Shown here piece after piece: positions 1 to 64,000 of a DNA stretch of 64,000 nucleotides. The DNA comes from Catellatospora citrea (GTDB lineage Bacteria; Actinomycetota; Actinomycetes; Mycobacteriales; Micromonosporaceae). Made by a program: the position numbers and the translations under genes. The stretch lies in NCBI RefSeq assembly GCF_003610235.1, contig NZ_RAPR01000001.1, positions 6,882,001 to 6,946,000 of the forward strand, given 5' to 3'. Under the pieces are notes generated by a model. It was not told the origin of the DNA. It saw only the letters and a list, made by a program, of their open reading frames with translations, and made no database searches. The stretch's first letter is position 1. Each line of letters starts with the position of its first letter.

Positions 1-1054
1 GGCGGCCCTCGGCGTCGGACCGGGCGACGAGGTGATCGTGCCCGCGCTCAGCTTCATCGCCACCGGGCTCGCCCCGGTGCACCAGATGGCCGTACCCGTG
101 TTCGCCGACATCGACCCGGTCACCTTCAACATCGACCCCGATGACATCGAGCGCCGCATCACCGACAAGACCGCGGCGATCATCCCCGTGCACCTGCACG
201 GGGCCCCCGCCGACATGGACCGGATCACCGCGATCGCGGCCCGGCACGGCATCCCGGTCATCGAGGACGCGGCACAGGCCCCCGGGGCGACCCACCGCGG
301 CCGGCCGGTCGGCGGCATCGGCACCGCGGGCGCTTTCAGCCTCCAGGTCAGCAAGAACATCCCCACCTGCGGCGAAGGCGGCCTGCTGGTGACCGGCGAC
401 GCCGAGCTCGCTGCGGCCATGCGCCGCGGCAGGCAGTTCGGCGAGGTCATCGAGAGCGGCCGTGACCGCGACTACATCTCCTACGGCCTGGGCTGGAACC
501 ACAAGATGAACGGCCTGCAGGCCGCATTCACCACCGCGCAGCTCGCCCGCTTCGACGAGTACGAGCGCGCACGCCAGCACAACGTCACCACGTTCCTCGC
601 CCGGCTGGCGAAACTGCCCGGCCTGCAGGTGCCGACCGCGCTGCCGGACACCACCCACGTCTGGCACATCCTGCGGTTCCGGTTCGATCCCGCCGCGTTC
701 GGCCTGGACGGCGTGCGCCCCGAAGCCCTGCGCTCGACGCTGCGACGGCTGCTGCGCGCCGAAGGCGTGCCGATGTCGCAGTACCAGCTCATGCCGCTGC
801 CCGACCAGAAGGTGTTCGTCGACCGTCTCGGCTTCGGCTCGGGCTACCCCTGGTCGGTGACCGGTGCGCCCGCAACGGTCGCCGGCGAGGGCTACCCGGT
901 GACCCGGGCGGTCATCGCCGACTCCCTGACCATCCAGAAGCGCCACCTGAACCCGGGGGCGGGCGAGCTGCTCGACCTGTACGCCGACGCCTTCGAAAAG
1001 GTCTGGGCCAACAGCGACATGGTCGCGACGCTGGCGAAGGCGGCGTCGTCATGA
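1..1054 (+). CDS. DegT/DnrJ/EryC1/StrS-family PLP aminotransferase (5' end outside window)
   Basis: The reading frame is open from base 2, so the true start lies upstream; about 350 residues are visible. Features of fold-type I sugar/ketone aminotransferases are present: the P-A-L-S-F-I-A-T motif, the [11 protein letters not shown] segment that cradles PLP, and [11 protein letters not shown] with the probable Schiff-base lysine. The family transaminates keto sugars and related ketones. The stop overlaps the transketolase start (ATGA), so the genes are co-translated. In this setting I infer that it aminates the ketol made by the transketolase on the LysW carrier; family membership is sure, the substrate is inference. 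Confidence 0.9.
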
Positions 1055-1893
1055 CCATCACCCAGGTCCTGGAGTGCGACACCCTGACCGACGTCGCCGC
1101 CCGCATCCGCTCGCACGTCGTCGACATGTGCGCGGGGCCCGAAGGCGGCCACCTGGGCGGTGCGCTGTCCTGCGTCGACGTGCTCACCGCACTGTACTTC
1201 TCGGTGCTCGACGTGGACACGCACTGGCCCGACGACCCCGACCGCGACCGCTTCCTGCTCAGCAAGGGCCATGCCGCCGTCGCCCTCTACGCGACCCTGG
1301 CCGAGCGGGGCTTCTTCCCCGTCGAGGAACTCTCCGGATTCGGGCGGGCCGGCAGCAGGCTGATGGGCCACCCGGTGCGCGCGGTGCCCGGGGTGGAGCT
1401 GCCGACCGGGTCGCTCGGCCACGGTCTGGCGCTGGGCTGCGGGTTCGCGCTGGCCAACCGCTACGCCGGCCGCACCTCCCGCACCTTCGTGCTGCTGGGC
1501 GACGGCGAGCTGCAGGAAGGCTCCGTATGGGAGGCGGCCATCGCGGCCGCGTCGCAGCGCCTGGACCGGCTGGTCGCCGTCGTGGACCGCAACGGACTGC
1601 AGCTGACCGGCCCCACCGACGCCATCGCGCCGATGGAGCCGCTGGCCGAGCGCTGGCGCAGCTTCGGCTGGGCGGTGCGCGAGGTGGACGGGCACGACCC
1701 GGAGCTGCTGGCCGACCTGCTCGACGCCGGTCCGTGGGAGCCGGGCAAGCCCAGCGTGCTGATCGCCCGTACGGTCAAGGGCCAAGGGCTGCCCTTCCTG
1801 GCCGGCCGCGCCTCCAGCCACTATGTGACGCTGTCGCCGCGCAACCACGCGCGGGCGATCAGCGCGTTGCGGGTCGCGGAGGCCCTCGCATGA
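1051..1893 (+). CDS. Transketolase, N-terminal (TPP-binding) subunit
   Basis: A 280-residue protein equal to the N-terminal third of transketolase. It has the SKGHA segment, the G-S-L-G-H-G segment and the thiamine diphosphate motif beginning GDGEL and ending in VVDRN (about residues 150-180). Split transketolases of this kind work as heterodimers with a separate C-terminal subunit, encoded here by the next gene through an ATGA overlap. Transketolases move a two-carbon ketol unit to an aldehyde. Beside lysW, the likely acceptor is a LysW-bound glutamate semialdehyde, as known for vazabitide-type pathways; that substrate is inferred from context. Confidence 0.93.
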
Positions 1894-2858
1894 GCCGCGC
1901 GACCCGGGAGGCATACCGCGACAGCGTGCTCGCACTGCTGGGACGGCACCCCGAGCTGATGTGCCTGGACTCCGACACCGGCCTGTTCAGCGCCGATCAC
2001 GCGGCGGCGGCCGGTGACCAGTACCTCAACCTCGGCATCGCCGAGCAGAACCTGATGGGCGTGGCCGCCGGGATGGCGGCGTGCGGGCGGGTCCCGTTCG
2101 TCAACACGATGGCCGCATTCGCCGCGTCCCGGGCACTGGAAGCCATCAAGATCGACATTGCGTACAACCGGCTGCCGGTCCGCATCATGGCCACCCACGG
2201 CGGCCTGGCCGCCGGTCACCTCGGCCCGACGCACCAGGCGCTGGAAGACCTCGCCGTGATGCGGGTGCTGCCCGGGATGACCGTCGTGGTGCCCGCCGAC
2301 GCCGCCGCCACGGAGGCGTTCGTCGAGCAGAGCGTGACCCTGCCCGGACCGCTCTACGTCCGGCTCGGCCGCAAACCGACCCCGCCGATCCCCGCGGCCC
2401 CGCCACCGGTCATCGGCAAGGCGCAGACCCTGCGCACCGGCGGCGACGTGGTGCTCGTCGGCTGCGGACCCTACCCGGTGCTCGCCTGCGTCGCCGCCGC
2501 GGAAACCCTCGCCGAACAGGGCATCGAGGCGACCGTGCTGAACATGCACACGCTGCGCCCGTTCGACACCGAGACGCTGATCGCCGCCGCCCGCCCGGCC
2601 ACGCTCGTGGTCACCCTCGAAGAACACTGGCGCGCCGGCGGCCTCGGCGGCGCGGTCGCCGAAACGCTGGCGGAGGCACAACCCACCCGGGTACTGCGAC
2701 TGGGCGTACCCGACAAGTTCGTCGACGAGGTGGGCAACCAGGAACACCTCGTCGCGCATTACGACCTCACCGCCGAACGGGTCGTGAGGGCGGTCCGCAC
2801 CGCCCTCGACACCGCGGCCCGATCCGGCAAGACCGATTGGAAGGAACACCACTCATGA
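1890..2858 (+). CDS. Transketolase, C-terminal (pyrimidine-binding) subunit
   Basis: The protein has 322 residues. The start is the ATG inside the ATGA overlap with the N-subunit; the longer upstream reading frame is non-coding. It has the GIAEQNL motif, whose glutamate activates the thiamine ring, the THGGLAAGHLGPTHQ segment that faces the active site, and a C-terminal domain with LEEHWRAGGLG. It completes the heterodimeric transketolase. Its stop overlaps the start of the carrier-protein gene (ATGA), tying enzyme and carrier in one translation unit. Confidence 0.93.
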   Translation: MSRATREAYRDSVLALLGRHPELMCLDSDTGLFSADHAAAAGDQYLNLGIAEQNLMGVAAGMAACGRVPFVNTMAAFAASRALEAIKIDIAYNRLPVRIMATHGGLAAGHLGPTHQALEDLAVMRVLPGMTVVVPADAAATEAFVEQSVTLPGPLYVRLGRKPTPPIPAAPPPVIGKAQTLRTGGDVVLVGCGPYPVLACVAAAETLAEQGIEATVLNMHTLRPFDTETLIAAARPATLVVTLEEHWRAGGLGGAVAETLAEAQPTRVLRLGVPDKFVDEVGNQEHLVAHYDLTAERVVRAVRTALDTAARSGKTDWKEHHS

Positions 2859-3034
2859 CAACGATGACCGTGCAGGCCTGCCCTGAGTGCGAGGGGCCGG
2901 TGAACGTCGCCGATTCGGTGCGGCTCAGCGAGATCCTGGAATGCGGTGACTGCCGCAGCGAACTCGAGATCGTGGCGCTGAACCCGACCGTGCTCGCTCT
3001 CGCGCCGGAGATCGAGGAGGACTGGGGCGAGTAA
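2855..3034 (+). CDS. lysW: LysW-type amino-group carrier protein
   Basis: A 59-residue acidic protein with a zinc-ribbon pair (Cys9/Cys12 and Cys30/Cys33) and the diagnostic C-terminus EDWGE. In LysW proteins the side-chain carboxylate of this last glutamate forms an amide with the amino group of glutamate or aminoadipate, which protects it while the distal carboxylate is phosphorylated and reduced. LysZ- and LysY-type genes lie in the same window (15928-17852). Actinomycetes normally make lysine by the diaminopimelate route, so a lysW beside transketolase genes points to a secondary-metabolite role. It is the fourth gene of a start-stop-coupled operon. Confidence 0.95.
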   Translation: MTTMTVQACPECEGPVNVADSVRLSEILECGDCRSELEIVALNPTVLALAPEIEEDWGE

Positions 3035-3236
3035 CCCTCCGCACCCGCCACCTGACCTGCCTACCCTGCGCCTGCCACCGCGGGCCCAGCGGTAGGGCGA
3101 GGAGGACGCCCGGTGGCAATCCGTCGACGATCTCGAGGGATCCACCGGGCGCTCATCCCGGCACGGGAGGCGACCCGCTCAACGATCCAGCTCCATGCCA
3201 AGACCCCCGTACATCCCTGTGAAGGAGTCGTATCTC

Positions 3237-5165
3237 ATGCAGTCCGAGTTCCATTCTCCCGGCGCTGGGACGGCAACCATGATGCCCTCGCCGTTCTCCA
3301 TCCTGGACGACGCAGCCTCCTACGCCTCGGCCGTCGACGAGTTCCTCACCGCATCGTCGTCGCCGACCGTGCCCGTGTGGACCGGCGGACGAGCCGACCT
3401 CGCGGCCTCCGTCGAACGTGCCGCCGCCATCTACGCCAACGTCAGCCGGCCGGTCGCCCGCACGTACGGCGTCGTGCTGAAGCCTGACACGCTCCCCACC
3501 GGACTCGGCGCGCTCCTGACGCCGCTGGCGCGCACCTGGCTCGACGAGGCACAGGTCGAGGCCGCACTGCTCGACACACTCGACGCGCAGGAGCACAGCG
3601 GGGGCGACGCCGGCCAGGGTGAGGAATACACCCTGCTGATCGCGGGCCTCTACGAGCACTTCACAGCGGATCTCATCTGGCCCCTGGTGCGCGCCACCGC
3701 GCACCGGCCGAACGTACGCCTGACGTTCCTCACCGGCCGCGACGCGGCGTCGCTGGCCTGGTTCACCGCGAAGCAGTACGTGCACACGGCCGCCGACGTA
3801 CGCGAACTCGGCCTCTACACCGCCGTCGACCGCGGGCTCACCCGCGACGGCGGCATCCAGCTGCGCGACGAGCGCGGGGTGGAGACCGCCGACGTCAAGT
3901 CCGAGCTGCTCGGCACCCGCTGGCGGCGCCTGTTCCTGCAGGGGCACGGGCGCGACGACTCGCTCAACCTCGCCGAGTTCACCATCTGCGGCCGCAACGA
4001 CGCCGTCGAACGCAACGAGGCCCTGGTCGCCCCGCTGTGCGCCTTCACGTCCCACTGCTACAAGCCCGACGACAAGCTGATCCAGCTGCGGGAGATCCGC
4101 GCCGCCGAGATCGTGCTGAGCTCGTGCAACAACAGCCCGTTCGCCGACGCGGCCGCCTACGACCCCAAGTACCAGCTGGTGCTCAACGCGATCGACGGCA
4201 CCGCCAAGGACATCGTGGGCGCGATCACGGTCCACGATTCCGGCCGCGCGGAGAACGTCGCCTGGGCTGCAGCCGCCCTCGTGCACGCATCGTCGGTCAC
4301 CGCCCTCAACTCCAGCATCCGCAGCGCGGAGCCGTTTCCCGCATACGTCCACTTCGGCATCGGCGACGACCCGGGCGTCGCACCGGAGTCGCCGGCCCTC
4401 ACCCCGGAGCCGCTGCTGCTCACCACCTCCGCCCGCCTCACCGCCTACCTGGCCGGCGGCCTGCTGTCGGCCAACAACCCGCTGCGTCCCCGCCTGGACA
4501 AGCTCGCCGCCAAGGTCGAGAACCAGGTCTCCAAGCGGGACCTGGCGGTCAACCAGGACCGCGCCAAGACCATTCGCAGCCTCATGGACGACCTGCAGTC
4601 GATGGACATGGCCATCGCCACGCAGTTCGTCAAGGATCCCGACAACGAGCTCAGCAACTGCTACGCCCACTTCGGCGATCGCGGTCGCCTCGACTTCTCC
4701 ACCATCGCCCACGTGCGCTGCCAGTGCGGGCGACCCGCGGAGCGCTACGTGCGCCGTGCCCTCGTGCCCACCGCACTCGACACCGAAGGCGTCATCTGCA
4801 CCCGCTGCGGTGACGTTGCGTTCCGCCTGTCCGACTCACCGTCCCTGCTGATCTACACCGAGGAGCAGGCCCCGGCAGGGGACTCGGTCCAGGTGCGGGT
4901 GGCGGTGCGCGAAGCGCGGCCCGGCATCCTGCGCCTCGGCCTGTTCTTCGCCAGCTACGGGCGCGCCGGGTGCACGATCACGCCGGAACTGCAGAAGGTC
5001 CGGATCGGGTCGGACGGCACCGGTGAGGCCGAGTTCACGCTGACCACGGACGCCGAGATCCCGCCGCACAACTACTACATGACCGCCTATGCGGTGCAGG
5101 ACCTCGCCGTGACGATCGCTCGCCGCAACTTCGGCGTCATGCCCGCCACTGGTCAGGGCGCCTGA
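3237..5165 (+). CDS. CHAT/caspase-like cysteine peptidase-like protein with C-terminal zinc ribbon
   Basis: The start is the ATG 9 nt after GAAGGAG, giving 642 residues. The central region has a candidate dyad: His237 in QGHGRDD and Cys297 in LSSCNNS, 60 residues apart and each after a hydrophobic strand, as in caspase/gingipain/CHAT peptidases. A four-cysteine ribbon follows (C495-x-C497 and C521-T-R-C524), then a beta-rich tail. The gene starts about 200 bp after lysW on the same strand and ends at a strong hairpin, so it may belong to the carrier-protein operon. The function is unknown; maturation of LysW, product release or a regulatory protease are all possible. The fold call rests on motifs only. 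Confidence 0.6.
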   Translation: MQSEFHSPGAGTATMMPSPFSILDDAASYASAVDEFLTASSSPTVPVWTGGRADLAASVERAAAIYANVSRPVARTYGVVLKPDTLPTGLGALLTPLARTWLDEAQVEAALLDTLDAQEHSGGDAGQGEEYTLLIAGLYEHFTADLIWPLVRATAHRPNVRLTFLTGRDAASLAWFTAKQYVHTAADVRELGLYTAVDRGLTRDGGIQLRDERGVETADVKSELLGTRWRRLFLQGHGRDDSLNLAEFTICGRNDAVERNEALVAPLCAFTSHCYKPDDKLIQLREIRAAEIVLSSCNNSPFADAAAYDPKYQLVLNAIDGTAKDIVGAITVHDSGRAENVAWAAAALVHASSVTALNSSIRSAEPFPAYVHFGIGDDPGVAPESPALTPEPLLLTTSARLTAYLAGGLLSANNPLRPRLDKLAAKVENQVSKRDLAVNQDRAKTIRSLMDDLQSMDMAIATQFVKDPDNELSNCYAHFGDRGRLDFSTIAHVRCQCGRPAERYVRRALVPTALDTEGVICTRCGDVAFRLSDSPSLLIYTEEQAPAGDSVQVRVAVREARPGILRLGLFFASYGRAGCTITPELQKVRIGSDGTGEAEFTLTTDAEIPPHNYYMTAYAVQDLAVTIARRNFGVMPATGQGA

Positions 5166-5179
5166 CAAGCAGCAGGTAG

Positions 5180-5230
5180 GCGCCGGGTGGCGAGGCGGAC
5201 CGGACTGCGGCCCGCCTCGCCACCCGGCGC
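5180..5230 (+). terminator. Strong hairpin terminator after the CHAT-like gene
   Basis: A perfect 19-bp stem (5180-5198 with 5212-5230) encloses a 13-nt loop. It lies 14 nt past the stop codon at 5165. It probably ends the lysW-containing operon. Confidence 0.8.
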
Positions 5231-5328
5231 TGCGCCCCGGCCAGGTCGAGGTCACGTCCCGAATCCTGAATGTCGCTCCGTCGTGTGATCATCGGCAGGT
5301 CACACCACCGCCTGCGCCGGAGGAAAAC

Positions 5329-5880
5329 ATGGGGGCATCGAGCTGGACTTCCCGGGTGCCGTATCAGCAGGACATCGAAGCCGCGTTAGAGCTGGCCCGC
5401 CAGGATGCCTACGACCGGGGCGACTACTACCGAGTGACACCGAACACGCAGGCCCAGACGATGAGCGAGGAGCAGTACGTGGCCTGGGAGCTGGCTGAGC
5501 TGCGCCGCTCCCTGGCCGAGGCGTTCGGCGATGACGCCCCCGACGCCGACGACACGATGGCCCGGGACAGCTGGCGAGCCGCCCAGGTGGCGGTGACCGG
5601 CCCGGACAGCCTGCTGGACGCGCAGATCTACTCCGGCGCCCACTCGGTCATCGACATGACCGGTGTCGCACCAGCTCCCGAGCCGGGGATGGTCGCGCCC
5701 GTGCCAGACGATGTTCTGGAAGAGGTGTTCGGCACGTGCCGGCCGACTGCCGACGCGATCGCCGGGGCCCTCGCGGGAAGGAGCCTGGAGAACTTCGGCC
5801 GGTGGCACGGCGCTTACGTCGTGGCGTACGACGGGGAGCACCCGGAGTCGATCGTCTTCTTCGGGTCCAGCGGCGACTGA
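5329..5880 (+). CDS. Hypothetical protein with a TTA codon
   Basis: A 183-residue soluble acidic protein preceded by GGAGGAAAAC. I do not recognise a family. It is rich in Asp and Glu and has no signal peptide or membrane segment. Codon 20 (5386-5388) is TTA, a rare leucine codon in high-GC actinobacteria that is often tied to bldA (developmental) control. The gene stands alone after the terminator at 5180-5230 and converges on 6048-6443. Confidence 0.65.
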   Translation: MGASSWTSRVPYQQDIEAALELARQDAYDRGDYYRVTPNTQAQTMSEEQYVAWELAELRRSLAEAFGDDAPDADDTMARDSWRAAQVAVTGPDSLLDAQIYSGAHSVIDMTGVAPAPEPGMVAPVPDDVLEEVFGTCRPTADAIAGALAGRSLENFGRWHGAYVVAYDGEHPESIVFFGSSGD

Positions 5881-6047
5881 CCAGCACTGCCTGGGCTCGC
5901 ATGGTGTTTGACGGAACGGCCTCCACTGATGCTCGACACTCGCGATCATGGTTTGCCGAGAGTGCCCGGCGGACTCTGCCGTCAGACCACCCGCTGAACA
6001 GGGTCCAGCCGTCCGCTCATGCCGATGAGCGGACCGTCCGGTCGGAC

Positions 6048-6443
6048 TCACTCTTGGGGGCCGTCTCCCGTTCGCGCCACGCGCTCGCGACTCAGATACC
6101 GAACCGGCTTGCCGAGCGACTCCGCGTAGGCAATCTCCCGCCGGGTTGACTCACCTATGTAGCCGCCCGGATCCACGATGTACACCTCGTCAGCCATGCG
6201 AATCTTTTGGAAGTGCACGCCGCCGAGCCGCCCCTTCAGGTCCGAGCTGTCGACTGTCCAGTCGTAGTCCGGCAGATCGGGGAGGCTGAACAGTCCGAGG
6301 CTGATCACGACGCAACCTTCCATCGTGAGCCGCTGATTGACCTCCGCGAACTCAGCCTCAAACTTCGTCGAGCCGCAGAGCGTGATGACCTTCGCCTCAC
6401 CCTCGGCCGACTGCGGCGCCTGCTGGTCCTCCATGAGGTTCAT
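6048..6443 (-). CDS. Nucleoside 2-deoxyribosyltransferase-like / DUF4406-like protein
   Basis: About 131 residues. It begins its domain with V-I-T-L-C-G-S-T-K-F, typical of the nucleoside 2-deoxyribosyltransferase-like fold. Later come MADEVYIVDPGGYIGESTRREI and E-I-A-Y-A-E-S-L-G-K-P, which match the substrate-pocket half of that fold, with the Glu in GESTRREI a candidate active residue. Such small proteins often act on nucleotides or accompany phage and defence regions. No clear ribosome-binding site fixes the start; a second ATG lies at 6434. Confidence 0.6.
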   Translation of the reverse strand: MNLMEDQQAPQSAEGEAKVITLCGSTKFEAEFAEVNQRLTMEGCVVISLGLFSLPDLPDYDWTVDSSDLKGRLGGVHFQKIRMADEVYIVDPGGYIGESTRREIAYAESLGKPVRYLSRERVARTGDGPQE

Positions 6444-6538
6444 GATCGGCGAACGGGCGGGACAAGTCCATGGCCGCCCCCCTGGACGCCCGCTCATGCC
6501 GCTGTCCGCGCGCGACGTGCCGTCGCCGCCGGATCGAC

Positions 6539-6727
6539 TTATCGCTTCGTGGCCCGGTAGCGCCGCAAGAGCGCCGTGACTCGCGCGTAGTCACCAGCGC
6601 CATTGAGTTCCGTGACTAGATCGTCAGGCTGAACCTCGTACTGATCGCCCCACCACCGCCGCGCTTTGTCGTCCCAGATCCGCCACCCGCCAGGCACCCC
6701 CCGGGCGACATACCTGCGCCGGCTCAC
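6539..6727 (-). CDS. Small basic hypothetical protein
   Basis: About 62 residues if the GTG at 6727 is used. The sequence is Trp-rich (GGWRIWDD, then RRWWGDQ) and ends in a basic Arg-rich helix, and it reads like a coding protein rather than a shadow frame. The family is not recognised. No Shine-Dalgarno is evident and the start is uncertain; the frame is open to 6823. Confidence 0.4.
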   Translation of the reverse strand: MSRRRYVARGVPGGWRIWDDKARRWWGDQYEVQPDDLVTELNGAGDYARVTALLRRYRATKR

Positions 6728-6957
6728 CGAGGGACCTGGAGCAGCGAGTCCTCGGCTGCTCGGACTGGGGGCACGGACACCATGACGGCAGCGTGCCGTG
6801 CTGGAACAAGCTCCGCAACACAAATCTGCAGCGCGCCGCTAATCGCCTTCGACAAGATCCGTGCTCTCTTCTGCCGTGAAGCGCGCGGCTACCGGCCTGA
6901 ACGCGATCATGTCAAGCATCAGCACCAACGCCTCAAGATCTACTTCCGATATGCGCG

Positions 6958-7776
6958 CTACGCCGTTGCCTTTCTGATCTCGCTCAGCCACTCGATGCCG
7001 AGCCGGCGACCGTCGGGGAACTGGTCGTGGCGATCCCAGCGCCACATCGTGACCATCGCCAGCACGAGGATTCGGCAGTCTCGGAGCAGGTGATGGGCCA
7101 CGCCCGGGTAGTGGTCGCCGACCTCGTCGGGCGCGTGGGCCAGGTCGAACTCGATCGGTCCCCGGCAGCACGTCTCGAAGTCGACGAAAAGCAGGCCGGC
7201 CTGGGTCGAGAGCAGATTGCCCGGATGCGGTTCGCCGTGCAGCAGCTGTTCGGGCCGGCCGCTCTTGCTGACCGCTCGGCGCAGGCGCGCCAACGTGCCG
7301 GCGAGGAAGGCCCGGTCCGCGTCGGCCAACTCCGGCGTCCGGTCGCGGTCGGCCGCGAGCAGCTGGGCCGCAGATACCCGGTCCGTGAAGTGCGGGGCGG
7401 GCAGGTCGATCTTGCGCATCCCGGCGTGTAGCCGTTCGAGCGCGCCGGCGTAGTCCGCGGGTCGGACCGCTTGAGCAGTCACCGGTTCGTAGTAGGTCCA
7501 CAGGGTGACCACGTGGTCGTCCCGGACGAAGACCTCGGGCGCTTCCAGCGCGGCCACCGGACTCCCGGCCGCGGCCAGCCGCTGGGCGACGTCGACCTCG
7601 AACCGGGCGGACTGGTCTGCCACCGGCGCCACCCGGGCCAGCACGCCGCAGGGCATCAGGCGCAGGGTGAGCTTGTTCGAGTTGTGCAGGACGACGGCGT
7701 CGTCGGCGGTCAGGCCGAGCGACGAGGCGACCGACACGGCTGCCTCGGTCGCCCGTCGGGTCTCATACGCCTGCAT
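6958..7776 (-). CDS. Aminoglycoside phosphotransferase-family kinase
   Basis: A 272-residue APH/choline-kinase-fold protein. The catalytic loop HGEPHPGNLL (Brenner motif with catalytic-base position and Asn) and the metal-binding DFE of LLFVDFETC are present. Members phosphorylate small hydroxylated molecules, including aminoglycosides, but many have other substrates. The start is the ATG after TACGGT plus 6 nt, consistent with a leaderless transcript. It could be a self-resistance kinase for the neighbouring cluster, but nothing in the sequence shows that. Confidence 0.82.
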   Translation of the reverse strand: MQAYETRRATEAAVSVASSLGLTADDAVVLHNSNKLTLRLMPCGVLARVAPVADQSARFEVDVAQRLAAAGSPVAALEAPEVFVRDDHVVTLWTYYEPVTAQAVRPADYAGALERLHAGMRKIDLPAPHFTDRVSAAQLLAADRDRTPELADADRAFLAGTLARLRRAVSKSGRPEQLLHGEPHPGNLLSTQAGLLFVDFETCCRGPIEFDLAHAPDEVGDHYPGVAHHLLRDCRILVLAMVTMWRWDRHDQFPDGRRLGIEWLSEIRKATA

Positions 7777-7924
7777 CCAGGCACCGTAGCTCAGCGTTCG
7801 TGCTCCGGCAGCCGCAATTCGGGGCGGAGAAGCCCAGCGTACCGACGGCGGACGTTGAGGTCGGCGGCATGGGGCGCTGCGGTGGAGGTTGTCGGCGATG
7901 TGCGCTGGTCACCCGAGTAGGCGG

Positions 7925-8632
7925 TCACTCCTTCTTTGCAGCGGACACGTCGACGCACACGATTCCCTTGTTGCCGTCCTGGTCGGCGATCACGGTGAGC
8001 GAGGGCGCGTTGCTGTCATCGACGACGGTCCCACCGGCGGCGAGTGCGGCGGCGATCCGCTGCGAGGCCACCTCGGGCGCCACATAGACCTCGATGTGGA
8101 ACCGCTGACGCGGGGTCTCACCCTCGTCGGCGTCCCCGAACCACAGGATCGGCACCCGTCCCGTGGTGTCCCGGATGTCGTCGCCGATGCACCCGCGGCC
8201 CTGGGCCTCAGTGCTTCCGGTCAGCAGGGCGGCCCACACCGGGGCGATGGTTTTCGAGCGCGCCGTGTCGAGGCCGAGCTCGATCACGCTGACCGAGGCC
8301 GGGTCGGCGGCGAGCATGTGGTCGGCGGCGATCTCGGTGATCCGTCGCGCGAGGTCGACGTCCTGCTGGGTCACCCATTCGACGGCGTGCTCGGTGCCCT
8401 CGCCGTCGCGATAGACGGCGTCGTCGGTGATCAGCTTGAGGTCGACGTACCCGTTGCCGATCGACACGCGCGGGTGATGGCCGAGCGCGTCGCCCGCTTC
8501 GCCCACCGCGGTGACGAACCGTGCCCCGGTGCCGAAGTCGCCGACCACGTAGCGGGCATGTAATCCCTGGCCCAGCTTGCGCCAGTCGGTCAGGTCGGCC
8601 TCGGCGATCTTCTCGCCCCTCAGCATGTCCAT
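7925..8632 (-). CDS. Pterin-4a-carbinolamine dehydratase-like domain fused to a VOC domain
   Basis: 235 residues. The N-terminal half resembles 4a-hydroxytetrahydrobiopterin dehydratase: W-R-K-L-G-Q-G-L-H-A-R-Y, then FVTAVGEAGDALGHHPRV, where the HHP-type motif holds the catalytic histidines. The C-terminal half is a glyoxalase/bleomycin-resistance (VOC) unit ending in a DQDGNKG segment. I chose the ATG at 8632, which follows TATGGT by 8 nt (leaderless style). A paralogous fusion is encoded at 34423-35049. Actinobacterial members are annotated as pterin dehydratases, but their true substrate is not clear. Confidence 0.75.
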   Translation of the reverse strand: MDMLRGEKIAEADLTDWRKLGQGLHARYVVGDFGTGARFVTAVGEAGDALGHHPRVSIGNGYVDLKLITDDAVYRDGEGTEHAVEWVTQQDVDLARRITEIAADHMLAADPASVSVIELGLDTARSKTIAPVWAALLTGSTEAQGRGCIGDDIRDTTGRVPILWFGDADEGETPRQRFHIEVYVAPEVASQRIAAALAAGGTVVDDSNAPSLTVIADQDGNKGIVCVDVSAAKKE

Positions 8633-8941
8633 AGACGGGGACCATATCCTTGATTCAGCCGTAGCGCTCGCGCTCATCGCGTCGCCCATCACCTGGTGCT
8701 GGTCGCCTCGGTCGTGGGGACGTCGTGCCTATCACGCAATGGTGTCTGCGCCTGCGGCACCGGCGCGGCCGGAGCCGCCACGGCGCTCTGATCGCGTCAG
8801 GTCGAGGAGGAAACCGTGCCTGCCTCTCGCACCTTGGCCCATGAGAAAAGCACAGCGTTGTAGCCGAACCAGATGCCCAGGAACGCCCAGCGGCGCGGCG
8901 ACAGCGCGCGGTTTCCCTTGCACCGCAGGGGAAACCGCGCG
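8633..8941. other. Intergenic region with no supported gene
   Basis: About 310 bp between the dehydratase-VOC gene start and the crotonase stop. Apart from the terminator hairpin at its right end and the presumed promoter of the left gene, I see no coding pattern or repeat. Confidence 0.6.
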
Positions 8942-8943
8942 CT
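8903..8943 (-). terminator. Terminator hairpin of the ACP/KS operon
   Basis: A perfect 15-bp stem (8903-8917 with 8929-8943) and an 11-nt loop. The right arm runs into the stop codon of the crotonase gene, so the operon's transcript ends right at its last gene. Confidence 0.8.
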
Positions 8944-9721
8944 ATCGCCCGAGGTAGGTCGTGCGGTGCTCCGGTCCGTCGGAGAGGAACGCCGCGACGG
9001 CAGCACGATGATCTTCGGTCCGCACGAGTTCGGCCGCGGTCTGGGGGAGCACCGCGTCGGCCGCCGAGACCCCGCCGTCGAGGTACGCGCGCACGATCCG
9101 CTTGGTTGCCGCGTGCGCCACGCTCGGCCCGGCGGCCAGCCGCATCGCATAGGCCGACACGGTCTCGTGGAAGTCGGCAGGCTCGAACAGCGCGTTGACG
9201 ACACCCCACTCGGCCAGCGTCGACGCACGATACTGCGCGCCGGTCATCACGAGCTCGCGGGCGCGCGCCGGGCCGGCGCGCTCGGCCAGGCGCTGGGTGC
9301 CGCCCATGGACGGGGTGAAGGCGACCTTGCGTTCGACGAGCCCGAACCTGGCCGACGCCGCCGCGACGATCAGGTCACAGGCCAGCGCGAGCTCGAACGC
9401 GGCGGTCAGTGTCAGCGAATGCGCGGCGAACACCGTCGGGCACGGCAGCGCCTCCAGCGCCTGGGTGATCTGCAGCTGCCGTGCCCAGAACGACTCCGCT
9501 TCGGCCGGGTCGGTGTCGGCGAACACCTGGACGTCGACACCTGCGCTGACGACGCGACCTTCGGCTCTGATCAGCAGTGCCCGGGGCGGATCAGCCGACA
9601 GCCGCGCGACCTCGGCCTCCCACGCGTCCCACATCGCCAGGTCGAACAGGTTCAGCGGTGGGCTGTCCATGGTGAGGACGGCCAGCGGGCCGTCGTGGGT
9701 CAGCCGGAGCGGCGAGCTCAC
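8942..9721 (-). CDS. Enoyl-CoA hydratase/isomerase (crotonase) family protein
   Basis: 259 residues with a crotonase fold. Both catalytic-glutamate positions are kept: Glu in AFELALACD and Glu in FGLVERKV; SMGGTQRL follows. The usual Gly-Gly-Gly oxyanion stretch before the first Glu is replaced by LTLTAAF, which is unusual. It starts by ATGA overlap with the ketosynthase stop and is the last gene of the ACP, KS-like, KS, crotonase operon. It probably dehydrates or isomerises an ACP- or CoA-bound acyl chain made by the neighbouring ketosynthases. Confidence 0.85.
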   Translation of the reverse strand: MSSPLRLTHDGPLAVLTMDSPPLNLFDLAMWDAWEAEVARLSADPPRALLIRAEGRVVSAGVDVQVFADTDPAEAESFWARQLQITQALEALPCPTVFAAHSLTLTAAFELALACDLIVAAASARFGLVERKVAFTPSMGGTQRLAERAGPARARELVMTGAQYRASTLAEWGVVNALFEPADFHETVSAYAMRLAAGPSVAHAATKRIVRAYLDGGVSAADAVLPQTAAELVRTEDHRAAVAAFLSDGPEHRTTYLGR

Positions 9722-10908
9722 GTCATGTTCCGGAAGATGCTGATCGCGTTGTTGCCTCCGAAACCGAACGCGTTGTTCTGCACGTACCGCAGGTGCGGCA
9801 TCGCCAGTGGGGCACCGGTGACCAGGTTCAGCTCACCGTCGACCTCTTCGCGGTCCACGGCGGTCGGCGGCACCAGCCGATGCTTCAACGTCAGGCAGGA
9901 CGCCACGGCGCCGGCCGCGCCGGCCGCGCCCATCAGGTGCCCGACCGTGCCCTTGATCGCCGTCACGGCCGCTCGCGGGTAGATCTCGGTGAAGATGCCG
10001 CCCTCGACCGTGTCGTTGGCCCGGCTGCCGGTGCCGTGCGCGAAGATCACGTCCACGTCGGCTGCGGTGATGCCGGCCTCGGCCAGCGCGCGGTGGTGGC
10101 ACGCCTCGACGCCGGCGCGGTCAGGCGCGGTGGGGTGGCCGGCGTCATTGTTGATCGCGGTCGAGAGGATCTCGGCATACGGCTGCTGCCCGGGACGCAG
10201 CGTGTCCTCGGTCTGCAGCACCAGGATGCCGGCGCCCTCGGACGGCGTCACGTAACGTCGGTTGACCGAGAACGGCAGGCACCGCGACGCACCGATCGCC
10301 TGCAGGGAACTGAACCCGATGATGTTCTTCTCCGAGTACGGATCGCAGCCGCCGACCACGGCGGTGTCGGCGACACCGCTGCGCAGCATCTCGATCGCAC
10401 AGGACACGGCGACGTTGGCCGAGGCGCAGGTGCTCTGCGTGGTGAATGCCGGCCCCCGCGCGCCGATGGTCGCCGCGACGCCTTCGGTGATCGAGAAGCT
10501 GGAGAAGCTGCCCGTCTCGGAGATGTCGCGGCGGCCGCCGGCGACGTCCTCGAGCGCATCGGCCTGTCCGTCGCTGCTGCCGATGCACACCACGGCGTTG
10601 CGTACCGTGTCGTCGCCGTGTTCCAGGCCCGCGTCGCGCAGTGCTTCCAGGGCCGCGTACTCGGCGAACAGCGAGGCGGACCGCGGCCGCGCGCGTGTCT
10701 GCTCGCTCACCTGCGCGAGCGCGAGGTCGCGGGCCTCCTGCGGCACCCGGCCGCCGAGCGCGCCCTCCTTCATGCCCGCGTACAGCGGGCTCAGTTCGGT
10801 GAACCGGTGTCGTGCCGCGCACAGGTCGTCCCAGAACGGGCCCGCGCCGGCACCGGCCGGGGAGATGATCCCCAGGCCGGTGACGAAGATTCGTGCTGAC
10901 CTACTCAC
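9718..10908 (-). CDS. Beta-ketoacyl-ACP synthase (KAS I/II type)
   Basis: 396 residues from the GTG at 10908, which has GGAGG 6 nt upstream; an earlier TTG at 10926 is less likely. The full triad is present: Cys in TQSTCASANVAV, His in FAHGTGSRANDT and His in KGTVGHLMGAAGA. This is a decarboxylating condensing enzyme that extends an acyl chain on ACP. It overlaps the preceding KS-like gene by 8 nt and the crotonase by 4 nt. With the truncated KS-like partner it may form a KS/chain-length-factor-type heterodimer. Confidence 0.92.
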   Translation of the reverse strand: MSRSARIFVTGLGIISPAGAGAGPFWDDLCAARHRFTELSPLYAGMKEGALGGRVPQEARDLALAQVSEQTRARPRSASLFAEYAALEALRDAGLEHGDDTVRNAVVCIGSSDGQADALEDVAGGRRDISETGSFSSFSITEGVAATIGARGPAFTTQSTCASANVAVSCAIEMLRSGVADTAVVGGCDPYSEKNIIGFSSLQAIGASRCLPFSVNRRYVTPSEGAGILVLQTEDTLRPGQQPYAEILSTAINNDAGHPTAPDRAGVEACHHRALAEAGITAADVDVIFAHGTGSRANDTVEGGIFTEIYPRAAVTAIKGTVGHLMGAAGAAGAVASCLTLKHRLVPPTAVDREEVDGELNLVTGAPLAMPHLRYVQNNAFGFGGNNAISIFRNMT

Positions 10909-11716
10909 CGAGACCTCCGTTGCCAACTGTGTCGAAGTTTTGCCGGGTGACGGTCAGTGCACCGCGGCGTGCGAGCGGGCCACGGCAGGTGAGCACGGAC
11001 TGCTCGCCCACGTCCAACTTCTGGATCACGTCGAGGAAATCGGCGGTGACGAAGGCGCCGTTGCGGTCGATCGACTTGTCTGATCCGATCTGTGCGCCGA
11101 GCGTCACGACCGCTTCGTGGTCGGCGGTGAAGTCGAAATCGGCGCGGAACTCGCGGCCCTTGACGAATGTCGCGTGCGTCAACCCCGACCGGCACCGCAG
11201 ACCGTTGGCTTCGCGCTTGGCGTCGAGCAGGGCTTCGGCGGAGTAGACGTCGCCGACGAGCACCTTGCTGGTCGACGAGCGGTCGGCGGCGAGCGCGTAC
11301 AGCGCCTGCCAGATCGCGATCACCGGGGTGAGCAGACCTGCGTTGAGCGTCAGGTTCCTGCCGGTGGCGCCGATGCCGATGTTCACGAACGCGGAGGCTG
11401 AGCTCGACGTGGCGTTCGGGAAGTGCTTGGCGGACAGCATCTTGCCGTCGGCCAGCGCACCGAGCTGTAGCCGGGTCAGTGCTTCGGTGTTGCCGTACTC
11501 GGTGCCGATCACCACGGTGTCGTCGGTGCGCGTCTGCGGCGCGTCGTCGTAGGTGCGGGCCAGGTACAGGCACAGGCGGGTGAAGGAGTCGCGGAACTGA
11601 TCACCGTTGGTGCCGATGACCGCGGCCAGATCCGATGGGGGCTCGGCCAGTTCGCCTGGCTCTTCCCATGGTTGCTGTCCGCATAGCGCGACCTGGCGGA
11701 GACTGAACTCGAACAC
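10901..11716 (-). CDS. Truncated ketosynthase-like protein without active-site Cys (possible KS partner)
   Basis: 271 residues from a GTG preceded by GGAG. The segment SAKHFPNATSSSASAFVNI, then G-I-G-A-T-G-R-N-L-T-L-N-A-G, matches the N-terminal ketosynthase domain around the nucleophile, but Ser/Ala stand where Cys is expected and the C-terminal half with the catalytic histidines is reduced or missing. It resembles the ketosynthase-like, N-terminal-only proteins found beside active KSs in aryl-polyene-like clusters. It is probably a structural or chain-length partner of the KS encoded by the next gene. Confidence 0.75.
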   Translation of the reverse strand: MFEFSLRQVALCGQQPWEEPGELAEPPSDLAAVIGTNGDQFRDSFTRLCLYLARTYDDAPQTRTDDTVVIGTEYGNTEALTRLQLGALADGKMLSAKHFPNATSSSASAFVNIGIGATGRNLTLNAGLLTPVIAIWQALYALAADRSSTSKVLVGDVYSAEALLDAKREANGLRCRSGLTHATFVKGREFRADFDFTADHEAVVTLGAQIGSDKSIDRNGAFVTADFLDVIQKLDVGEQSVLTCRGPLARRGALTVTRQNFDTVGNGGLGE

Positions 11717-11755
11717 GGGGCGCTCCGTTGCTTCAGGGGAGATGGGCAGGGAACC

Positions 11756-12010
11756 TTACGAGACCGGGTTCGCGACCAGTTCGCGGACGTGACGCTGCAG
11801 GTCGGCGACGGTGGCGAAATTGCCGACGGACTCCTCGTCGATGTTGATGTCGAGCTTGTTCTCCACGTGCATCACCAGGTCGATCATCGACAGCGAGTCG
11901 ATTCCCAGATCGGACCTGAGGTTCTGCTCGCCGAGGATCTCGAAGGACTCCGGCAGCTCGGCGACCTCCTTGAGGATCCCGTCAATCTTCTGCTCGAGAA
12001 CGTCGGACAT
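11756..12010 (-). CDS. Acyl carrier protein
   Basis: 84 residues with the phosphopantetheine site GIDSLSMIDL (Ser in DSL) and typical acidic helices. The start is the ATG with AGGAG about 6 nt upstream; the frame further upstream is non-coding. It is the first gene of the four-gene operon and would carry the chain built by the KS pair. Confidence 0.95.
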   Translation of the reverse strand: MSDVLEQKIDGILKEVAELPESFEILGEQNLRSDLGIDSLSMIDLVMHVENKLDINIDEESVGNFATVADLQRHVRELVANPVS

Positions 12011-12377
12011 CGCTTCTCCTTTGGAATGGGAACGTGATCTGAACTTGCGTCGAGTGTGGCACGGAAGCCTTTGCGGCACAGTAATCGGAACGTTTACCCG
12101 GGGTGGGGGAATGGTCAGTGCGATGTGTCGTCTCCGGCAATCACAGCGCGGACGTGCATGACGAAGAGGTGACCTTATCGTCCTTTTGGGTGCGGCAGGT
12201 CTGGCTCGTTTCCTCAGGTCACCGAGTACTGACGACCTGCTTGGGAATTCAAATGCCGGCCGCACTCGGCATTGGGTACGGGGAGCCGGCGGTTACGAAC
12301 ATGCCGCGCGGGATCGCACATTCCCCATTCTCGAACCTGCTGGTCCCGCTGCCGGCGAATAGATGTGAGGAGATCAG
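12011..12377. other. Divergent intergenic region between ACP and esterase genes
   Basis: About 370 bp with lower G+C than its surroundings. It must hold the promoters of the leftward ACP operon and the rightward esterase gene. A short inverted repeat (gcaggtc / gacctgc, about 12195-12241) is present, but I see no convincing gene or clear -35/-10 pair. Confidence 0.5.
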
Positions 12378-13358
12378 ATGTCGCTCGATCCGACCTACGT
12401 GATGATCCGGAATTACCGCGAGGCGACCGGATTCACGCCGCTCTACACGATGACGGTCGAGGAGGCCCGCAGCGCGGACGCCGCGACCGAGGCAGGAAGC
12501 TGGAACTGGCACGAGCACCCGGAAGAGGTCTTCGACCTGACCTTCGCCGGCCCGGCCGGCCAGGTGCCGGTCCGGGTGTACCGCCCGCAGAGCGACCAGC
12601 CGCTTCCCCTGCTGATGTACTTCAACGGCGGGGGTTTCGTCGTCGGCTCCGTGGCCACGTCGGACTCGATCTGCCGCGCGCTGTCCAGCTTCGCCCAGTG
12701 CGTGGTGGTCTCCGTGGGTTACCGGCTCGCGCCCGAGAACCCCTTCCCGGCGGCCATCGACGACTCCTACGCGGCCCTGAAGTGGGCCGCGGAGCACGCG
12801 GCCGAACTCGGCGCGGACGGTCGACGCATCGCCGTCGCCGGAGACAGCTCCGGCGGCAACGTGGCCGCGGTGATGGCGCTGAGGGCGCGGGACCACGACG
12901 GGCCGCCGCTGTCCGCCCAGGTGCTCGTCTATCCGCCGCTGCACAGCAACCTGGACTCGGACTCCATGCGCGAGCACAAGGATCCGATGTTCTTCAACGC
13001 CTACTCCAGCAAGTGGTTCTGGAGCCTCTACCTCGCCGACCCGGCCGACGGGGACTCCCCGTACGCCTCGCCGCTGTCCGCGGCAGACCACAGCCGACTT
13101 CCCGCGGCACTGATCATGACCGGTGAACTGTGCCCGGTGCGCGACGAGGGCAGGCTGTACGCCGACGCGCTCGCGCGTGCGGGTGTGCCGGCGCAGTACC
13201 ACGAGTACGAGGGCCTGCCGCACGGCTTCCTGGCCGTGTCCGCGAAGCTGCAGACCGGCCGGGACGCGCTCCGGCTGATCGCCGAGTTCCTGCAGGAGCG
13301 GTTCGACTCGGACGACGTGCGCGAGCCGGTCGCCGCGGCAGCCGGCGCGCTCAGGTAA
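12378..13358 (+). CDS. Alpha/beta hydrolase, hormone-sensitive-lipase-like esterase
   Basis: 326 residues. HSL-family marks are the oxyanion motif FNGGGFVVG, the nucleophile elbow GDSSGGN, the acid segment GELCPVRDEGRLYADAL and the histidine in YEGLPHGFL. These are soluble carboxylesterases acting on short acyl esters. It starts at the ATG after GAGGAG and is followed by a hairpin. In the cluster it may remove an acyl group or hydrolyse an intermediate; the substrate is unknown. Confidence 0.9.
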   Translation: MSLDPTYVMIRNYREATGFTPLYTMTVEEARSADAATEAGSWNWHEHPEEVFDLTFAGPAGQVPVRVYRPQSDQPLPLLMYFNGGGFVVGSVATSDSICRALSSFAQCVVVSVGYRLAPENPFPAAIDDSYAALKWAAEHAAELGADGRRIAVAGDSSGGNVAAVMALRARDHDGPPLSAQVLVYPPLHSNLDSDSMREHKDPMFFNAYSSKWFWSLYLADPADGDSPYASPLSAADHSRLPAALIMTGELCPVRDEGRLYADALARAGVPAQYHEYEGLPHGFLAVSAKLQTGRDALRLIAEFLQERFDSDDVREPVAAAAGALR

Positions 13359-13380
13359 GAGCCCTTCGTCGGAACCGCGT

Positions 13381-13412
13381 GCACCCCTGCGAACGAGACT
13401 TCGCAGGGGTGC
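13381..13412 (+). terminator. Hairpin after the esterase gene
   Basis: A perfect 13-bp stem (13381-13393 with 13400-13412) and a 6-nt loop, 22 nt after the esterase stop. No T-tract follows. Confidence 0.65.
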
Positions 13413-13561
13413 GGACCTCACCTCGGCCGGTGCACGCAGGCCGGCCACAAGGAGACGGCCCACGCACCCGACGGCCGGGCAACCGTCACATCGGTAAGCA
13501 ACCACCATCTTTATGCGGGTCCGCGCCACGGCGACAATGCCCGCAAGAATTGCGAGAAGCG

Positions 13562-14863
13562 ATGTCGCAGTCCACCGCCCTGAAAACGCCGATCGTCAAC
13601 GAAACCGCGGAGCCGCCCGAGACCGGAACGGGCACCTCGCCTGACACCAAGCCCGCGAAGAACGCGCTCGTCGCCGCTCTGCAGGACCAGACCATGCGCG
13701 GCCCGCTGTTCTGGAGCATCATCGGCCGGTCTCCGATCTACCTGGTCGCCATTGCCCTGGTCGTCGCCACCACCTCGCGAGGCTCGACCTATCTCTCCGC
13801 CGGCCTGCTGCTGGCCGGCTACACCCTCGGCGTCGCCCTCCTCGCGCCGTTCGTCGCCCGGCGCGTCGACCGGTACGGCCAGCCGTCGGTCCTGCTCATC
13901 ACCGGCATCGTCTACCCGGTGGCCCTGATCGGCTTCGTCTACGCCGCCAACGCGTCGCTGACCACGCAACTGGCGTGCGTGGTCGTCGCAGGCGCCACGA
14001 ACCCGCCGCTCAGCGGCTGCATCCGGTCCCTGTGGAGCACCTCCGGAAGCACCATGGAGCGGGTGGGCCTGTCCATCGAGGCGGTGCTGGGCGAGGTCTT
14101 CTCGATCGGCGGGCCGCTGCTGCTCAGCCTCGTGCTGTTCTGGGGCAGCGCGGACACGGCACTCATCCTCGGCGGCCTGCTCGCCGGGGTGGGGGCCATC
14201 GGCTTCGCGATGACCCGGGCGTCGCGAGCGACCCGGGCCACGAAAGCCCAGCGCGAGGCCACCGGCGAGCGCGACCCGCTCGGTGCGCTCCGCTCCCCGG
14301 GTCTGGTCCGGTTGCTGTTCGTGCTGGCCACCTGCGGCGTCGCCGCGGGTGTCTACAACGTCGCGGTGCCCGCCTTCGTCACCGCGCACGGCTCCGCCCA
14401 GGACATCGGTCTCATCTTCGGGGTATGGGGGATCGGCGGCATCATCGGCGGACTCTGGTACGGCAGCCACACCCTGCGCCAGCCGGCAGACCGGGCCTTC
14501 GCCATCGGCCTGCTCGCCATGGGCGCGTGCGCCGCGCTGGTCCTGCTCGCCTGGGACAACTGGTCGATCGCCGCGGCCCTGTTCCTGCTCGGCGCGGTGG
14601 GAGCACCCGTGACGGCGATCTCCTACCAGCTCGTCGCCCGCACCGCCCGCGCGGACTACGTCACCGAGGCCTTCACCTGGGCCATCACGGTCAGCCTCGC
14701 CGGTTCGGCGGTCGGCGCCCAGCTCGGCGGCCTCGTCATCAACGCCTCCGACACCGAGGCGACGCTGCTCGCCGTGGTCGTCATCATGGTCGCGGCCGCC
14801 GCGGGCGCATACGCCATGCAGCACCGGTTCGCCGACTCCGTCGAAGCCGAACCGGCCGCGTAG
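13562..14863 (+). CDS. MFS transporter
   Basis: 433 residues. A hydrophilic Thr/Pro-rich N-terminus of about 45 residues precedes roughly 12 hydrophobic segments with an Arg-rich cytoplasmic loop in the middle (S-R-A-T-R-A-T-K). This suits a drug/metabolite exporter of the major facilitator superfamily. The start is the ATG after a GAGAAG site; the longer frame upstream lies over the esterase gene. It is the natural candidate for exporting the product of the surrounding cluster or for self-protection. Confidence 0.88.
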   Translation: MSQSTALKTPIVNETAEPPETGTGTSPDTKPAKNALVAALQDQTMRGPLFWSIIGRSPIYLVAIALVVATTSRGSTYLSAGLLLAGYTLGVALLAPFVARRVDRYGQPSVLLITGIVYPVALIGFVYAANASLTTQLACVVVAGATNPPLSGCIRSLWSTSGSTMERVGLSIEAVLGEVFSIGGPLLLSLVLFWGSADTALILGGLLAGVGAIGFAMTRASRATRATKAQREATGERDPLGALRSPGLVRLLFVLATCGVAAGVYNVAVPAFVTAHGSAQDIGLIFGVWGIGGIIGGLWYGSHTLRQPADRAFAIGLLAMGACAALVLLAWDNWSIAAALFLLGAVGAPVTAISYQLVARTARADYVTEAFTWAITVSLAGSAVGAQLGGLVINASDTEATLLAVVVIMVAAAAGAYAMQHRFADSVEAEPAA

Positions 14864-15000
14864 ACGGCTGCGCCCCGCAAGGACCGTACTCGCCATGAAG
14901 GCGGGTGCGGTTCTTGCTCATGTGCGCCGTGTAGGTGGGCGAGAGTTGAACAGCCGGCTCAGGAGGGTGCTTCGGTTCGCTGAGCCGACGTGCGCACCTG

Positions 15001-15798
15001 TCACCGAGGTTCGATGCCGTGCTCGCGGAGAAGGCCCATCAGCCGCTGGTTCTGCTCTCGGAGATCTTGGAGCTCCGTCACCACCGCGACGACATCGACG
15101 TTTGCGGACCATCGCCTCGCCCTTGCCGTTCTTTGTGCCAGCAGTTGCTTCTCGGCTGTGCGGATCGCGCCCGCTGCCTCGTAGTCGGCGGCGTCGACAG
15201 CCGCTTCCTTCTGCTGCCGCAGTTCGCTGATCCGCGTGTCGTAGTCACGGATGTCGGCCGGCACTTCGACGGGCGATTCAGTGGCGGTATCCAGGCTGCG
15301 GGTAGGCATGCGGCATCCCCGAGAGAACTTGCCCAGCAGGACGATCTCGTCTCGGATGCGATCTGCGGTGGCGCCGAGTTCGGCGAGTGCCTGCGCAGCG
15401 GTGCTGGTGCCTTCGGCGGCGATCCCCAGCAGCAGGTGCTCGGTGCCGATCCGCTCGTCGCCGAGGCGGGCGGCTTCGTCGCTGGCCAGCCTCAACGCTC
15501 GCTGGGTAGCGGCCGTGGTGGGTATGCCGTGCTGGTGCGGCCATCCGGTCCTGCCCACGGCGGCGTCGAGACGTTCTCGCAGTGCGTCCAGGGGGATGTC
15601 GAACGAGTCCTCCAGGATCAGGGCTCCAGTGCCGATCAGGCCGGGTTCGTCGCCTTCGCGCAGCAGGGCGAGCAGGTAGTGCTCGGGGCCGATGTTCTCG
15701 TGGCCGCGGGTGCAGGCTTCCCGCCAGGCCGCCTGGGCCACCTGCCTGGCGCGGTCGGTGTATCGCCCGTGCGGGTCGGTGTCGGCGATGCGCGGCAT
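15001..15798 (-). CDS. Stand-alone Clp N-domain protein with UVR-like coiled coil
   Basis: 265 residues from an ATG preceded by AGGAG. Two Clp-N repeats occupy about residues 10-150 (ENIGPEHYLLALLREGD and ERIGTEHLLLGIAAEG are the paired motifs). A UVR-like helix pair follows (ISELRQQKEAAVDAADYEAA) and then a C-terminal coiled coil. There is no AAA+ ATPase domain. Such proteins resemble ClpC adaptors or decoys. It lies 3' of lysZ on the same strand with a 129-bp gap; a link to the cluster is not evident. Confidence 0.8.
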   Translation of the reverse strand: MPRIADTDPHGRYTDRARQVAQAAWREACTRGHENIGPEHYLLALLREGDEPGLIGTGALILEDSFDIPLDALRERLDAAVGRTGWPHQHGIPTTAATQRALRLASDEAARLGDERIGTEHLLLGIAAEGTSTAAQALAELGATADRIRDEIVLLGKFSRGCRMPTRSLDTATESPVEVPADIRDYDTRISELRQQKEAAVDAADYEAAGAIRTAEKQLLAQRTARARRWSANVDVVAVVTELQDLREQNQRLMGLLREHGIEPR

Positions 15799-15927
15799 CG
15801 TCGCGCTCCTCGGGTCGGTGTCGGACTCAGCTGTCAGTCTCGTCCTCGTCGGCAAGGTCCGGCCCAAGCACGCAACGCTGCCCGCGAACATGTTCGCGGA
15901 CAGCGTCGACGACTACGGTGGCGTCGC

Positions 15928-16800
15928 TCAGACGTGGACCTCCTGTCGGTGGGAGCTGTGGTTCGGCGGCTCCGCGCCGGAGAGGTGCACCGTCGTGCCG
16001 GCCCCCGCGAGGGCACGCCTGACCGGTTCGGAGGCGCGCCCGTCCGCGATGCGCACGGTCGCGACGCCACCGTCGAGCGCTTCGCGGGCCGCGATGAGTT
16101 TGAGTGCCATGCCACCGGTCGCGGACGGGTCAGGTGCGCCGGTGGGGGATATCTGCACCGCGGCCTGCACGCTGGTGGGGTCGTCGGGATCGGCGAGCAC
16201 GCCGGGTGCGCCGGTGAGCAGGAGCAGCTGGTCGGCGCCGAGGGCCGCGGCCAGTGCCGCCGCGGCGCGGTCGGCGTCGACGTTCACAGGGTGGCCCTGC
16301 TCGTCGACGGCCGGAGGTGAGACCACCGGCACGTAGCCGGCGCGCAGCAGAGTCCGGGGGAGTTCGGTGTCGACGTGGGCGATCCGGCCGCTGTGGTTGT
16401 CGCGGATCAACACGGTACGACCGTCGACGACGGCGCGGACCGCTGACTTCCGCCGGGCGCGGAGCATGCCGCCGTCCATGCCGGTGAGGCCGACCGCGCG
16501 CACCTGATGGCGGGACAGCTCCGCCACCAGCTTGGGCTTGACCGCGCCCGCCAGGGCCAGGACGACCACTTCGAGGGTTTCCGGGTCGGTGTGCCGGGTG
16601 GAGACGCTGTCCGGCGCGACGAGGGTGCGTTGCGGGACGCCGAGCCTGCCGGCCAGGCGTGCGATCTCGCCGGACCCGCCGTGCACGAGCAGGATCGAAT
16701 GATCCTCGTGGACGAGGCGGGCGATGTCGGCGCAGATGTCGGCGGCGTTCACGGCGGGATTGCCGCCGCATTTGACGACGATGAGCGGTTTGGTGGTCAC
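15928..16800 (-). CDS. lysZ: LysZ-type [LysW]-amino acid kinase (ArgB family)
   Basis: 290 residues from the GTG at 16800, with CGGAGA 6 nt upstream. It is an amino acid kinase fold with the K-C-G-G-N phosphate-binding start and the VHGGSGEI motif. The stretch GLTGMDGGML...RRKSAVRAV matches LysZ rather than ordinary ArgB. LysZ phosphorylates the free side-chain carboxylate of the amino acid held on LysW. It follows lysY by 20 bp in the same operon. Arginine biosynthesis is unlikely because no argJ, argD or argF genes are near and both kinase and reductase look LysW-specific. Confidence 0.9.
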   Translation of the reverse strand: MTTKPLIVVKCGGNPAVNAADICADIARLVHEDHSILLVHGGSGEIARLAGRLGVPQRTLVAPDSVSTRHTDPETLEVVVLALAGAVKPKLVAELSRHQVRAVGLTGMDGGMLRARRKSAVRAVVDGRTVLIRDNHSGRIAHVDTELPRTLLRAGYVPVVSPPAVDEQGHPVNVDADRAAAALAAALGADQLLLLTGAPGVLADPDDPTSVQAAVQISPTGAPDPSATGGMALKLIAAREALDGGVATVRIADGRASEPVRRALAGAGTTVHLSGAEPPNHSSHRQEVHV

Positions 16801-16820
16801 GGTATCTCCGGTCGGCGGGT

Positions 16821-17852
16821 TCACAGGGGGTGCAGGCCGGGGAAGGTCAGCCCGAGGGTCTCGGGTAGGCCCATGCGGATGTTGAAGCACTGCAGGGCGT
16901 TGCCGGCGCCACCCTTGACGAGGTTGTCCAGGGCTCCGATGACGGTCAGGCGACCGGTGTCCGCGTCGAGGGCGTAGCCGACGTCGCAGAAGTTCGACCC
17001 CAGCAGGATCTTCGGTTCGGGGTAGCGGAAGATGCCGCGCTGGTGTGCCACGACGCGCACGAACGGCTCCTTGGCGTACTGCTCACGGAACGCCCGGCGC
17101 ACCGTGCGTTCGTCCACGCCGGGGCGCAGGGTGGCGTGACCGATGGTCTGGACTCCGCGGACCGCTTCGACCCCCGTGGCGGTCATCGCGGCCGGCAGTC
17201 CCAGGTGCCGGGAGATCTCGGCTTCGTGCCGGTGCCGGGTCGGCGCGAACACGCGCATGGCGCCGCTGCGTTCGGCGTGCAGGTTGGCCGGGCCGGCGGT
17301 GGCACCCGAGCCGCTGGAACCGGTCCGGGCGTCGAACTGGGCGCCCTGCTGCAGATCGATGAGATCGTGCGCCACCAGCGGGTACAGGGCGAGCACGCCG
17401 GCGGTGGCCATGCACCCGGGAACGCTGATCAGGTCCGCGGCACGCAGGCGCTCGCGGTACAGCTCGGGCAGGCCCGGCACGAAGTCGGCCAGCAGCTGCG
17501 GGGCCAGATGCTCCTCGCCGTAGTAGCGCTGGAAGACCTCGGTGTCATCGAGCCGGAAGTCCCCGGTCATGTCGACGACGAGCTTGGACCGCTGGATCCA
17601 GTGATCCATCTGGGTCATCGCCACCCGGTGCGGCAGCGCCAGGAACACCGCGTCGCACTCGCCGACCGCTTCGGCCGCGCAGAACGACAGGTCGGTGACC
17701 GACCGCAGATTCGGATGCACACCGTCGATCCGCTTGCCCGCGAAACGCGACGAGACCGCGCCCGCCACCTCGATCTCGGGATGTCCCAGCAGCAGCCGCA
17801 GCAGCTCGCCGCCGATGTAACCGCCCGCGCCGACAACCGTCACCCGCAGCAT
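16821..17852 (-). CDS. lysY: LysY-type [LysW]-phosphate reductase (ArgC family)
   Basis: 343 residues starting MLRVTVVGAGGYIGGELLR; an in-frame GTG at 17885 would add 11 residues. The NADP-binding glycine motif, the catalytic cysteine in SVPGCMATAG, RHRHEAEI with the proton-relay histidine, and the C-terminal LPETLGLTFPGLHPL are as in LysY. It reduces the acyl phosphate made by LysZ to the LysW-bound semialdehyde. That aldehyde is the expected acceptor for the transketolase pair at 1051-2858, although the genes are 14 kb apart. Confidence 0.92.
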   Translation of the reverse strand: MLRVTVVGAGGYIGGELLRLLLGHPEIEVAGAVSSRFAGKRIDGVHPNLRSVTDLSFCAAEAVGECDAVFLALPHRVAMTQMDHWIQRSKLVVDMTGDFRLDDTEVFQRYYGEEHLAPQLLADFVPGLPELYRERLRAADLISVPGCMATAGVLALYPLVAHDLIDLQQGAQFDARTGSSGSGATAGPANLHAERSGAMRVFAPTRHRHEAEISRHLGLPAAMTATGVEAVRGVQTIGHATLRPGVDERTVRRAFREQYAKEPFVRVVAHQRGIFRYPEPKILLGSNFCDVGYALDADTGRLTVIGALDNLVKGGAGNALQCFNIRMGLPETLGLTFPGLHPL

Positions 17853-17966
17853 GAGCCCATCCTTCCCATCGACACACTGCGACACGTCACGTGGTCACCC
17901 TCCAGTCCGAACCGATCAACACACGAAAAGAAGCTCATATCCTTCAGAAAGCCCTGGTAGACGCCG

Positions 17967-19154
17967 TTACGGGAGGACGCGGTAGTCCAATGTCGCCAGG
18001 ACGGTCGCCGCGTGGGCGCGCAGTTCGGACACCGAGTCGGCGGTGACCGCGAAGGAGAGGAAGAAGTTCTCCTTGTCGCTGGTCGCGTGCAAGCCGTTGA
18101 GCAGCTTTATGCCGATCACGCCCGGCAGGGCGAGCAGTTCGTCCTCGGTGGTCCTGACCTCGACGGTGCCGTACTCGTCGGCTTCCACGTCCATCCAGCC
18201 GATCATCGGCTCCAGGCGCAGCGGCTCCGGCCGCTCCAGGGTGAATTCGCCCAGCGCCATCGAGAGGACGGCCGCGAACGGGTCCATCCCGGTGAGCACT
18301 TGGACCGCCTTGGGTATCTGGCCGCCGCCGGGCCGCGGATTGATCTCGATGAGCTCCGTCCGGCCCTGCTCGGTGCTGCGGCCCTCGAAGTGCAGCCAGA
18401 GCTGGTCGAGGCGAAGATCGGTGCACAGCGTGCTGATCGTCTCGCACAGCTCGCGCACACCTTCGCGCACGTGATCCTGCTGGGGCGGGTGGAACTCGAG
18501 TCCGGCGTCGTGGTGCTTGACGTCGTCGTGGTCGGGCTTCTCGACCGCGAGCACCGGGTGGAAGCGGCCGTCGACCACCGGGCCGTCCACGGAGAACTCG
18601 GTGCCGGGCAGGTACTCCTCGATGATCATCTCGATGTCGGCGGAACCGCGGTCGGTCAGGTACTTCTGGTAGGCGGCCAGCTCTGCCGGGTTGTCCGCCC
18701 GGCTGACCAGGTGCGAGGCCCCGGATACGCGGGTGGGCTTGATGATGACGGGGAAGAAGTCCACCGCCGCCGGGTCGGCGCTGTACTTGATGGCGGACAG
18801 GCCCAGGGTCTGCATGTGGTCGCGGACCAGCGTCTTGCTCGCCAGCACGTGGCGGCCGGCGTCGCCGCCGGGCAGGCCGTAGTGCGCGGCGATCGCGATG
18901 TTCCAGGAGATCAGCTTCTCGACCATGTTCACGACGGCGACGGGCACGATGCCACGTTCGTCGAGCCGGTCGGCGAGGGTCGACAGGTCGTCGCCGTCCC
19001 AGTCGAACACGACATGGTCGTCGCAGAGCGCGGCATTGGGGTCGTCCGGCGATTCGGAGACCAGCACCGGTCGCAGATCACGGGCCCGAACCGCTTTGAC
19101 GGCGGGGGCCACGTTGCCGATGGATATCCAGGAGAGGATGAGCACGGATTTCAT
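17967..19154 (-). CDS. ATP-grasp carboxylate-amine ligase
   Basis: 395 residues from an ATG with GGAGGT upstream. It has an N-terminal pre-ATP-grasp domain (MKSVLILSWISIGN), the P-V-I-I-K-P-T-R nucleotide lysine, EEYLPGTEFSVDG, and the Mg-binding segment ELIEINPRPGGG near residue 300. It resembles L-amino acid ligases and BtrJ-type enzymes more than the RimK-type LysX. It probably couples amino acids to each other or to a carrier protein. It is upstream of lysY and lysZ on the same strand (114-bp gap). Whether it replaces LysX or makes a later peptide bond cannot be told from sequence. Confidence 0.85.
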   Translation of the reverse strand: MKSVLILSWISIGNVAPAVKAVRARDLRPVLVSESPDDPNAALCDDHVVFDWDGDDLSTLADRLDERGIVPVAVVNMVEKLISWNIAIAAHYGLPGGDAGRHVLASKTLVRDHMQTLGLSAIKYSADPAAVDFFPVIIKPTRVSGASHLVSRADNPAELAAYQKYLTDRGSADIEMIIEEYLPGTEFSVDGPVVDGRFHPVLAVEKPDHDDVKHHDAGLEFHPPQQDHVREGVRELCETISTLCTDLRLDQLWLHFEGRSTEQGRTELIEINPRPGGGQIPKAVQVLTGMDPFAAVLSMALGEFTLERPEPLRLEPMIGWMDVEADEYGTVEVRTTEDELLALPGVIGIKLLNGLHATSDKENFFLSFAVTADSVSELRAHAATVLATLDYRVLP

Positions 19155-19242
19155 ATCGCGACCTCCGGGGACGGCTGCGGGTGGGAATGAATGACTGCGC
19201 ACATGCGCCGACCGGAAGTCCGGCGAGAAGCCAGTGCCGACA

Positions 19243-19273
19243 TTAAGAGTGGCACGGGACAAGCCGCAGTCAA
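19243..19273 (-). promoter_or_regulatory. Candidate promoter of the ATP-grasp/lysY/lysZ operon
   Basis: On the - strand, TTGACT (19268-19273) is followed after 18-19 nt by CTCTTA/TCTTAA (19243-19249). It lies about 90 nt before the ATP-grasp start in a relatively A+T-rich patch. Confidence 0.45.
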
Positions 19274-19514
19274 ATAAGCGTGACGATGAGCCGCGGCGGG
19301 CCGCGCTAAACGTGAGGCGTTCCCGAGGTTGAACGTATTGCGGACGTCAAGGGCGCCGGCGTGAACGTAGCGTCCTTCGACGACAACGTCCACGCCGAAC
19401 CGGGGTTCCACGGGCCGGCGTCGGGCTTCGGCCGGCTGCCTGAGAGCCATTTTCGGCGTCTCCGTCCTCCATCGAAACGCAGCCGATGGTGCGAACCAAC
19501 CGAAGGGTGGGTAT

Positions 19515-20639
19515 GTGTCCGCAATCGAGCAACTGACCTTCGACCGACTGGCACCCGGGATCGGAAGACAACTCCGGGAGCTCTGTCGTCTCGACAATTA
19601 CCACGGGCCGAGGGCACTGCTCTTTGAGTACGCACTCGTCTGCGCCTCAGTAGCGCTGTGTGTGGGGGTCTCGTACTGGTTCTATCCGGTGGCGCTGATC
19701 GTCATCGGCTCCGTACAACGCTTCCTCGCCCATTTCCTGCACGAGTCGTCGCACAAGGTGTTCGCCCGGAACAAGACGCTGAACCTGATCGCCGGTTCGG
19801 TGTTCTCGGGATATCTCATCTGGCACCTGCACGGCCCCTACCGCAGCTCGCACGTCGGCAACCACCACCGCAACCTGGGCGACGTCGAAACCGATCCCGA
19901 CTACCGATTCCACATCGAGTGCGGCCTCTACGACACCGAACGCTCCGACCGGCACTTCTTCTACAAGGAGCTGGTGCTGTCCGCGCTCGGGCTGCGCACC
20001 CTCGACTACATCCGCTACGTGGTCAATGAGCGGGTCTTCACCGACAGCTCCAAGATCACCGTGTCGGTGCCGGTGCCGCTGCGCGTCGAGCGGGCGATCC
20101 TGCTCACCCAGTGGGCGGCCATCATCGGCGTGTGCGCCTGGTTCGGCTGGCTGCCGCAGCTGCTGCTGTTCTGGTTCGTCCCGCTGTTCACCACGAACGT
20201 GGCCATCGGCTGGCTCGCCGAGCTGTCCGAGCACTACCCGATGCCCGAAAGCGAGCACCGGCCGCTGCTGCTCACCCGCAACCGCCACGGCCGGTTCCTG
20301 GAGCAGTTCCTGATCAGCCGGCACAACGACCGGTACCACCTCGTCCACCACCTGAACACCGGCATCCCGCACTGGAACCTGGGCCGAGCCCACCGCGTCC
20401 TGCTGCAGGACCCGCAGTACGCCGCCTGGGACGGCCTGTGGGCCGGCGCGTTCACCCGCCCCCGCTCCCGCAAGAACAAGGAAACCGTCATCAGCTACGC
20501 CGCCAAGTACCGCCAGTGGCGCAAGGCCGGCGGGGACCCGTCCGTGTCAAACCCGACGTTCGCCCAGCTCATGATGCTCGCAGCCGATACCTCGTCCCTC
20601 TCTCCGGCGGAGGTCCGTGAACCTGCGCATTCCGTGTGA
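19515..20639 (+). CDS. Membrane fatty-acid desaturase/hydroxylase-fold enzyme
   Basis: 374 residues from a GTG. Three histidine boxes are present: HESSH (about residue 78), HVGNHH (about 115) and YHLVHH (about 275), with hydrophobic spans between. This pattern binds a diiron centre in membrane desaturases, hydroxylases and related oxygenases. It is divergent from the ATP-grasp operon and shares its 360-bp upstream region. It may oxidise the acyl or amino acid product of the cluster; the substrate is unknown. Confidence 0.85.
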   Translation: MSAIEQLTFDRLAPGIGRQLRELCRLDNYHGPRALLFEYALVCASVALCVGVSYWFYPVALIVIGSVQRFLAHFLHESSHKVFARNKTLNLIAGSVFSGYLIWHLHGPYRSSHVGNHHRNLGDVETDPDYRFHIECGLYDTERSDRHFFYKELVLSALGLRTLDYIRYVVNERVFTDSSKITVSVPVPLRVERAILLTQWAAIIGVCAWFGWLPQLLLFWFVPLFTTNVAIGWLAELSEHYPMPESEHRPLLLTRNRHGRFLEQFLISRHNDRYHLVHHLNTGIPHWNLGRAHRVLLQDPQYAAWDGLWAGAFTRPRSRKNKETVISYAAKYRQWRKAGGDPSVSNPTFAQLMMLAADTSSLSPAEVREPAHSV

Positions 20640-20660
20640 CGCCCGATCGCAGCCGGTCCT

Positions 20661-20709
20661 CTGAGCGCATGCATCCGCAACCCCGCTGGGGGTCCGGTCA
20701 TGCGCTCAG
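20661..20709 (+). terminator. Hairpin after the desaturase gene
   Basis: An 11-bp perfect stem (20661-20671 with 20699-20709) whose loop holds a second small GC hairpin. It sits 21 nt after the stop. Confidence 0.55.
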
Positions 20710-20789
20710 GGGCCGTTCCGCACGTACGGCGTACCGCCGCGCACCCGCCATCGGACGCCCCACCTGCGGCAGGACCTAAGATCGTCGGT

Positions 20790-21512
20790 ATGGCAACGCG
20801 GCTTGTACAGATCAACATGAAGGCTCGGGACGATGACGCGCTCGGTGGTTTCTGGGCGCAGGCGCTCGGCTGGGCGGTCTCCAGCGAGGAACCCGGCGTG
20901 ACCAATCTTGAACCTGAGGGCTTCGTCTACCCCGACCCCGTTGCCGTCGTTGTCGACCTCATCGCCTCCCCGGAACCCAAGACGGTGAAGAACCGGGTAC
21001 ACCTCGACCTGGCCGCCACCTCGGCGGCCCACCAGGCGGAGCTGGTCGCGCGCCTGACCGAGCTGGGCGCCACACCCGCCGACGTCGGCCAGGGCGACGT
21101 CCCGTGGACGGTCATGGCAGACCCGGAAGGCAACGAGTTCTGCGTGCTGGACTCCCTGTACGGCGATACCGGACCGATCGCGACGGTCGTGGTCGACTGC
21201 GCCGACCCGCGTGTCATGGCCCGCTTCTGGGGGCACGCCATGGACTGGACCCTGCACAAGGAGACCGACGACCACGCGGTACTGCGCTCCGCCACGGGCG
21301 TCGGTCCGTACCTGCAGTTCCTGCGCGTGCCCGACGTGAAGACCACCTGGAACCGCGTCCATCTCGACGTGCGCCCATACCCGGGTGACGACCTGGCGGC
21401 CGAGTCGGCCAGACTGCAGGCTCTCGGCGCCACCGCCCTCGACGTGGGTGTCCCGTGGACGGTCCTCGCCGATCCGGAAGGCAACGAGTTCTGCCTGCTC
21501 ACTCCCGCCTGA
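20790..21512 (+). CDS. Two-domain VOC (glyoxalase/bleomycin-resistance-like) protein
   Basis: 240 residues made of two homologous units, each ending in the same motif: VPWTVMADPEGNEFC (about residue 110) and VPWTVLADPEGNEFC (about residue 230). Such tandem VOC proteins bind or modify small molecules; many are metal enzymes or sequestration proteins. I chose the ATG at 20790, preceded by a TAAGAT box, rather than the in-frame ATG at 20700. It is convergent with the SDR gene across a terminator. Confidence 0.85.
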   Translation: MATRLVQINMKARDDDALGGFWAQALGWAVSSEEPGVTNLEPEGFVYPDPVAVVVDLIASPEPKTVKNRVHLDLAATSAAHQAELVARLTELGATPADVGQGDVPWTVMADPEGNEFCVLDSLYGDTGPIATVVVDCADPRVMARFWGHAMDWTLHKETDDHAVLRSATGVGPYLQFLRVPDVKTTWNRVHLDVRPYPGDDLAAESARLQALGATALDVGVPWTVLADPEGNEFCLLTPA

Positions 21513-21570
21513 CCCCGAGTTCCGGTCGATGGCCGTGCCGCGTGACAAGCGGCGCTGGACAGGGAAGACG

Positions 21571-21606
21571 ACGAGGGCCGCAGGGGAGAATCCCCGCGGC
21601 CCTCGT
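21571..21606. terminator. Bidirectional terminator between VOC and SDR genes
   Basis: A stem of 11 bp plus 5 bp with one bulged base (21571-21587 with 21591-21606) and a GAA loop, between convergent genes. Confidence 0.75.
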
Positions 21607-21623
21607 CGGCGTACGCCCACCGG

Positions 21624-22400
21624 CTACGTCTGCACCGGAGGCCGCAGCCGCAGGCCGTGCATGCCGTTGTCCACGGCGAGCACCGTGCCGACCGTCGCGC
21701 TCGACAACGGGCTGGCCAGGTAGGCGATGGCGCCGGCGACCTCGTCGGCGGTCACCAGCCGGCCGGTCGGCTGGAACGCGTCGAGCGCGGCCCGGGCGGC
21801 CACCGGGTCCGCCGTCTTCGCGAGCGACCGGCCGATCCACGGCGTGTCCGCCGAACCCGGCGCGACACAGTTGACCCGGATGCCCTCCCGGACGTGATCG
21901 GCGGCCATGGCCAGCGTCAGCGCGTACACCGCGCCTTTGCTGGCCGAGTACAGCACTCGCTGCTGCACCCCGGCCCACGCCACGATCGAGCAGGTGTTGA
22001 CGATCGCCGCGGCGGGGGAGCGCCGCAGGTGCGGTATCGCGTGCCGGGCGAGGCGGACCATGCCGACCACGTTGACGTCCAGCACGCGCAGCCACTCGTC
22101 GTCACCGTTGACGGTGACGTCCCCGACGGCGCCGATCCCGGCATTGTTCACCACGACGTCCAGCCCGCCGAAGCGTTCGGCGACGGCGTCGACAGCGGCC
22201 TTGACCTGGGCGTCGTCGGTGATGTCGGCCTGCACGCCCCAGATGCCGTCGGGCAGCCCCTCCGGTTTCAGGTCGAGCGCGGCGACCTGGGCTCCCCTGC
22301 TGTGCAGCAGGTTCGCCGTGGCCAGGCCGATTCCCGACGCGCCGCCGGTGACGATGGCGGTCAGTCCTGCGAAGTCACTCAAGAGATCTGTCCAGTCCAC
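21624..22400 (-). CDS. Short-chain dehydrogenase/reductase
   Basis: 258 residues with classical SDR marks: TGGASGIG for NAD(P), NNAG, and the catalytic Ser and YSASK (Tyr/Lys). It starts 8 nt after the class III aminotransferase stop, so the two form an operon. It should oxidise or reduce an alcohol/ketone; pairing with an aminotransferase suggests action on an amino-alcohol or keto acid, which is inference. Confidence 0.92.
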   Translation of the reverse strand: MDWTDLLSDFAGLTAIVTGGASGIGLATANLLHSRGAQVAALDLKPEGLPDGIWGVQADITDDAQVKAAVDAVAERFGGLDVVVNNAGIGAVGDVTVNGDDEWLRVLDVNVVGMVRLARHAIPHLRRSPAAAIVNTCSIVAWAGVQQRVLYSASKGAVYALTLAMAADHVREGIRVNCVAPGSADTPWIGRSLAKTADPVAARAALDAFQPTGRLVTADEVAGAIAYLASPLSSATVGTVLAVDNGMHGLRLRPPVQT

Positions 22401-22407
22401 TCGATGG

Positions 22408-23610
22408 TCAAGAGAGCACGTCGGCGATGATGCTGACGCCGAGGTCGATCTCCTCGTGGGTGACGACCAGCGGGGGTGCCACCCGCAGATGTCCCCTGGC
22501 CTCCTTGCAGAGCAGGCCGCGCTCGGCCAGCGCCTCGGTCACCCGGCGCCCGGCCACCCGCTCCTCGTCGAGCTGCACCCCGGCCCACAGGCCGCGCCCG
22601 CGGACCTCGGTCACGCCGTCCAGCTCGTTGAGGCGGGAGTGCAGGTACGCGCCCAGCTCGCGGGAGCGCTCCTGGAACTCCCCGGTGGCCAGCAGCCGCA
22701 CCGCCGCCCGGCCGACCGCACACGCCAGCGGGTTGCCGCCGAAGGTCGAGCCGTGGTCGCCGGGCGTGATCACGCCGAGGACGTCGGCGCGGCCGACCAC
22801 CGCGGACACCGGGACGAGCCCGCCGCCCAGGCTCTTGCCCAGGGTGTACAGGTCCGCCCGGATGCCCTCGTGGTCCATCGCCAGGGTCGTGCCGGCGCGG
22901 GCCAGCCCGCACTGGACCTCGTCGGCGACGAGCAACGTGTTGGTGTCGTCGCACAGGTCACGGACCTCTGCCAGGTAGCCCTTCGGCGGAACGATGATGC
23001 CGGCCTCGCCCTGGATCGACTCCAGCAGCACCGCCGCGGTGTTGTCGGTGATCGCCGCGCGCAGCGCGTCGATGTCGCCGTACGGCACCACCTTGAAGCC
23101 GGGCGTGAACGGACCGAACCCGGCCCGGTGGGCGGCGTTGGTGGAGAACGAGACGATGGTCGTCGTACGCCCGTGGAAGTTCGCCCCGGCGACGATGACC
23201 TCGGCGGCGCCGTCCGGCACGCCCTTGACCCGGTAGGCCCACTTCCTCGCGATCTTCACGGCGGTGTCGACGGCCTCGCCGCCGGAGTTGGACAGCAGCA
23301 CCTTCTCGGTGCCCGTCAGCTCGGCCAGCTCCTGGCAGAACGGGCCGAAGTGATCGTGGTGGAATGCCCGGGTGCTCAGCGTCAACCGGTCGAGCTGTGC
23401 CTTCGCCGCGGCGACGAGGACGGGGTGCCGGTGGCCGAAGTTGGTCGCGGAGTACCCGCCGTGGAAATCGAGATAACGTCGGCCCTCCGTGTCGTGTATC
23501 CAGGCGCCCTCACCGTGGCTGAGCACCACGGGAAACGGTACGGAGTCGTGCGCGCCCCAGCGCTCCGCGAGGGCCATGTGGTCCCGGGCGGACATGGTGT
23601 CCACGGTCAT
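22408..23610 (-). CDS. Class III aminotransferase (ornithine/acetylornithine/GABA-type)
   Basis: 400 residues from the ATG with AAGGAG 7 nt upstream. PLP-fold type I class III features are the GGEAVDTAVKIARK segment, FHGRTTTIVSFS, the VADEVQCG aspartate and the Schiff-base lysine in YTLGKSLGGGLVP. The family transaminates terminal amines such as ornithine or 4-aminobutyrate. An isolated copy next to an SDR at the edge of the cluster suggests a tailoring or precursor role, but catabolic ornithine use is equally possible. Confidence 0.9.
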   Translation of the reverse strand: MTVDTMSARDHMALAERWGAHDSVPFPVVLSHGEGAWIHDTEGRRYLDFHGGYSATNFGHRHPVLVAAAKAQLDRLTLSTRAFHHDHFGPFCQELAELTGTEKVLLSNSGGEAVDTAVKIARKWAYRVKGVPDGAAEVIVAGANFHGRTTTIVSFSTNAAHRAGFGPFTPGFKVVPYGDIDALRAAITDNTAAVLLESIQGEAGIIVPPKGYLAEVRDLCDDTNTLLVADEVQCGLARAGTTLAMDHEGIRADLYTLGKSLGGGLVPVSAVVGRADVLGVITPGDHGSTFGGNPLACAVGRAAVRLLATGEFQERSRELGAYLHSRLNELDGVTEVRGRGLWAGVQLDEERVAGRRVTEALAERGLLCKEARGHLRVAPPLVVTHEEIDLGVSIIADVLS

Positions 23611-23773
23611 GGCGATACTCCTTATGCAGGTCCCGCTCCAACTGCCGCGGTGGTGACCCATCGCGGCATCAAAGGGAAACTACGAATTCGCCCCCGTCTC
23701 ACGCGTCCGCGGAAGACGAATTGCGGAGTAGGCGATGCGCTGACTTTCCGGCCGGCGCGGTAAGCGAAACGCC

Positions 23774-23842
23774 GCCGTCCGCGCGAGCACCACGTCTGCC
23801 GCATGCACTCATTGCGGTGACGCGGATGCTCGCGCGGACGGC
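23774..23842 (-). terminator. Long hairpin downstream of the CxxC protein gene
   Basis: A perfect 16-bp stem (23774-23789 with 23827-23842). The 37-nt loop can form a further small stem. It ends the leftward transcript of 23859-24539. Confidence 0.7.
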
Positions 23843-23858
23843 GCCATTCCGACGGCGC

Positions 23859-24539
23859 TCAGCCTCGTCGCCAGTACCGGGCCGGCCCTGACCGCAGTTC
23901 GCGCCCGGTCAGGAACTTGCGCGCGCGGACGGCGGCGGGATGCGGAATGGGGCACGGCCACCTTGCCTCCCGCCCCGGCTCAGGCCCACGGCGGAGCCTC
24001 ACGGCGGGCCGTACGAGCAGCCCCAGCGAGTTCTGCGGTCCGGCGAAACGCCAATCCTGACGCGGCGAGCGATCTCCGCGCAGCTGATGCCAAGTCCGCT
24101 GGATGACGATCCGTGCCGGGCGAAGGGGCACCGGGCCGCCGAGGATGACCGGAACCGGGCCGGGCCAGGGGCTTTCACGAGAGGACGGGGCCAGCGGTTG
24201 CCGGCACGAGTCGCACTCCAGGGCCAACGGTTTGTGCCGGGCGACCCGCGGGTCGGCAAGGACGCGGGCCACGAGGGACGAGGAGCCGCCGGAGTTCAGC
24301 AGGCTCGGTTCCAGGTGACGGACCGGCACGCGATCGTGGGCGGTGATTTCGCCGGTCCGGTCGTGGGACACGGCGGCGGGCAGCCAGATGCCGAGAAGTT
24401 TGCCGCCGGCCTCGACGCGGAACTTCCCGCCGCCGGTGCCGACCAGGCCGGCATGGCAGTGGATGCAGCGCAACGGCGGCAGCGGAAGGCGCGGGCGCCG
24501 AAGGGTCGAGGACAGCACGTGATGAGGACGCGTAGACAT
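23859..24539 (-). CDS. Hypothetical protein with two CxxC motifs
   Basis: 226 residues; the start is an ATG with GGAGAG 6 nt upstream. It carries C-I-H-C near residue 25 and C-D-S-C near residue 110, spaced like a zinc-binding pair, followed by an Arg/Pro-rich C-terminal half. No family is recognised. It is flanked by a strong terminator on one side and a 440-bp intergenic region on the other. Confidence 0.55.
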   Translation of the reverse strand: MSTRPHHVLSSTLRRPRLPLPPLRCIHCHAGLVGTGGGKFRVEAGGKLLGIWLPAAVSHDRTGEITAHDRVPVRHLEPSLLNSGGSSSLVARVLADPRVARHKPLALECDSCRQPLAPSSRESPWPGPVPVILGGPVPLRPARIVIQRTWHQLRGDRSPRQDWRFAGPQNSLGLLVRPAVRLRRGPEPGREARWPCPIPHPAAVRARKFLTGRELRSGPARYWRRG

Positions 24540-24982
24540 GATCTCTCCGAAGACTGACGAAAGGCATGGGAAATGAGCCGACGGCGACGTCGGCGACCGA
24601 TGCGCGGAATGTCAGGTCAGAGAGCAGGCGGCGTCACGTTGGATGAGTCCTCTGGTGTGGGTCGGAGAAGGAGTTCCATCTACCTGGTAGGGCGGGACCT
24701 GTACATGGTAGGGCGCGACGGGCCGGCGAGGCCACACCCATTTCCGCCCCGGCGCCGAGCGCCGCGGGGCGAACCGCGTCTGCGCCAGGCCGGGTGTGAG
24801 GTGGATTCGCGAGCCTGACGCGGTTACGCGGATCGGTGCGGTTCGGGACGGTCAGAGGGTTCGAATAGCCATAAGGACGAATTAGTGCAAGCGAAATAGT
24901 CAGCGGACGAGCCTTTGGTGCTCACTCACTGTCACCGATACGACATGCCCGTATCAAAACGACAACACATCGTTGAAAGGGC
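24540..24982. other. Intergenic region upstream of the exopolysaccharide operon
   Basis: About 440 bp. It holds a 21-bp-spaced direct repeat (24685-24715), a lower-GC stretch (about 24850-24960) and a stem over the galE start. A short + frame (24573-24818) is not convincing as a gene. Confidence 0.55.
24685..24715 (+). repeat. Direct repeat TGGTAGGGCG with 21-bp period
   Basis: Two copies at 24685-24694 and 24706-24715, with similar flanking GGAC/CGAC. Two helical turns apart, this geometry suits a dimeric regulator such as a SARP-type protein. It lies about 270 bp before galE. Confidence 0.4.
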
Positions 24983-24986
24983 ATGT
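24943..24986 (+). promoter_or_regulatory. Inverted repeat covering the galE start codon
   Basis: acatgccc (24943-24950) pairs with gggcatgt (24979-24986), which contains the ATG at 24983. An inner 5-bp pair (aacga/tcgtt) extends the fold. It may be an operator or an mRNA hairpin that hides the start. Confidence 0.4.
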
Positions 24987-25948
24987 ATTGGATGGTGACC
25001 GGCGGCGCCGGTTATATCGGCGCGCACGTCGTACACGCTCTGCTCGCCGCAGGGTCGCAGGTCGTCGTCGTCGACGACCTTTCCACCGGGAAGGCTGAGC
25101 GCCTACCGGCAGAGGTTCCACTGGCCCGCGTCGACGTATGCGACCCGGCCGCATTCGCCGCGGTGGTCGCCCGCTACCGCCCGGTCGGCGTCATCCATCT
25201 GGCGGCCCGCAAAGACGTCGCCGAATCGATCCGGCTTCCGCTGCGCTATTACCGCGACAACCTCGACGGGCTGCGATCGGTGCTCGAGGCGGTGGTCACC
25301 CACGGCGTCGAGCACGTGCTGTTCTCCTCCAGCGCCGCCGTCTACGGCACGCCGCTGCAGGCCGGGCCGGTCCCGGAGACCGCGCAGACCCGGCCGGAGA
25401 ACGCGTACGGCCGGACCAAGCTCGTCGGCGAGTGGCTGCTGCGCGACACGGCCGCCGGCGCGAACCTGCGCTGGGCCGCGCTGCGCTACTTCAACGTCGC
25501 CGGCGCGGCCGCGCCCGAGCTACGCGACACCGGCCTGACCAACCTCGTCCCCAGGCTCCTGGACGCGGCCCGGCAGGGCAGCGCGGCGATCCTGCACGGC
25601 GGGGACTACCCGACCCGCGACGGCAGCGCGATCCGCGACTACGTGCACGTGCGCGACGTCGCCGACGCCCACGTACATGCCGCCTTCGCGCTGGTCGACG
25701 GCTCCCTCACGGCCGATGTGCTGAACGTCGGCCGAGGCGTGGGCGTCTCGGTGCTGGAGATGATCACCGCCGTCGGCCACCGGTACGGCCCCCTGCCCTA
25801 CTTCGTCGGCCCGCGCCGCGCCGGCGACCCCGCAGAGGTCGTCGCCCAGGTCGACGAGATCTCGACGCGGCTGGGCTGGACCGCGCGCTTCGGACTCGAC
25901 GACATCGTCCGCTCCGCCGCCGGTGACTGCAGCCTGGCCGCCGTCTGA
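24983..25948 (+). CDS. galE: UDP-glucose 4-epimerase
   Basis: 321 residues. An extended SDR: GGAGYIGAH binds NAD, SSSAAVYG and the YGRTK tyrosine/lysine are catalytic. It interconverts UDP-Glc and UDP-Gal, and some members also interconvert UDP-GlcNAc and UDP-GalNAc. The start M-Y-W-M-V-T-G-G matches the usual N-terminus of actinobacterial GalE. It is the first gene of the exopolysaccharide operon and would supply UDP-Gal/GalNAc for it, as Uge3 does in fungal galactosaminogalactan synthesis. Confidence 0.92.
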   Translation: MYWMVTGGAGYIGAHVVHALLAAGSQVVVVDDLSTGKAERLPAEVPLARVDVCDPAAFAAVVARYRPVGVIHLAARKDVAESIRLPLRYYRDNLDGLRSVLEAVVTHGVEHVLFSSSAAVYGTPLQAGPVPETAQTRPENAYGRTKLVGEWLLRDTAAGANLRWAALRYFNVAGAAAPELRDTGLTNLVPRLLDAARQGSAAILHGGDYPTRDGSAIRDYVHVRDVADAHVHAAFALVDGSLTADVLNVGRGVGVSVLEMITAVGHRYGPLPYFVGPRRAGDPAEVVAQVDEISTRLGWTARFGLDDIVRSAAGDCSLAAV

Positions 25949-26004
25949 CCCCGACCGACCCGTCCACCAACCGGTTCAACCCTGCCAGCTGAGGAGTCAA
26001 ACCC

Positions 26005-28032
26005 TTGTTCCGCTTGACATCGCCCCTACGCCGACGCGGAGCCCGCCTGGCCGCGGCCTGCGCCAGCGCATGCCTGCTGGTCACGGCATTCGCCGCCGGA
26101 CCAGCACAGGCCTACGCCTCCGGAGTCCGCGTGGACCTGCGGGTCCTCGTCTTCACCGACGGCTCCGCCGGGGTCGGCGTGATCACCGCACAGATGGACC
26201 GGGAGGGCGTGCCCTACGACACGATCAACCTCAACCAGCCCGGCCGTCCCGCGTTGACCGCCGCCGCCCTGTCCGACACCGTCTCGGGCCGCCCCCGGGC
26301 CAGGTACAACGGCGTCGTGCTGCCCAACGAGCACGCCCTGCCGGCCGCCGAACTCGCCGTGCTCGCCACCTTCGAGCAGACCTTCGGCGTACGCCAGATC
26401 GACGCCTACACCGCGCCGTCCGCGGCCGTCGGACTCACCACCACCTGGAGCGGCGTCCTCGACGGTGGGCAGCTCGGCGTCACCCCGGCGGGCCAGGCAG
26501 CCGGGTTCGGCTACCTCAACGGCATCCTGCCGGTCGACGACGTCGACCCGAGCGTGACGGAGAGCTACGGATACCTCGCCACCCCCGTTGCCGGCGCCAC
26601 CTACACCGCGCTGGTCAACGGAACCAGCCCGGCGTCGGGCGCGATCATCGGCGTCTACCGCACCGGCAACCGCGAGGAGCTGGTCATCACCCTGGCGATG
26701 AACGAATACCAGAACGTCGCCGCGCAGCTCGGGCACGGCCTGCTCACCTGGCTCACCCAGGGCGTGCATCTGGGCCACTGGCGCAACTGGCTCAGCGTGC
26801 ACGTCGACGACGTGTTCCTGCCCGACGCGCGCTGGGACGCCGAACGCAACTGCACCACCGGTGACGACTGCCCCGACACGCCCCACCCGCTCGCCGACAT
26901 CCGGATGACCGCCGCCGACGTCACCGCTCTCGTGGCGTGGCAGAACGCGCAGGGCATGAAGCTGGAGCTGGCCTTCAACGCCGAAGGCAGCGTCGACGCC
27001 GGGCCGACCGACCCGCTGACGGCGAGGCTGCTGGCCGACCGTGCCCAGTTCCGCTGGCTCAACCACACCTACGGCCACCCCTACCTCGGCTGCGTCCAGG
27101 ACTTCTCCACCGTGCCGTGGCGATGCGCGACGAACCCGACCACCGGGGCGATCGTCTACGCCTCGCAGGCCGAGATCAGGGCCCAGTTCACCGACAACGT
27201 GACCTGGGCGCAGAGCAAGGGCATCAGCCTCAACAGGGCCGAGGTCGTCACCGGTGAGCACTCGGGCCTGCGGTCGGCGCCGCAGATGGCCGTCGACAAC
27301 CCGAACCTCGCCCCGGCGCTGGCGCAGGCCGGCATCACGGTGATCGCCTCCGACGCCTCCCGCGAGCCCGGCCCGCGGGCGTTGGGCTCGGCCCGGACCG
27401 TGCCGCGCCACCCGATGAACATCTACTACAACGTCGCCACCAAGGCCGACGAGGTCGACGAGTACAACTGGATCTACACCAGCGCCGCCGACGGCGGTTC
27501 GGGGATCTGCTCCAGCAACCCGGCGTCCACCTGCATCGCGCCGCTCGACCCGGCCACCGGATTCGACAGCTACATCGTCCCGGTCGAGACCCGGATCGCC
27601 TACGGCCACGTCGTCACGGCCGACCCGCGGCCGCACTACGTGCACCAGTCCAACCTCACCGCCGACCGCATCGTCTACCCGGTGCTCGACGCGGTGCTGG
27701 CCAGGTACCGGGCCGCGTTCACCGCCGCGACACCGATCGTCACACCGCGGATGAGCGAAATCGCCACGCTGCAGAACCAGCAGGCCGCCTGGCGGACCGC
27801 GATCGCCGCCCGCACCGTGGAGGCCTACCTGCTCAACGGCCGGGTCACCGTGATCAACCGCGGCGGCGCGATCGCCGTGCCGATCACCGTCCCGGCGAAC
27901 ACGCAGACCATCATGCTGTCGCTGCTCGGCATAGAACTCGCGGGCGGCCCCTACGGGTCCGTCTACGGGCCGGAGCGCTCGGGCTGGACCAGCCTCGGTG
28001 CCAACGGCCAACAACTGCTCCGCCTGCCGTAG
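26005..28032 (+). CDS. Secreted polysaccharide deacetylase-like protein (CE18/Agd3-PelA type)
   Basis: 675 residues, starting at TTG 8 nt after GAGGAG. A Sec signal peptide with a twin Arg-rich n-region runs to about A-Q-A (residue 34). The middle carries deacetylase marks: the double-Asp metal site in HVDDVFLPDARW (about residue 267) and the H-x-x-x-H of NHTYGHPY (about 353). These, the TGEHSGLRSAP loop and the overall length match Agd3/PelA-type N-acetylgalactosamine deacetylases more than short NodB enzymes. It likely deacetylates an extracellular GalNAc polymer. Family assignment is from motifs and neighbours. Confidence 0.75.
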   Translation: MFRLTSPLRRRGARLAAACASACLLVTAFAAGPAQAYASGVRVDLRVLVFTDGSAGVGVITAQMDREGVPYDTINLNQPGRPALTAAALSDTVSGRPRARYNGVVLPNEHALPAAELAVLATFEQTFGVRQIDAYTAPSAAVGLTTTWSGVLDGGQLGVTPAGQAAGFGYLNGILPVDDVDPSVTESYGYLATPVAGATYTALVNGTSPASGAIIGVYRTGNREELVITLAMNEYQNVAAQLGHGLLTWLTQGVHLGHWRNWLSVHVDDVFLPDARWDAERNCTTGDDCPDTPHPLADIRMTAADVTALVAWQNAQGMKLELAFNAEGSVDAGPTDPLTARLLADRAQFRWLNHTYGHPYLGCVQDFSTVPWRCATNPTTGAIVYASQAEIRAQFTDNVTWAQSKGISLNRAEVVTGEHSGLRSAPQMAVDNPNLAPALAQAGITVIASDASREPGPRALGSARTVPRHPMNIYYNVATKADEVDEYNWIYTSAADGGSGICSSNPASTCIAPLDPATGFDSYIVPVETRIAYGHVVTADPRPHYVHQSNLTADRIVYPVLDAVLARYRAAFTAATPIVTPRMSEIATLQNQQAAWRTAIAARTVEAYLLNGRVTVINRGGAIAVPITVPANTQTIMLSLLGIELAGGPYGSVYGPERSGWTSLGANGQQLLRLP

Positions 28033-28041
28033 GGGACCGGC

Positions 28042-29499
28042 GTGGACGTCGCGTTGATCAATGAAGGCACGTACCCGTACGTGCTCGGCGGGGTCAGCAC
28101 CTGGTGCGACCAGCTCGTCCGCGGGCTGACCGACGTTACCTGGCACCTGGTCACCATGGTCGGCACGGCGTCCATGACGCCGGCGCTGACCGTGCCCGAC
28201 AACGTGGCGTCACTGTCCGCCGTACCCGTCTGGGGCCGGCCCAAGGCACCGCGCCGCCGCTCGATCAGGGCGGCGGCGCGGATGTGCGCCGGGATGCTCG
28301 GCGACTCGCCCGAACACCTGGTCATGTTCCGCGACGGCCTGCGCGAACTCGCCCTACCCCAACGAGCCGACCTGCGGCAGTCCTGCGCCAGGTGCCGGAC
28401 CGGACTGGCCACGTGCCCCAGGCACGGGCTCGTCGACCGGCACCCGCTCTACGGACTGCCGCTGGCGGAACTGCTGGTCAACGCCTGGCAGGTGGCGAAA
28501 AGCGCCGGTGCGCGGGCACTGCCGCCGCTGACCCTGCGTGACGCCGACGAGGCCGCGGTCCTGATCGAACACGCCGTACGTCCCCTGGCGGTCGTCGTGC
28601 CACCGGTGGACCTGTGCCACGCCAACGCCAACGGACTGTCGTCGCTGGTGGCCATGGCCGCGAAATGGAGGTTCGGGGTGCCGTTCCTGATGACCGAGCA
28701 CGGCGTCTACCTGCGCGAACGCTACCTGTCATCGGGTGACCAGCCGGCCGGGGTGAAAGTGGCGCTGCTGCGCTTCCACCGGGCACTGGCGCGCCTGGCC
28801 TACACCGAAGCCGACCTGATCGCCCCGGTCAGCGGCTTCAACCAGCGCTGGGAGGAACGCCACGGCGCCGACCCAGCCAAGATCACCGTCATTCCCAACG
28901 GCGTCGACCCCGACCGCTTCCCGCCGCTGACCGCCGAACCGGACACCCCGACGATCTCCTGGGTCGGGCGCATCGACCCGCTCAAAGACCTGCCCACGCT
29001 GATCCGGGCACTGGCCGTGGTCCGCGAGCAGGTCCCCGACGCCCGCCTGCACCTGGCCGGACCCGTGCCACAAGGCAACGCGGACCATGCCCGAATGTGC
29101 CATGACCTGGTGGCACAGCTCGGCCTGTCCGACGCCGTGACCTTCGCCGGACCGGTGTCCAGCAGCCGCCAGGCGTTCGAAGCCGGGCACATCGCGGCAC
29201 TGTCCAGCATCTCCGAAGGCATGCCCTACACGATCGTGGAGGCGATGATGTGCGAACGCGCGACCGTCAGCACCGACGTCGGCGGAGTCGCCGAAATGGT
29301 AGGAGACGCCGGGGTGGTGGTCCCGCCACGCGACCCCGTCGCCCTCGGCAACGCCTGCATAGAACTGCTCAAAGACCAGGCGCGACGCCATGACCTGGCC
29401 CGGAGGGGCCGGGCACGGGCGCTGGACCGCTTCACCCTGCGCCGCTGCCTGGACTCCTACCAGCAGCGATACCAGCAACTGAGCGGCGGCACCGCATGA
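28042..29499 (+). CDS. pelF: PelF-like GT4 glycosyltransferase
   Basis: 485 residues from a GTG 9 nt after the deacetylase stop. The N-terminus, I-N-E-G-T-Y-P-Y-V-L-G-G-V-S-T-W-C, is the PelF signature, and the GT4 E-x7-E motif is in SEGMPYTIVEAM. PelF is a cytosolic transferase that uses UDP-sugars (UDP-GlcNAc/GalNAc) to build the Pel polymer. The next gene, a membrane protein, starts in its ATGA stop overlap. It is the polymerase candidate, equivalent to the GT domain of fungal Gtb3. Confidence 0.9.
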   Translation: MDVALINEGTYPYVLGGVSTWCDQLVRGLTDVTWHLVTMVGTASMTPALTVPDNVASLSAVPVWGRPKAPRRRSIRAAARMCAGMLGDSPEHLVMFRDGLRELALPQRADLRQSCARCRTGLATCPRHGLVDRHPLYGLPLAELLVNAWQVAKSAGARALPPLTLRDADEAAVLIEHAVRPLAVVVPPVDLCHANANGLSSLVAMAAKWRFGVPFLMTEHGVYLRERYLSSGDQPAGVKVALLRFHRALARLAYTEADLIAPVSGFNQRWEERHGADPAKITVIPNGVDPDRFPPLTAEPDTPTISWVGRIDPLKDLPTLIRALAVVREQVPDARLHLAGPVPQGNADHARMCHDLVAQLGLSDAVTFAGPVSSSRQAFEAGHIAALSSISEGMPYTIVEAMMCERATVSTDVGGVAEMVGDAGVVVPPRDPVALGNACIELLKDQARRHDLARRGRARALDRFTLRRCLDSYQQRYQQLSGGTA

Positions 29500-30827
29500 G
29501 CGTCGAACTCGCACCGCCGGCGCCGTCCACGACAGCGCTGGCCGAACAGATGCGCGCCCGCGTCAGCTGGGCCGCCGACACCGACGAGATCGCCGCCATC
29601 CTCGAGTCGACCGGCATCAACGACCGCGTCGCCCACCGCGACTACGGGCACACCTCAGTCTTCACCCTCGCCGGGCACGTGCTGGCGACCGTCGGACGCA
29701 ACCACCCGACAACCGCCTCGGCACGGCCACAGCTGCCCGTGACCAGCGCGATGGTACGCGCCGGCCTCTACCTCACCCCGACCGTCACCGCCATCGGCGC
29801 CGCACCGCTACTCGGCGGCCTGCCCTGGTACGCCACCACCGGGCTCCTCGTCGTCGGCTGGGGCACCGCACAGTCGCTGGCCTACCTCGGCTACTGCGCC
29901 GCCAACGAAGGCGGCCGGCCCAGCGCCGCCAGGAAACTCGCCCTCGGCTTCGGGGCGCTCGCCGCCGTCTGGGCGACACTGCTCGCCATCGCCGGCGCAT
30001 CGCCGATCTCATACCTGGTCAGCGCCGCACAGCTGGCGCTGTTCGCGGCCACCACCGCCGCGCTGGTCACCGGCGCCGAACGGCGCACCCTCGCCGTCGC
30101 GGCAGGCTGCTGGATCGGCGCCGGCGCCCTGACCGCCGGCGCGACCACGCTGGGCGTCGCCGCCCTGGGCGCCTCGCTGGCCGCCATGCTCGTCGTCGCA
30201 TACCTGCCCGCCTGGGGCCGCGGCCGCGCACCCTGGCGCCCGGACCTGCGCCGCTACGCCACCGCGGCGGGCCACGGATTCGTCGGCACCGGCCAGGCCG
30301 TGCTGTTCATCCTGGTGGTCCTGCACCACGCGGGCACCGTCGCACCCGCCATGTCGTCCGCGCCGCTGCTGATGGCCATGCCACTGACCGAACTGATGCT
30401 GCTGTGGCACCAGCGGCGAGTCGCCGAAGGCCGGGCACGGCTCGCCGACCGGGCACCTTTCCTGCGCCACCTGCGCCGCGTCGGCAGTGGCACCGGACTG
30501 GCCCTGGCCCTGCCCCTGCTGGCCGGCGGCACCGCCGCGACCCTGGCGTCGTCACCGGACGGATGGGCCCTGACCGCAGCCACCCTGCTCGCCGGAATCA
30601 ACGCGATCTGCCTGGTGCTGGTCGCCCACCGCCGGCCCGTGAGCGCAGCCGCCCTGGTGTGGTCCGCCAGCGCGCTGGTCGCCGTCGTCGCCATGGTCGT
30701 GCCCGCGCTGCTGACCGCCGCGCCGGTCGCGATCACCAAGGGGTCCTCGCTGATCCTGCTCTGCCTCTACCCGCCCGCCCTGCTGGCCGCCATCAACGCC
30801 ATGAAAGACCCCTGGAGCTATCGATGA
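29496..30827 (+). CDS. Polytopic membrane protein, possible PelG-like exporter
   Basis: 443 residues. After a soluble N-terminal stretch of about 85 residues come about 11-12 hydrophobic segments separated by short Arg-rich loops. Size and position directly after pelF match PelG, the membrane partner for synthesis and export of Pel, but I see no clear sequence signature, so equivalence is inferred. It is coupled by ATGA overlaps to both neighbours. Confidence 0.7.
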   Translation: MSVELAPPAPSTTALAEQMRARVSWAADTDEIAAILESTGINDRVAHRDYGHTSVFTLAGHVLATVGRNHPTTASARPQLPVTSAMVRAGLYLTPTVTAIGAAPLLGGLPWYATTGLLVVGWGTAQSLAYLGYCAANEGGRPSAARKLALGFGALAAVWATLLAIAGASPISYLVSAAQLALFAATTAALVTGAERRTLAVAAGCWIGAGALTAGATTLGVAALGASLAAMLVVAYLPAWGRGRAPWRPDLRRYATAAGHGFVGTGQAVLFILVVLHHAGTVAPAMSSAPLLMAMPLTELMLLWHQRRVAEGRARLADRAPFLRHLRRVGSGTGLALALPLLAGGTAATLASSPDGWALTAATLLAGINAICLVLVAHRRPVSAAALVWSASALVAVVAMVVPALLTAAPVAITKGSSLILLCLYPPALLAAINAMKDPWSYR

Positions 30828-31453
30828 CAACGCTGCTGCCGCTGTACGTCCACCCGCTGGTCGACCCGGACGCCTGGCAGGCCGTAGCCGCCGCCGGCCC
30901 GTCCGTCACCGCCATCGTCAACGTCCACGACGGACCCGGCGAGATGATCGACGAGGCATACCTCGACGCCACCGCACTGCTACAGGCAGCTCACGTCCCG
31001 ATGCTCGGCTACGTGGACCTCGGCTACCTGCAGCGCAGCGAGAACGCGATAACCCGGGACCTGACGGCGTGGCACCGATACCCCGTCGACGGCGTCTTCT
31101 TCGACCAGGCACCGACCGACAGGACCGCGCTGGACGCCGTCGCCCGGCACGCAGAACAGACCGGCGGCATGGTCGTGCTGAACCCGGGCACGCGCCCACA
31201 CCGCGACTACGCCCAGCTCGCCGACCTCATCTGCACCTTCGAAGGACCCTGGCGAAGCCACCGCCGGCTGTTCGACGCACCCGACTGGCCCAACGCGGCA
31301 CACCTGATCTACGGCGTACCGGCCGCGGAGCTCGCCGACGCGCACGCCCGGCTGGCCGACCTCGCCGCCGGCGGCCTCGTCTCCGACCTCGACCTGCCGC
31401 TGCCCTACTGCGGCGTGCCGTCGTGGCTGCGCACGGCCGCGGTGAGCCGGTGA
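30824..31453 (+). CDS. Spherulin-4-like glycoside hydrolase (GH135/Sph3 type)
   Basis: 209 residues, no signal peptide visible. It is a small TIM-barrel-like protein with candidate acidic active residues in VDGVFFDQAP (about residue 90) and CTFEGPW (about residue 138), where spherulin-4/Sph3 proteins carry their catalytic Asp/Glu. GH135 enzymes cut GalNAc-containing galactosaminogalactan. It starts in the ATGA stop of the membrane protein and overlaps the GH114 gene by GTGA. Confidence 0.8.
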   Translation: MTTLLPLYVHPLVDPDAWQAVAAAGPSVTAIVNVHDGPGEMIDEAYLDATALLQAAHVPMLGYVDLGYLQRSENAITRDLTAWHRYPVDGVFFDQAPTDRTALDAVARHAEQTGGMVVLNPGTRPHRDYAQLADLICTFEGPWRSHRRLFDAPDWPNAAHLIYGVPAAELADAHARLADLAAGGLVSDLDLPLPYCGVPSWLRTAAVSR

Positions 31454-32400
31454 ACGCCCGCCGCGCCCTGCTGCCCCTCGCGACCGGGCTGGTCCTGGCG
31501 GCGGGGATCTGGCTCGCCGTCACAGCGATCGCACAGCTCCCGACATCCTCACCCGACCAGTCTCAGGCTGCGCAACTGCCCACGGGACCCACGACCGACC
31601 CGGCGGCCGGCGCCTCGAAGCCACCGGCCGCCGACCCGTCCAGCTCGACGTCAGCGGGCACGGCCACGCCGGGCGGCCTGCCGGGAACCGCAACAGGGCG
31701 CTGGCAGCCGAAGGTCGGGGCGAGCTGGCAGTGGCAGCTGTCCGGAAAGACCGACCTGACCGTCGCCGCCGACGTCTACGACCTGGACGCGTTCACCACC
31801 ACCGCCGAGCAGGTCGCCGACCTGCACCGGGCCGGGCGCAAGGTGATCTGCTACGTCAACGCCGGCGCCTACGAGGAGTTCCGGCCCGACCGCGGCCGCT
31901 ATCCGGCCGAGGTGCTCGGCAGTGACCTGAGCGGCTGGCCCGGTGAGCGCTGGGTCGACATCCGCCGCTGGGACCTGCTGCAACCGATCCTCACCGCGCG
32001 GTTCACCATGTGCCGGGACAAGGGCTTCGACGGCGTGGAACCCGACAACGTCGACGCGTACGCCAACGACAGCGGCTTCCCCCTGAACGCCGCCGACCAG
32101 CTCGAATTCAACCGCCGAGTGGCGAAACTCGCCCGGGACCTGGGCCTGGCGGTCGGGTTGAAGAACGACGTCGAACAGGCCGCCGACCTGGTCGGGGTGA
32201 TGGACTTCGCGGTCAACGAGGAGTGTGCCAAGTACCGGGAATGCTCGGCGCTCAGCGTCTTCATCACGGCGGGCAAGCCGGTGTTCCACGTCGAGTACGA
32301 GCTGCCGCCCGCGGCGTTCTGCCCGGTCACGAAACCGCTCGGCTTCTCCTCGATCGGCAAACCGCCCGCGCTGGGCGCCCAACGCACCGCCTGCCCCTGA
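31450..32400 (+). CDS. GH114-like endo-alpha-1,4-polygalactosaminidase, membrane-anchored or secreted
   Basis: 316 residues from the GTG in the GTGA overlap. One N-terminal hydrophobic helix (about residues 7-28) and a Ser/Thr/Pro linker precede the catalytic domain. The domain shows WQWQLSG, CYVNAGAYE, GFDGVEPDNVDAY (Asp/Glu pair) and F-A-V-N-E-E-C, as in GH114 (Ega3) enzymes that cleave galactosamine polymers. It is the last gene of the operon and probably trims or releases the polymer. Confidence 0.85.
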   Translation: MNARRALLPLATGLVLAAGIWLAVTAIAQLPTSSPDQSQAAQLPTGPTTDPAAGASKPPAADPSSSTSAGTATPGGLPGTATGRWQPKVGASWQWQLSGKTDLTVAADVYDLDAFTTTAEQVADLHRAGRKVICYVNAGAYEEFRPDRGRYPAEVLGSDLSGWPGERWVDIRRWDLLQPILTARFTMCRDKGFDGVEPDNVDAYANDSGFPLNAADQLEFNRRVAKLARDLGLAVGLKNDVEQAADLVGVMDFAVNEECAKYRECSALSVFITAGKPVFHVEYELPPAAFCPVTKPLGFSSIGKPPALGAQRTACP

Positions 32401-32446
32401 CCCGGCCGCACGTCGCTGGTATGCCACACCGCCTTAGGATCGTCGC

Positions 32447-32974
32447 GTGCTGGACCTCACCCCGCCGGCGATCCGGCCCGGCGGCATCGACGACGTCGCC
32501 ACCGTGCTCGCCTTGATGGACCGCGCGACCGAGTGGCTCGTGTCGATCGGCCGCGCCGACCAGTGGGGTACCGAGCCGCACTCGACGAACCCGAAACGCA
32601 TCGCGCAGATCGAGGGGTTCGCCCGCAGCGGCGGGCTGTGGATCGCCGAGGTGGGCGGTACGGCGGTCGGCGCCCTGTCGGTGGGCGAGGCGCTGCCGTA
32701 CGTGGCTCCCGCCGACGAACCGGAGTTGTACGTACAGCTGCTGATCTCCGACCGGTCGTCGCCGGTCCGTGGCGTCGGCGCAGCGCTGCTGCTCCACGCA
32801 CGCGGGCTGGCGGCGCAGTCGGGCGTCGGGCTGCTGCGGCTGGACTGCTTCGCCGGGGGAGGGGGTGCTCTGGTGCGCTACTACGAGCGGCAGGGGTTCG
32901 TCCGGGCAGAGGCCTTCTCCGTGGCCCGGCCCGACGGGGACTGGCCGGGCCAGATCCTCACCCTCCGCTGGTGA
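32447..32974 (+). CDS. GNAT-family N-acetyltransferase
   Basis: 175 residues from a GTG that follows a TAGGAT box (32435-32440) by 6 nt, so a leaderless transcript is likely. It has the GNAT core with L-Y-V-Q-L-L-I-S-D and R-G-V-G-A-A-L-L for acetyl-CoA, and the late YYERQGF motif. The substrate is unknown. It has its own promoter and is not part of the polysaccharide operon. Confidence 0.85.
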   Translation: MLDLTPPAIRPGGIDDVATVLALMDRATEWLVSIGRADQWGTEPHSTNPKRIAQIEGFARSGGLWIAEVGGTAVGALSVGEALPYVAPADEPELYVQLLISDRSSPVRGVGAALLLHARGLAAQSGVGLLRLDCFAGGGGALVRYYERQGFVRAEAFSVARPDGDWPGQILTLRW

Positions 32975-33119
32975 ACCAGCGGACAAGGTCACGGGTGGCT
33001 GTCTCGAAACGATTTCGGCCGAATTTGGCACGTTTTCCCTCGCCAGGTTCGGGGGCCTGTGACCACGCGATACACCGGGTGGGAGCCTCGCTGACCAACG
33101 TTTGATCGATGGAGGTGTA

Positions 33120-33148
33120 TTGCAAACGGGTGTTTCGGTGGGTTTAAT
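33120..33148 (+). promoter_or_regulatory. Sigma-70-like promoter of the lectin-metalloprotease gene
   Basis: TTGCAA (33120-33125), 17-nt spacer, TTTAAT (33143-33148), 44 nt before the start codon of 33192-34352. It is one of the clearest promoters in the window. Confidence 0.65.
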
Positions 33149-33191
33149 CACGACCGGGTAGGCGCCCGTTCACTCCTCGAAGGATGTGATC

Positions 33192-34352
33192 ATGCTAAAG
33201 CCCGGACGTGTCCGCGCTCTCGCCTGCGCCATCGCCACGGCAGCCGTCTCGTTCGCCGTGGTCGTGTTGGGCGGAGCCCAACCCGCTCAAGCCGCCACGA
33301 CGTTCACCTCGACCGCGGTGAACCAGAACGGCGGCAACTGCGCGAACCTGCCCAACAACAGCACCGCCAACGGAACCCAGCTCACCCAGTCAGCCTGTAA
33401 CGGCGCAGGCAGCCAGAACTTCACGTTCACCCCGGTGAGCGGGACCACTGATCAGTTCACGGTCGCGACCTCGGCCGCGGGCAGGTGCGTCGACGTCAAC
33501 GGGGCGTCCACGGCCGACAACGCCACGATCATCCAGTGGTCGTGCCACAGCGGCACCAACCAGCGGGTACGCCTGGTGCCCGTCACCGTCGCCGGCACCG
33601 ACAAGACGTTTAACCTGCAACCCGTGCACTCGGGTAAGTGTGTCGTGCCCTCGGCGGGGTCGCCCAACGCCGGCGTCGGGCTCGTCCAGTTGCCGTGCAG
33701 TTCCGCGACCTCGCGCGTATGGCGGCTGCCCAACTACACCTCCGGCGGCGGCAACCCGACCACGCCACCGGAGAAGACCGTCCGCGTGTACTGGCTCAAG
33801 CCCTCCGACGTGGCCTACGACCAGCGCTGGCCCGACGGCATCGCCAACGTGATGCGCGAGGCCCAGCGGTACTACCGGCAGGAGCTGGGCAAGACGTTCA
33901 CGCTGAACACCACGGTGGTCGAGGTCGTCAACGGCGACCACGTGAAGTCCTGGTACGAGAACACCCCGAACGGCAGCGACCGCTACTGGTGGTCGGTGTT
34001 CAACATGCAAGAGGAGCTGCGGCGCAAGCTGTCCCTTCGCGCGCCCGACACCCGCTGGATCAACGTCGGCCTCATCAGCGCGGAGGGCCCGGGCGCGGGT
34101 GGCGGCGGCGGTGGCGGCTGGGTGATCCTGTGCCAGCACGACGCGGACGGTGCGGCGGGCGTGAACGGTCCCATGAACCGCTGGTACGGCGGGATGGTGC
34201 ACGAACTGGGGCACGCTTTCGGGCTGCCCGACTCGGCGTCGACCGATGGCACGCCCATGTCGGCGTCGTTCTACAGCTACCCGAACACGCACTTCAGTCA
34301 GGCGCAGAAGACGCAGATCCTCAACGGCCCGTACGGATCGTTCCTGTCATGA
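33192..34352 (+). CDS. Secreted ricin-lectin zinc metalloprotease
   Basis: 386 residues. The ATG at 33192 has GAAGGA 7 nt upstream and is preferred to the GTG at 33186. A Sec signal ends near A-Q-A-A. A ricin-type beta-trefoil (about residues 40-180, with Q-x-W-like repeats such as IQWSCHSG and LVQLPCS) is joined by a Gly/Thr/Pro linker to a zincin domain with HELGHAFGLPD (extended HExxHxxGxxD). A poly-Gly loop precedes the active site. It is probably an extracellular carbohydrate-targeted protease. Confidence 0.88.
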   Translation: MLKPGRVRALACAIATAAVSFAVVVLGGAQPAQAATTFTSTAVNQNGGNCANLPNNSTANGTQLTQSACNGAGSQNFTFTPVSGTTDQFTVATSAAGRCVDVNGASTADNATIIQWSCHSGTNQRVRLVPVTVAGTDKTFNLQPVHSGKCVVPSAGSPNAGVGLVQLPCSSATSRVWRLPNYTSGGGNPTTPPEKTVRVYWLKPSDVAYDQRWPDGIANVMREAQRYYRQELGKTFTLNTTVVEVVNGDHVKSWYENTPNGSDRYWWSVFNMQEELRRKLSLRAPDTRWINVGLISAEGPGAGGGGGGGWVILCQHDADGAAGVNGPMNRWYGGMVHELGHAFGLPDSASTDGTPMSASFYSYPNTHFSQAQKTQILNGPYGSFLS

Positions 34353-34384
34353 CCGTTCAGTTCCTGCACTGACCGCAAGGGCGG

Positions 34385-34421
34385 CCGTGCGGAGGTCGGC
34401 GAGCGGCCGACTTCCGCACGG
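34385..34421. terminator. Bidirectional terminator between convergent genes
   Basis: A 16-bp stem with one G-T pair (34385-34400 with 34406-34421) and a 5-nt loop, between the metalloprotease and the dehydratase-VOC gene. Confidence 0.75.
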
Positions 34422-34422
34422 T

Positions 34423-35049
34423 CTATTCCCGGCCCATCCAGGTGGCGACGCACGCCTCGTTGCCCTCGGGGTCGGCGAGGACCCACCACCTCGGCGCGTA
34501 CGCGTCGGAGACAAGGCGACCACCCGCGGCCAGCGCGGCGGCGATGCGGGCCTCGGCCTGCTCGTGCGGGACGGCGACGTCGAGGTGGATGCGGTTGCGC
34601 TGCGGGCGCGGGACGTCCATGGCCTGGAACCCGAAGCCCGGTCCGCGGCCCAGGGGGTCGCTGAGGTAGTCGTCGCCGATCGGCGTGTAGCCCAGCAGCG
34701 CGCGCCAGAACGGCAGCACGTCCGCGATGACGAGTGCGTCGATGGTGACGTTGACGAGCTGGACGGCGGTCGGGTCGGCCGGGATGCCCAGTTCTGCGGC
34801 GGCGGCCGAGATCTGCCGGGCCAGAGTGACATCGCGGGTCGTCAGGGTCACGGTGACACCGGCGTCGCGCAGGTCGACCCGGGGACGGCGGTCGGCGGTG
34901 GCGACGATCCGGTCGATCTCACCGATGAACGCGACGCCCTTCGCGAACGAGCCGGTCCGGAAGTGGGCCGAGACGACGTGGTACAGGACGCGCCAGTCGT
35001 CGACGCCGTCGGCCGCGTGGAACTGCCCGGCCGTCATCGGTGCGGTCAT
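34423..35049 (-). CDS. Pterin dehydratase-like domain fused to a VOC domain
   Basis: 208 residues from the ATG at 35049. It has the same two-domain design as 7925-8632: WRVLYHVVSAHFRTGSF with RPRVDLRDAGVTV in the dehydratase half, then a VOC half ending VLADPEGNEACVATW. The HHP-type motif is degenerate here (D-R-R-P-R-V), so the dehydratase activity may be lost. An upstream TTAGCT box suggests a leaderless transcript. Confidence 0.75.
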   Translation of the reverse strand: MTAPMTAGQFHAADGVDDWRVLYHVVSAHFRTGSFAKGVAFIGEIDRIVATADRRPRVDLRDAGVTVTLTTRDVTLARQISAAAAELGIPADPTAVQLVNVTIDALVIADVLPFWRALLGYTPIGDDYLSDPLGRGPGFGFQAMDVPRPQRNRIHLDVAVPHEQAEARIAAALAAGGRLVSDAYAPRWWVLADPEGNEACVATWMGRE

Positions 35050-35259
35050 GTGGCCCAAGCTAACACCGGGACCAGCCAGGCGCGGACCGGCTGCCGCGTG
35101 TGGTCGAAGGTCGGCGCAGTCATCGCTGCGGATGACCCTGTGGTGGCTGGTTCCACCCTGGGGTGGAGCAACGCGGTCACCGCTGAGCCAGACTCGCCCG
35201 TGGCCCGTGCCCGGTGTGCAGTGCGTGGAACCGGGCGATGTGGTCTGCCGACGGGCGGG

Positions 35260-35565
35260 TCAGTTCGTGGCGAGGTGGCCTTCGATGCTGGCGACCTTCG
35301 CGTCGAGTGCGCCGCTGACGCCGTCGCGCCAGTCGAGCTTCAGGACCACGCCCACCCGGGGCGACTTCGCCTTGACGGCCTCGGTCGCGGCCTTGACGAC
35401 GGCCATGACCTCGTCCCAGGTCTCGCCCTCGACGGTGGTGAACATGGCGTCGGTGCGGTTGGGCAGGCCGGAGGCGCGGACCACGCGGACCGCCTCGGCG
35501 ACGAGTGCGCCGACGTCTTCTCCTGCGCCGACAGGTGACACGGAGAAAGCGACCAGGACCGACAT
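35260..35565 (-). CDS. MTH1187/YqgV-family thiamine-binding-like protein
   Basis: 101 residues. The start [13 protein letters not shown] and the [20 protein letters not shown] segment match the DUF77/MTH1187 family, small ferredoxin-like-fold proteins that can bind thiamine. The ATG at 35565 lies about 7 nt after a TAGCGT box; the longer frame upstream looks non-coding. Confidence 0.82.
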
Positions 35566-35795
35566 GATCGCGACGCTACCATCCGCCGACCTGTCGGCCG
35601 CGCCAGCAGGCTGATCACCGGAGGGATGGCGGCGGTGCCGTCGTTCTCCCGCGGACCGCGCGGCTTCGGACGCAGTGGGGCCGGGTGAGGCTCGCGGAGG
35701 GGCTGACAAGATCCGGTATCGGCAATATCCTTCGCTGGTCACTGTAACGTCGGAGATTTTCGCCACGTCTTCGGCGGCCTCGTGAAAGGATCGTC

Positions 35796-36923
35796 ATGTC
35801 CCCCGACGCACATGAACTCGACCGCCGCACCCTCATCAAGGCCTCACTCGGCGCCGCGACCGTCGCGGTCGTCGGCAGCGAGCTGCTGCTGCCCGCCGCC
35901 GCGCAGGCGGCGCCCAGTGGCCAGTTCCCCTGGATCATCGACTGCGAGTCGTGGGGCGCCCGGCCGCCGCTGCCGCTCTCGGTGAGCGGCACTGCCACCA
36001 ACAAGATCATCGTGCATCACACCGCGTACCCGAACAGCACCGACTACTCGCAGGACCAGGCGATCTGGCTGGCTCGCGACATCCAGCGCCTGCACATGGA
36101 CGGCAACGGCTGGTCCGACACCGGCCAGCACTTCACCGTCAGCCGCGGCGGCTACGTCCTCGAAGGCAGGCGCGGCAGCCTGGAGCGGCTCGAGGCCGGC
36201 GACCGGCAGATGATCTCGGCGCACTGTCCCGGTGAGAACGGCCGTGCCATCGGCATCGAGAACGAGGGCACCTATGTGACCGAGACGCCGCCGGAGGCGC
36301 TGCTGGAGTCGCTGACCAAGCTGTGCGTCGCGATCTGCCGGCAGTACGGGCTGCAGGCGCATGACATCTTCGGCCACTGGGACTTCCGCTTCACCGACTG
36401 TCCCGGCGCGGCGTTCTACCGCCAGTTCCCGATGCTGCGCCGCCGCGTCGCCGACGCCCTGGGCACCTCGCCCGACCAGGCGCCGGAGCGCCGCTGGCCC
36501 GACATCTGGCGCTTCGTCGGCGGCCCGGTGGTCCGCGTGGCGCAGTACCTGCTCAGCGCGCAGGGATACCCGGTGGCCACCAGCGGCGTGTTCGACGCGG
36601 CCACCGTCGCCGCAGTGCAGGACTGGCAGGCGCGCAACGGCATCGCCGTCGACATCGACGCCACCGTGACCGCCGCCACCTGGGAGACGCTCGCACCCGA
36701 GCTCGACAAGCATGCCGCCGGCGTGCCGGTCAGCGCCCTGCAGTACATCCTGCTCAACAAGGGCTGGGCCGACGTCGCCGTCACCGGGCAGTACGACCAC
36801 CCGACCATGAAGGCCGTGCAGGACCTGCAGCGGCTGCACGGCCTGACCCCGAATGGCAAGGTCACGACCAGCACCTGGTGCGCGGCCGTCGGCGGCATCA
36901 CCCGCGAGTCGCTGAGCGCATAG
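35796..36923 (+). CDS. Tat-exported N-acetylmuramoyl-L-alanine amidase with two peptidoglycan-binding domains
   Basis: 375 residues. A twin-arginine signal (D-R-R-T-L-I-K, hydrophobic core, A-Q-A cut near residue 37) is followed by an Amidase_2/PGRP domain. The zinc ligands are visible: His in VHHTAYP, and His and Cys in GHWDFRFTDCPG. Two PG_binding_1 repeats follow (about residues 240-300 and 310-370). It would cleave the amide bond between muramic acid and the stem peptide outside the cell. GAAAGGA lies 5 nt before the start. Confidence 0.92.
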   Translation: MSPDAHELDRRTLIKASLGAATVAVVGSELLLPAAAQAAPSGQFPWIIDCESWGARPPLPLSVSGTATNKIIVHHTAYPNSTDYSQDQAIWLARDIQRLHMDGNGWSDTGQHFTVSRGGYVLEGRRGSLERLEAGDRQMISAHCPGENGRAIGIENEGTYVTETPPEALLESLTKLCVAICRQYGLQAHDIFGHWDFRFTDCPGAAFYRQFPMLRRRVADALGTSPDQAPERRWPDIWRFVGGPVVRVAQYLLSAQGYPVATSGVFDAATVAAVQDWQARNGIAVDIDATVTAATWETLAPELDKHAAGVPVSALQYILLNKGWADVAVTGQYDHPTMKAVQDLQRLHGLTPNGKVTTSTWCAAVGGITRESLSA

Positions 36924-36929
36924 CAGAGC

Positions 36930-36966
36930 CCGGGTCGGGGCCGCCCCGGTGCCAGCCCCGACCCGG
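36930..36966 (+). terminator. Terminator after the amidase gene
   Basis: A perfect 12-bp stem (36930-36941 with 36955-36966) and a 13-nt loop, immediately after the stop codon. Confidence 0.7.
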
Positions 36967-37017
36967 CACACCCGGTCGACGCTCCTCCATCAACGACCGA
37001 CTCCGCCATCGCGGTGA

Positions 37018-39921
37018 TCAGCGCGGAGCAGGATCACCGGCAGTTGCCGGTAGGTCGGACCCCACCTCGTCGGCCGAGACCGCCGATCCGGCCCGCGCCG
37101 ACTGCGCGGGCGGTCGAGCCGGCTCTTGGCCGGGTCGGACGTGCTCGTCGAGCAGCACCTCTATCGCTTCCACCGCCTCAGCGGCAGTCCGGGGCCGCAG
37201 GGCCTGAAGGCGGTGGTCGATAGTCTGCCCGATCTCGGTGCCGTCGGGTCGGTGCGGCTGGGCGCCGAACGCCCGCGCATACCGGCGCATGACGGTATCG
37301 AGCTCGGACTCCGAAACGATGTTGGTCGTCGGAGCCAGGTGCTCCAGGCGCAGGAACGACGCCGGCATGCGGCCGATGCAGCGGTAGAGGAGCGCCAACC
37401 GCGGCAGCCGATACCGGTAGAGGCGCCTGGCCCGCTCGGTGAACAGCAGCGCGTCGATGCTCCAGCTGCCGACCTGCGCATGCAGCTCGGCGATGTCGGC
37501 GCCGACGAGGTCGGGCCGGCGAGCCGGAGTGTACAGGTCGGCCGACGTCCGGCCGACCGGCGGATAGTGAGACGAGCGAGGACGATCCCACAGGGCGCTG
37601 AGGTCCGCGACCAGACGCCTGTCGAGCTCTCGCCAGAACTCCGGCGGCTGGGCGTCGCGCAGGTGACCTTCGAGAGCGTCCGTGGACGAGTTCTTCATGA
37701 ACCGCCACAGCCCGTCGGTGCGCGCATCACGCCGGAACCGGCCCGGACCCCGGCGACGCGTGCCGTCGTAGCGGGTGCGGAACGCCCGGTCGCCGAGCCG
37801 TCCCAGCCGCGTCATCCACACCCCGAACATCAGCGCGGTCAGCAGCACGATGCTGCCTGAAGTCCAGGCCAGCACGGGCAGCCAGGCGCCCTGCTCGCCG
37901 CTGCGCTCGGGCTCGGTGGCCGAGACGATGCTGACGATGGAGTCGAACGCGAGACTCAGCGCAAGGATGACACCCGCCTTCTGGATGGCGTCGCCCTCGC
38001 GGACGCGCCGCTCGTCGAACGCGTCCTTCACGGCGTCGATGACGTCCTGATACCGTTCCGCGACCCGACCGGCGTGATCCACCAGGTTCGCGGCGGCGCT
38101 GGCGAGCTGGGCGAACACGCCGGTCTCGTTCAACGCCGCGCGGAGACCGGGGTTGCCGAGGTCGAGGTGACGCTGCAGGAGCATGTCGTCGAAGCGGTCG
38201 TTGAGCGCGTCACGCGCTCGGTTGACCCGGGCGCGGCACTCCCGGGCGAGGGTGTTGAGGTCGTTGAGGTCCGCGATGCCCTGCAGCAGCGTCTGGTGCA
38301 TGAGCTCCACGGCGTGGTGCACCTTGCCCAGCTGGCGCATCCGGCGGATCGGCAGGTGAGTCGCCAGCGCGTCCCACAGGCGCGCGCCGGCCGCCGCGGT
38401 CGTCTCGTAGACCCGCAGGTGGTTCTCCCAGACCTGCATGTCGTTGTGCACCTCATAGAGGGTGAACGCCGCGTACGTCTCTATGTCGGCCAGCGCGTCG
38501 ATGAGATCGCGCATGCAGAACTCCTGCCGGGCGACGTACTCGTACCGCTGGCACCGCTGGTGGTGTGTGCACTCTCCGGCCGCAGGCGCCTCGACGGGCG
38601 TGTACCGGTCGTCGACATGGAACCCGCGACTGGGCAGGCACCAGGGTGCCTCGCCCACGATGATGAGATACAGCGGGTGGCGGGTGAACTGGAAGCGACG
38701 GTCGGGTTGCCGCGCACCGTCGATTCCGGCAGCCATCTGGCGCAGCACGAGGTAGTCACCGTTGAGCACGCTCGCGGACAGCGTGTCGTCGAACACCGAG
38801 TCGACCCGCAGCATCGTCCGGGTGATCTCGGCGCCCGGCCTGTCGGCGGCCGTGAGGTACTGGTCCGGGGCAGTTCGCCGACTCGGCACGGCGATCCAGA
38901 AGTCGGGCTGCATGTACCGGCGGCCGGAGATGTTCAGGCGGCTGTGCTCGTAGCCGCGGCGCTCCAGCCATTCCTCGGCGTGCCGGGCAGCCGCCTCGAA
39001 CAGGTCGCGATAATGGCGCGGCCTGCGGCGCAGGACCGCCTCGTCGGCCTCACGGATGCGCCATCGGTGCTGGTCGTCCAGCGGTGGGCGGTGCTCGACC
39101 CCGAAGGGGAGCTCGCTCCAGATGGCGATGCTCAGGTGCCACCGCTGGTAGTGCTCGGCCCCGCGGACGAACCTGAAGTCCAGGGTGACGAAGTAGTCCA
39201 GTTCTGTCGGCTCAGGCGGTACGAAGGAGGTCACCGCCTCGAACCGCGGGCGATCCATGATGAGCCGGTGGCGTAGCACGAACGGCTCCTCGTGCACCCA
39301 CTCTCCGGGAGGGACGCGGAGGTGACGTTCGAGCCGGCCGAGCACGCTGCCGACCACCGCGTCGGCTTCGGCGGCGAACTCGCGCTCCGGCAGCGGATCG
39401 GTCCGTGCCTGCATCGCGTACCGCGGGCGGGGGTCACTGGCCCGGCTGGCGTACGCCAGGCCCGGCCGGTCCGGCTGCAGGATGTCGTTCAGCAGTGCCT
39501 CGTGACGCTCGACCGCGGCCGCCACCTGGGGCGGTCTGCGCCCGTCGCGGGCCGGCCCGCCTCCGGCCGGAGTGGCCGCCCCGGTCTCCTCTCCCGGATG
39601 CACACATGCGACGCACCGGCGCGCACTGACCTGCGGCTCAGGAACACCCACCGGCCGTGGCGGCGCATAGGGCAGTACCCAGGCGGACGTCGCGATCAGC
39701 ACAAGTCGATCCCAGTCCGGTTCCCCCATCGACCAAGGTTCCATGTCTGCGAAGTCCGGTGTCAAGGACGACGGCATCGTCACGACGAGAGCCACGCCGT
39801 TCCACTCGAAGTCGCGATCCGGCTGCGGCCAGCCCGGACGGATGGTGGAATCGTTCGGACGCGGGAACTGTGGGTGAACAACGGGTCGGCCGCCTTGTGG
39901 CTGGTCACGGCACGTTGTCAC
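37018..39921 (-). CDS. Very large uncharacterised protein with coiled coil and two C-terminal TM segments
   Basis: Up to about 967 residues; the start is uncertain (GTG 39921 or ATG 39777). The N-terminal two-thirds looks soluble, Arg- and Trp-rich, with no motif I know. A long helical region (A-R-E-C-R-A-R-V-N-R-A-R-D) leads into two adjacent membrane helices (about 38040-37790) separated by a short loop, and a soluble C-terminal domain follows. The layout recalls CorA-like or conflict-system membrane effectors (for example CATRA-type proteins), but this is only architectural. It is divergent from the phosphonate oxygenase fusion, with starts only a few bases apart. Confidence 0.65.
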   Translation of the reverse strand: MTTCRDQPQGGRPVVHPQFPRPNDSTIRPGWPQPDRDFEWNGVALVVTMPSSLTPDFADMEPWSMGEPDWDRLVLIATSAWVLPYAPPRPVGVPEPQVSARRCVACVHPGEETGAATPAGGGPARDGRRPPQVAAAVERHEALLNDILQPDRPGLAYASRASDPRPRYAMQARTDPLPEREFAAEADAVVGSVLGRLERHLRVPPGEWVHEEPFVLRHRLIMDRPRFEAVTSFVPPEPTELDYFVTLDFRFVRGAEHYQRWHLSIAIWSELPFGVEHRPPLDDQHRWRIREADEAVLRRRPRHYRDLFEAAARHAEEWLERRGYEHSRLNISGRRYMQPDFWIAVPSRRTAPDQYLTAADRPGAEITRTMLRVDSVFDDTLSASVLNGDYLVLRQMAAGIDGARQPDRRFQFTRHPLYLIIVGEAPWCLPSRGFHVDDRYTPVEAPAAGECTHHQRCQRYEYVARQEFCMRDLIDALADIETYAAFTLYEVHNDMQVWENHLRVYETTAAAGARLWDALATHLPIRRMRQLGKVHHAVELMHQTLLQGIADLNDLNTLARECRARVNRARDALNDRFDDMLLQRHLDLGNPGLRAALNETGVFAQLASAAANLVDHAGRVAERYQDVIDAVKDAFDERRVREGDAIQKAGVILALSLAFDSIVSIVSATEPERSGEQGAWLPVLAWTSGSIVLLTALMFGVWMTRLGRLGDRAFRTRYDGTRRRGPGRFRRDARTDGLWRFMKNSSTDALEGHLRDAQPPEFWRELDRRLVADLSALWDRPRSSHYPPVGRTSADLYTPARRPDLVGADIAELHAQVGSWSIDALLFTERARRLYRYRLPRLALLYRCIGRMPASFLRLEHLAPTTNIVSESELDTVMRRYARAFGAQPHRPDGTEIGQTIDHRLQALRPRTAAEAVEAIEVLLDEHVRPGQEPARPPAQSARAGSAVSADEVGSDLPATAGDPAPR

Positions 39922-39922
39922 G

Positions 39923-41521
39923 ATGGCTGCCATGCTCACCGGTTCGACGACACTACGCCTGGACGATCGCGAACTGCCCGCCGTGTGGCTGCGCGACAAC
40001 TGCCGCTGCGCGCAGTGCGCTGACCCGGTGAGCGGGCAGAAGCTGTTCGGCATCCTGGACCTGCCCGCCGACCTGACCGTCGACGACGCGACCGACGACG
40101 GTACTGACGTGACCGTCAGATTCGCCCCGGACGGCCACGTGTCACGCTTCCCGCGTGCCTGGCTGCTCGCACCGGCGACGCCCGACGAGCGCACCGAGGA
40201 AGGCAAGCAGTTCGGCACCGGCGCTATCGAGGTCGCGTGGGCGGACTTCCGCGACAACCGCACGCAAGCGCTGGAAGCCCTGCTGGTGCGTGGCTTCGTC
40301 CTGCTGCGGGGCGTTCCGGTCGCCGAAGGCGCGGTCCTGGACGTCGCGGCGGAGTTCGGCTACGTCCGCGAGACGAACTACGGACGGATCTTCGACGTGC
40401 GCGTCGAGGACAACGCGACGAACCTGGCGTTCACCGGCCGGGAGATCACCCCGCACACCGACAACCCGTATCGGGACCCGGTGCCCACGGTGCAGCTCCT
40501 GCACTGCCTGGTCAACGCCGCGACCGGCGGCGACTCGGGCCTGGTCGACGGGTTCGCCGCAGCGGCCGTCCTACGGGCGGAAGATCCCGAGGCGTTCGCG
40601 GTGCTCACCCGAACCCCCGTCACCTTCCGCTACACCGACGCAGACACAGACCTCTCGGCCAGCAAGCCACTGATCGGCCTCGACCCGGCCGGGCGGATCC
40701 GTGAGATCCGGTTCAACAACCGGTCGACCCAGCCGCTGCGCGCCCCGCACGCCGACGTGATCGCCTTCTACGCCGCATACCGCACGTTCGCCGAGATCAT
40801 CGCCCGGCCGGCCGGGCGGCTCGACTTCCGCCTCGGACCCGGTGACTGCCTCGTGTTCGACAACACCCGGATGCTGCACGCGCGCACGGCGTTCGCCGAG
40901 GGCGGCGCTCGGCACCTGCAGGGGTGCTACGCCGACCTGGACGCGGTCGCCAGCCGCCGGGCCGTGCTGACCCGCCGGGCGCCCCTGGACCTGCTCGCCG
41001 ACCTGTTCGCAGGCCCGGGCGCCGCGGACTACCTGGGCGAGTCGGTGTCGCAGGCGGCGCACATGCTGCAGGCGGCGTCGCTGGCCGAGGCCGCAGGCGC
41101 GCCCGACGCCCTGATCGCGGCCGCGCTGCTGCACGATGTCGGTCACTTCACCGGCGAGATCAGCGGCGAGGAGCTGATGGCCGGTGTCGACAACCGGCAC
41201 AGCCACGCAGGCGCCGACTGGCTGGCCGCCTGGTTCCCGCCGGCGGTCACCGAACCGGTCCGGCTGCACGTGGCGGCCAAGCGATACCTGTGTGCGGTGG
41301 AGCCGAGCTACCGGGAGCAGCTGTCGCCGGCTTCGGAGTACACCCTGACCGTGCAGGGCGGGCCGATGACCCCGGCGGAGGTCGCCGTGTTCGAGGCACA
41401 GCCGGGCGCGGCCGACGCCGTCGCGGTACGCCGGTGGGACGACGCCGCCAAGGACCCGGGCACGGACGTGCCGGATTTCGCGCACTTCCGGCCGCTGCTG
41501 GAACGCGTCCTGCGCAGGTAG
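39923..41521 (+). CDS. Fused TmpA/TmpB-like organophosphonate oxygenase
   Basis: 532 residues. The N-terminus is a gamma-butyrobetaine-hydroxylase-type zinc domain (C-R-C-A-Q-C-A-D). A 2-oxoglutarate Fe(II) oxygenase follows, with His178-x-Asp180 in TPHTDNPY and distal His319 in RMLHART. The C-terminal part (from about residue 360) is an HD mixed-valence diiron oxygenase: Tyr370-x-x-Glu373, His404-Asp405 (LLHDVGHF), HSHAGADWL, LHVAAKRYL and VRRWDD. TmpA hydroxylates trimethylaminoethylphosphonate and TmpB cleaves its C-P bond; here both are in one chain. An alternative start is ATG 39932. The exact phosphonate is unknown. Confidence 0.85.
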   Translation: MAAMLTGSTTLRLDDRELPAVWLRDNCRCAQCADPVSGQKLFGILDLPADLTVDDATDDGTDVTVRFAPDGHVSRFPRAWLLAPATPDERTEEGKQFGTGAIEVAWADFRDNRTQALEALLVRGFVLLRGVPVAEGAVLDVAAEFGYVRETNYGRIFDVRVEDNATNLAFTGREITPHTDNPYRDPVPTVQLLHCLVNAATGGDSGLVDGFAAAAVLRAEDPEAFAVLTRTPVTFRYTDADTDLSASKPLIGLDPAGRIREIRFNNRSTQPLRAPHADVIAFYAAYRTFAEIIARPAGRLDFRLGPGDCLVFDNTRMLHARTAFAEGGARHLQGCYADLDAVASRRAVLTRRAPLDLLADLFAGPGAADYLGESVSQAAHMLQAASLAEAAGAPDALIAAALLHDVGHFTGEISGEELMAGVDNRHSHAGADWLAAWFPPAVTEPVRLHVAAKRYLCAVEPSYREQLSPASEYTLTVQGGPMTPAEVAVFEAQPGAADAVAVRRWDDAAKDPGTDVPDFAHFRPLLERVLRR

Positions 41522-41651
41522 CCGATACGCACCGCCGGTGCCGCAGCAAGCGGTTCATCGGGCGTTCGGACCACGTTGCCGCCCACCATGATCTCTGTTC
41601 GAGCTGCCCAGGCCTACTGTTCCCGACTTCACGCAAGGCAAAGGGAGCACG

Positions 41652-43493
41652 ATGCGACAGAATCCAAGCCGCCGCCTTTTCATCCAGGGCGCCGGGCTGA
41701 TGGGCGCCGGTGCCGCAGCGACGGCACTCATCCAGGCACCCGCCGCGGCCGGCAGCGACCCGGCCGCCACCGGCCGGACCGACCCCGACCAGCCGCGGTT
41801 CACCCTTGCGGTGATCCCCGATACGCAGTACCTGTTCGACGCCGACCGCGGCGACCCGGCGCCGCTGCGGGCCTCGCTGCGCTACCTGCTCGACAACCGC
41901 GCCGCGCAGAACATCGTCTTTGCAGCCCACCTCGGCGACATCGTGGAGAACGCCGCCGCGGCCGAACTCGCCCAGGCCGGTGAGGTTTTCGGGCTGCTCG
42001 ACCAGCGGCGTTTCCCCTACAGCGTGCTGGCCGGCAACCACGACATCAACGCCTCGACCACCGACCAGCGCGGTCCCAGCCCGTACCTCGACGTGTTCGG
42101 CCCCAAACGCTTCCGGCCCCTGCCCACCTTCGGCGGCGCCACCGCCGACGGCTACAACACCTACCACGTGTTCCGGGCCGCGGGCCGCGAATGGCTGCTG
42201 CTGGCCATGGACTGGCGCCCGTCGGACGCCAGCCTGGCCTGGGCTCGCTCGGTGCTGGCCGCGCACCCGCACATGCCGGCCATCCTCACCACCCACGACC
42301 TCGCGTTCGCCGACGACTCCGGCACCGCGCAGCTGTCCGGACACGGCCAGCGCCTGTGGGACAACCTGGTCAACGGCAGCGACCAGATCTTCCTCACGCT
42401 CAACGGCCACTACTGGCCGGCAGGCCGCACCGTGCTGCGCAACGCGGCAGGCCGTGACGTGCACGTGCACATCACCAACTACCAGGACCGCTACTACGGC
42501 GGCGGCGCGATGATCCGGCTCTACCACTTCGACCTGGCACGCGACACCATCGACGTGGAGACGGTCTCGCCGTGGATCCTCGGCCAGGACCCCTCCCGCC
42601 GCAACAGCCTGGAGCAGCAGGAGGTCGAGCTGACCGACCCGGCCAACCGGTTCAGCATCGGCATCGACTTCGACGCACGGTTCGCCGGATTCGCGCCCAA
42701 GCCGCCGCGCGGCCCGCGCACCCCGGCAAGCATGCTGATCAAGGGAACGGTCGCGTACTGGCGATTCGACCAGGCCCGCGCCGACGGCGAGGCGGTGCCT
42801 GAAGGCTTCCGCATCGACGACCTGTCCGGGAACGGCAACCACCTGACCCGGGTGACCCTCGGCGACAGCAGCGCGAACGCGCTGCGCTGGGCGACCGAGC
42901 ACCACGCCGACCAGCCCTCGCACGCCAGCCTGCGCTTCGACGGCGGCAAGAGACCCGCCCGCGGCGCGTACCTGCGCACGGTCGACGGAGCGCCGCTCAA
43001 CAAGGCGACCATGGCCCGCGGATACACCATCGAGGCGTTCGTCAAACTGCCCGACGACGTGCGGCAGACCAACCACGCCTGGATGAGCGTCCTCAGCCGG
43101 ATGGGCACCGGCCACGACGCCGGCAAGACCGGCGGCGACCCCGCCGAGCCGCTGGCGACCCTGAGCCTGTCCGACGGCATGGCTCTGCAATGGGCCGCGT
43201 TCCCGCTCAACCAGGACGCCATCTCCACCAACTGGGGCCACGAGATGCGCGCCGGGCAGTGGTTCCACGTCGCGGTCGTCAACGACGGACACACCACCAC
43301 GATGTACGTCGACGGCGCGGAACTGCTGCGCAACCCGTCGACACCCGCCAAGGGCCTGGCCGCCTCGAACGAGCCCTGGTACGTGGGCGCCTACCACTAC
43401 GACCGCATCATCGAACAGGGCTTCTACGGCTGGATCGGCGATCTGCGCATCGTCGACCGCGCCCTGCCGGTGAGCCAGTTCATGCAGGCGTGA
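41652..43493 (+). CDS. Tat-exported metallophosphoesterase with LamG-like C-terminal domain
   Basis: 613 residues. A twin-Arg signal (S-R-R-L-F-I-Q) ends near A-A-A-G. Calcineurin-like phosphoesterase motifs follow in order: IPDTQY, HLGDIVE, GNHDIN, TTHD and NGHYW. Residues about 360-610 form a LamG/concanavalin-like domain (GYTIEAFVK, GQWFHVAVVNDG, M-Y-V-D-G) often used for carbohydrate binding. AAAGGGAG lies 5 nt before the ATG. It starts 130 bp after the phosphonate oxygenase fusion and may help phosphorus scavenging outside the cell (inference). Confidence 0.9.
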   Translation: MRQNPSRRLFIQGAGLMGAGAAATALIQAPAAAGSDPAATGRTDPDQPRFTLAVIPDTQYLFDADRGDPAPLRASLRYLLDNRAAQNIVFAAHLGDIVENAAAAELAQAGEVFGLLDQRRFPYSVLAGNHDINASTTDQRGPSPYLDVFGPKRFRPLPTFGGATADGYNTYHVFRAAGREWLLLAMDWRPSDASLAWARSVLAAHPHMPAILTTHDLAFADDSGTAQLSGHGQRLWDNLVNGSDQIFLTLNGHYWPAGRTVLRNAAGRDVHVHITNYQDRYYGGGAMIRLYHFDLARDTIDVETVSPWILGQDPSRRNSLEQQEVELTDPANRFSIGIDFDARFAGFAPKPPRGPRTPASMLIKGTVAYWRFDQARADGEAVPEGFRIDDLSGNGNHLTRVTLGDSSANALRWATEHHADQPSHASLRFDGGKRPARGAYLRTVDGAPLNKATMARGYTIEAFVKLPDDVRQTNHAWMSVLSRMGTGHDAGKTGGDPAEPLATLSLSDGMALQWAAFPLNQDAISTNWGHEMRAGQWFHVAVVNDGHTTTMYVDGAELLRNPSTPAKGLAASNEPWYVGAYHYDRIIEQGFYGWIGDLRIVDRALPVSQFMQA

Positions 43494-43714
43494 CCGACAG
43501 CCTCTGGCCGGTCCGGTGCCTCGACCCGGCCGGCCAGGGGCCACCGGCAGAATCGACCGATCTGTACGCCCGCCACGACCAGTACCGCGCCACCTGTCCG
43601 GAGCGCGGCGACGGGTGAGCGTCGCGCGGCTCACCTGGGTAGGGGGAATTCACCTAGCGCAGCTGAGTACGGATGCTCATGTCCGTCCGGCCTGCGGCGA
43701 CGAGCATGAGATCC

Positions 43715-44659
43715 ATGAACGGGCTCTACATCGGATCGTTCGCCCACGCGCTGGGCGCGCAGAAACGGCACCTACGCGAGTCCGCCGAGGCGGGACTGCT
43801 CCGGTCGGCTCCGCAGGACCTGGAGGCGGCCGGTTTCGGCTGGCACCACGTCTGCGACCCGGACGGCACCGCGTACGACCTGGCCCGTGCGGCGGTAGCG
43901 CAGATCGCGGCCCGCGGCGACCTCTCCGACGTCGACGCGATCGTCTACGCCACCTGCCTGCCCGACGCCCAGACCGGGTCCGGTCCGGTCCGTGACGTGA
44001 AGGACCTGATGGACTTCCCGGCCGGCCGGCTGCAGGCCGAGTTCGGCATGTCCCGGGCGATCGTGGTCGGGCTGCATCAGCAGGCCTGCACCGGTGTGCT
44101 CGGGGCGCTGCGGGTGGCGGGCGCGCTGCTGGCGACCGAACCTGGCTGGCGGCGGGTGCTGTGCGTGACCGCCGACCGGTTTCCCGCCGGGGCCTGGTAC
44201 GAGCAGGCGTACAACCTGATCTCGGACGGGGCCGCGGCCTGCGTGGTCGGCCGGGACCCGGACATGTGCCGACTGCTGAGCGTGCACCAGATCAGCAACG
44301 GCGGCCTGGGCCGGGCCGGCGACGACGAGACCGTCGGCACCTACTTCGCCTACACGCACCGGCTGGTCCGCGAGGCCGCGGCCCGCGTCGGGATGACCCC
44401 GGCCGAGCTGGACTGGGTCGTCACCCAGAACATGCACGACAAGGCGTGGCAGATCCTCGCCCGCCTACTGGATGTCGACCACGCCCGGGTCTGGGCTCCG
44501 ACCCTGGCCGACGTCGGGCACGTCATCTCGGCCGACGCCGTGGTCAACCTGTCGGCGCTGCTCGACTCGGGGCAGGCCCGGCCAGGGCAGCGGATCGCGG
44601 TGCCGGTGGCCGGTTTCGGGCTGAACTGGCAGTGCGCGGTGCTGGAGGTGGCCCGATGA
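43715..44659 (+). CDS. KAS III-like (FabH/CerJ-type) acyl synthase or acyltransferase
   Basis: About 314 residues; ATG 43706 and 43673 are in-frame alternatives. It has the thiolase fold with the nucleophile in HQQACTGVLGAL. The FabH PHQAN histidine region reads TQNMHDKAW and the GNTSAAS region reads VGHVISADAV, so the canonical Cys-His-Asn triad is altered. Similar shifts occur in KASIII homologues that transfer rather than condense acyl groups. It is the first gene of a seven-gene coupled operon; its stop overlaps the next start (ATGA). Confidence 0.85.
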   Translation: MNGLYIGSFAHALGAQKRHLRESAEAGLLRSAPQDLEAAGFGWHHVCDPDGTAYDLARAAVAQIAARGDLSDVDAIVYATCLPDAQTGSGPVRDVKDLMDFPAGRLQAEFGMSRAIVVGLHQQACTGVLGALRVAGALLATEPGWRRVLCVTADRFPAGAWYEQAYNLISDGAAACVVGRDPDMCRLLSVHQISNGGLGRAGDDETVGTYFAYTHRLVREAAARVGMTPAELDWVVTQNMHDKAWQILARLLDVDHARVWAPTLADVGHVISADAVVNLSALLDSGQARPGQRIAVPVAGFGLNWQCAVLEVAR

Positions 44660-45537
44660 GCGCGCTGGCCAGCGCCCTGGCGCAGGTGTCGCAGACCGCG
44701 GACCGGCTCAGCCGGCTGTCGGTGCGGGCGCACCAGAACCCGTACACCCTGGTCGACTGGCCGTCGGCGGTCGACCCGGAACGGGACTGGTTCAGCACCC
44801 CGGAGTACGTGAGCCTGCACGGCACCGCCGTGTGGGCGGCTTTGGACGACGGAGCCCGGCACCGGGTCGCGTTCCATGAGGCGGCCGGTTTCTACAGCCT
44901 CAACATCCACGGGGAGAAGACGCTGATACAGGGCCTGGCGGCGCGGCTCTACCGCACCGACCTGGCCGGCGCGGCCGGCTACCTGCACCACTTCCTGGAC
45001 GAGGAGAACAAGCACAGCGTCTACTTCGGCGGCTTCTGCACCCGGTACGCGCGGGTCCACCGCAGCCGCCAGGCGCCGTGGCGCACCGACCGGCCGCGCG
45101 ACGTCGACGACTTCCTGTTCTTCGCCAAGACGCTGATATTCGAGGAGATCGTGGACCACTACAACCGGGTCCAGGCCCGCGACACGCGGCTGCACCCGCT
45201 GGCCCGTTTCATCAACGACAACCACCACCGCGAGGAGGCCCGGCACCTGGTGTTCGGCCGCCGCCTCGTGACGGAGCTGTGGCGGGAGGGGGACTGGGAC
45301 GCCCCGACCGCCGCCGAGATCCGCGACGACCTCGCCCGGTTCGTGACCGCGACCTGGCGCGAATACTACCACCCCGACGTCTACGCCGATGCCGGGCTCG
45401 ACGACCCGTGGGAGCTGGCGGAGGCGGCCTGGTCCGCGCCCGACCAGCGCGCCCACCGGCGCCGGGTGTCGGCGGACTGCCTGCGGTTCCTGGCGGCGGC
45501 CGGGATCCTGACCGAGGAGCCGGCCGATGCGTTCTGA
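44656..45537 (+). CDS. AurF-like diiron oxygenase (putative amine N-oxygenase)
   Basis: 293 residues, all helical by appearance. A complete diiron ligand set in ferritin-like order is visible: Glu in HGEKTLI, E-x-x-H in DEENKH, Glu in FEEIVDHYN, and H-x-x-x-E-x-x-H in HHREEARH. This seven-ligand pattern is that of AurF-type N-oxygenases, which oxidise amines to hydroxylamine, nitroso or nitro groups. In this operon the substrate could be an amino acid held on the next-encoded ACP; that is inference. The start is within the ATGA overlap and the 3' end overlaps the ACP gene by 11 nt. Confidence 0.85.
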   Translation: MSALASALAQVSQTADRLSRLSVRAHQNPYTLVDWPSAVDPERDWFSTPEYVSLHGTAVWAALDDGARHRVAFHEAAGFYSLNIHGEKTLIQGLAARLYRTDLAGAAGYLHHFLDEENKHSVYFGGFCTRYARVHRSRQAPWRTDRPRDVDDFLFFAKTLIFEEIVDHYNRVQARDTRLHPLARFINDNHHREEARHLVFGRRLVTELWREGDWDAPTAAEIRDDLARFVTATWREYYHPDVYADAGLDDPWELAEAAWSAPDQRAHRRRVSADCLRFLAAAGILTEEPADAF

Positions 45538-45772
45538 GACCGAGATCCGCGCGCAGTTGCGCGCCTTCGTGCAGCGCCACGCCGGGGGAGTCGCCGTCAC
45601 CGACGACACGGCGCTGTTCACGCTGCGGGTGCTGCGTTCGGTGCACCTGCCCGAGCTGATCATCCTGCTGGAGCGGCTGCGCGGCGCGCCCATCGACGTC
45701 GAGCAGCTGCGCATCGGCGACTTCGACGGCATCGATGCGATGATGGCGCGCTTCGGGGCGGGGCAGCCGTGA
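45527..45772 (+). CDS. Acyl/aminoacyl carrier protein
   Basis: 81 residues with GAGGAG upstream. The attachment site reads VLRSVHLPELI, the Ser taking the place of DSL; TDDTALFTL before it and the following helix LLERLRG match carrier proteins. It lies between the diiron oxygenase and the SerRS-like ligase genes and is the probable partner of both. GTGA overlap with the ligase gene. Confidence 0.85.
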   Translation: MRSETEIRAQLRAFVQRHAGGVAVTDDTALFTLRVLRSVHLPELIILLERLRGAPIDVEQLRIGDFDGIDAMMARFGAGQP

Positions 45773-46650
45773 CCGCGCCGACTGATCTGGCCCGGATCGG
45801 GCTGCGCTGGGACCCCAGTGGCCAGGCCGGGCTGACCGGGCCGCTGCTGGCGCTCGCCGACGACTGCGACCGCGCCCTGCGGACCATCGCGAGCCGGTGG
45901 GGGTCACGGGAGGAGGCGTACGCGGCGACGCTGCCCGCCTCGTCCCTGCACGGGCACCTGCGGTCCTTCCCGCACCAGGTCACGTTCGCGACGAGTCTCG
46001 ACCCGGCCGACGCCAACCTCGGCGACTTCACCGACGGGCCGGTCGTGGACCCGTCCGGGGCGGTCGCGTTGACCCGCACCGCCCCGGTGACCGCCGTGCT
46101 CACCCCCGCGGCCTGCCATCACGTCTACCACGCCCACCAGGGGGAGCAGTTGCTCGCAGCCGTCCACGTGACCACCCGCAACACCTGCTTCCGGCGGGAG
46201 TCGAGCTACGAGCCGCTGCGCCGCCAGTGGACCTTCGCCATGCGGGAGATCGTGTGCCTGGGCACGGCCGAGGAGACCACGTCGTTCCTGGCGCAGGCCC
46301 GTGCCGCGGTGGACTACTTCACCCTGCTGATCGACCTGCCGACGGACTGGACACCGGCGACCGACCCGTTCTTCCGCCCCGAACGCCACCCCGGGCACCT
46401 CCTGCAGCGCATCCAGCCGGTCAAGCACGAGGCCGTCTACGGCGGCTCGCTGGCCCTCGGCTCGGCCAACCTGCACCACGACCACTTCGGGTCCGCGTAC
46501 GCCATCACCCGCGACGGCGTCCCCGCCGACACCGCCTGCATCGCGTTCGGGCTCGAACGCTGGCTGTACGCGCTCGTCGACCGGCACGGCCCGGACCCCG
46601 GCGGCTGGCCGGACCTGCTCGCCGCGGCCCGGCAGGTGGCGGCCCGATGA
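45769..46650 (+). CDS. SerRS-like amino acid:[carrier protein] ligase
   Basis: 293 residues from a GTG in the ACP stop. It has a class II aminoacyl-tRNA synthetase core without a tRNA-binding arm. Motif 2 is around FRRESS...WTFAMREIV and motif 3 is IAFGLERWLYAL. The zinc ligands expected for this family are Cys116 (AACHHVY), Glu160 (MREIV) and Cys257 (TACIAFG), with spacing like the known bacterial aa:CP ligases. Those enzymes adenylate small amino acids (Gly, Ala) and load them on a carrier protein rather than tRNA. Here the ACP next door is the obvious acceptor. Confidence 0.88.
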   Translation: MTAPTDLARIGLRWDPSGQAGLTGPLLALADDCDRALRTIASRWGSREEAYAATLPASSLHGHLRSFPHQVTFATSLDPADANLGDFTDGPVVDPSGAVALTRTAPVTAVLTPAACHHVYHAHQGEQLLAAVHVTTRNTCFRRESSYEPLRRQWTFAMREIVCLGTAEETTSFLAQARAAVDYFTLLIDLPTDWTPATDPFFRPERHPGHLLQRIQPVKHEAVYGGSLALGSANLHHDHFGSAYAITRDGVPADTACIAFGLERWLYALVDRHGPDPGGWPDLLAAARQVAAR

Positions 46651-47690
46651 CCACGCTGATCACCGGAGCGGACGGCTACCTCGGCCGGCGGATCACCGCC
46701 GCGCTGCGCGGTGAGGACCTGATCCTGGCGGTGCGCTGCGCCGACGAGGCCGAGCTCGACCGCAAACGGGCCCGGCTCGCCCCCGTCGCCGACGCCCCCG
46801 TCGTGCCGGTCGACCTGTGCGACGCCGACCCGTTCGCGCACGTGGACCCCCGGCCCATCACCCGGATCATCCACGCCGCCGCCCTGATCCGCTTCGACGT
46901 CAGCCGCGACAGCGCCGACCAGGTCAACGTCGCCGGCACGGCGCGCGTACGCGACTTCGCGCAACGCTGCGACCGGCTCGACCGGCTCATGCTGCTGTCC
47001 ACGCTGTACAGCGCCGGACGGCGCCGCGGCGAGGTCCACGAGACCCGACACGACGACACCGGATTCGTCAACCACTACGAATGGTCGAAGTGGGCCGCCG
47101 AGCAGTGCCTGCTCGACGCGCCGGGACTGCCGGTGACGGTGGCACGCGTGCCGACGGTGATCGCCGAGGACGCGGGCGGGGCCGTCGCCCAGTACAACGC
47201 GTTCCACCACACGATGCGGCTCTACCACGCCGGGCTGCTGACGCTGCTGCCCGGCGACCCGGCGACGCCGCTGAGCCTGGCCACCGCGGAGTTCACCGTC
47301 GACGCCGTGACAGCACTGCTCGCCGCCCCACCGGGGATCTACCAGATCTGCTCCGGCCCCGTGAACCTCGGCACCGCGATCGACACCGCCTTCGCCGTCT
47401 TCGAACAGGATCCCGGCTTCCGCCGGCGGATGCTGCCCCGCCCGATCCCCTGCGACCGGGCCGGCTTCCGCGACCTGGCACAGGCCGCCCGGCAGCTGCG
47501 CGGCGGCTCGCTGCAACCCGCGCTCGCGTCCGTCGCACCCTTCGCCGAACAGCTCTACCTGCCCAAACACTTCCGCACCGACCGCCTTCGCGCGGCGTGG
47601 CCCGGATATCGGATGCAGGACGCCACAGCCCTGGTCGCGGCGGCGTGCACCGACCTGATCAAGAGGAGCTTCCATGTCACCGCGCACTGA
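46647..47690 (+). CDS. Thioester-reductase-like NAD(P)-dependent SDR
   Basis: 347 residues. Extended SDR of the NAD_binding_4 (male-sterility/thioester reductase) type: TGADGYLGRRI binds the cofactor, with a Ser in LLSTLYSAG and Tyr/Lys in YEWSKWAAE. Such domains release carrier-bound thioesters as aldehydes or alcohols. It is coupled by ATGA to the ligase gene and overlaps the next gene by 17 nt. A nucleoside-diphosphate-sugar epimerase is a less likely alternative. Confidence 0.82.
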   Translation: MTTLITGADGYLGRRITAALRGEDLILAVRCADEAELDRKRARLAPVADAPVVPVDLCDADPFAHVDPRPITRIIHAAALIRFDVSRDSADQVNVAGTARVRDFAQRCDRLDRLMLLSTLYSAGRRRGEVHETRHDDTGFVNHYEWSKWAAEQCLLDAPGLPVTVARVPTVIAEDAGGAVAQYNAFHHTMRLYHAGLLTLLPGDPATPLSLATAEFTVDAVTALLAAPPGIYQICSGPVNLGTAIDTAFAVFEQDPGFRRRMLPRPIPCDRAGFRDLAQAARQLRGGSLQPALASVAPFAEQLYLPKHFRTDRLRAAWPGYRMQDATALVAAACTDLIKRSFHVTAH

Positions 47691-48816
47691 GACACCACAG
47701 CGCCCGCCGGCGGCACGGCAGCCGGCACTGGTGCGGCGGATCGAACTGCCCGGCGCCGCCGACGACCGGCTGTACTTCGCCCAGGTCCGCGAGGACCCGG
47801 AGCTGGAGATCGCCGCGTTCGCCGCGCGGTGGGACGGCCCGATCGCCGTGGTCAGCTCCGCCGGCTGCACGGCACTGTCGCTGCTCGCCGCGGGTGCGGC
47901 CGAGGTCGTCGGCGTCGACGTCAACCGGACCCAGAACCACCTCGTCGAACTGAAAGCGGCCGCGGTCGCGCACCTGGCACCCGGCGCGGCCCTCGGGCTG
48001 CTCGGCGGCGTCCCCATGGCACCGGCCGCACGGCGGCAGGCATACGACCAGATCCGGGACCGGCTCACCGCCGGGGCACGCGACTACTGGGACGCGCACC
48101 CGCAGGCGATCGAGCGCGGAGTGCTGCAGGCGGGGGTCACCGAGCGGCTGATGCGCCTGATCGCCCGAACCCTGCGCGTGGTCCACCCCCGCCGGATCGA
48201 GACCCTGCTGGCCCTGCCGACCCTCGACCACCAGCGGGAGTTCTACCGCCGGGACTGGGACACCCTCGGCTGGCGGCTGCTGTTCGCAGTGCTGTGCAAC
48301 CGGCTGGTGCTGCGGCGCACCTACGACGAACGGTTCTTCGCCCACGTCGAGAACCCCAGCTACGCCCGGCACTTCCGCCAGGTCGCCGAGCACACGCTCA
48401 CCGACCTGGACATCGGCGGCAACTACTTCCTGCACCACCTGCTGACCGGCGCCTACCCGGCGGCAAGCCGCCCGCCCTACCTGGACGCACCGGTGCCGGT
48501 CGACCGCCTGCGGCTGGTCGACGGCGGCTTCACCGACTATCTGCGTACGCGACCCGACCGCAGCATGGCCGGATTCGCCCTGTCCAACATCTGCGAATGG
48601 CTGACCGCCGACCAGATCGACGAACTGTTCGCCGAGATCGTCCGCACGGCCCGGCCGGGCGCCCGCCTGGTCTTTCGCAACTTCGTCGGCTGGACCGAGG
48701 TGCCGGCGCGCTGGCGCGACGCCGTCCGGGAGGACCGGGCGCGCGGCGAGGAGCTGATGCGCACCGACCGCAGCCTGTGCCAGCGGCGCTTCGCCCTGTG
48801 CGAGGTGACGCCGTGA
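47674..48816 (+). CDS. BtaA-like (DUF3419) 3-amino-3-carboxypropyl transferase
   Basis: 380 residues, AGAGGAG before the ATG. It has an N-terminal SAM-binding Rossmann segment (VVSSAGCTALSLLAAG, then VVGVDVN) and the DUF3419 motif D-I-G-G-N-Y-F-L-H-H-L-L, plus F-A-L-S-N-I-C-E-W. In BtaA this fold moves the aminocarboxypropyl group of SAM to diacylglycerol. Here no BtaB methyltransferase is present, so a natural-product acceptor is more likely than a betaine lipid; that is inference. Confidence 0.85.
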   Translation: MSPRTETPQRPPAARQPALVRRIELPGAADDRLYFAQVREDPELEIAAFAARWDGPIAVVSSAGCTALSLLAAGAAEVVGVDVNRTQNHLVELKAAAVAHLAPGAALGLLGGVPMAPAARRQAYDQIRDRLTAGARDYWDAHPQAIERGVLQAGVTERLMRLIARTLRVVHPRRIETLLALPTLDHQREFYRRDWDTLGWRLLFAVLCNRLVLRRTYDERFFAHVENPSYARHFRQVAEHTLTDLDIGGNYFLHHLLTGAYPAASRPPYLDAPVPVDRLRLVDGGFTDYLRTRPDRSMAGFALSNICEWLTADQIDELFAEIVRTARPGARLVFRNFVGWTEVPARWRDAVREDRARGEELMRTDRSLCQRRFALCEVTP

Positions 48817-49853
48817 GAGTCCGCGACGCCCGCCCCGAGGACAACGGGGCCCTGGTCGACCTGGCGGCCCGCTGCTCGATGGCAGGCGACCTGTCGCTGT
48901 GCATCGACCGGCGACCCGACTTCTTCGCGCTCAACCGCATCGCCGGCCAGACCTGGCGGGTCGGGGTCGTCGACGGCGACGACGGACCGATCGCCTGCGT
49001 CGCCGTCGCCCGCCGGCCCTCCTACATCGACGGCCACCCGGCCCAGCTCGGCTACGTCGGCGACCTCAAGGTGCACCCGGCGCACCGGCGGCGCGGCGCG
49101 GCCCGCGTCCTGGCGCAGTGGGCGCACGACGCCGCCCGGGAACTGGCCGGCCCGCACGCACCGCTGATCGGCACCGTGCTGGCCGGCAACGACGCCGTCG
49201 ACATGCTGCGCCGCCAGGTCGAACCCGGCGTACGCCGCCGGGCCACCATCAGATCGCACAGCATCGACCTGCTCACCCGCCGACGCATCCCACCCGGCGA
49301 CCTCACCGTGACCACGGTCGCCGCCGCGGACGAGCCCGACATGGTCGAGCTGTGGCACCGACTGGCCGCGCCGCGCCAGTACGCCCCGACCTGCGAGTCG
49401 TTCCCGCTCGACCGACCGGACCTGGACTACCTGGTGGCCCGGCGACCCGGCGGCGAACTCGCCGGGTTCGTCGGTCTGTGGAACCAGCACGACATCAAGC
49501 AGATGCGCGTCACCGGCTACTCGACCAGGCTGGCCGCGGCCCGGCTCGCCTTCAACGTCGCGGCCCCGCTGCTGCGGGCGCCACGCCTGCCGCGCTCGGG
49601 CGAGGAACTGAGCTACCGCACGGTGGTCAACCCGTGCGCGCCCGACCCGCAGACGCTGCGCACCCTGCTCCGGCACGCCTGCAACCGGCTGCACGGGCAG
49701 CACTCGTTCCTCACCATCGGCCTGGACGTCCGCGACCCGCTGGCTGCCGCGCTGACCGGGCTACGGGCGCAGCCCACCGACGTCGACCTGCTCTTGCTCG
49801 GCGGACCGGCCGACCAGGACACGCCCGTGCACTTCGAGATCGCCACGGTGTAG
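48813..49853 (+). CDS. GNAT-family acyltransferase (duplicated GNAT-like)
   Basis: 346 residues from a GTG in a GTGA overlap. The N-terminal GNAT domain has V-G-D-L-K-V-H-P-A-H-R-R-R-G-A-A for acyl-CoA. The C-terminal half looks like a second, degenerate GNAT unit. It is the last gene of the operon, followed by a terminator, and probably acylates an amino group late in the pathway. Confidence 0.82.
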   Translation: MRVRDARPEDNGALVDLAARCSMAGDLSLCIDRRPDFFALNRIAGQTWRVGVVDGDDGPIACVAVARRPSYIDGHPAQLGYVGDLKVHPAHRRRGAARVLAQWAHDAARELAGPHAPLIGTVLAGNDAVDMLRRQVEPGVRRRATIRSHSIDLLTRRRIPPGDLTVTTVAAADEPDMVELWHRLAAPRQYAPTCESFPLDRPDLDYLVARRPGGELAGFVGLWNQHDIKQMRVTGYSTRLAAARLAFNVAAPLLRAPRLPRSGEELSYRTVVNPCAPDPQTLRTLLRHACNRLHGQHSFLTIGLDVRDPLAAALTGLRAQPTDVDLLLLGGPADQDTPVHFEIATV

Positions 49854-49888
49854 GTCCGACCGGAGAACAGACAAGCAGGTCAGCGATA

Positions 49889-49919
49889 CGCCGTGGTCGG
49901 TCGGATGCCGACCACGGCG
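49889..49919. terminator. Terminator ending the seven-gene operon
   Basis: A perfect 12-bp stem (49889-49900 with 49908-49919), 7-nt loop, between the GNAT (+) and methyltransferase (-) genes; it can serve both directions. Confidence 0.75.
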
Positions 49920-49958
49920 AGAGCCGGCAGATTCCGAGTCGTGCCTCGGCGTGCTGAC

Positions 49959-50735
49959 CTATTGCCGGCTGGGCCGCAGCTCGGCCCGCAACTGCAGGAA
50001 CCGGAACACACCGGGTCGGCCCACAACCGTCTGATACCTGTCGACGACGGCGTCGACGAACGCGGGAACGTCCGCGGCCGGCAGGCGCGACGCCCAGTCC
50101 GAGAACCCGACCGTGCACCACTGCGCGAACTGCTCACGCGAGCCGAAGTCCCATTCGCGGTCGACGACCGACTGATCGGTGACCTTCAGGCCCGCGCCGC
50201 CCGCGATCGCGGGCAGGTCATCGGGCTGGATGTGCACGAACGGCGGCGTGAAGCCGTCGAACGCGGTTACCCAGCGCGGATCGTGCGTCACCTCCATCGC
50301 GACGCCCTCGACGCTTCGGCGAGGACCGCCGCAGACGAACTGCACGAGTGCTCGGCCGCCGGGGGTCAGCGCCGCCGCGATGTTGCGGTACGCGGTCTGC
50401 TGGTCGGTCACCCAGTGCAGTGCGTTGAACGAGACCACGAGGTCGAAGTCCGGCCCGTACGCCATGGTGGTGACGTCACCGACCTCGAATGACACGTTCG
50501 TCAGCTGGTCATCGGCGGTGCGAGCCGTCTCGATCATCCGTGGTGACGGGTCGACGCCGAGGACGGAGCCGTCCGGCACCCGTGACGCGATCAGCCGCGT
50601 CACGTACCCGTCGCCGCAGCCCACGTCGAGCACATGCTCGGTGCCCGCGACCTCGACAGACTCCAGGCAGGCCGTCGCCATCGCACGCTGCAGGCCGCTG
50701 ATGTGCGCGTACCCGGCACCGTCCCAGTCGGCCAT
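49959..50735 (-). CDS. Class I SAM-dependent methyltransferase
   Basis: 258 residues with motif I HVLDVGCGDGYVT, the acidic VDPS after beta-2, and F-D-L-V-V-S-F-N-A-L-H-W, typical of the trans-aconitate/UbiE-like group. GGGAG precedes the ATG. Soluble; substrate unknown. It is convergent with the seven-gene operon and may or may not relate to it. Confidence 0.88.
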   Translation of the reverse strand: MADWDGAGYAHISGLQRAMATACLESVEVAGTEHVLDVGCGDGYVTRLIASRVPDGSVLGVDPSPRMIETARTADDQLTNVSFEVGDVTTMAYGPDFDLVVSFNALHWVTDQQTAYRNIAAALTPGGRALVQFVCGGPRRSVEGVAMEVTHDPRWVTAFDGFTPPFVHIQPDDLPAIAGGAGLKVTDQSVVDREWDFGSREQFAQWCTVGFSDWASRLPAADVPAFVDAVVDRYQTVVGRPGVFRFLQLRAELRPSRQ

Positions 50736-50855
50736 CTACGCTCCCGGCCACGTCGGTGGCGTGCTGGTCGCCGACCGGGGCTGGGCGTTCAGGGCTGCGC
50801 ACGTGTCCGGTGAAACCGGTCTACAGAAAACACTCGAAGGCTCCACGTAATGCAC

Positions 50856-50867
50856 ATAATGGATTAT
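50856..50867. promoter_or_regulatory. A+T-rich palindrome in the methyltransferase/MBL intergenic region
   Basis: ATAAT-GG-ATTAT in a 260-bp divergent region that is otherwise GC-rich. It may be an operator or part of a promoter; weak evidence. Confidence 0.25.
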
Positions 50868-50994
50868 CTCGCCTGAGCGGGAGGAACGCCGAACGACGCC
50901 GTTTTCTGGACCAGTTCAAAACGGCTGACGCGCGAGTCCGCGGCACGACACGCGAGCACTGCCGGCGTTCGGGATCAGGTCTCCCGGAGGAACG

Positions 50995-52179
50995 ATGGCT
51001 GACGCCGACATACACGAGATCGCCCCGAACCTCTGCGTCATCGAGGGCCACCACCCGCACCGCATGTGGGAGGACCCGGATATCCCGACCATCGCGGTCT
51101 ACCGCGGCGCGTCGACTCTCTACCTGCTCGACACCGGCGTCGGCCCGCAGCAGCGAAGCTCGATCCTCGCCGCCGCGCAGAAGCACGGGCCCGCCGACGA
51201 ACTGATCATCCTCTCCAGCCACGGGCACATCGACCACCTCGGCAACAACGACGTCGTCGACGACATCGCAGCGACCAGCAAACGGAACTACTTCCCGCGC
51301 GCCGGCCGGCCCGGACTCGAACCCAAGACGTTCTTCCGGGCGATGTACGAGCGCGGCGCACCGTATTTCGACTACCTCGACGGCCTGGACCTCGACGCGG
51401 ACACGGTCAGCTCACTGCTGCGCGGCATCGGCGCCGACCCCCGGGCGACGCCGGACGCCATCGCCCACCTCGGCGATGCCGTCGAGGCCGCCGGTGTCGT
51501 CCCGGCGATCTCGAAACTGCTGCCCGGGCTCGTCGTCGACATTCTGATGAGCACCTACCCGCCCGTGAACATCCGTGCCGAAGCGATCCACGACTACGAG
51601 GAACTCGGCCCCCCACGCGACATCACGATCGGCCGGACCATGTGGCGCGGATGGATCTTCGGCGGCGGCGAGGTCCACGTCTTCCAGACCGGGGGCCACT
51701 CGGCGGGAGGCTGCGTCTTCTACCTCCCCGAGCATCGTTTCCTCATGTTCGCAGACGAGACGACCGGCATCCCCATCTGGGCGGACAGCGACCCCGCCAA
51801 CACGATCCGCACGATGCGCGGCGCACTGGAGATGATGGACTCCGGCCACCTCAGCACCGTGTGCGCGGGCCACCGCCCCATGCTGCCCCAGTCGAACGAC
51901 GAGGCACGCGCCACGCTCAACGGGGTCATCGCAGGCGCGGAGGAGTTCACGGCGACCGTGCGCGACGGCATCGCTGAACACCCCGACGGTGTATGCATCG
52001 ACGAGCTCTACGCCGAACTGGTCGCGGCCGCCGCACCCGACTCGATGATCTTCGTGTTGAAACGGCTCCAGTTCCCGGTCTTCGCGACCTTCCTCAAGCT
52101 GACGCTGGCCAACGAGTGCCTTCTGCGGGGCTATCGGCAGGGCCGCGACGACAGAGGCCGCATCACGTTCCGCGCCTGA
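50995..52179 (+). CDS. Metallo-beta-lactamase-fold hydrolase
   Basis: 394 residues, CGGAGGA before the ATG. The metal site SSHGHIDHLGNND (H-x-H-x-D-H) is followed by a His in TGGHSAGG, an Asp in FADETTG and a His in CAGHRPM. A C-terminal helical region of about 90 residues resembles the dimerisation/winged part of alkylsulfatase- or lactonase-like MBLs. The substrate is not evident. Confidence 0.88.
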   Translation: MADADIHEIAPNLCVIEGHHPHRMWEDPDIPTIAVYRGASTLYLLDTGVGPQQRSSILAAAQKHGPADELIILSSHGHIDHLGNNDVVDDIAATSKRNYFPRAGRPGLEPKTFFRAMYERGAPYFDYLDGLDLDADTVSSLLRGIGADPRATPDAIAHLGDAVEAAGVVPAISKLLPGLVVDILMSTYPPVNIRAEAIHDYEELGPPRDITIGRTMWRGWIFGGGEVHVFQTGGHSAGGCVFYLPEHRFLMFADETTGIPIWADSDPANTIRTMRGALEMMDSGHLSTVCAGHRPMLPQSNDEARATLNGVIAGAEEFTATVRDGIAEHPDGVCIDELYAELVAAAAPDSMIFVLKRLQFPVFATFLKLTLANECLLRGYRQGRDDRGRITFRA

Positions 52180-52206
52180 ACGCCAGGCCGAAGCCGCGCG
52201 TCTGCA

Positions 52207-52563
52207 TCATTCCAGGCAAAGGCAGAAGGGGTGACCTGCAGGATCCAGGAAAACCCGGTAGGAGGTGCCGGGCTGGTCCGGGTGTCTGGTCGCCCCGAGG
52301 GCGAGCACTGCCCGCTCGGCGACGTCGAGGTCGTCGACGAGCATGTCCAGGTGCATCTGCTTGGGTCGCTCCTGGCCCGGCCACGTCGGCGGCGTGTAGT
52401 CGGCCACCCGATGGAAGGCGATGCACTGGCCGTCCTCGGGACAGGCCGAAGCCCGGTCGGCGGAGACGTCGACCTGCCAATCCAGCATCGCGCCGTAGAA
52501 CCTGGCGAGCGCACCGGGATCGGGACAGTCGACGGCGATGAGGGGCAGACGAGCGATGGCCAT
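52207..52563 (-). CDS. VOC-family protein
   Basis: 118 residues in one glyoxalase/bleomycin-resistance-like unit (P-L-I-A-V-D-C-P-D-P start; HLDMLVDDLDVAERAV middle; FLDPAGHPFCLCLE end). A TATCCT box lies 7 nt before the ATG, suggesting a leaderless transcript. Function unknown. Confidence 0.85.
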   Translation of the reverse strand: MAIARLPLIAVDCPDPGALARFYGAMLDWQVDVSADRASACPEDGQCIAFHRVADYTPPTWPGQERPKQMHLDMLVDDLDVAERAVLALGATRHPDQPGTSYRVFLDPAGHPFCLCLE

Positions 52564-52616
52564 GCGCGCCAGGATATCGACCATCGCGGTTGGCGTGCGT
52601 CCGGATTCCGCGGAGA

Positions 52617-53108
52617 TCAGCCGTTCGCTTCGCGGACGTCCTTTCCCTGTTCGGCGAACGCCTTGAAGTCGTGCATGTGCTGTAGCGACTGCTTGCGGAA
52701 GGTGCCGGGCATCAGGAGTCCCACCAGCCGCATCAGCAAGCCGCTGAACCGGTACTCGTTCTCGCTCACCCAGAGCGTCGCCGCCGGACCTGCTTCGGTC
52801 AGCCGTTCGCGCGCGGCGCTCCACATGCCCTCGCCGACGATCTCGCGCTCGAAGTGAACGACGCTGTCTTTCGGGATCCGGTGCAGGTCTGCCGGTTCCC
52901 GGCGCGTGATGGTCTCGGTGCACTCGAACTTCTGCTGCCCCATCTGCAGCACGACCCGTGACTTGGCGCCGACCTGCCCGTGCACCCCGCTCAGCGGCTC
53001 GTGCAGCACCAGGCCACGCAGCCACTTCGGCATCTGTGCCGGGTCGGCGAGCAGCTGGACCACCCGCTCCCGCGGTAGGTCGATCTCGATCGAGACGGTG
53101 TACTTCAC
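52617..53108 (-). CDS. SRPBCC (START-like) domain protein
   Basis: 163 residues from a GTG. It has polyketide-cyclase/START-like features: V-S-I-E-I-D-L-P-R-E-R-V-V-Q-L-L start, a central beta sheet and a long C-terminal helix (QSLQHMHDFKAFAEQG). It probably binds a hydrophobic ligand. TAGGGT at about 53145-53150 may be its -10 box. Confidence 0.82.
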   Translation of the reverse strand: MKYTVSIEIDLPRERVVQLLADPAQMPKWLRGLVLHEPLSGVHGQVGAKSRVVLQMGQQKFECTETITRREPADLHRIPKDSVVHFEREIVGEGMWSAARERLTEAGPAATLWVSENEYRFSGLLMRLVGLLMPGTFRKQSLQHMHDFKAFAEQGKDVREANG

Positions 53109-53178
53109 GGCGGAGCGCTCCAGGTTCGGCGAGGGAACGCGCGTACCCTAGCAGCCCCGGCCCCTGGCATTCGGCTGG

Positions 53179-53877
53179 TCAGGCAGGCACAGGTGCTTCA
53201 GGCTCGTCTTGCTCGACTCCGCCGGCCGCCTCGACGGCCAGCTCGCTGCGGGCCGCCAGAACCGCCCGTATCGACGCTTTGAGCTTGTCGGCCTCATCGA
53301 CGTACTTGCGCAGCCGGGCCGCGTCGGATTCGATGATCGCCGTGTTGATCTCGCGGAGCACCTCCTCGGCCCGTTCCGAGAACGAGACCACGCCCGCGGC
53401 GAGCGCTTCAGCGTTGACCAAAGCCGGCTGGTCGGCGAGTTGCCTGGCCAGACCGAACGGGATACGCCGCAACTGCGACCGGAGTGGGCTGAGCACCGCG
53501 TTGACGTCCCGCGAGTGCTTGTACACCACTGACTGCACCATCAGTCCCAGCTGCCCGGCGGAAACGGCAGCCTGCTGCAGCTGGTTGATCAGCTCCTGGT
53601 TGCGGGCAACGGCCTTCCGTGCGCGGTCGATGGGCCGGATTTCCTTGACGAAGAAGAAGTAGCAAGGGATGAGCACGAGCAGGGCGCCGATGCCGAGCAG
53701 CACATAGGTGACCGGTCCACGGTCGACGAACCCGGCACCGGTCAGGATCATGGCGCCGAGGAGCAGGAACGCCAGACCGAAACCGCCTGCCCGGTAGGCG
53801 CCGAGCAGAGGCGCGGCGAGTGCCTCGGCAAGCGGGCGCCCGGCGACGGCGTCAGCGGGCGCTTGGTCGACTGTCAT
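53179..53877 (-). CDS. Two-TM membrane protein with C-terminal coiled coil
   Basis: 232 residues from the ATG at 53877 (GGAG 9 nt upstream). Two membrane helices (about residues 33-75) are followed by a cytosolic helical region rich in Glu, Arg and Ala. No known family. It is divergent from the AfsR-type regulator. Confidence 0.65.
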   Translation of the reverse strand: MTVDQAPADAVAGRPLAEALAAPLLGAYRAGGFGLAFLLLGAMILTGAGFVDRGPVTYVLLGIGALLVLIPCYFFFVKEIRPIDRARKAVARNQELINQLQQAAVSAGQLGLMVQSVVYKHSRDVNAVLSPLRSQLRRIPFGLARQLADQPALVNAEALAAGVVSFSERAEEVLREINTAIIESDAARLRKYVDEADKLKASIRAVLAARSELAVEAAGGVEQDEPEAPVPA

Positions 53878-54114
53878 GCGCGGCCTCTCCACTGCGGCAA
53901 GGGTGCTTGGTCGGCGCCTACGAACGTACGCGAGCTCTGCGGGGCAGCCACAGTGGACGATCATCCATCGCGGTGTCCGCTCATCGACCGGAGCCACGTT
54001 CGTGCCGTATTAGGACGGATCGCTGTCAGTACGGCCCCTGAGCGCAGCCTCGCGGCATAACGTCCGTAGCTGTCCCGAAGCGACACGGCCGAGCATGACG
54101 CTGGAGGTGCGCAC

Positions 54115-56892
54115 ATGCAGGTGAGACTTCTCGGGCCCGTTGACGTCGCGGCAGCGGGCGTGGCCACGGAGGTGCCGGGCCTGCGCCGCAAAGCCGTGCT
54201 GGCGGTCCTGGGCCTGCATCCCGGACAGATCGTGAGCAGCGACCGCCTCATCGACGTGGTCTGGGGTGACAGGGCACCGGCGACCGCGCTCAACACTCTG
54301 CAACGCCACATCTCCTACCTGCGCGACGCGCTCGGCTGCAAGACCTCGATCGTGGCCAGGCCACCGGGCTACCTGCTGAACCTGCCGGGCGAAGCCACCG
54401 ATGCCGAGGCCGCGCAGCGCCTCATCCGGCTGGGGACCACGTCATCGGACCCGGCCCGGGCGCTCGACCATCTTCGTGGCGCTCTCGCCCTGTGGCGCGG
54501 CCGGCCGCTGGCCGATGTCACCGAGCTTCGCTGGCTGGGGGAGCAGGCCGACCGCCTCGATCACCTGGAGTACGAGGCGACCCGGGCGCTCATCGACGTC
54601 CGCCTCACCCTGGGCGAGCATGCCCGGCTGATACCCGAGCTCGAGCAGCTGATCTCGGCCCGGCCCTTTGACGAGGATCTCCATCGGCAGCTGATGCTCG
54701 CGCTGTACCGTGCCGGCCGGCAGGCCGAGTCGCTCGCACGCTATCAGCGACTCAAACGGGATCTGGCCGATGAGCTGGGCATCGACCCGGGGCTGGCGCT
54801 GCGGGAGCTGGAGGCCGCGATTCTGCGCCAGGACGCCTCGCTCCAGGCGCACGCGCCCGCCGTCACCGTGGCGGCCGGCTCGACTGTCGCTTCGGCTCCC
54901 GCGCAACTGCCGTTGGCCATCCCCGCTTTCGCCGCACGGCAAGGGGAGATCGCCCGTCTGGACGCCATGGTCGCCGGTCAGAACCCGGCGTCGGTGCTCA
55001 TCGCCACCGTGTCCGGCACCGCGGGGGTCGGCAAGACGACCCTGGCCGTGCACTGGGCGCACCAGGTGCGGCGATCCTTCCCCGACGGGCAGCTCTACGT
55101 CGACCTGCGGGGCTTCGACCGCGACGGCGCACTGGTGGATCCCGCCGTGGCCCTGCGCGGATTCCTCGACGCCTTCGGTGTCGCCGTGCAGCGGATCCCC
55201 GCGGGCCTCGACGCCCAGGCTGCCCTGTACCGCAGCGTCCTCAGCGGCAAGCGCGTGCTGGTCGTGCTGGACAACGCCCGCGACGTGGCGCAGGTCCGGC
55301 CGCTGCTGCCCGGCTCGCCCGGCTGCGCGGTGCTGGTCACCAGCCGCAACCAGCTGACCGCACTCGTGACGGCCGAAGGCGCCGTGCCGATAACACTCGG
55401 CCTGCTCACCGATGACGAAGCCCGCGATCTGCTCACCCGGCGGCTGGGCGAGGACCGGGTGACCGCCGAGGCCGGCGCCGTCCAGGAAGTGATCACGCAG
55501 TGCGCCCGGCTGCCGCTGGCCCTGGCGATCGCCGCCGCGAGCTGCGTCACCCGCCCCGAGGTGCCGGTCGCGGGAGTGGCCGCGCAACTGCGCGACTCGG
55601 CCGGGACGCTCGACGCCCTCAACAGCGCTGACACCGATACCGACATAAGGTCGGTGTTCTCCTGGTCTTATCACGCGCTCAGCGCGGAGTCCGCCCGGCT
55701 GTTCCGACTGCTGGGCCTGCATCCGGGACCGGATGTGAGCGAGTCGGCGGCCGCTAGCCTGGCGGGTCTTTCCGTCGCCGGGGTCCGGCCGCTGCTCGCC
55801 GAGCTGATCCAGGCGAACCTGCTGCTGCAGCCGAATCTGCGGCGATACCGCTTCCATGATCTTCTCTGGACCTATGCGGCCGACTGTTCGCAGCAGGACG
55901 AACCGGAGCAGCAGGTCCAGGCCGTACGCCGGCTGCTCGACCACTATCTGCACACGGCCCTGTCGGCCGCGATGCTCATCAACCCGCACCGGGACCCGAT
56001 CGCCGTCCCGGAACTCAGTCCCGGCACCACGGTGCGGCAACTCGCCGGCAAGGAGGAGGCGACGGACTGGTTCACCGCCGAGCGGGCGGTGCTGTTCGCC
56101 GTGATCAAGCGGGCCGCCGCCGACGGTTTCGACCGTCATGTGTGGCAACTGGCCTGGGCGCAACAGGATCACCTGGACCGCGGCGGTCATTGGGAGGAAC
56201 ATGCGGCCAACCTCGGCGCTGCCATCGAAGCCGCCGGACGGCAGGGCGACCAGGCCGCGCAGGCACATGCCCACCAGAGCCGCTCGACCGCCTTCGCCCG
56301 CATGGGCCGCTACGACCAGGCGCACACCCACCTCAGCGATGCCCTCAAGCTCTACGCGGGCCTCGACGACCGTGGCGGCCAGGCCACCGTGCAGTACCAG
56401 CTGGGCTGGTTGGCCAACCGCCAGCGCGATCACGAACAGGCGATCCGTCATGCGCGCCAGGCGTTGCGGCTCTACCGTGCCTCGGGGAAGCCGATGATGG
56501 CCGCACGCGCGCTGAATTCGCTGGGCTGGGCGTATGCCTTGCACGGTGACTATCGCCGAGCCCGCCCACGCTGTGAGCAGGCACTGGCGCGGATGCGCGA
56601 GCTCGGCGATCTGACGTTCCAGGCCGGGACCTCGGACAGCCTCGGCTACATCTACCACCATCTGGGCGACTACGAACTGGCCGCAGGTCACTACCGGCGG
56701 GCGCTCGACCTCTTCCGCGACCTCAATGATCGCTACTACGAAGCCGACACGCTCAGCCATCTCGGTGACACCCACCGGGCGGCCGGGGACATTCGGGCCG
56801 CCCGGATCGCGTGGCAGCAGGCGCACGAGATCCTCAGCCGGCTAGCGCACGCGGATGCGCTTGTCGTGCGGGCTAAACTCGACGGCGCATAG
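54115..56892 (+). CDS. AfsR/SARP-family transcriptional regulator with NB-ARC and TPR domains
   Basis: 925 residues. An OmpR-like winged helix (about 1-90, LLGPVDV...VVWGDRAP) is followed by a bacterial transcriptional activation domain (about 95-245). A STAND ATPase comes next, with Walker A GTAGVGKTT and an L-V-V-L-D-N Walker B, and then C-terminal TPRs (about 690-900). Such proteins activate secondary-metabolite genes at direct-repeat sites. Which cluster it controls cannot be told; the coupled operon at 43.7-49.9 kb is the closest. The 3' end overlaps the convergent gene 56842-57291 by 51 bp. Confidence 0.93.
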   Translation: MQVRLLGPVDVAAAGVATEVPGLRRKAVLAVLGLHPGQIVSSDRLIDVVWGDRAPATALNTLQRHISYLRDALGCKTSIVARPPGYLLNLPGEATDAEAAQRLIRLGTTSSDPARALDHLRGALALWRGRPLADVTELRWLGEQADRLDHLEYEATRALIDVRLTLGEHARLIPELEQLISARPFDEDLHRQLMLALYRAGRQAESLARYQRLKRDLADELGIDPGLALRELEAAILRQDASLQAHAPAVTVAAGSTVASAPAQLPLAIPAFAARQGEIARLDAMVAGQNPASVLIATVSGTAGVGKTTLAVHWAHQVRRSFPDGQLYVDLRGFDRDGALVDPAVALRGFLDAFGVAVQRIPAGLDAQAALYRSVLSGKRVLVVLDNARDVAQVRPLLPGSPGCAVLVTSRNQLTALVTAEGAVPITLGLLTDDEARDLLTRRLGEDRVTAEAGAVQEVITQCARLPLALAIAAASCVTRPEVPVAGVAAQLRDSAGTLDALNSADTDTDIRSVFSWSYHALSAESARLFRLLGLHPGPDVSESAAASLAGLSVAGVRPLLAELIQANLLLQPNLRRYRFHDLLWTYAADCSQQDEPEQQVQAVRRLLDHYLHTALSAAMLINPHRDPIAVPELSPGTTVRQLAGKEEATDWFTAERAVLFAVIKRAAADGFDRHVWQLAWAQQDHLDRGGHWEEHAANLGAAIEAAGRQGDQAAQAHAHQSRSTAFARMGRYDQAHTHLSDALKLYAGLDDRGGQATVQYQLGWLANRQRDHEQAIRHARQALRLYRASGKPMMAARALNSLGWAYALHGDYRRARPRCEQALARMRELGDLTFQAGTSDSLGYIYHHLGDYELAAGHYRRALDLFRDLNDRYYEADTLSHLGDTHRAAGDIRAARIAWQQAHEILSRLAHADALVVRAKLDGA

Positions 56893-57291
56893 CGACATCG
56901 GCTGATCCGACCACCAGTCCCAGGGCTTGGTGCAGTCGACGGTGATCACGATCTCGAGGAGCTCGCACAGGTAGACCCGGATGCCGAGGTCGTGGAAGAT
57001 GCCTTCGGCGTATTCGCACTCGTCCCGCAGCGGTGGGTTCTCCAGCCGGCTTGCGTAGCCGCATCTGTCTTCCCGGCAGAGGATCACGCTGTCGGTGAAG
57101 TCGCACGAATACGAGGTCCGATCTTCGGCATAGGCGCCGCCGAGGGTCTTGCAGACGGCCTGCAGCGTCGCGGGGCTGACGCTGCTCGGTGGATCGCCCG
57201 CGGCGGCCGGGCCTGTCGCGCCGGTGACGAAGCCGACGATCGTCAGCGCCGAGACGGTGAAGATCCGGAGCCACTTGCTGACACGGTGCAC
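56842..57291 (-). CDS. Secreted Cys-rich hypothetical protein
   Basis: 149 residues from the GTG at 57291, 7 nt after GAAGGAGT. A signal peptide (S-K-W-L-R-I-F-T-V-S-A-L) ends near A-A-A-G-D. The mature part has about eight cysteines, suggesting disulfides, and a K-P-W-D-W-W patch. No family recognised. It overlaps the end of the AfsR gene tail to tail. Confidence 0.65.
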   Translation of the reverse strand: MHRVSKWLRIFTVSALTIVGFVTGATGPAAAGDPPSSVSPATLQAVCKTLGGAYAEDRTSYSCDFTDSVILCREDRCGYASRLENPPLRDECEYAEGIFHDLGIRVYLCELLEIVITVDCTKPWDWWSDQPMSLCAVEFSPHDKRIRVR

Positions 57292-57402
57292 GTGGGGTAC
57301 TCCTTCGGTGGAAGTCCAGAGCATGCGTACACCATGGCGGCCAGGTCTGAAACGGTGCTGAAACGGGGCCCCGCGGTGGACGCGGAGCCCCGGTCGGCGC
57401 GG

Positions 57403-57840
57403 TCAGGCCCGCAGCACGAGCGGCCGGCAGATGTAGATGACCCACGGCGGCCAGTAGACGACGATGCATTCCCACACGACGACGTCACCGACGCCGATCT
57501 GCCGGGCGACCTGGTCGACGGTGGTGTCGAGCGTCGGCTTGTCGTAGTCGCCCAGCCGCTTGACCCCGTCGGCGTCCTTGCCGCCCGCCAGCGCCGCGAT
57601 CTGGTCGGTGGTGAGCTCCCGCTCCGACTGGACCAGCGTCACCTGCGACGGTGCGGGCAGGCGGCCGCCGAGCTTCTTCTCCGCCTGGGCGTGGATCTGC
57701 GCCAGCGCGGTTTCCGGCTTGAGGTCGCCGATGGTCACGGTCTGCATGCCGCGGTCACCGGCCGTGGCCGGGCCGGCCACCACCGCGACCGCGCTGACGA
57801 CTGCCATGGTCAGCAGGGTCAGCCTTCTGCTCAGTTTCAT
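57403..57840 (-). CDS. Secreted hypothetical protein
   Basis: 145 residues from an ATG with GGAAAGG upstream. The signal peptide M-K-L-S-R-R-L-T-L-L is cut near A-T-A-G. The C-terminus is hydrophobic and Trp-rich (VVYWPPWVIYICRP) with two Cys. Function unknown. It shares orientation and secretion with the neighbouring 56842-57291. Confidence 0.65.
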   Translation of the reverse strand: MKLSRRLTLLTMAVVSAVAVVAGPATAGDRGMQTVTIGDLKPETALAQIHAQAEKKLGGRLPAPSQVTLVQSERELTTDQIAALAGGKDADGVKRLGDYDKPTLDTTVDQVARQIGVGDVVVWECIVVYWPPWVIYICRPLVLRA

Positions 57841-57995
57841 CGCATTGCCTTTCCTCGAATCGGTTCCCGGGTGCTGGAGCACCCGTGGCGACACCGTGAC
57901 ATCGAGGCCTGATGTGGTTCTGAAGCGCGGCTGAAAGGCAAAGCCACCGGTTGGGGACGCGTGGACATCTGAGCGCCCTTTGACAGCCGGAACGG

Positions 57996-58628
57996 TCAAC
58001 CCAGTTCGGCGGGCCCCGCCTGGCCGGTCACCTGCTGGGCGAACTGCGCGGCGGGGCGGCGGAACTCCACCGTGGTCCCGTTGCGGCCGGCGACACCGCC
58101 GGCCACGACCGCCCAGCGGGCGTACGCGGACAGCACCACGCCGGCGATCGCGAAGACCGCCGGAGCGGCCACCACCGCCCAGCGCACGGCCTCGGCCAAT
58201 GTGGACAGCTCACCTTCGCCGACCTGCTCGGGCAGCACGACGGGCACATACAGGGCGCACGGGACCGGCACGAGCACGAAGCAGATCGTCGCCGCCGTGA
58301 CCAGGTTGGCCCGCCGCGCCCGGCAGGCCGGGCAGAAGCCCCACGCGGGCACGTCGACGAGCTTGACCATGATGTTGTGGGCCAGCCAGCCGGCGAACAG
58401 TCCGGCGCCCAGGAGGAGCAGGTAGAGCTCAGGGTCGGGGTCGTCGAGGTAACGCGCGGCCGGGTAGGCCACGGGCAGCCCGAACGCCACGACGAGCACT
58501 GCCACCGCGGTCTGCAGCCGGGCCGACGGTCGAGACCGGAACCGGACGCTCGCGGTGTAGGTCACCGGATTGCCGTGGCGGGAGCAGAAGGAGACCCGGT
58601 CACCCGGCTGTGCGGGCACGACGACCAT
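57996..58628 (-). CDS. Four-TM membrane protein with a CPAC motif
   Basis: 210 residues. A soluble N-terminal segment precedes two TM pairs (about 35-90 and 105-170), with C-P-A-C-R-A-R-R in the loop between them, a possible metal or redox site. No family recognised. Confidence 0.65.
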   Translation of the reverse strand: MVVVPAQPGDRVSFCSRHGNPVTYTASVRFRSRPSARLQTAVAVLVVAFGLPVAYPAARYLDDPDPELYLLLLGAGLFAGWLAHNIMVKLVDVPAWGFCPACRARRANLVTAATICFVLVPVPCALYVPVVLPEQVGEGELSTLAEAVRWAVVAAPAVFAIAGVVLSAYARWAVVAGGVAGRNGTTVEFRRPAAQFAQQVTGQAGPAELG

Positions 58629-58895
58629 GGCTGAATGCTACGGGCCGCGGGCCCCGCCATGGGGGCACCCGGATCGCGGCTGAGCGCAGTACGCTGCCGA
58701 ACTGAGCCGACCTCGCGCAAACCGGTATCGCTGCGCCGATTCCTGAACGCCATGTGCCGAAGCGGCATTTGCCTCTGGTGCGCTCGAACCGGAATGTGCA
58801 ACGATCCCTTCGCATCGCGGTAGGGCGTTTCAACGTCACCGGACCTACACCCCGTGGTCCCACGCTGCTATCGCCTCATTCAGGAGGACACCCCC

Positions 58896-61880
58896 GTGAG
58901 ACTCGATCGACTGGCCGGCAGACGCCCGGCCTCGATGGCGCTCGCCGTCGTCACGACAGCCGCACTCGCGGCGTCGGCGGCCGGCGGCGCCCAGGCCGCT
59001 CCGCCGACCTCGACGGCCACCGCGCTGTACCTGGTCCAGACCGTGAGCGAGCCGGTCGCCAACTACGCGGGCGGTGTCAGCGGCTACGCCGCGACCCGGC
59101 CGGCCGCCGGTGAGCGCGTGGACGCGCACTCGACCGCGTCGACCAGGTGGCGTGACCGCCTGCGCGGCGAGCACGACGCCGCCCTGCGCGGCGCCCGGGT
59201 CGACGCGACCAAGAAGTCCTACGACTACGGCATCACGTTCAACGGTTTCAGCGCCCGGCTGACCTCTGCCGAGGTCGCACGCCTGCGGGCCGACAGCGGC
59301 GTGCTCCGGGTCTGGAAGAGCGAGCAGCTGCAGGCCGACACGATCACCACCCGCGACTTCCTGGGCCTGACCGGCCCCGGCGGGGTGTGGAACAAGCAGT
59401 TCAAGGGCGACGCGCACGCCGGTGAGGGCGTCATCGTCGGCATCATCGACTCCGGCATCTGGGCGGAGAACCCGTCGTTCGCCCCGCTGTCCACGCCGCG
59501 GCCGGACCAGCGCGACATCAACAAGAAGTGGAAGGGCACCTGCGACGTCGGTGTCGAGCAGCCGGTGGCCTGCAACAACAAGCTGATCGGCGCCCGCTAC
59601 TTCCACGCCGACGCCAACGTCAACGACGTCGAGTTCCTGTCGCCGCGTGACTACAACGGCCACGGCTCGCACACCGCTTCGACGACGGCCGGCAACTTCG
59701 GCGTGACCGCCTCCATCAACGGCGGCGTCGTCGGCACCGTCTCCGGTGTGGCGCCGGCGGCCCGCATCGCGGCGTACAAGGTGCTGTGGCACAACCCGGT
59801 CGCCGGCAACTCCTCCGGCGGCACCGCCGACATCGTCGCGGCGATCGACGCGGCCGTCGCCGACGGTGTCGACGTCATCAACTACTCGATCTCCGGATCG
59901 AGCCAGTACGTCGTCGACCCGGCCGAGATCGCGTTCCTCAACGCCGCCGCGGCCGGTGTGTTCGTCTCCGCCTCGGCGGGCAACTCCGGTGACACCATCG
60001 GCGTGAGCAGCGTGGCCCACAACTCGCCGTGGCTGACCACGGTCGCGGCCAGCACCCACGACCGCGGTAACACCAAGACCGTGACCCTGGGCAACGGCGC
60101 CACCTACACCGGCGTCGGTGTCGGCGTCGCCGCCGGCCCGGCCACGCTGATCGACTCCAGCAGCGCCGGCCTGGCCGGTGCGGATCAGGCCCTGGTCGAC
60201 CTGTGCTACATCGGCACCCTCGACCCGGCGAAGGTGACCGGCAAGATCGTGCTGTGTGACCGCGGCGGCAACGCCCGCGTCGACAAGAGCGCCGCGGTCG
60301 CCCAGGCCGGCGGCATCGGTATGGTCCAGGCCAACACCAGTGCCGCGCAGTCGCTGAACGCCGACTTCCACTCGGTGCCCAGCATCCACCTCGACGCCAC
60401 CGCCGGTGCCGCGGTCACCGCGTACGTCGCCTCGGCGGCGAACCCGACCGCCAGCATCTCCGCGGTCAGCACCACCCCGGTGCGGGCCCCGGCCATGGCC
60501 GGGTTCTCGTCCTACGGCCCGGCCCTGGCCGGCAACGGTGACCTGCTCAAGCCGGACATCACCGCGCCCGGTGCCGACATCATCGCGGCGGTGTCGCCGG
60601 CCGGCAGCGGCGGCAACAACTTCAACTCCCTCTCGGGCACCTCGATGTCGGCTCCGCACATCGCCGGTGTCGCCGCCCTGATCAAGAGCAAGAACCCGAA
60701 GTGGTCCCCGATGTGGATCAAGTCGGCGATGATGACGACGGCCAGCACCAAGGACAACACCGGTGCGCCGATCCAGTGGTCGCAGGGCGACGCGACGCCG
60801 CTCAACTACGGTTCGGGCCACGTCGTGCCCGGCAGCGCCTTCGACCCGGGCCTGGTCTACGACTCCACGCCGGAGCAGTGGCTGCAGTACGCCTGCGGCA
60901 TCGGCCAGCTGCAGCTGATCACCGAGGCGGAGTTCTGCCAGTCGGTCGGCTCCATCGACCCGAGCGACCTGAACTACCCGTCGATCGCCGTCGGTGACGT
61001 GCCCGGTGCGCAGACGGTCACCCGCAAGGTGACCAACGTCAGCAAGAACTCCTCGGTGTACGCCGCGCAGGTCACGGCCCCGGCCGGGTTCAGCGTCAAG
61101 GTCGAGCCCAAGACCCTCACGGTTCCGCCGGGCAAGTCGAAGACCTTCAAGGTCACCATCACCCGCACCACCGCGGCCGCCGGCGCCTGGTCGTTCGGCT
61201 CGCTGACCTGGTCGGACCTGCGTAACCACAAGGTCACCAGCCCCATCGCGGTGCGCTACTCGGCACTGGCCGCCCCGGTCGAGGCCAACGGTTCGGGCAC
61301 CAGCGGCAGCACCGCGCTGGCGCTGCGCACCGGCTTCGCCGGCACCCTGACCACCGCCGTCGGCGGGCTGGTCGCCGCCGACGTCAGCAGCCTGGCCTTC
61401 GCCGGACCGAACCCGACCTTCACCCCGGTGGTGTCGGACTCGGTCAAGAAGGTCACCGTGACGGTCCCGGCCGGCACGGCGGTGGCGCGGTTCTCGACCT
61501 TCGACGCCGACGTGCCCATGGGCACCGACGTGGACGTGTTCGTGTACCCGGCCGGTAACACCACCAGCCAGGTCGCCAGCAGCACCGGCGGCACGGCGCA
61601 GGAGTCGGTGACCCTGTCCGCGGGCACCTACGACGTGTACGTCCACCTGTTCGCCGCGGCCGGCGCGGTGACCATGCCGGGCAACACCTGGGTCGTGCCC
61701 AGCACGGCGGCGGGCAACCTCACCGCCACCCCGGCCAGCCAGGCCGCGACCGTCAACGGCCCCGCGACGGTCACCGCGACCTGGACCGGGCTCACCGCGG
61801 GCGTCCGCTACCTCGGCGTGCTCGCCTACCGCAACGGCAGCACGCCGGTCGGCCAGACGGTGCTGTCCGTCAACGGCTGA
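58896..61880 (+). CDS. Secreted subtilisin-like serine protease (S8) with PA domain
   Basis: 994 residues from a GTG 8 nt after AGGAGG. A signal peptide ends near A-Q-A-A, then an I9 propeptide with F-N-G-F-S-A-R-L. The S8 triad is Asp in GIIDSGIW, His in NGHGSHTAS and Ser in GTSMSAPHIAG. A protease-associated insert lies between His and Ser (V-L-C-D-R-G-G), and fibronectin-like and beta-rich domains follow to the end. The design matches plant cucumisin-like and actinobacterial extracellular subtilases. Confidence 0.95.
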   Translation: MRLDRLAGRRPASMALAVVTTAALAASAAGGAQAAPPTSTATALYLVQTVSEPVANYAGGVSGYAATRPAAGERVDAHSTASTRWRDRLRGEHDAALRGARVDATKKSYDYGITFNGFSARLTSAEVARLRADSGVLRVWKSEQLQADTITTRDFLGLTGPGGVWNKQFKGDAHAGEGVIVGIIDSGIWAENPSFAPLSTPRPDQRDINKKWKGTCDVGVEQPVACNNKLIGARYFHADANVNDVEFLSPRDYNGHGSHTASTTAGNFGVTASINGGVVGTVSGVAPAARIAAYKVLWHNPVAGNSSGGTADIVAAIDAAVADGVDVINYSISGSSQYVVDPAEIAFLNAAAAGVFVSASAGNSGDTIGVSSVAHNSPWLTTVAASTHDRGNTKTVTLGNGATYTGVGVGVAAGPATLIDSSSAGLAGADQALVDLCYIGTLDPAKVTGKIVLCDRGGNARVDKSAAVAQAGGIGMVQANTSAAQSLNADFHSVPSIHLDATAGAAVTAYVASAANPTASISAVSTTPVRAPAMAGFSSYGPALAGNGDLLKPDITAPGADIIAAVSPAGSGGNNFNSLSGTSMSAPHIAGVAALIKSKNPKWSPMWIKSAMMTTASTKDNTGAPIQWSQGDATPLNYGSGHVVPGSAFDPGLVYDSTPEQWLQYACGIGQLQLITEAEFCQSVGSIDPSDLNYPSIAVGDVPGAQTVTRKVTNVSKNSSVYAAQVTAPAGFSVKVEPKTLTVPPGKSKTFKVTITRTTAAAGAWSFGSLTWSDLRNHKVTSPIAVRYSALAAPVEANGSGTSGSTALALRTGFAGTLTTAVGGLVAADVSSLAFAGPNPTFTPVVSDSVKKVTVTVPAGTAVARFSTFDADVPMGTDVDVFVYPAGNTTSQVASSTGGTAQESVTLSAGTYDVYVHLFAAAGAVTMPGNTWVVPSTAAGNLTATPASQAATVNGPATVTATWTGLTAGVRYLGVLAYRNGSTPVGQTVLSVNG

Positions 61881-61895
61881 TCGACGGTAAACCCA

Positions 61896-61940
61896 GGGGC
61901 GCCTTCCCGACCGGCCACGGCCGGGTCGGGAAGGCGCCCC
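61896..61940 (+). terminator. Strong terminator after the subtilase gene
   Basis: A perfect 17-bp stem (61896-61912 with 61924-61940) and an 11-nt loop followed by TT. Confidence 0.85.
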
Positions 61941-62027
61941 TTCCGTGTGCCGGCCGCCGACAACACGCTGCGCCGTGATCCGCCCGGTTGCCGAGCACGG
62001 CGACCAGGCACGGGCAGGATCGGTGCT

Positions 62028-62864
62028 GTGAACGCGACGGAAGGCGCAGGCAGCGGAGCAGTCCCGCGGCGCGGGCAGCCGCGAGACGCGGCGGCCGCCG
62101 CCGCGCTGGCCAGGTACGACCGCCACGCCCGGCTGCCGATCATCTTGTCCGCGGTGCTGCCGCTGATCGTCGTCCCCGAGCAGGGCAGCTGGGTCGCGGT
62201 CCTGATCGGCGTCGTCTCGTGGCTGGTGTTCGTCGTCGACTTCTTCGTCCACCAGCGGCTGCTGGTGCACTACCTGGGCACCCACCTGGGCAAGTTCGAC
62301 CTCGCCATCGTGATCCTCACCGCGCCGTGGTTCCTGATCTCCGGCGCGCACGCCGGCAGCTTCGTGGTGGTCCTGCGCCTGGCCAGGCTCGGCCGGCTGC
62401 TGCTGGCGACCAAAGGCGTCCGGCGGCTGTTCGCCCGGCTCGGGCGGGTCGCGATCATCGCAGCCGCGGTCCTGGTCGTCGGCGCCGCCATGGCCTACGT
62501 CGCCGAGCACCCCACGAACCCCGAGTTCGCCACCTTCGGCGATTCGCTGTGGTGGGCGACGGTCACCCTGACCACCGTCGGGTACGGCGACATCGTGCCC
62601 ATCACGACCGCCGGCCGGGTCGACGGCACGGCCATCATGTTCATGGGCGTCGCCCTGCTCGGCCTGCTCGCCGGTTCACTGGCCAGCTTCTTCGGCCTAC
62701 AGCCCGAGGACGCCGCAAACGGCAAGACGTCGGCCGACGATCCGGTGCTCGCCGAACTCGCCCTCCTGCGCGCGGAGGTCAAGGAGCTCGCCGGACTGCG
62801 CGAGCAGCTGGCCGTGCTCACCCGTCACCTTCGCGCGGGCGACGAGCCCACGCCGGGCCCCTGA
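62028..62864 (+). CDS. Voltage-gated-type potassium channel
   Basis: 278 residues from a GTG that follows CAGGAT by 7 nt (leaderless style). It has about six membrane helices, an S4-like Arg-rich stretch (LRLARLGRLLLATKGVRRL) and the selectivity filter T-T-V-G-Y-G-D before the last helix. A C-terminal coiled coil probably aids tetramer assembly. Potassium transport across the plasma membrane is the expected role. Confidence 0.92.
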   Translation: MNATEGAGSGAVPRRGQPRDAAAAAALARYDRHARLPIILSAVLPLIVVPEQGSWVAVLIGVVSWLVFVVDFFVHQRLLVHYLGTHLGKFDLAIVILTAPWFLISGAHAGSFVVVLRLARLGRLLLATKGVRRLFARLGRVAIIAAAVLVVGAAMAYVAEHPTNPEFATFGDSLWWATVTLTTVGYGDIVPITTAGRVDGTAIMFMGVALLGLLAGSLASFFGLQPEDAANGKTSADDPVLAELALLRAEVKELAGLREQLAVLTRHLRAGDEPTPGP

Positions 62865-62875
62865 ACGGCCCGGCC

Positions 62876-64000
62876 TCACGGCAGGTCGAGCGGATCCGGA
62901 TGCGGCACGGCGAGCTTGTGGGCGACGTCGTTGGCCACCGGATGGCCGGCGTTGACCAGCAGCTTGTAGGCGTACTCCCAGTGCTCGCGGGCGGTGGCGT
63001 GATCGCCGAGCGCCTGGAACGCGTCACCCGCGTGGTTGGCCAGCTGCGCGTCGAGGATCGGATCGCCGAGCTGCCGGGCCAGGTCACGGGCGGCGTCAAA
63101 CTGTTCGACCGCGGCCGCGTACGCGCCGAGGGCATGGTGGGCCATGCCGAGGTTGTCCCGGCTGACGGCCTCGTTGGCGAAGTCCTCGGCCTGGTGCTGC
63201 TCGGCGGCGGCGCGGCGGTAGAAGACGCTCGCGGTCGCCGCGTCGCCGCGGAACGAGTGGTAAAGGCCGACGGCGTTGGCGGCGCGGCCGGTCCAGGCGG
63301 GGTCGGACAGGCCGGTCCACAGCTCCAGCGAACGTTCGGCGTGCGCCAGCGCGGTGACGACGTCACCCTGCAGGAAGCACACATACGACAGGACGAACTC
63401 GGTCTCGGCTTCGCCAGGAGTGTCGCCGGCGGACCGGCACAGCTGCATGGCCTCGTGCATGTGCGCGTACGCGTCGGCGAAGCGGCTCAGACGTCCGGCT
63501 ACGGCACCGAGGAACCGGTGGGCGTGGGCCGTCGCGGCATGGTCCATCGAGGCGGTCGCCGCCCGCAGCGCCACCGCCCACGCTGCGCCCTCGTCATGCC
63601 AGCGGTGCTGCTCGTAGAGGAACGTGTCCAGCGCCCAGCCGAGCTGCCACGCGTGCCGGTCGGCCCCGTCGTCACGAGCCTGGCGCAGCGTCGCCATCAG
63701 CACCGCGCGTTCGGCTTCCAGCCAGGCCAGCGCGGCCTTGTAGTCCGGGCGGCTGCCCGCGGCCGGCGGCACCGGCAGCGGGATCGGCGGACGGATCGGG
63801 TTCAGGACGCGGTCAGCCTCGTGCGCCGTGCGCGTGTAGTAGTCGAGCAGCCGGGTCAGCGCGTCACGTCGCTCGGCATCGGCGTCGACGGCCCGGGCCA
63901 GCTCGCCGGCGTAGTCGCGCAGCAGGTCGTGCAGGAGGTAGCGGCGGGGCCGGTGCTCGACGATCAGGCCGGCCTCGACCAGCTCGTCGAGCTCGGCCCG
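62876..64000 (-). CDS. AfsR-type regulator, 3' part (5' end outside window)
   Basis: The frame is open from 64000 to the stop at 62876, about 374 residues. The first part, E-L-D-E-L-V-E-A-G-L-I and RYLLHDLLRDYA, matches the winged region after the NB-ARC domain of the AfsR protein at 54115-56892; TPR-like helices follow. It is a paralogue of that regulator in the opposite orientation. The N-terminal domains are not visible. Confidence 0.85.
   Translation of the reverse strand, partial: RAELDELVEAGLIVEHRPRRYLLHDLLRDYAGELARAVDADAERRDALTRLLDYYTRTAHEADRVLNPIRPPIPLPVPPAAGSRPDYKAALAWLEAERAVLMATLRQARDDGADRHAWQLGWALDTFLYEQHRWHDEGAAWAVALRAATASMDHAATAHAHRFLGAVAGRLSRFADAYAHMHEAMQLCRSAGDTPGEAETEFVLSYVCFLQGDVVTALAHAERSLELWTGLSDPAWTGRAANAVGLYHSFRGDAATASVFYRRAAAEQHQAEDFANEAVSRDNLGMAHHALGAYAAAVEQFDAARDLARQLGDPILDAQLANHAGDAFQALGDHATAREHWEYAYKLLVNAGHPVANDVAHKLAVPHPDPLDLP

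What the first reader, a model, noticed from the sequence alone, without database searches (positions are those of the whole stretch)
43715..49853. Undescribed seven-gene biosynthetic operon: KASIII-like, AurF-like, ACP, SerRS-like aa:CP ligase, thioester reductase, BtaA-like transferase, GNAT
All seven genes overlap and end at one terminator. The SerRS-like ligase keeps the Cys-Glu-Cys zinc set and lacks a tRNA domain, so it should load a small amino acid on the ACP. The diiron enzyme has the full AurF ligand set and could N-oxygenate that amine. The reductase could release an aldehyde, and the BtaA-like enzyme could add an aminocarboxypropyl group from SAM. This recalls N-N/N-O natural-product logic (a SerRS homologue acts in valanimycin synthesis), but I know of no cluster with this set.
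Basis: partly seen in the sequence, partly recalled or inferred. Interest (0 to 1): 0.9.

Follow-up and report, generated by a model that had tools for sequence, protein, structure and literature searches.

The report
Seven-gene amino-acid N-oxidation biosynthesis operon
Seven overlapping genes in a soil actinomycete look like a compact, uncharacterised assembly line that fixes a small amino acid on a carrier protein, oxidises its nitrogen and caps the product with a piece of S-adenosylmethionine; its five-gene core recurs in many kinds of bacteria, so it may open a new family of natural products.

Summary
Seven + strand genes (43715-49853) overlap by 4-17 nt and end before a perfect 12-bp hairpin without a U-run. 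All are under purifying selection. The block recurs in related genomes with mostly different flanks, so it is the functional unit. Its core (KASIII-like, AurF-like, ACP, SerRS-like ligase, thioester reductase) occurs in 54 of 80 named relatives, from many phyla.

The diiron enzyme-ACP-ligase trio is homologous to cassettes with nitronate monooxygenase or O-methyltransferase, matching the published glycine-derived nitronate pathway (He & Ryan 2021, seen only through citing papers). The KASIII-like enzyme lacks FabH's His/Asn pair and resembles the acyltransferase ChlB3. The 'GNAT' has an N-myristoyltransferase-like fold; 18 of 18 homologues end at the same residue.

New pattern: core loci carry either the BtaA-like gene (with GNAT) or an ICMT-like methyltransferase, never both (17 and 34 of 54; three short contigs have neither).

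Amino acid, oxidation level, acceptor and product are inferred. New variant of a known kind.

The parts
43715..44659 (+). KASIII-like acyltransferase/condensing enzyme (314 aa): Cys125 kept; FabH His244 and Asn274 positions are Gln238 and His269
44656..45537 (+). AurF-like (PF11583) diiron oxygenase (293 aa), putative N-oxygenase of the aminoacyl-ACP
45527..45772 (+). Acyl carrier protein (81 aa), phosphopantetheine Ser38 invariant
45769..46650 (+). SerRS-like amino acid:[carrier protein] ligase (293 aa, GTG start), no tRNA-binding domain, Cys116-Glu160-Cys257 zinc set
46647..47690 (+). Thioester-reductase-like SDR (347 aa), Rossmann motif and Tyr144-Lys148 kept
47674..48816 (+). BtaA-like (PF11899/DUF3419) putative SAM:3-amino-3-carboxypropyl transferase (380 aa; alternative start 47731)
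48813..49853 (+). Tandem GNAT with N-myristoyltransferase-like predicted fold (346 aa, GTG start), conserved free C-terminal Val346
49889..49919 (+). Perfect 12-bp hairpin without U-run, possible terminator shared with the convergent gene at 49959-50735 (-)

Best explanation
The operon is a self-contained biosynthetic cassette. Inferred steps: the SerRS-like ligase adenylates a small amino acid, most likely glycine, and loads it on the ACP. The AurF-like diiron enzyme oxidises the carrier-bound amine to an oxime- or nitronate-level N-oxide, as diiron oxygenases are reported to do in glycine-derived nitronate pathways. The KASIII-like enzyme moves an acyl group by a Cys/His mechanism without malonyl decarboxylation. 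The reductase releases the carrier-bound thioester as aldehyde or alcohol. The BtaA-like enzyme then caps an oxygen or nitrogen of the product with the 3-amino-3-carboxypropyl group of SAM, and the NMT-like tandem GNAT acylates the amine thus introduced, with its C-terminal carboxylate as base. Shown by sequence: the gene set, its conservation as a block, catalytic and ligand residues, co-variation of the core genes, the BtaA-GNAT pairing and fusion, and the mutual exclusion of BtaA and ICMT. Not shown: amino acid, oxidation level, order of steps, acceptor, acyl donor, product.
Against: No activity data. Of the 18 AurF-ligase loci without KS, 10 carry neither NMO nor OMT by homology. NMO never occurs with the KS-type core (0 of 54) and OMT once, so the oxidised nitrogen may differ from a nitronate; ferritin-like diiron oxygenases also do C-H chemistry (passage). 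E87 (AurF E101 position) is Ile in the 14 relatives of the clade that holds the NMO/OMT loci, so the two clades' diiron sites may differ. Two Gemmatimonadetes loci lack an AurF homologue and have other ferritin-like proteins. The relatives were drawn by the ligase, so the sample leans to loci that keep it. NMT resemblance is of fold only (13% identity), other tandem GNATs lead by Foldseek E-value, and no NMT Pfam model hit. BtaA/ICMT exclusion rests on few independent switches and on a quick tree with long-branch warnings. The nearest relative (L021) shares downstream genes, including a methyltransferase-like one, so a role of these in the own genome is not excluded. The empty own-genome search for the ferritin-like partner shows nothing by itself, as the tool says.
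Confidence: 0.5

Rival explanations
1. The diiron enzyme acts on carbon (alpha/beta hydroxylation or desaturation of the carrier-bound residue), so the product is an amino alcohol or aldehyde without an N-O bond, later capped by BtaA and GNAT.
For: Ferritin-like diiron oxygenases as a group do C-H oxygenation and desaturation as well as N-oxygenation (passage); NMO never co-occurs with the KS core (0 of 54) and OMT once; the KS-type clade differs from the clade with NMO/OMT loci at position 87.
Against: The PF11583 match is strong; AurF, CmlI and HamC oxidise nitrogen (passages); the same trio sits beside NMO/OMT in sister loci.
Confidence: 0.2
2. The cassette makes a lipid or signal: the NMT-like GNAT puts a fatty acyl chain on a SAM-derived amine, analogous in logic to N-acyl-homoserine lactone formation, and the core supplies an unusual head group.
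For: NMT-like fold; extended versions of the cluster carry an AMP-dependent ligase, second ACP, PPTase, ICMT and sometimes MMPL transporter; Bta-GNAT fusions.
Against: In the 10 named loci with the bare seven-gene form none of AMP-ligase, second ACP, PPTase, ferritin-like, ICMT or MMPL was found above 40 bits in the stretch held; donor chain length unknown; acetyl-CoA is equally possible.
Confidence: 0.2
3. The ligase charges tRNA, and a tRNA-dependent transferase passes the amino acid on, as in valanimycin (VlmL/VlmA).
For: Homology to SerRS.
Against: No tRNA-binding region; better match to the aa-[ACP] ligase model than to SerRS (2e-33 versus 2.2e-8); best match among solved structures is an aa:CP ligase; ACP gene adjacent; none of the seven proteins was labelled MprF/VlmA-like.
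Confidence: 0.03

Closest known systems
Glycine-derived nitronate cassettes / enteromycin carboxamide pathway (He & Ryan, Nat Chem 2021; article not held, known here from citations and passages in PMC9967187, PMC12154687, PMC11035981)
   Same: Diiron oxygenase working on glycine bound to a carrier protein; homologous loci here show AurF, a small ACP-sized protein and ligase in a row (L101/L130, L105)
   Different: No NMO in any of 54 KS-core loci and an OMT hit in only one; adds KASIII-like enzyme, thioester reductase, BtaA-like enzyme and NMT-like GNAT. Whether the published clusters use this same ligase family I could not read.
ham/mgo/pvf pathways (fragin, valdiazen; PMC5878181, PMC11659414, passages read)
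   Same: Amino acid tethered to a carrier, AurF-like N-oxygenase (HamC), proposed reductive release
   Different: ham loads valine with an NRPS A-T-R protein and makes a diazeniumdiolate; the seven ham genes described include no SerRS-like ligase, KASIII, BtaA or NMT-like enzyme
Amino acid:[carrier protein] ligases (Mocibob et al. 2010; described in a passage of PMC2922099; PDB 3mey)
   Same: SerRS-like catalytic core, Cys-Glu-Cys zinc set, no tRNA domain, ACP neighbour
   Different: Distant (phmmer 1.8e-22 over 222 residues); characterised members had no AurF-linked pathway that I know of
BtaA / DUF3419 (betaine lipid synthesis)
   Same: PF11899 over residues 31-367
   Different: Not in a betaine-lipid context; paired with GNAT in an ACP-based cluster; acceptor unknown
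Eukaryotic N-myristoyltransferase
   Same: Tandem-GNAT fold over the whole chain; conserved free C-terminus where NMT has its catalytic carboxylate (the NMT mechanism is recalled)
   Different: 13% identity, bacterial, no NMT Pfam match, partner of a SAM aminocarboxypropyl transferase
ChlB3 / CerJ / DpsC KASIII-like proteins
   Same: Fold and, for ChlB3, the Cys, Asn, Gly-His...Asp active-site pattern
   Different: About 20% identity; substrates unknown

Membership tests
aa:[carrier protein] ligase | class-II SerRS-like core without tRNA-binding domain | tested here: met
   NF005479 2e-33 (below its curated cut-off); 3mey 1.8e-22; matches only the C-terminal catalytic part of SerRS models
aa:[carrier protein] ligase | Cys-Glu-Cys zinc ligands (positions recalled for BLL0957) | tested here: met
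   C116, E160, C257 in 80 of 80 rows, mapped through
aa:[carrier protein] ligase | loads Gly/Ala on a carrier protein, not tRNA | not testable with these tools
   needs ATP-PPi exchange and intact ACP mass spectrometry
AurF-like diiron oxygenase (PF11583) | profile match above gathering score | tested here: met
   135 bits against 29.6
AurF-like diiron oxygenase (PF11583) | seven iron ligands (AurF list recalled) | tested here: met
   by alignment; E87 rests on a distant alignment and is Ile in 14 of 73 rows
AurF-like diiron oxygenase (PF11583) | N-oxygenase activity | not testable with these tools
   no assay
Glycine-derived nitronate cassette | diiron oxygenase with carrier protein and loading enzyme | tested here: met
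Glycine-derived nitronate cassette | nitronate O-methyltransferase or nitronate monooxygenase in the cluster | tested here: not met
   NMO 0 of 54 and OMT 1 of 54 KS-core loci; none in the 10 named seven-gene loci. The window's flanking methyltransferase-like gene at 49959-50735 was not compared with the OMT
Decarboxylating KASIII (FabH type) | Cys-His-Asn triad (FabH C112/H244/N274, recalled) | tested here: not met
   Cys125 kept, but Gln238 and His269 stand at the His and Asn positions
BtaA/DUF3419 | PF11899 match | tested here: met
   171 bits against 28.2
BtaA/DUF3419 | aminocarboxypropyl transfer from SAM | not testable with these tools
   inferred from family
N-myristoyltransferase | tandem-GNAT NMT fold | tested here: met
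N-myristoyltransferase | free C-terminal carboxylate as catalytic base | tested here: inconclusive
   C-terminus fixed in 18 of 18, geometry not inspected
N-myristoyltransferase | NMT sequence family match | tested here: not met
   only Acetyltransf and FR47 models hit in Pfam at E up to 0.1
ham/mgo/pvf diazeniumdiolate pathway | NRPS A-T-R loading/release protein | tested here: not met
   separate SerRS-like ligase, ACP and SDR

The most novel reading that the evidence does not exclude
A pathway family spread over many phyla in which a glycine-derived nitronate or oxime on an ACP is the common intermediate. The KASIII-like enzyme uses this strongly acidic carbanion, or its heteroatom, as the acyl acceptor without any malonyl decarboxylation. 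SAM-dependent caps are interchangeable modules on the N-oxide oxygen: methyl by an ICMT-like membrane enzyme, or aminocarboxypropyl by a BtaA-like enzyme followed by N-acylation by a bacterial NMT-like acyltransferase, giving N-acyl-homoserine O-N ethers unknown to me among natural products.
Probability: 0.17. Interest if true: 0.92.

Novelty: new variant of a known kind. Interest (0 to 1): 0.7.

Why it matters
If right, this is a large uncharacterised class of natural products with a shared carrier-bound, probably N-oxidised, small amino acid. It has a small expressible prototype of seven genes, and it would give a new use of BtaA-type aminocarboxypropyl transfer and a bacterial counterpart of N-myristoyltransferase. 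The BtaA/ICMT exchange makes a clear prediction: the two cluster types should make the same core with different SAM-derived caps.

Tried and rejected
Considered and rejected: a tRNA-dependent valanimycin-like route (no tRNA domain, no VlmA-like protein among the seven); denitrification by NMO (NMO in 0 of 54 KS-core loci); a missing partner elsewhere in the genome (ferritin-like partner: no match in the own genome, but the tool warns that such an empty answer shows nothing; ICMT-like: one weak 25% match with a stop inside); N-N bond formation (no supporting gene in the operon).

Limits of the sample: one search kept the best 80 of 120 loci found with two ligase patterns, so counts are of that sample. 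Accessory genes were sought by phmmer within the stretch held, counted above 40 bits; the AMP-ligase family is large, so some of its hits may be unrelated enzymes. Many loci are metagenome-assembled, so their taxon labels are those of the record titles. L072 and L076 carry only part of Bta at a contig end; L099's ICMT hit is partial; L062, L067 and L069 are 6.0-6.6 kb contigs. Rows covering less than 75% or 85% of a profile were dropped before the residue tables and model alignments. The AurF tree is the quick method with long-branch warnings. Part of the output was cut from view. The draw evidently left out the other Catellatospora genomes that hold the block.
Full report
Anatomy. The finding is real at the coordinates given. 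Seven genes on the + strand overlap by 4, 11, 4, 4, 17 and 4 nt: KASIII-like 43715-44659, AurF-like 44656-45537, ACP 45527-45772, SerRS-like ligase 45769-46650, thioester-reductase-like SDR 46647-47690, BtaA-like 47674-48816, GNAT 48813-49853. Pfam and NCBIfam agree with these labels, except that the 81-aa ACP hits no model. The terminator scan found no U-tailed terminator, but a perfect 12-bp hairpin at 49889-49919 (MFE of the stretch -35.2 kcal/mol, z -3.97) lies between this operon and a convergent gene.

It is one unit. A search of 61 genomes with the ligase matched 18, of which 10, own genome included, have a ligase at 60% identity or more. The full seven-gene order was found in seven other genomes, six of the same genus and one of another genus of the family (L021-L027); two further genomes of the genus have the five-gene core without Bta and GNAT (L028, L029). 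The flanks of the block mostly differ from genome to genome; the exception is the nearest relative L021, which shares the window's downstream methyltransferase-like and metallo-hydrolase genes (90 and 88% identity). So the block moves or is kept as a whole. dN/dS against three relatives is 0.12-0.47 for the seven genes (21 comparisons).

How far it spreads. Of the 80 best loci of a scan of one genome per species (120 loci found, 80 kept), 54 have KS-like, AurF-like and ligase genes together, with an ACP in all 54 and the reductase in 52; the other two are cut by the contig end. The order KS-AurF-ACP-Lig is kept in 52; L067 and L069 are rearranged. Record titles include Actinomycetota, Acidobacteria/Vicinamibacteria, Omnitrophota, Nitrospirae, Melainabacteria/Obscuribacterales, Marinimicrobia and several proteobacterial groups; many are metagenome assemblies. 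Pairwise distances of the five core proteins correlate (Spearman 0.81-0.91, maximum of 300 permutations 0.33); shared ancestry contributes to this.

Extended forms. Outside the seven-gene form the core usually comes with a ferritin-like protein of about 195 aa (40 of 54), a second ACP (38), an AMP-dependent ligase (40), a PPTase (34), an ICMT-like methyltransferase (34) and sometimes an MMPL transporter (13) (phmmer above 40 bits within the stretch held). In the ten named loci with the bare seven-gene form (L041-L049, L057) none of these was found. A search of the own genome with the ferritin-like protein found nothing (no proof of absence, as the tool says), and with the ICMT-like protein only one weak, interrupted match.

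Exchangeable caps. In the 54 core loci BtaA-like occurs in 17, ICMT-like in 34, both in 0; the three with neither are contigs of 6.0-6.6 kb. On the AurF tree the switch needs at least three changes (quick tree with long-branch warnings). Both proteins belong to families that alkylate from SAM (family knowledge), so I infer that they cap the same acceptor, with methyl or with aminocarboxypropyl. Counting two Gemmatimonadetes loci without an AurF homologue, BtaA-like is in 19 of 80 loci and the GNAT in 17, always beside BtaA; the two Bta loci without GNAT are cut by a contig end. The two are fused in one open frame in L074, L075 and L081. In the 397 genomes sampled from the order, only the own genome has a close BtaA-like relative; the next best of 8 matches is 31% identical (the other Catellatospora genomes with the block were evidently not in this draw).

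The trio ligase-ACP-AurF. In 18 loci AurF and ligase occur without KS; three of these carry nitronate monooxygenase and six an O-methyltransferase by homology (L101 both), ten neither. The Tistrella mobilis example is annotated as diiron oxygenase, hypothetical protein, ligase-related protein, nitronate monooxygenase, methyltransferase. Papers that cite He & Ryan 2021 describe such chemistry: a diiron oxygenase acting on carrier-bound glycine, O-methylation in enteromycin carboxamide, or denitrification by nitronate monooxygenase (passages in PMC9967187, with the reference; PMC11035981; PMC12154687). The article itself is not held; I recall its abstract only. Hence my reading that the trio oxidises the nitrogen of a carrier-bound small amino acid. 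It is not filed as a nitronate cassette, because NMO is absent from all 54 KS-core loci and an OMT hit occurs in one. The ham pathway (passages) is a second precedent for AurF-like oxidation of a tethered amino acid with proposed reductive release.

Enzyme details. Ligase: zinc set C116, E160, C257 in 80 of 80 rows. AurF-like: E117, H120, E163, H190, E194, H197 in 73 of 73; E87, aligned with AurF E101 through L034's second AurF protein, in 59 of 73, Ile in the 14 rows of the clade that holds the NMO/OMT loci; His85 is conserved in 72 of 73. KS: Cys125, Asn239, His269, Asp274 in 57 of 57 and Gln238 in 55; Gln238 stands where FabH has its His and His269 where FabH has Asn; FabH residue numbers are recalled. 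ChlB3 shares the Asn and Gly-His...Asp pattern and tops the Foldseek list (1.2e-24), but by Z it ties with several KASIII proteins. Reductase: Tyr144 and Lys148 in 56 of 56. GNAT: model pLDDT 92.3; best matches by Z are N-myristoyltransferases (24.4, rmsd 3.6, 296 residues, model 1-345 on NMT 156-496), while Foldseek by E-value puts other tandem GNATs first. All 18 GNATs examined (window and 17 loci) end at the same Val followed by the stop, also in the fusions. NMT uses its C-terminal carboxylate as base (recalled), so the same is inferred here.

Verdict. The trio has a published relative, the core is widespread, and the new and testable pattern is the exchange of a BtaA-NMT-like module for a methyltransferase. 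The searches that listed no paper on the set were made, all limited to open-licence PubMed Central texts.

Noticed in passing
39923-41521 (+): One ORF carries a 2-trimethylaminoethylphosphonate dioxygenase-type N-terminus (NF049936, 417 bits, cut-off 400) and a phosphonate-degradation HD oxygenase C-terminus (TIGR03276, 223 bits, cut-off 214.6): a TmpA-TmpB type fusion.
   Followed up: no
49959-50735 (-) and 50995-52179 (+): A methyltransferase-like gene convergent with the operon (label from reading its sequence, no family search run) and a metallo-beta-lactamase-fold gene follow the block in the window; of the relatives compared only the nearest, L021, has both beside it; a link to the pathway is not excluded.
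   Followed up: partly
AurF-like protein, 44656-45537, residue 87: The position aligned with AurF ligand E101 is Glu in 59 rows but Ile in the 14 rows of the clade that holds the NMO/OMT loci, while His85 is nearly invariant; the first-helix iron ligand may differ between the clades.
   Followed up: partly
L102:1761-8840 and L107:3429-10243: Gemmatimonadetes loci have KS, reductase, ACP, ligase, Bta and GNAT but, in place of the AurF homologue, other ferritin-like proteins: a diiron swap within the same pathway.
   Followed up: partly
L074:3887-6145, L075:304-2565, L081:3969-6239: Natural Bta-GNAT fusions with the GNAT at the C-terminus.
   Followed up: yes
L032 and L035: Another ligase type sits near a KASIII-like gene with other partners; no AurF homologue was found in the stretch held.
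   Followed up: no
L114:6726-14040: AurF-ligase-NMO cassette with class-III aminotransferase, inositol-phosphatase-like and MOSC-domain genes in a Streptomyces lavendulae strain.
   Followed up: no
L105, L108, L109, L113, L120: AurF and ligase with O-methyltransferase and PPTase in Streptomyces; Pfam of L105 shows an AMP-ligase-PCP protein and an NRPS with condensation, adenylation, PCP and thioesterase domains: possible enteromycin-like clusters.
   Followed up: partly
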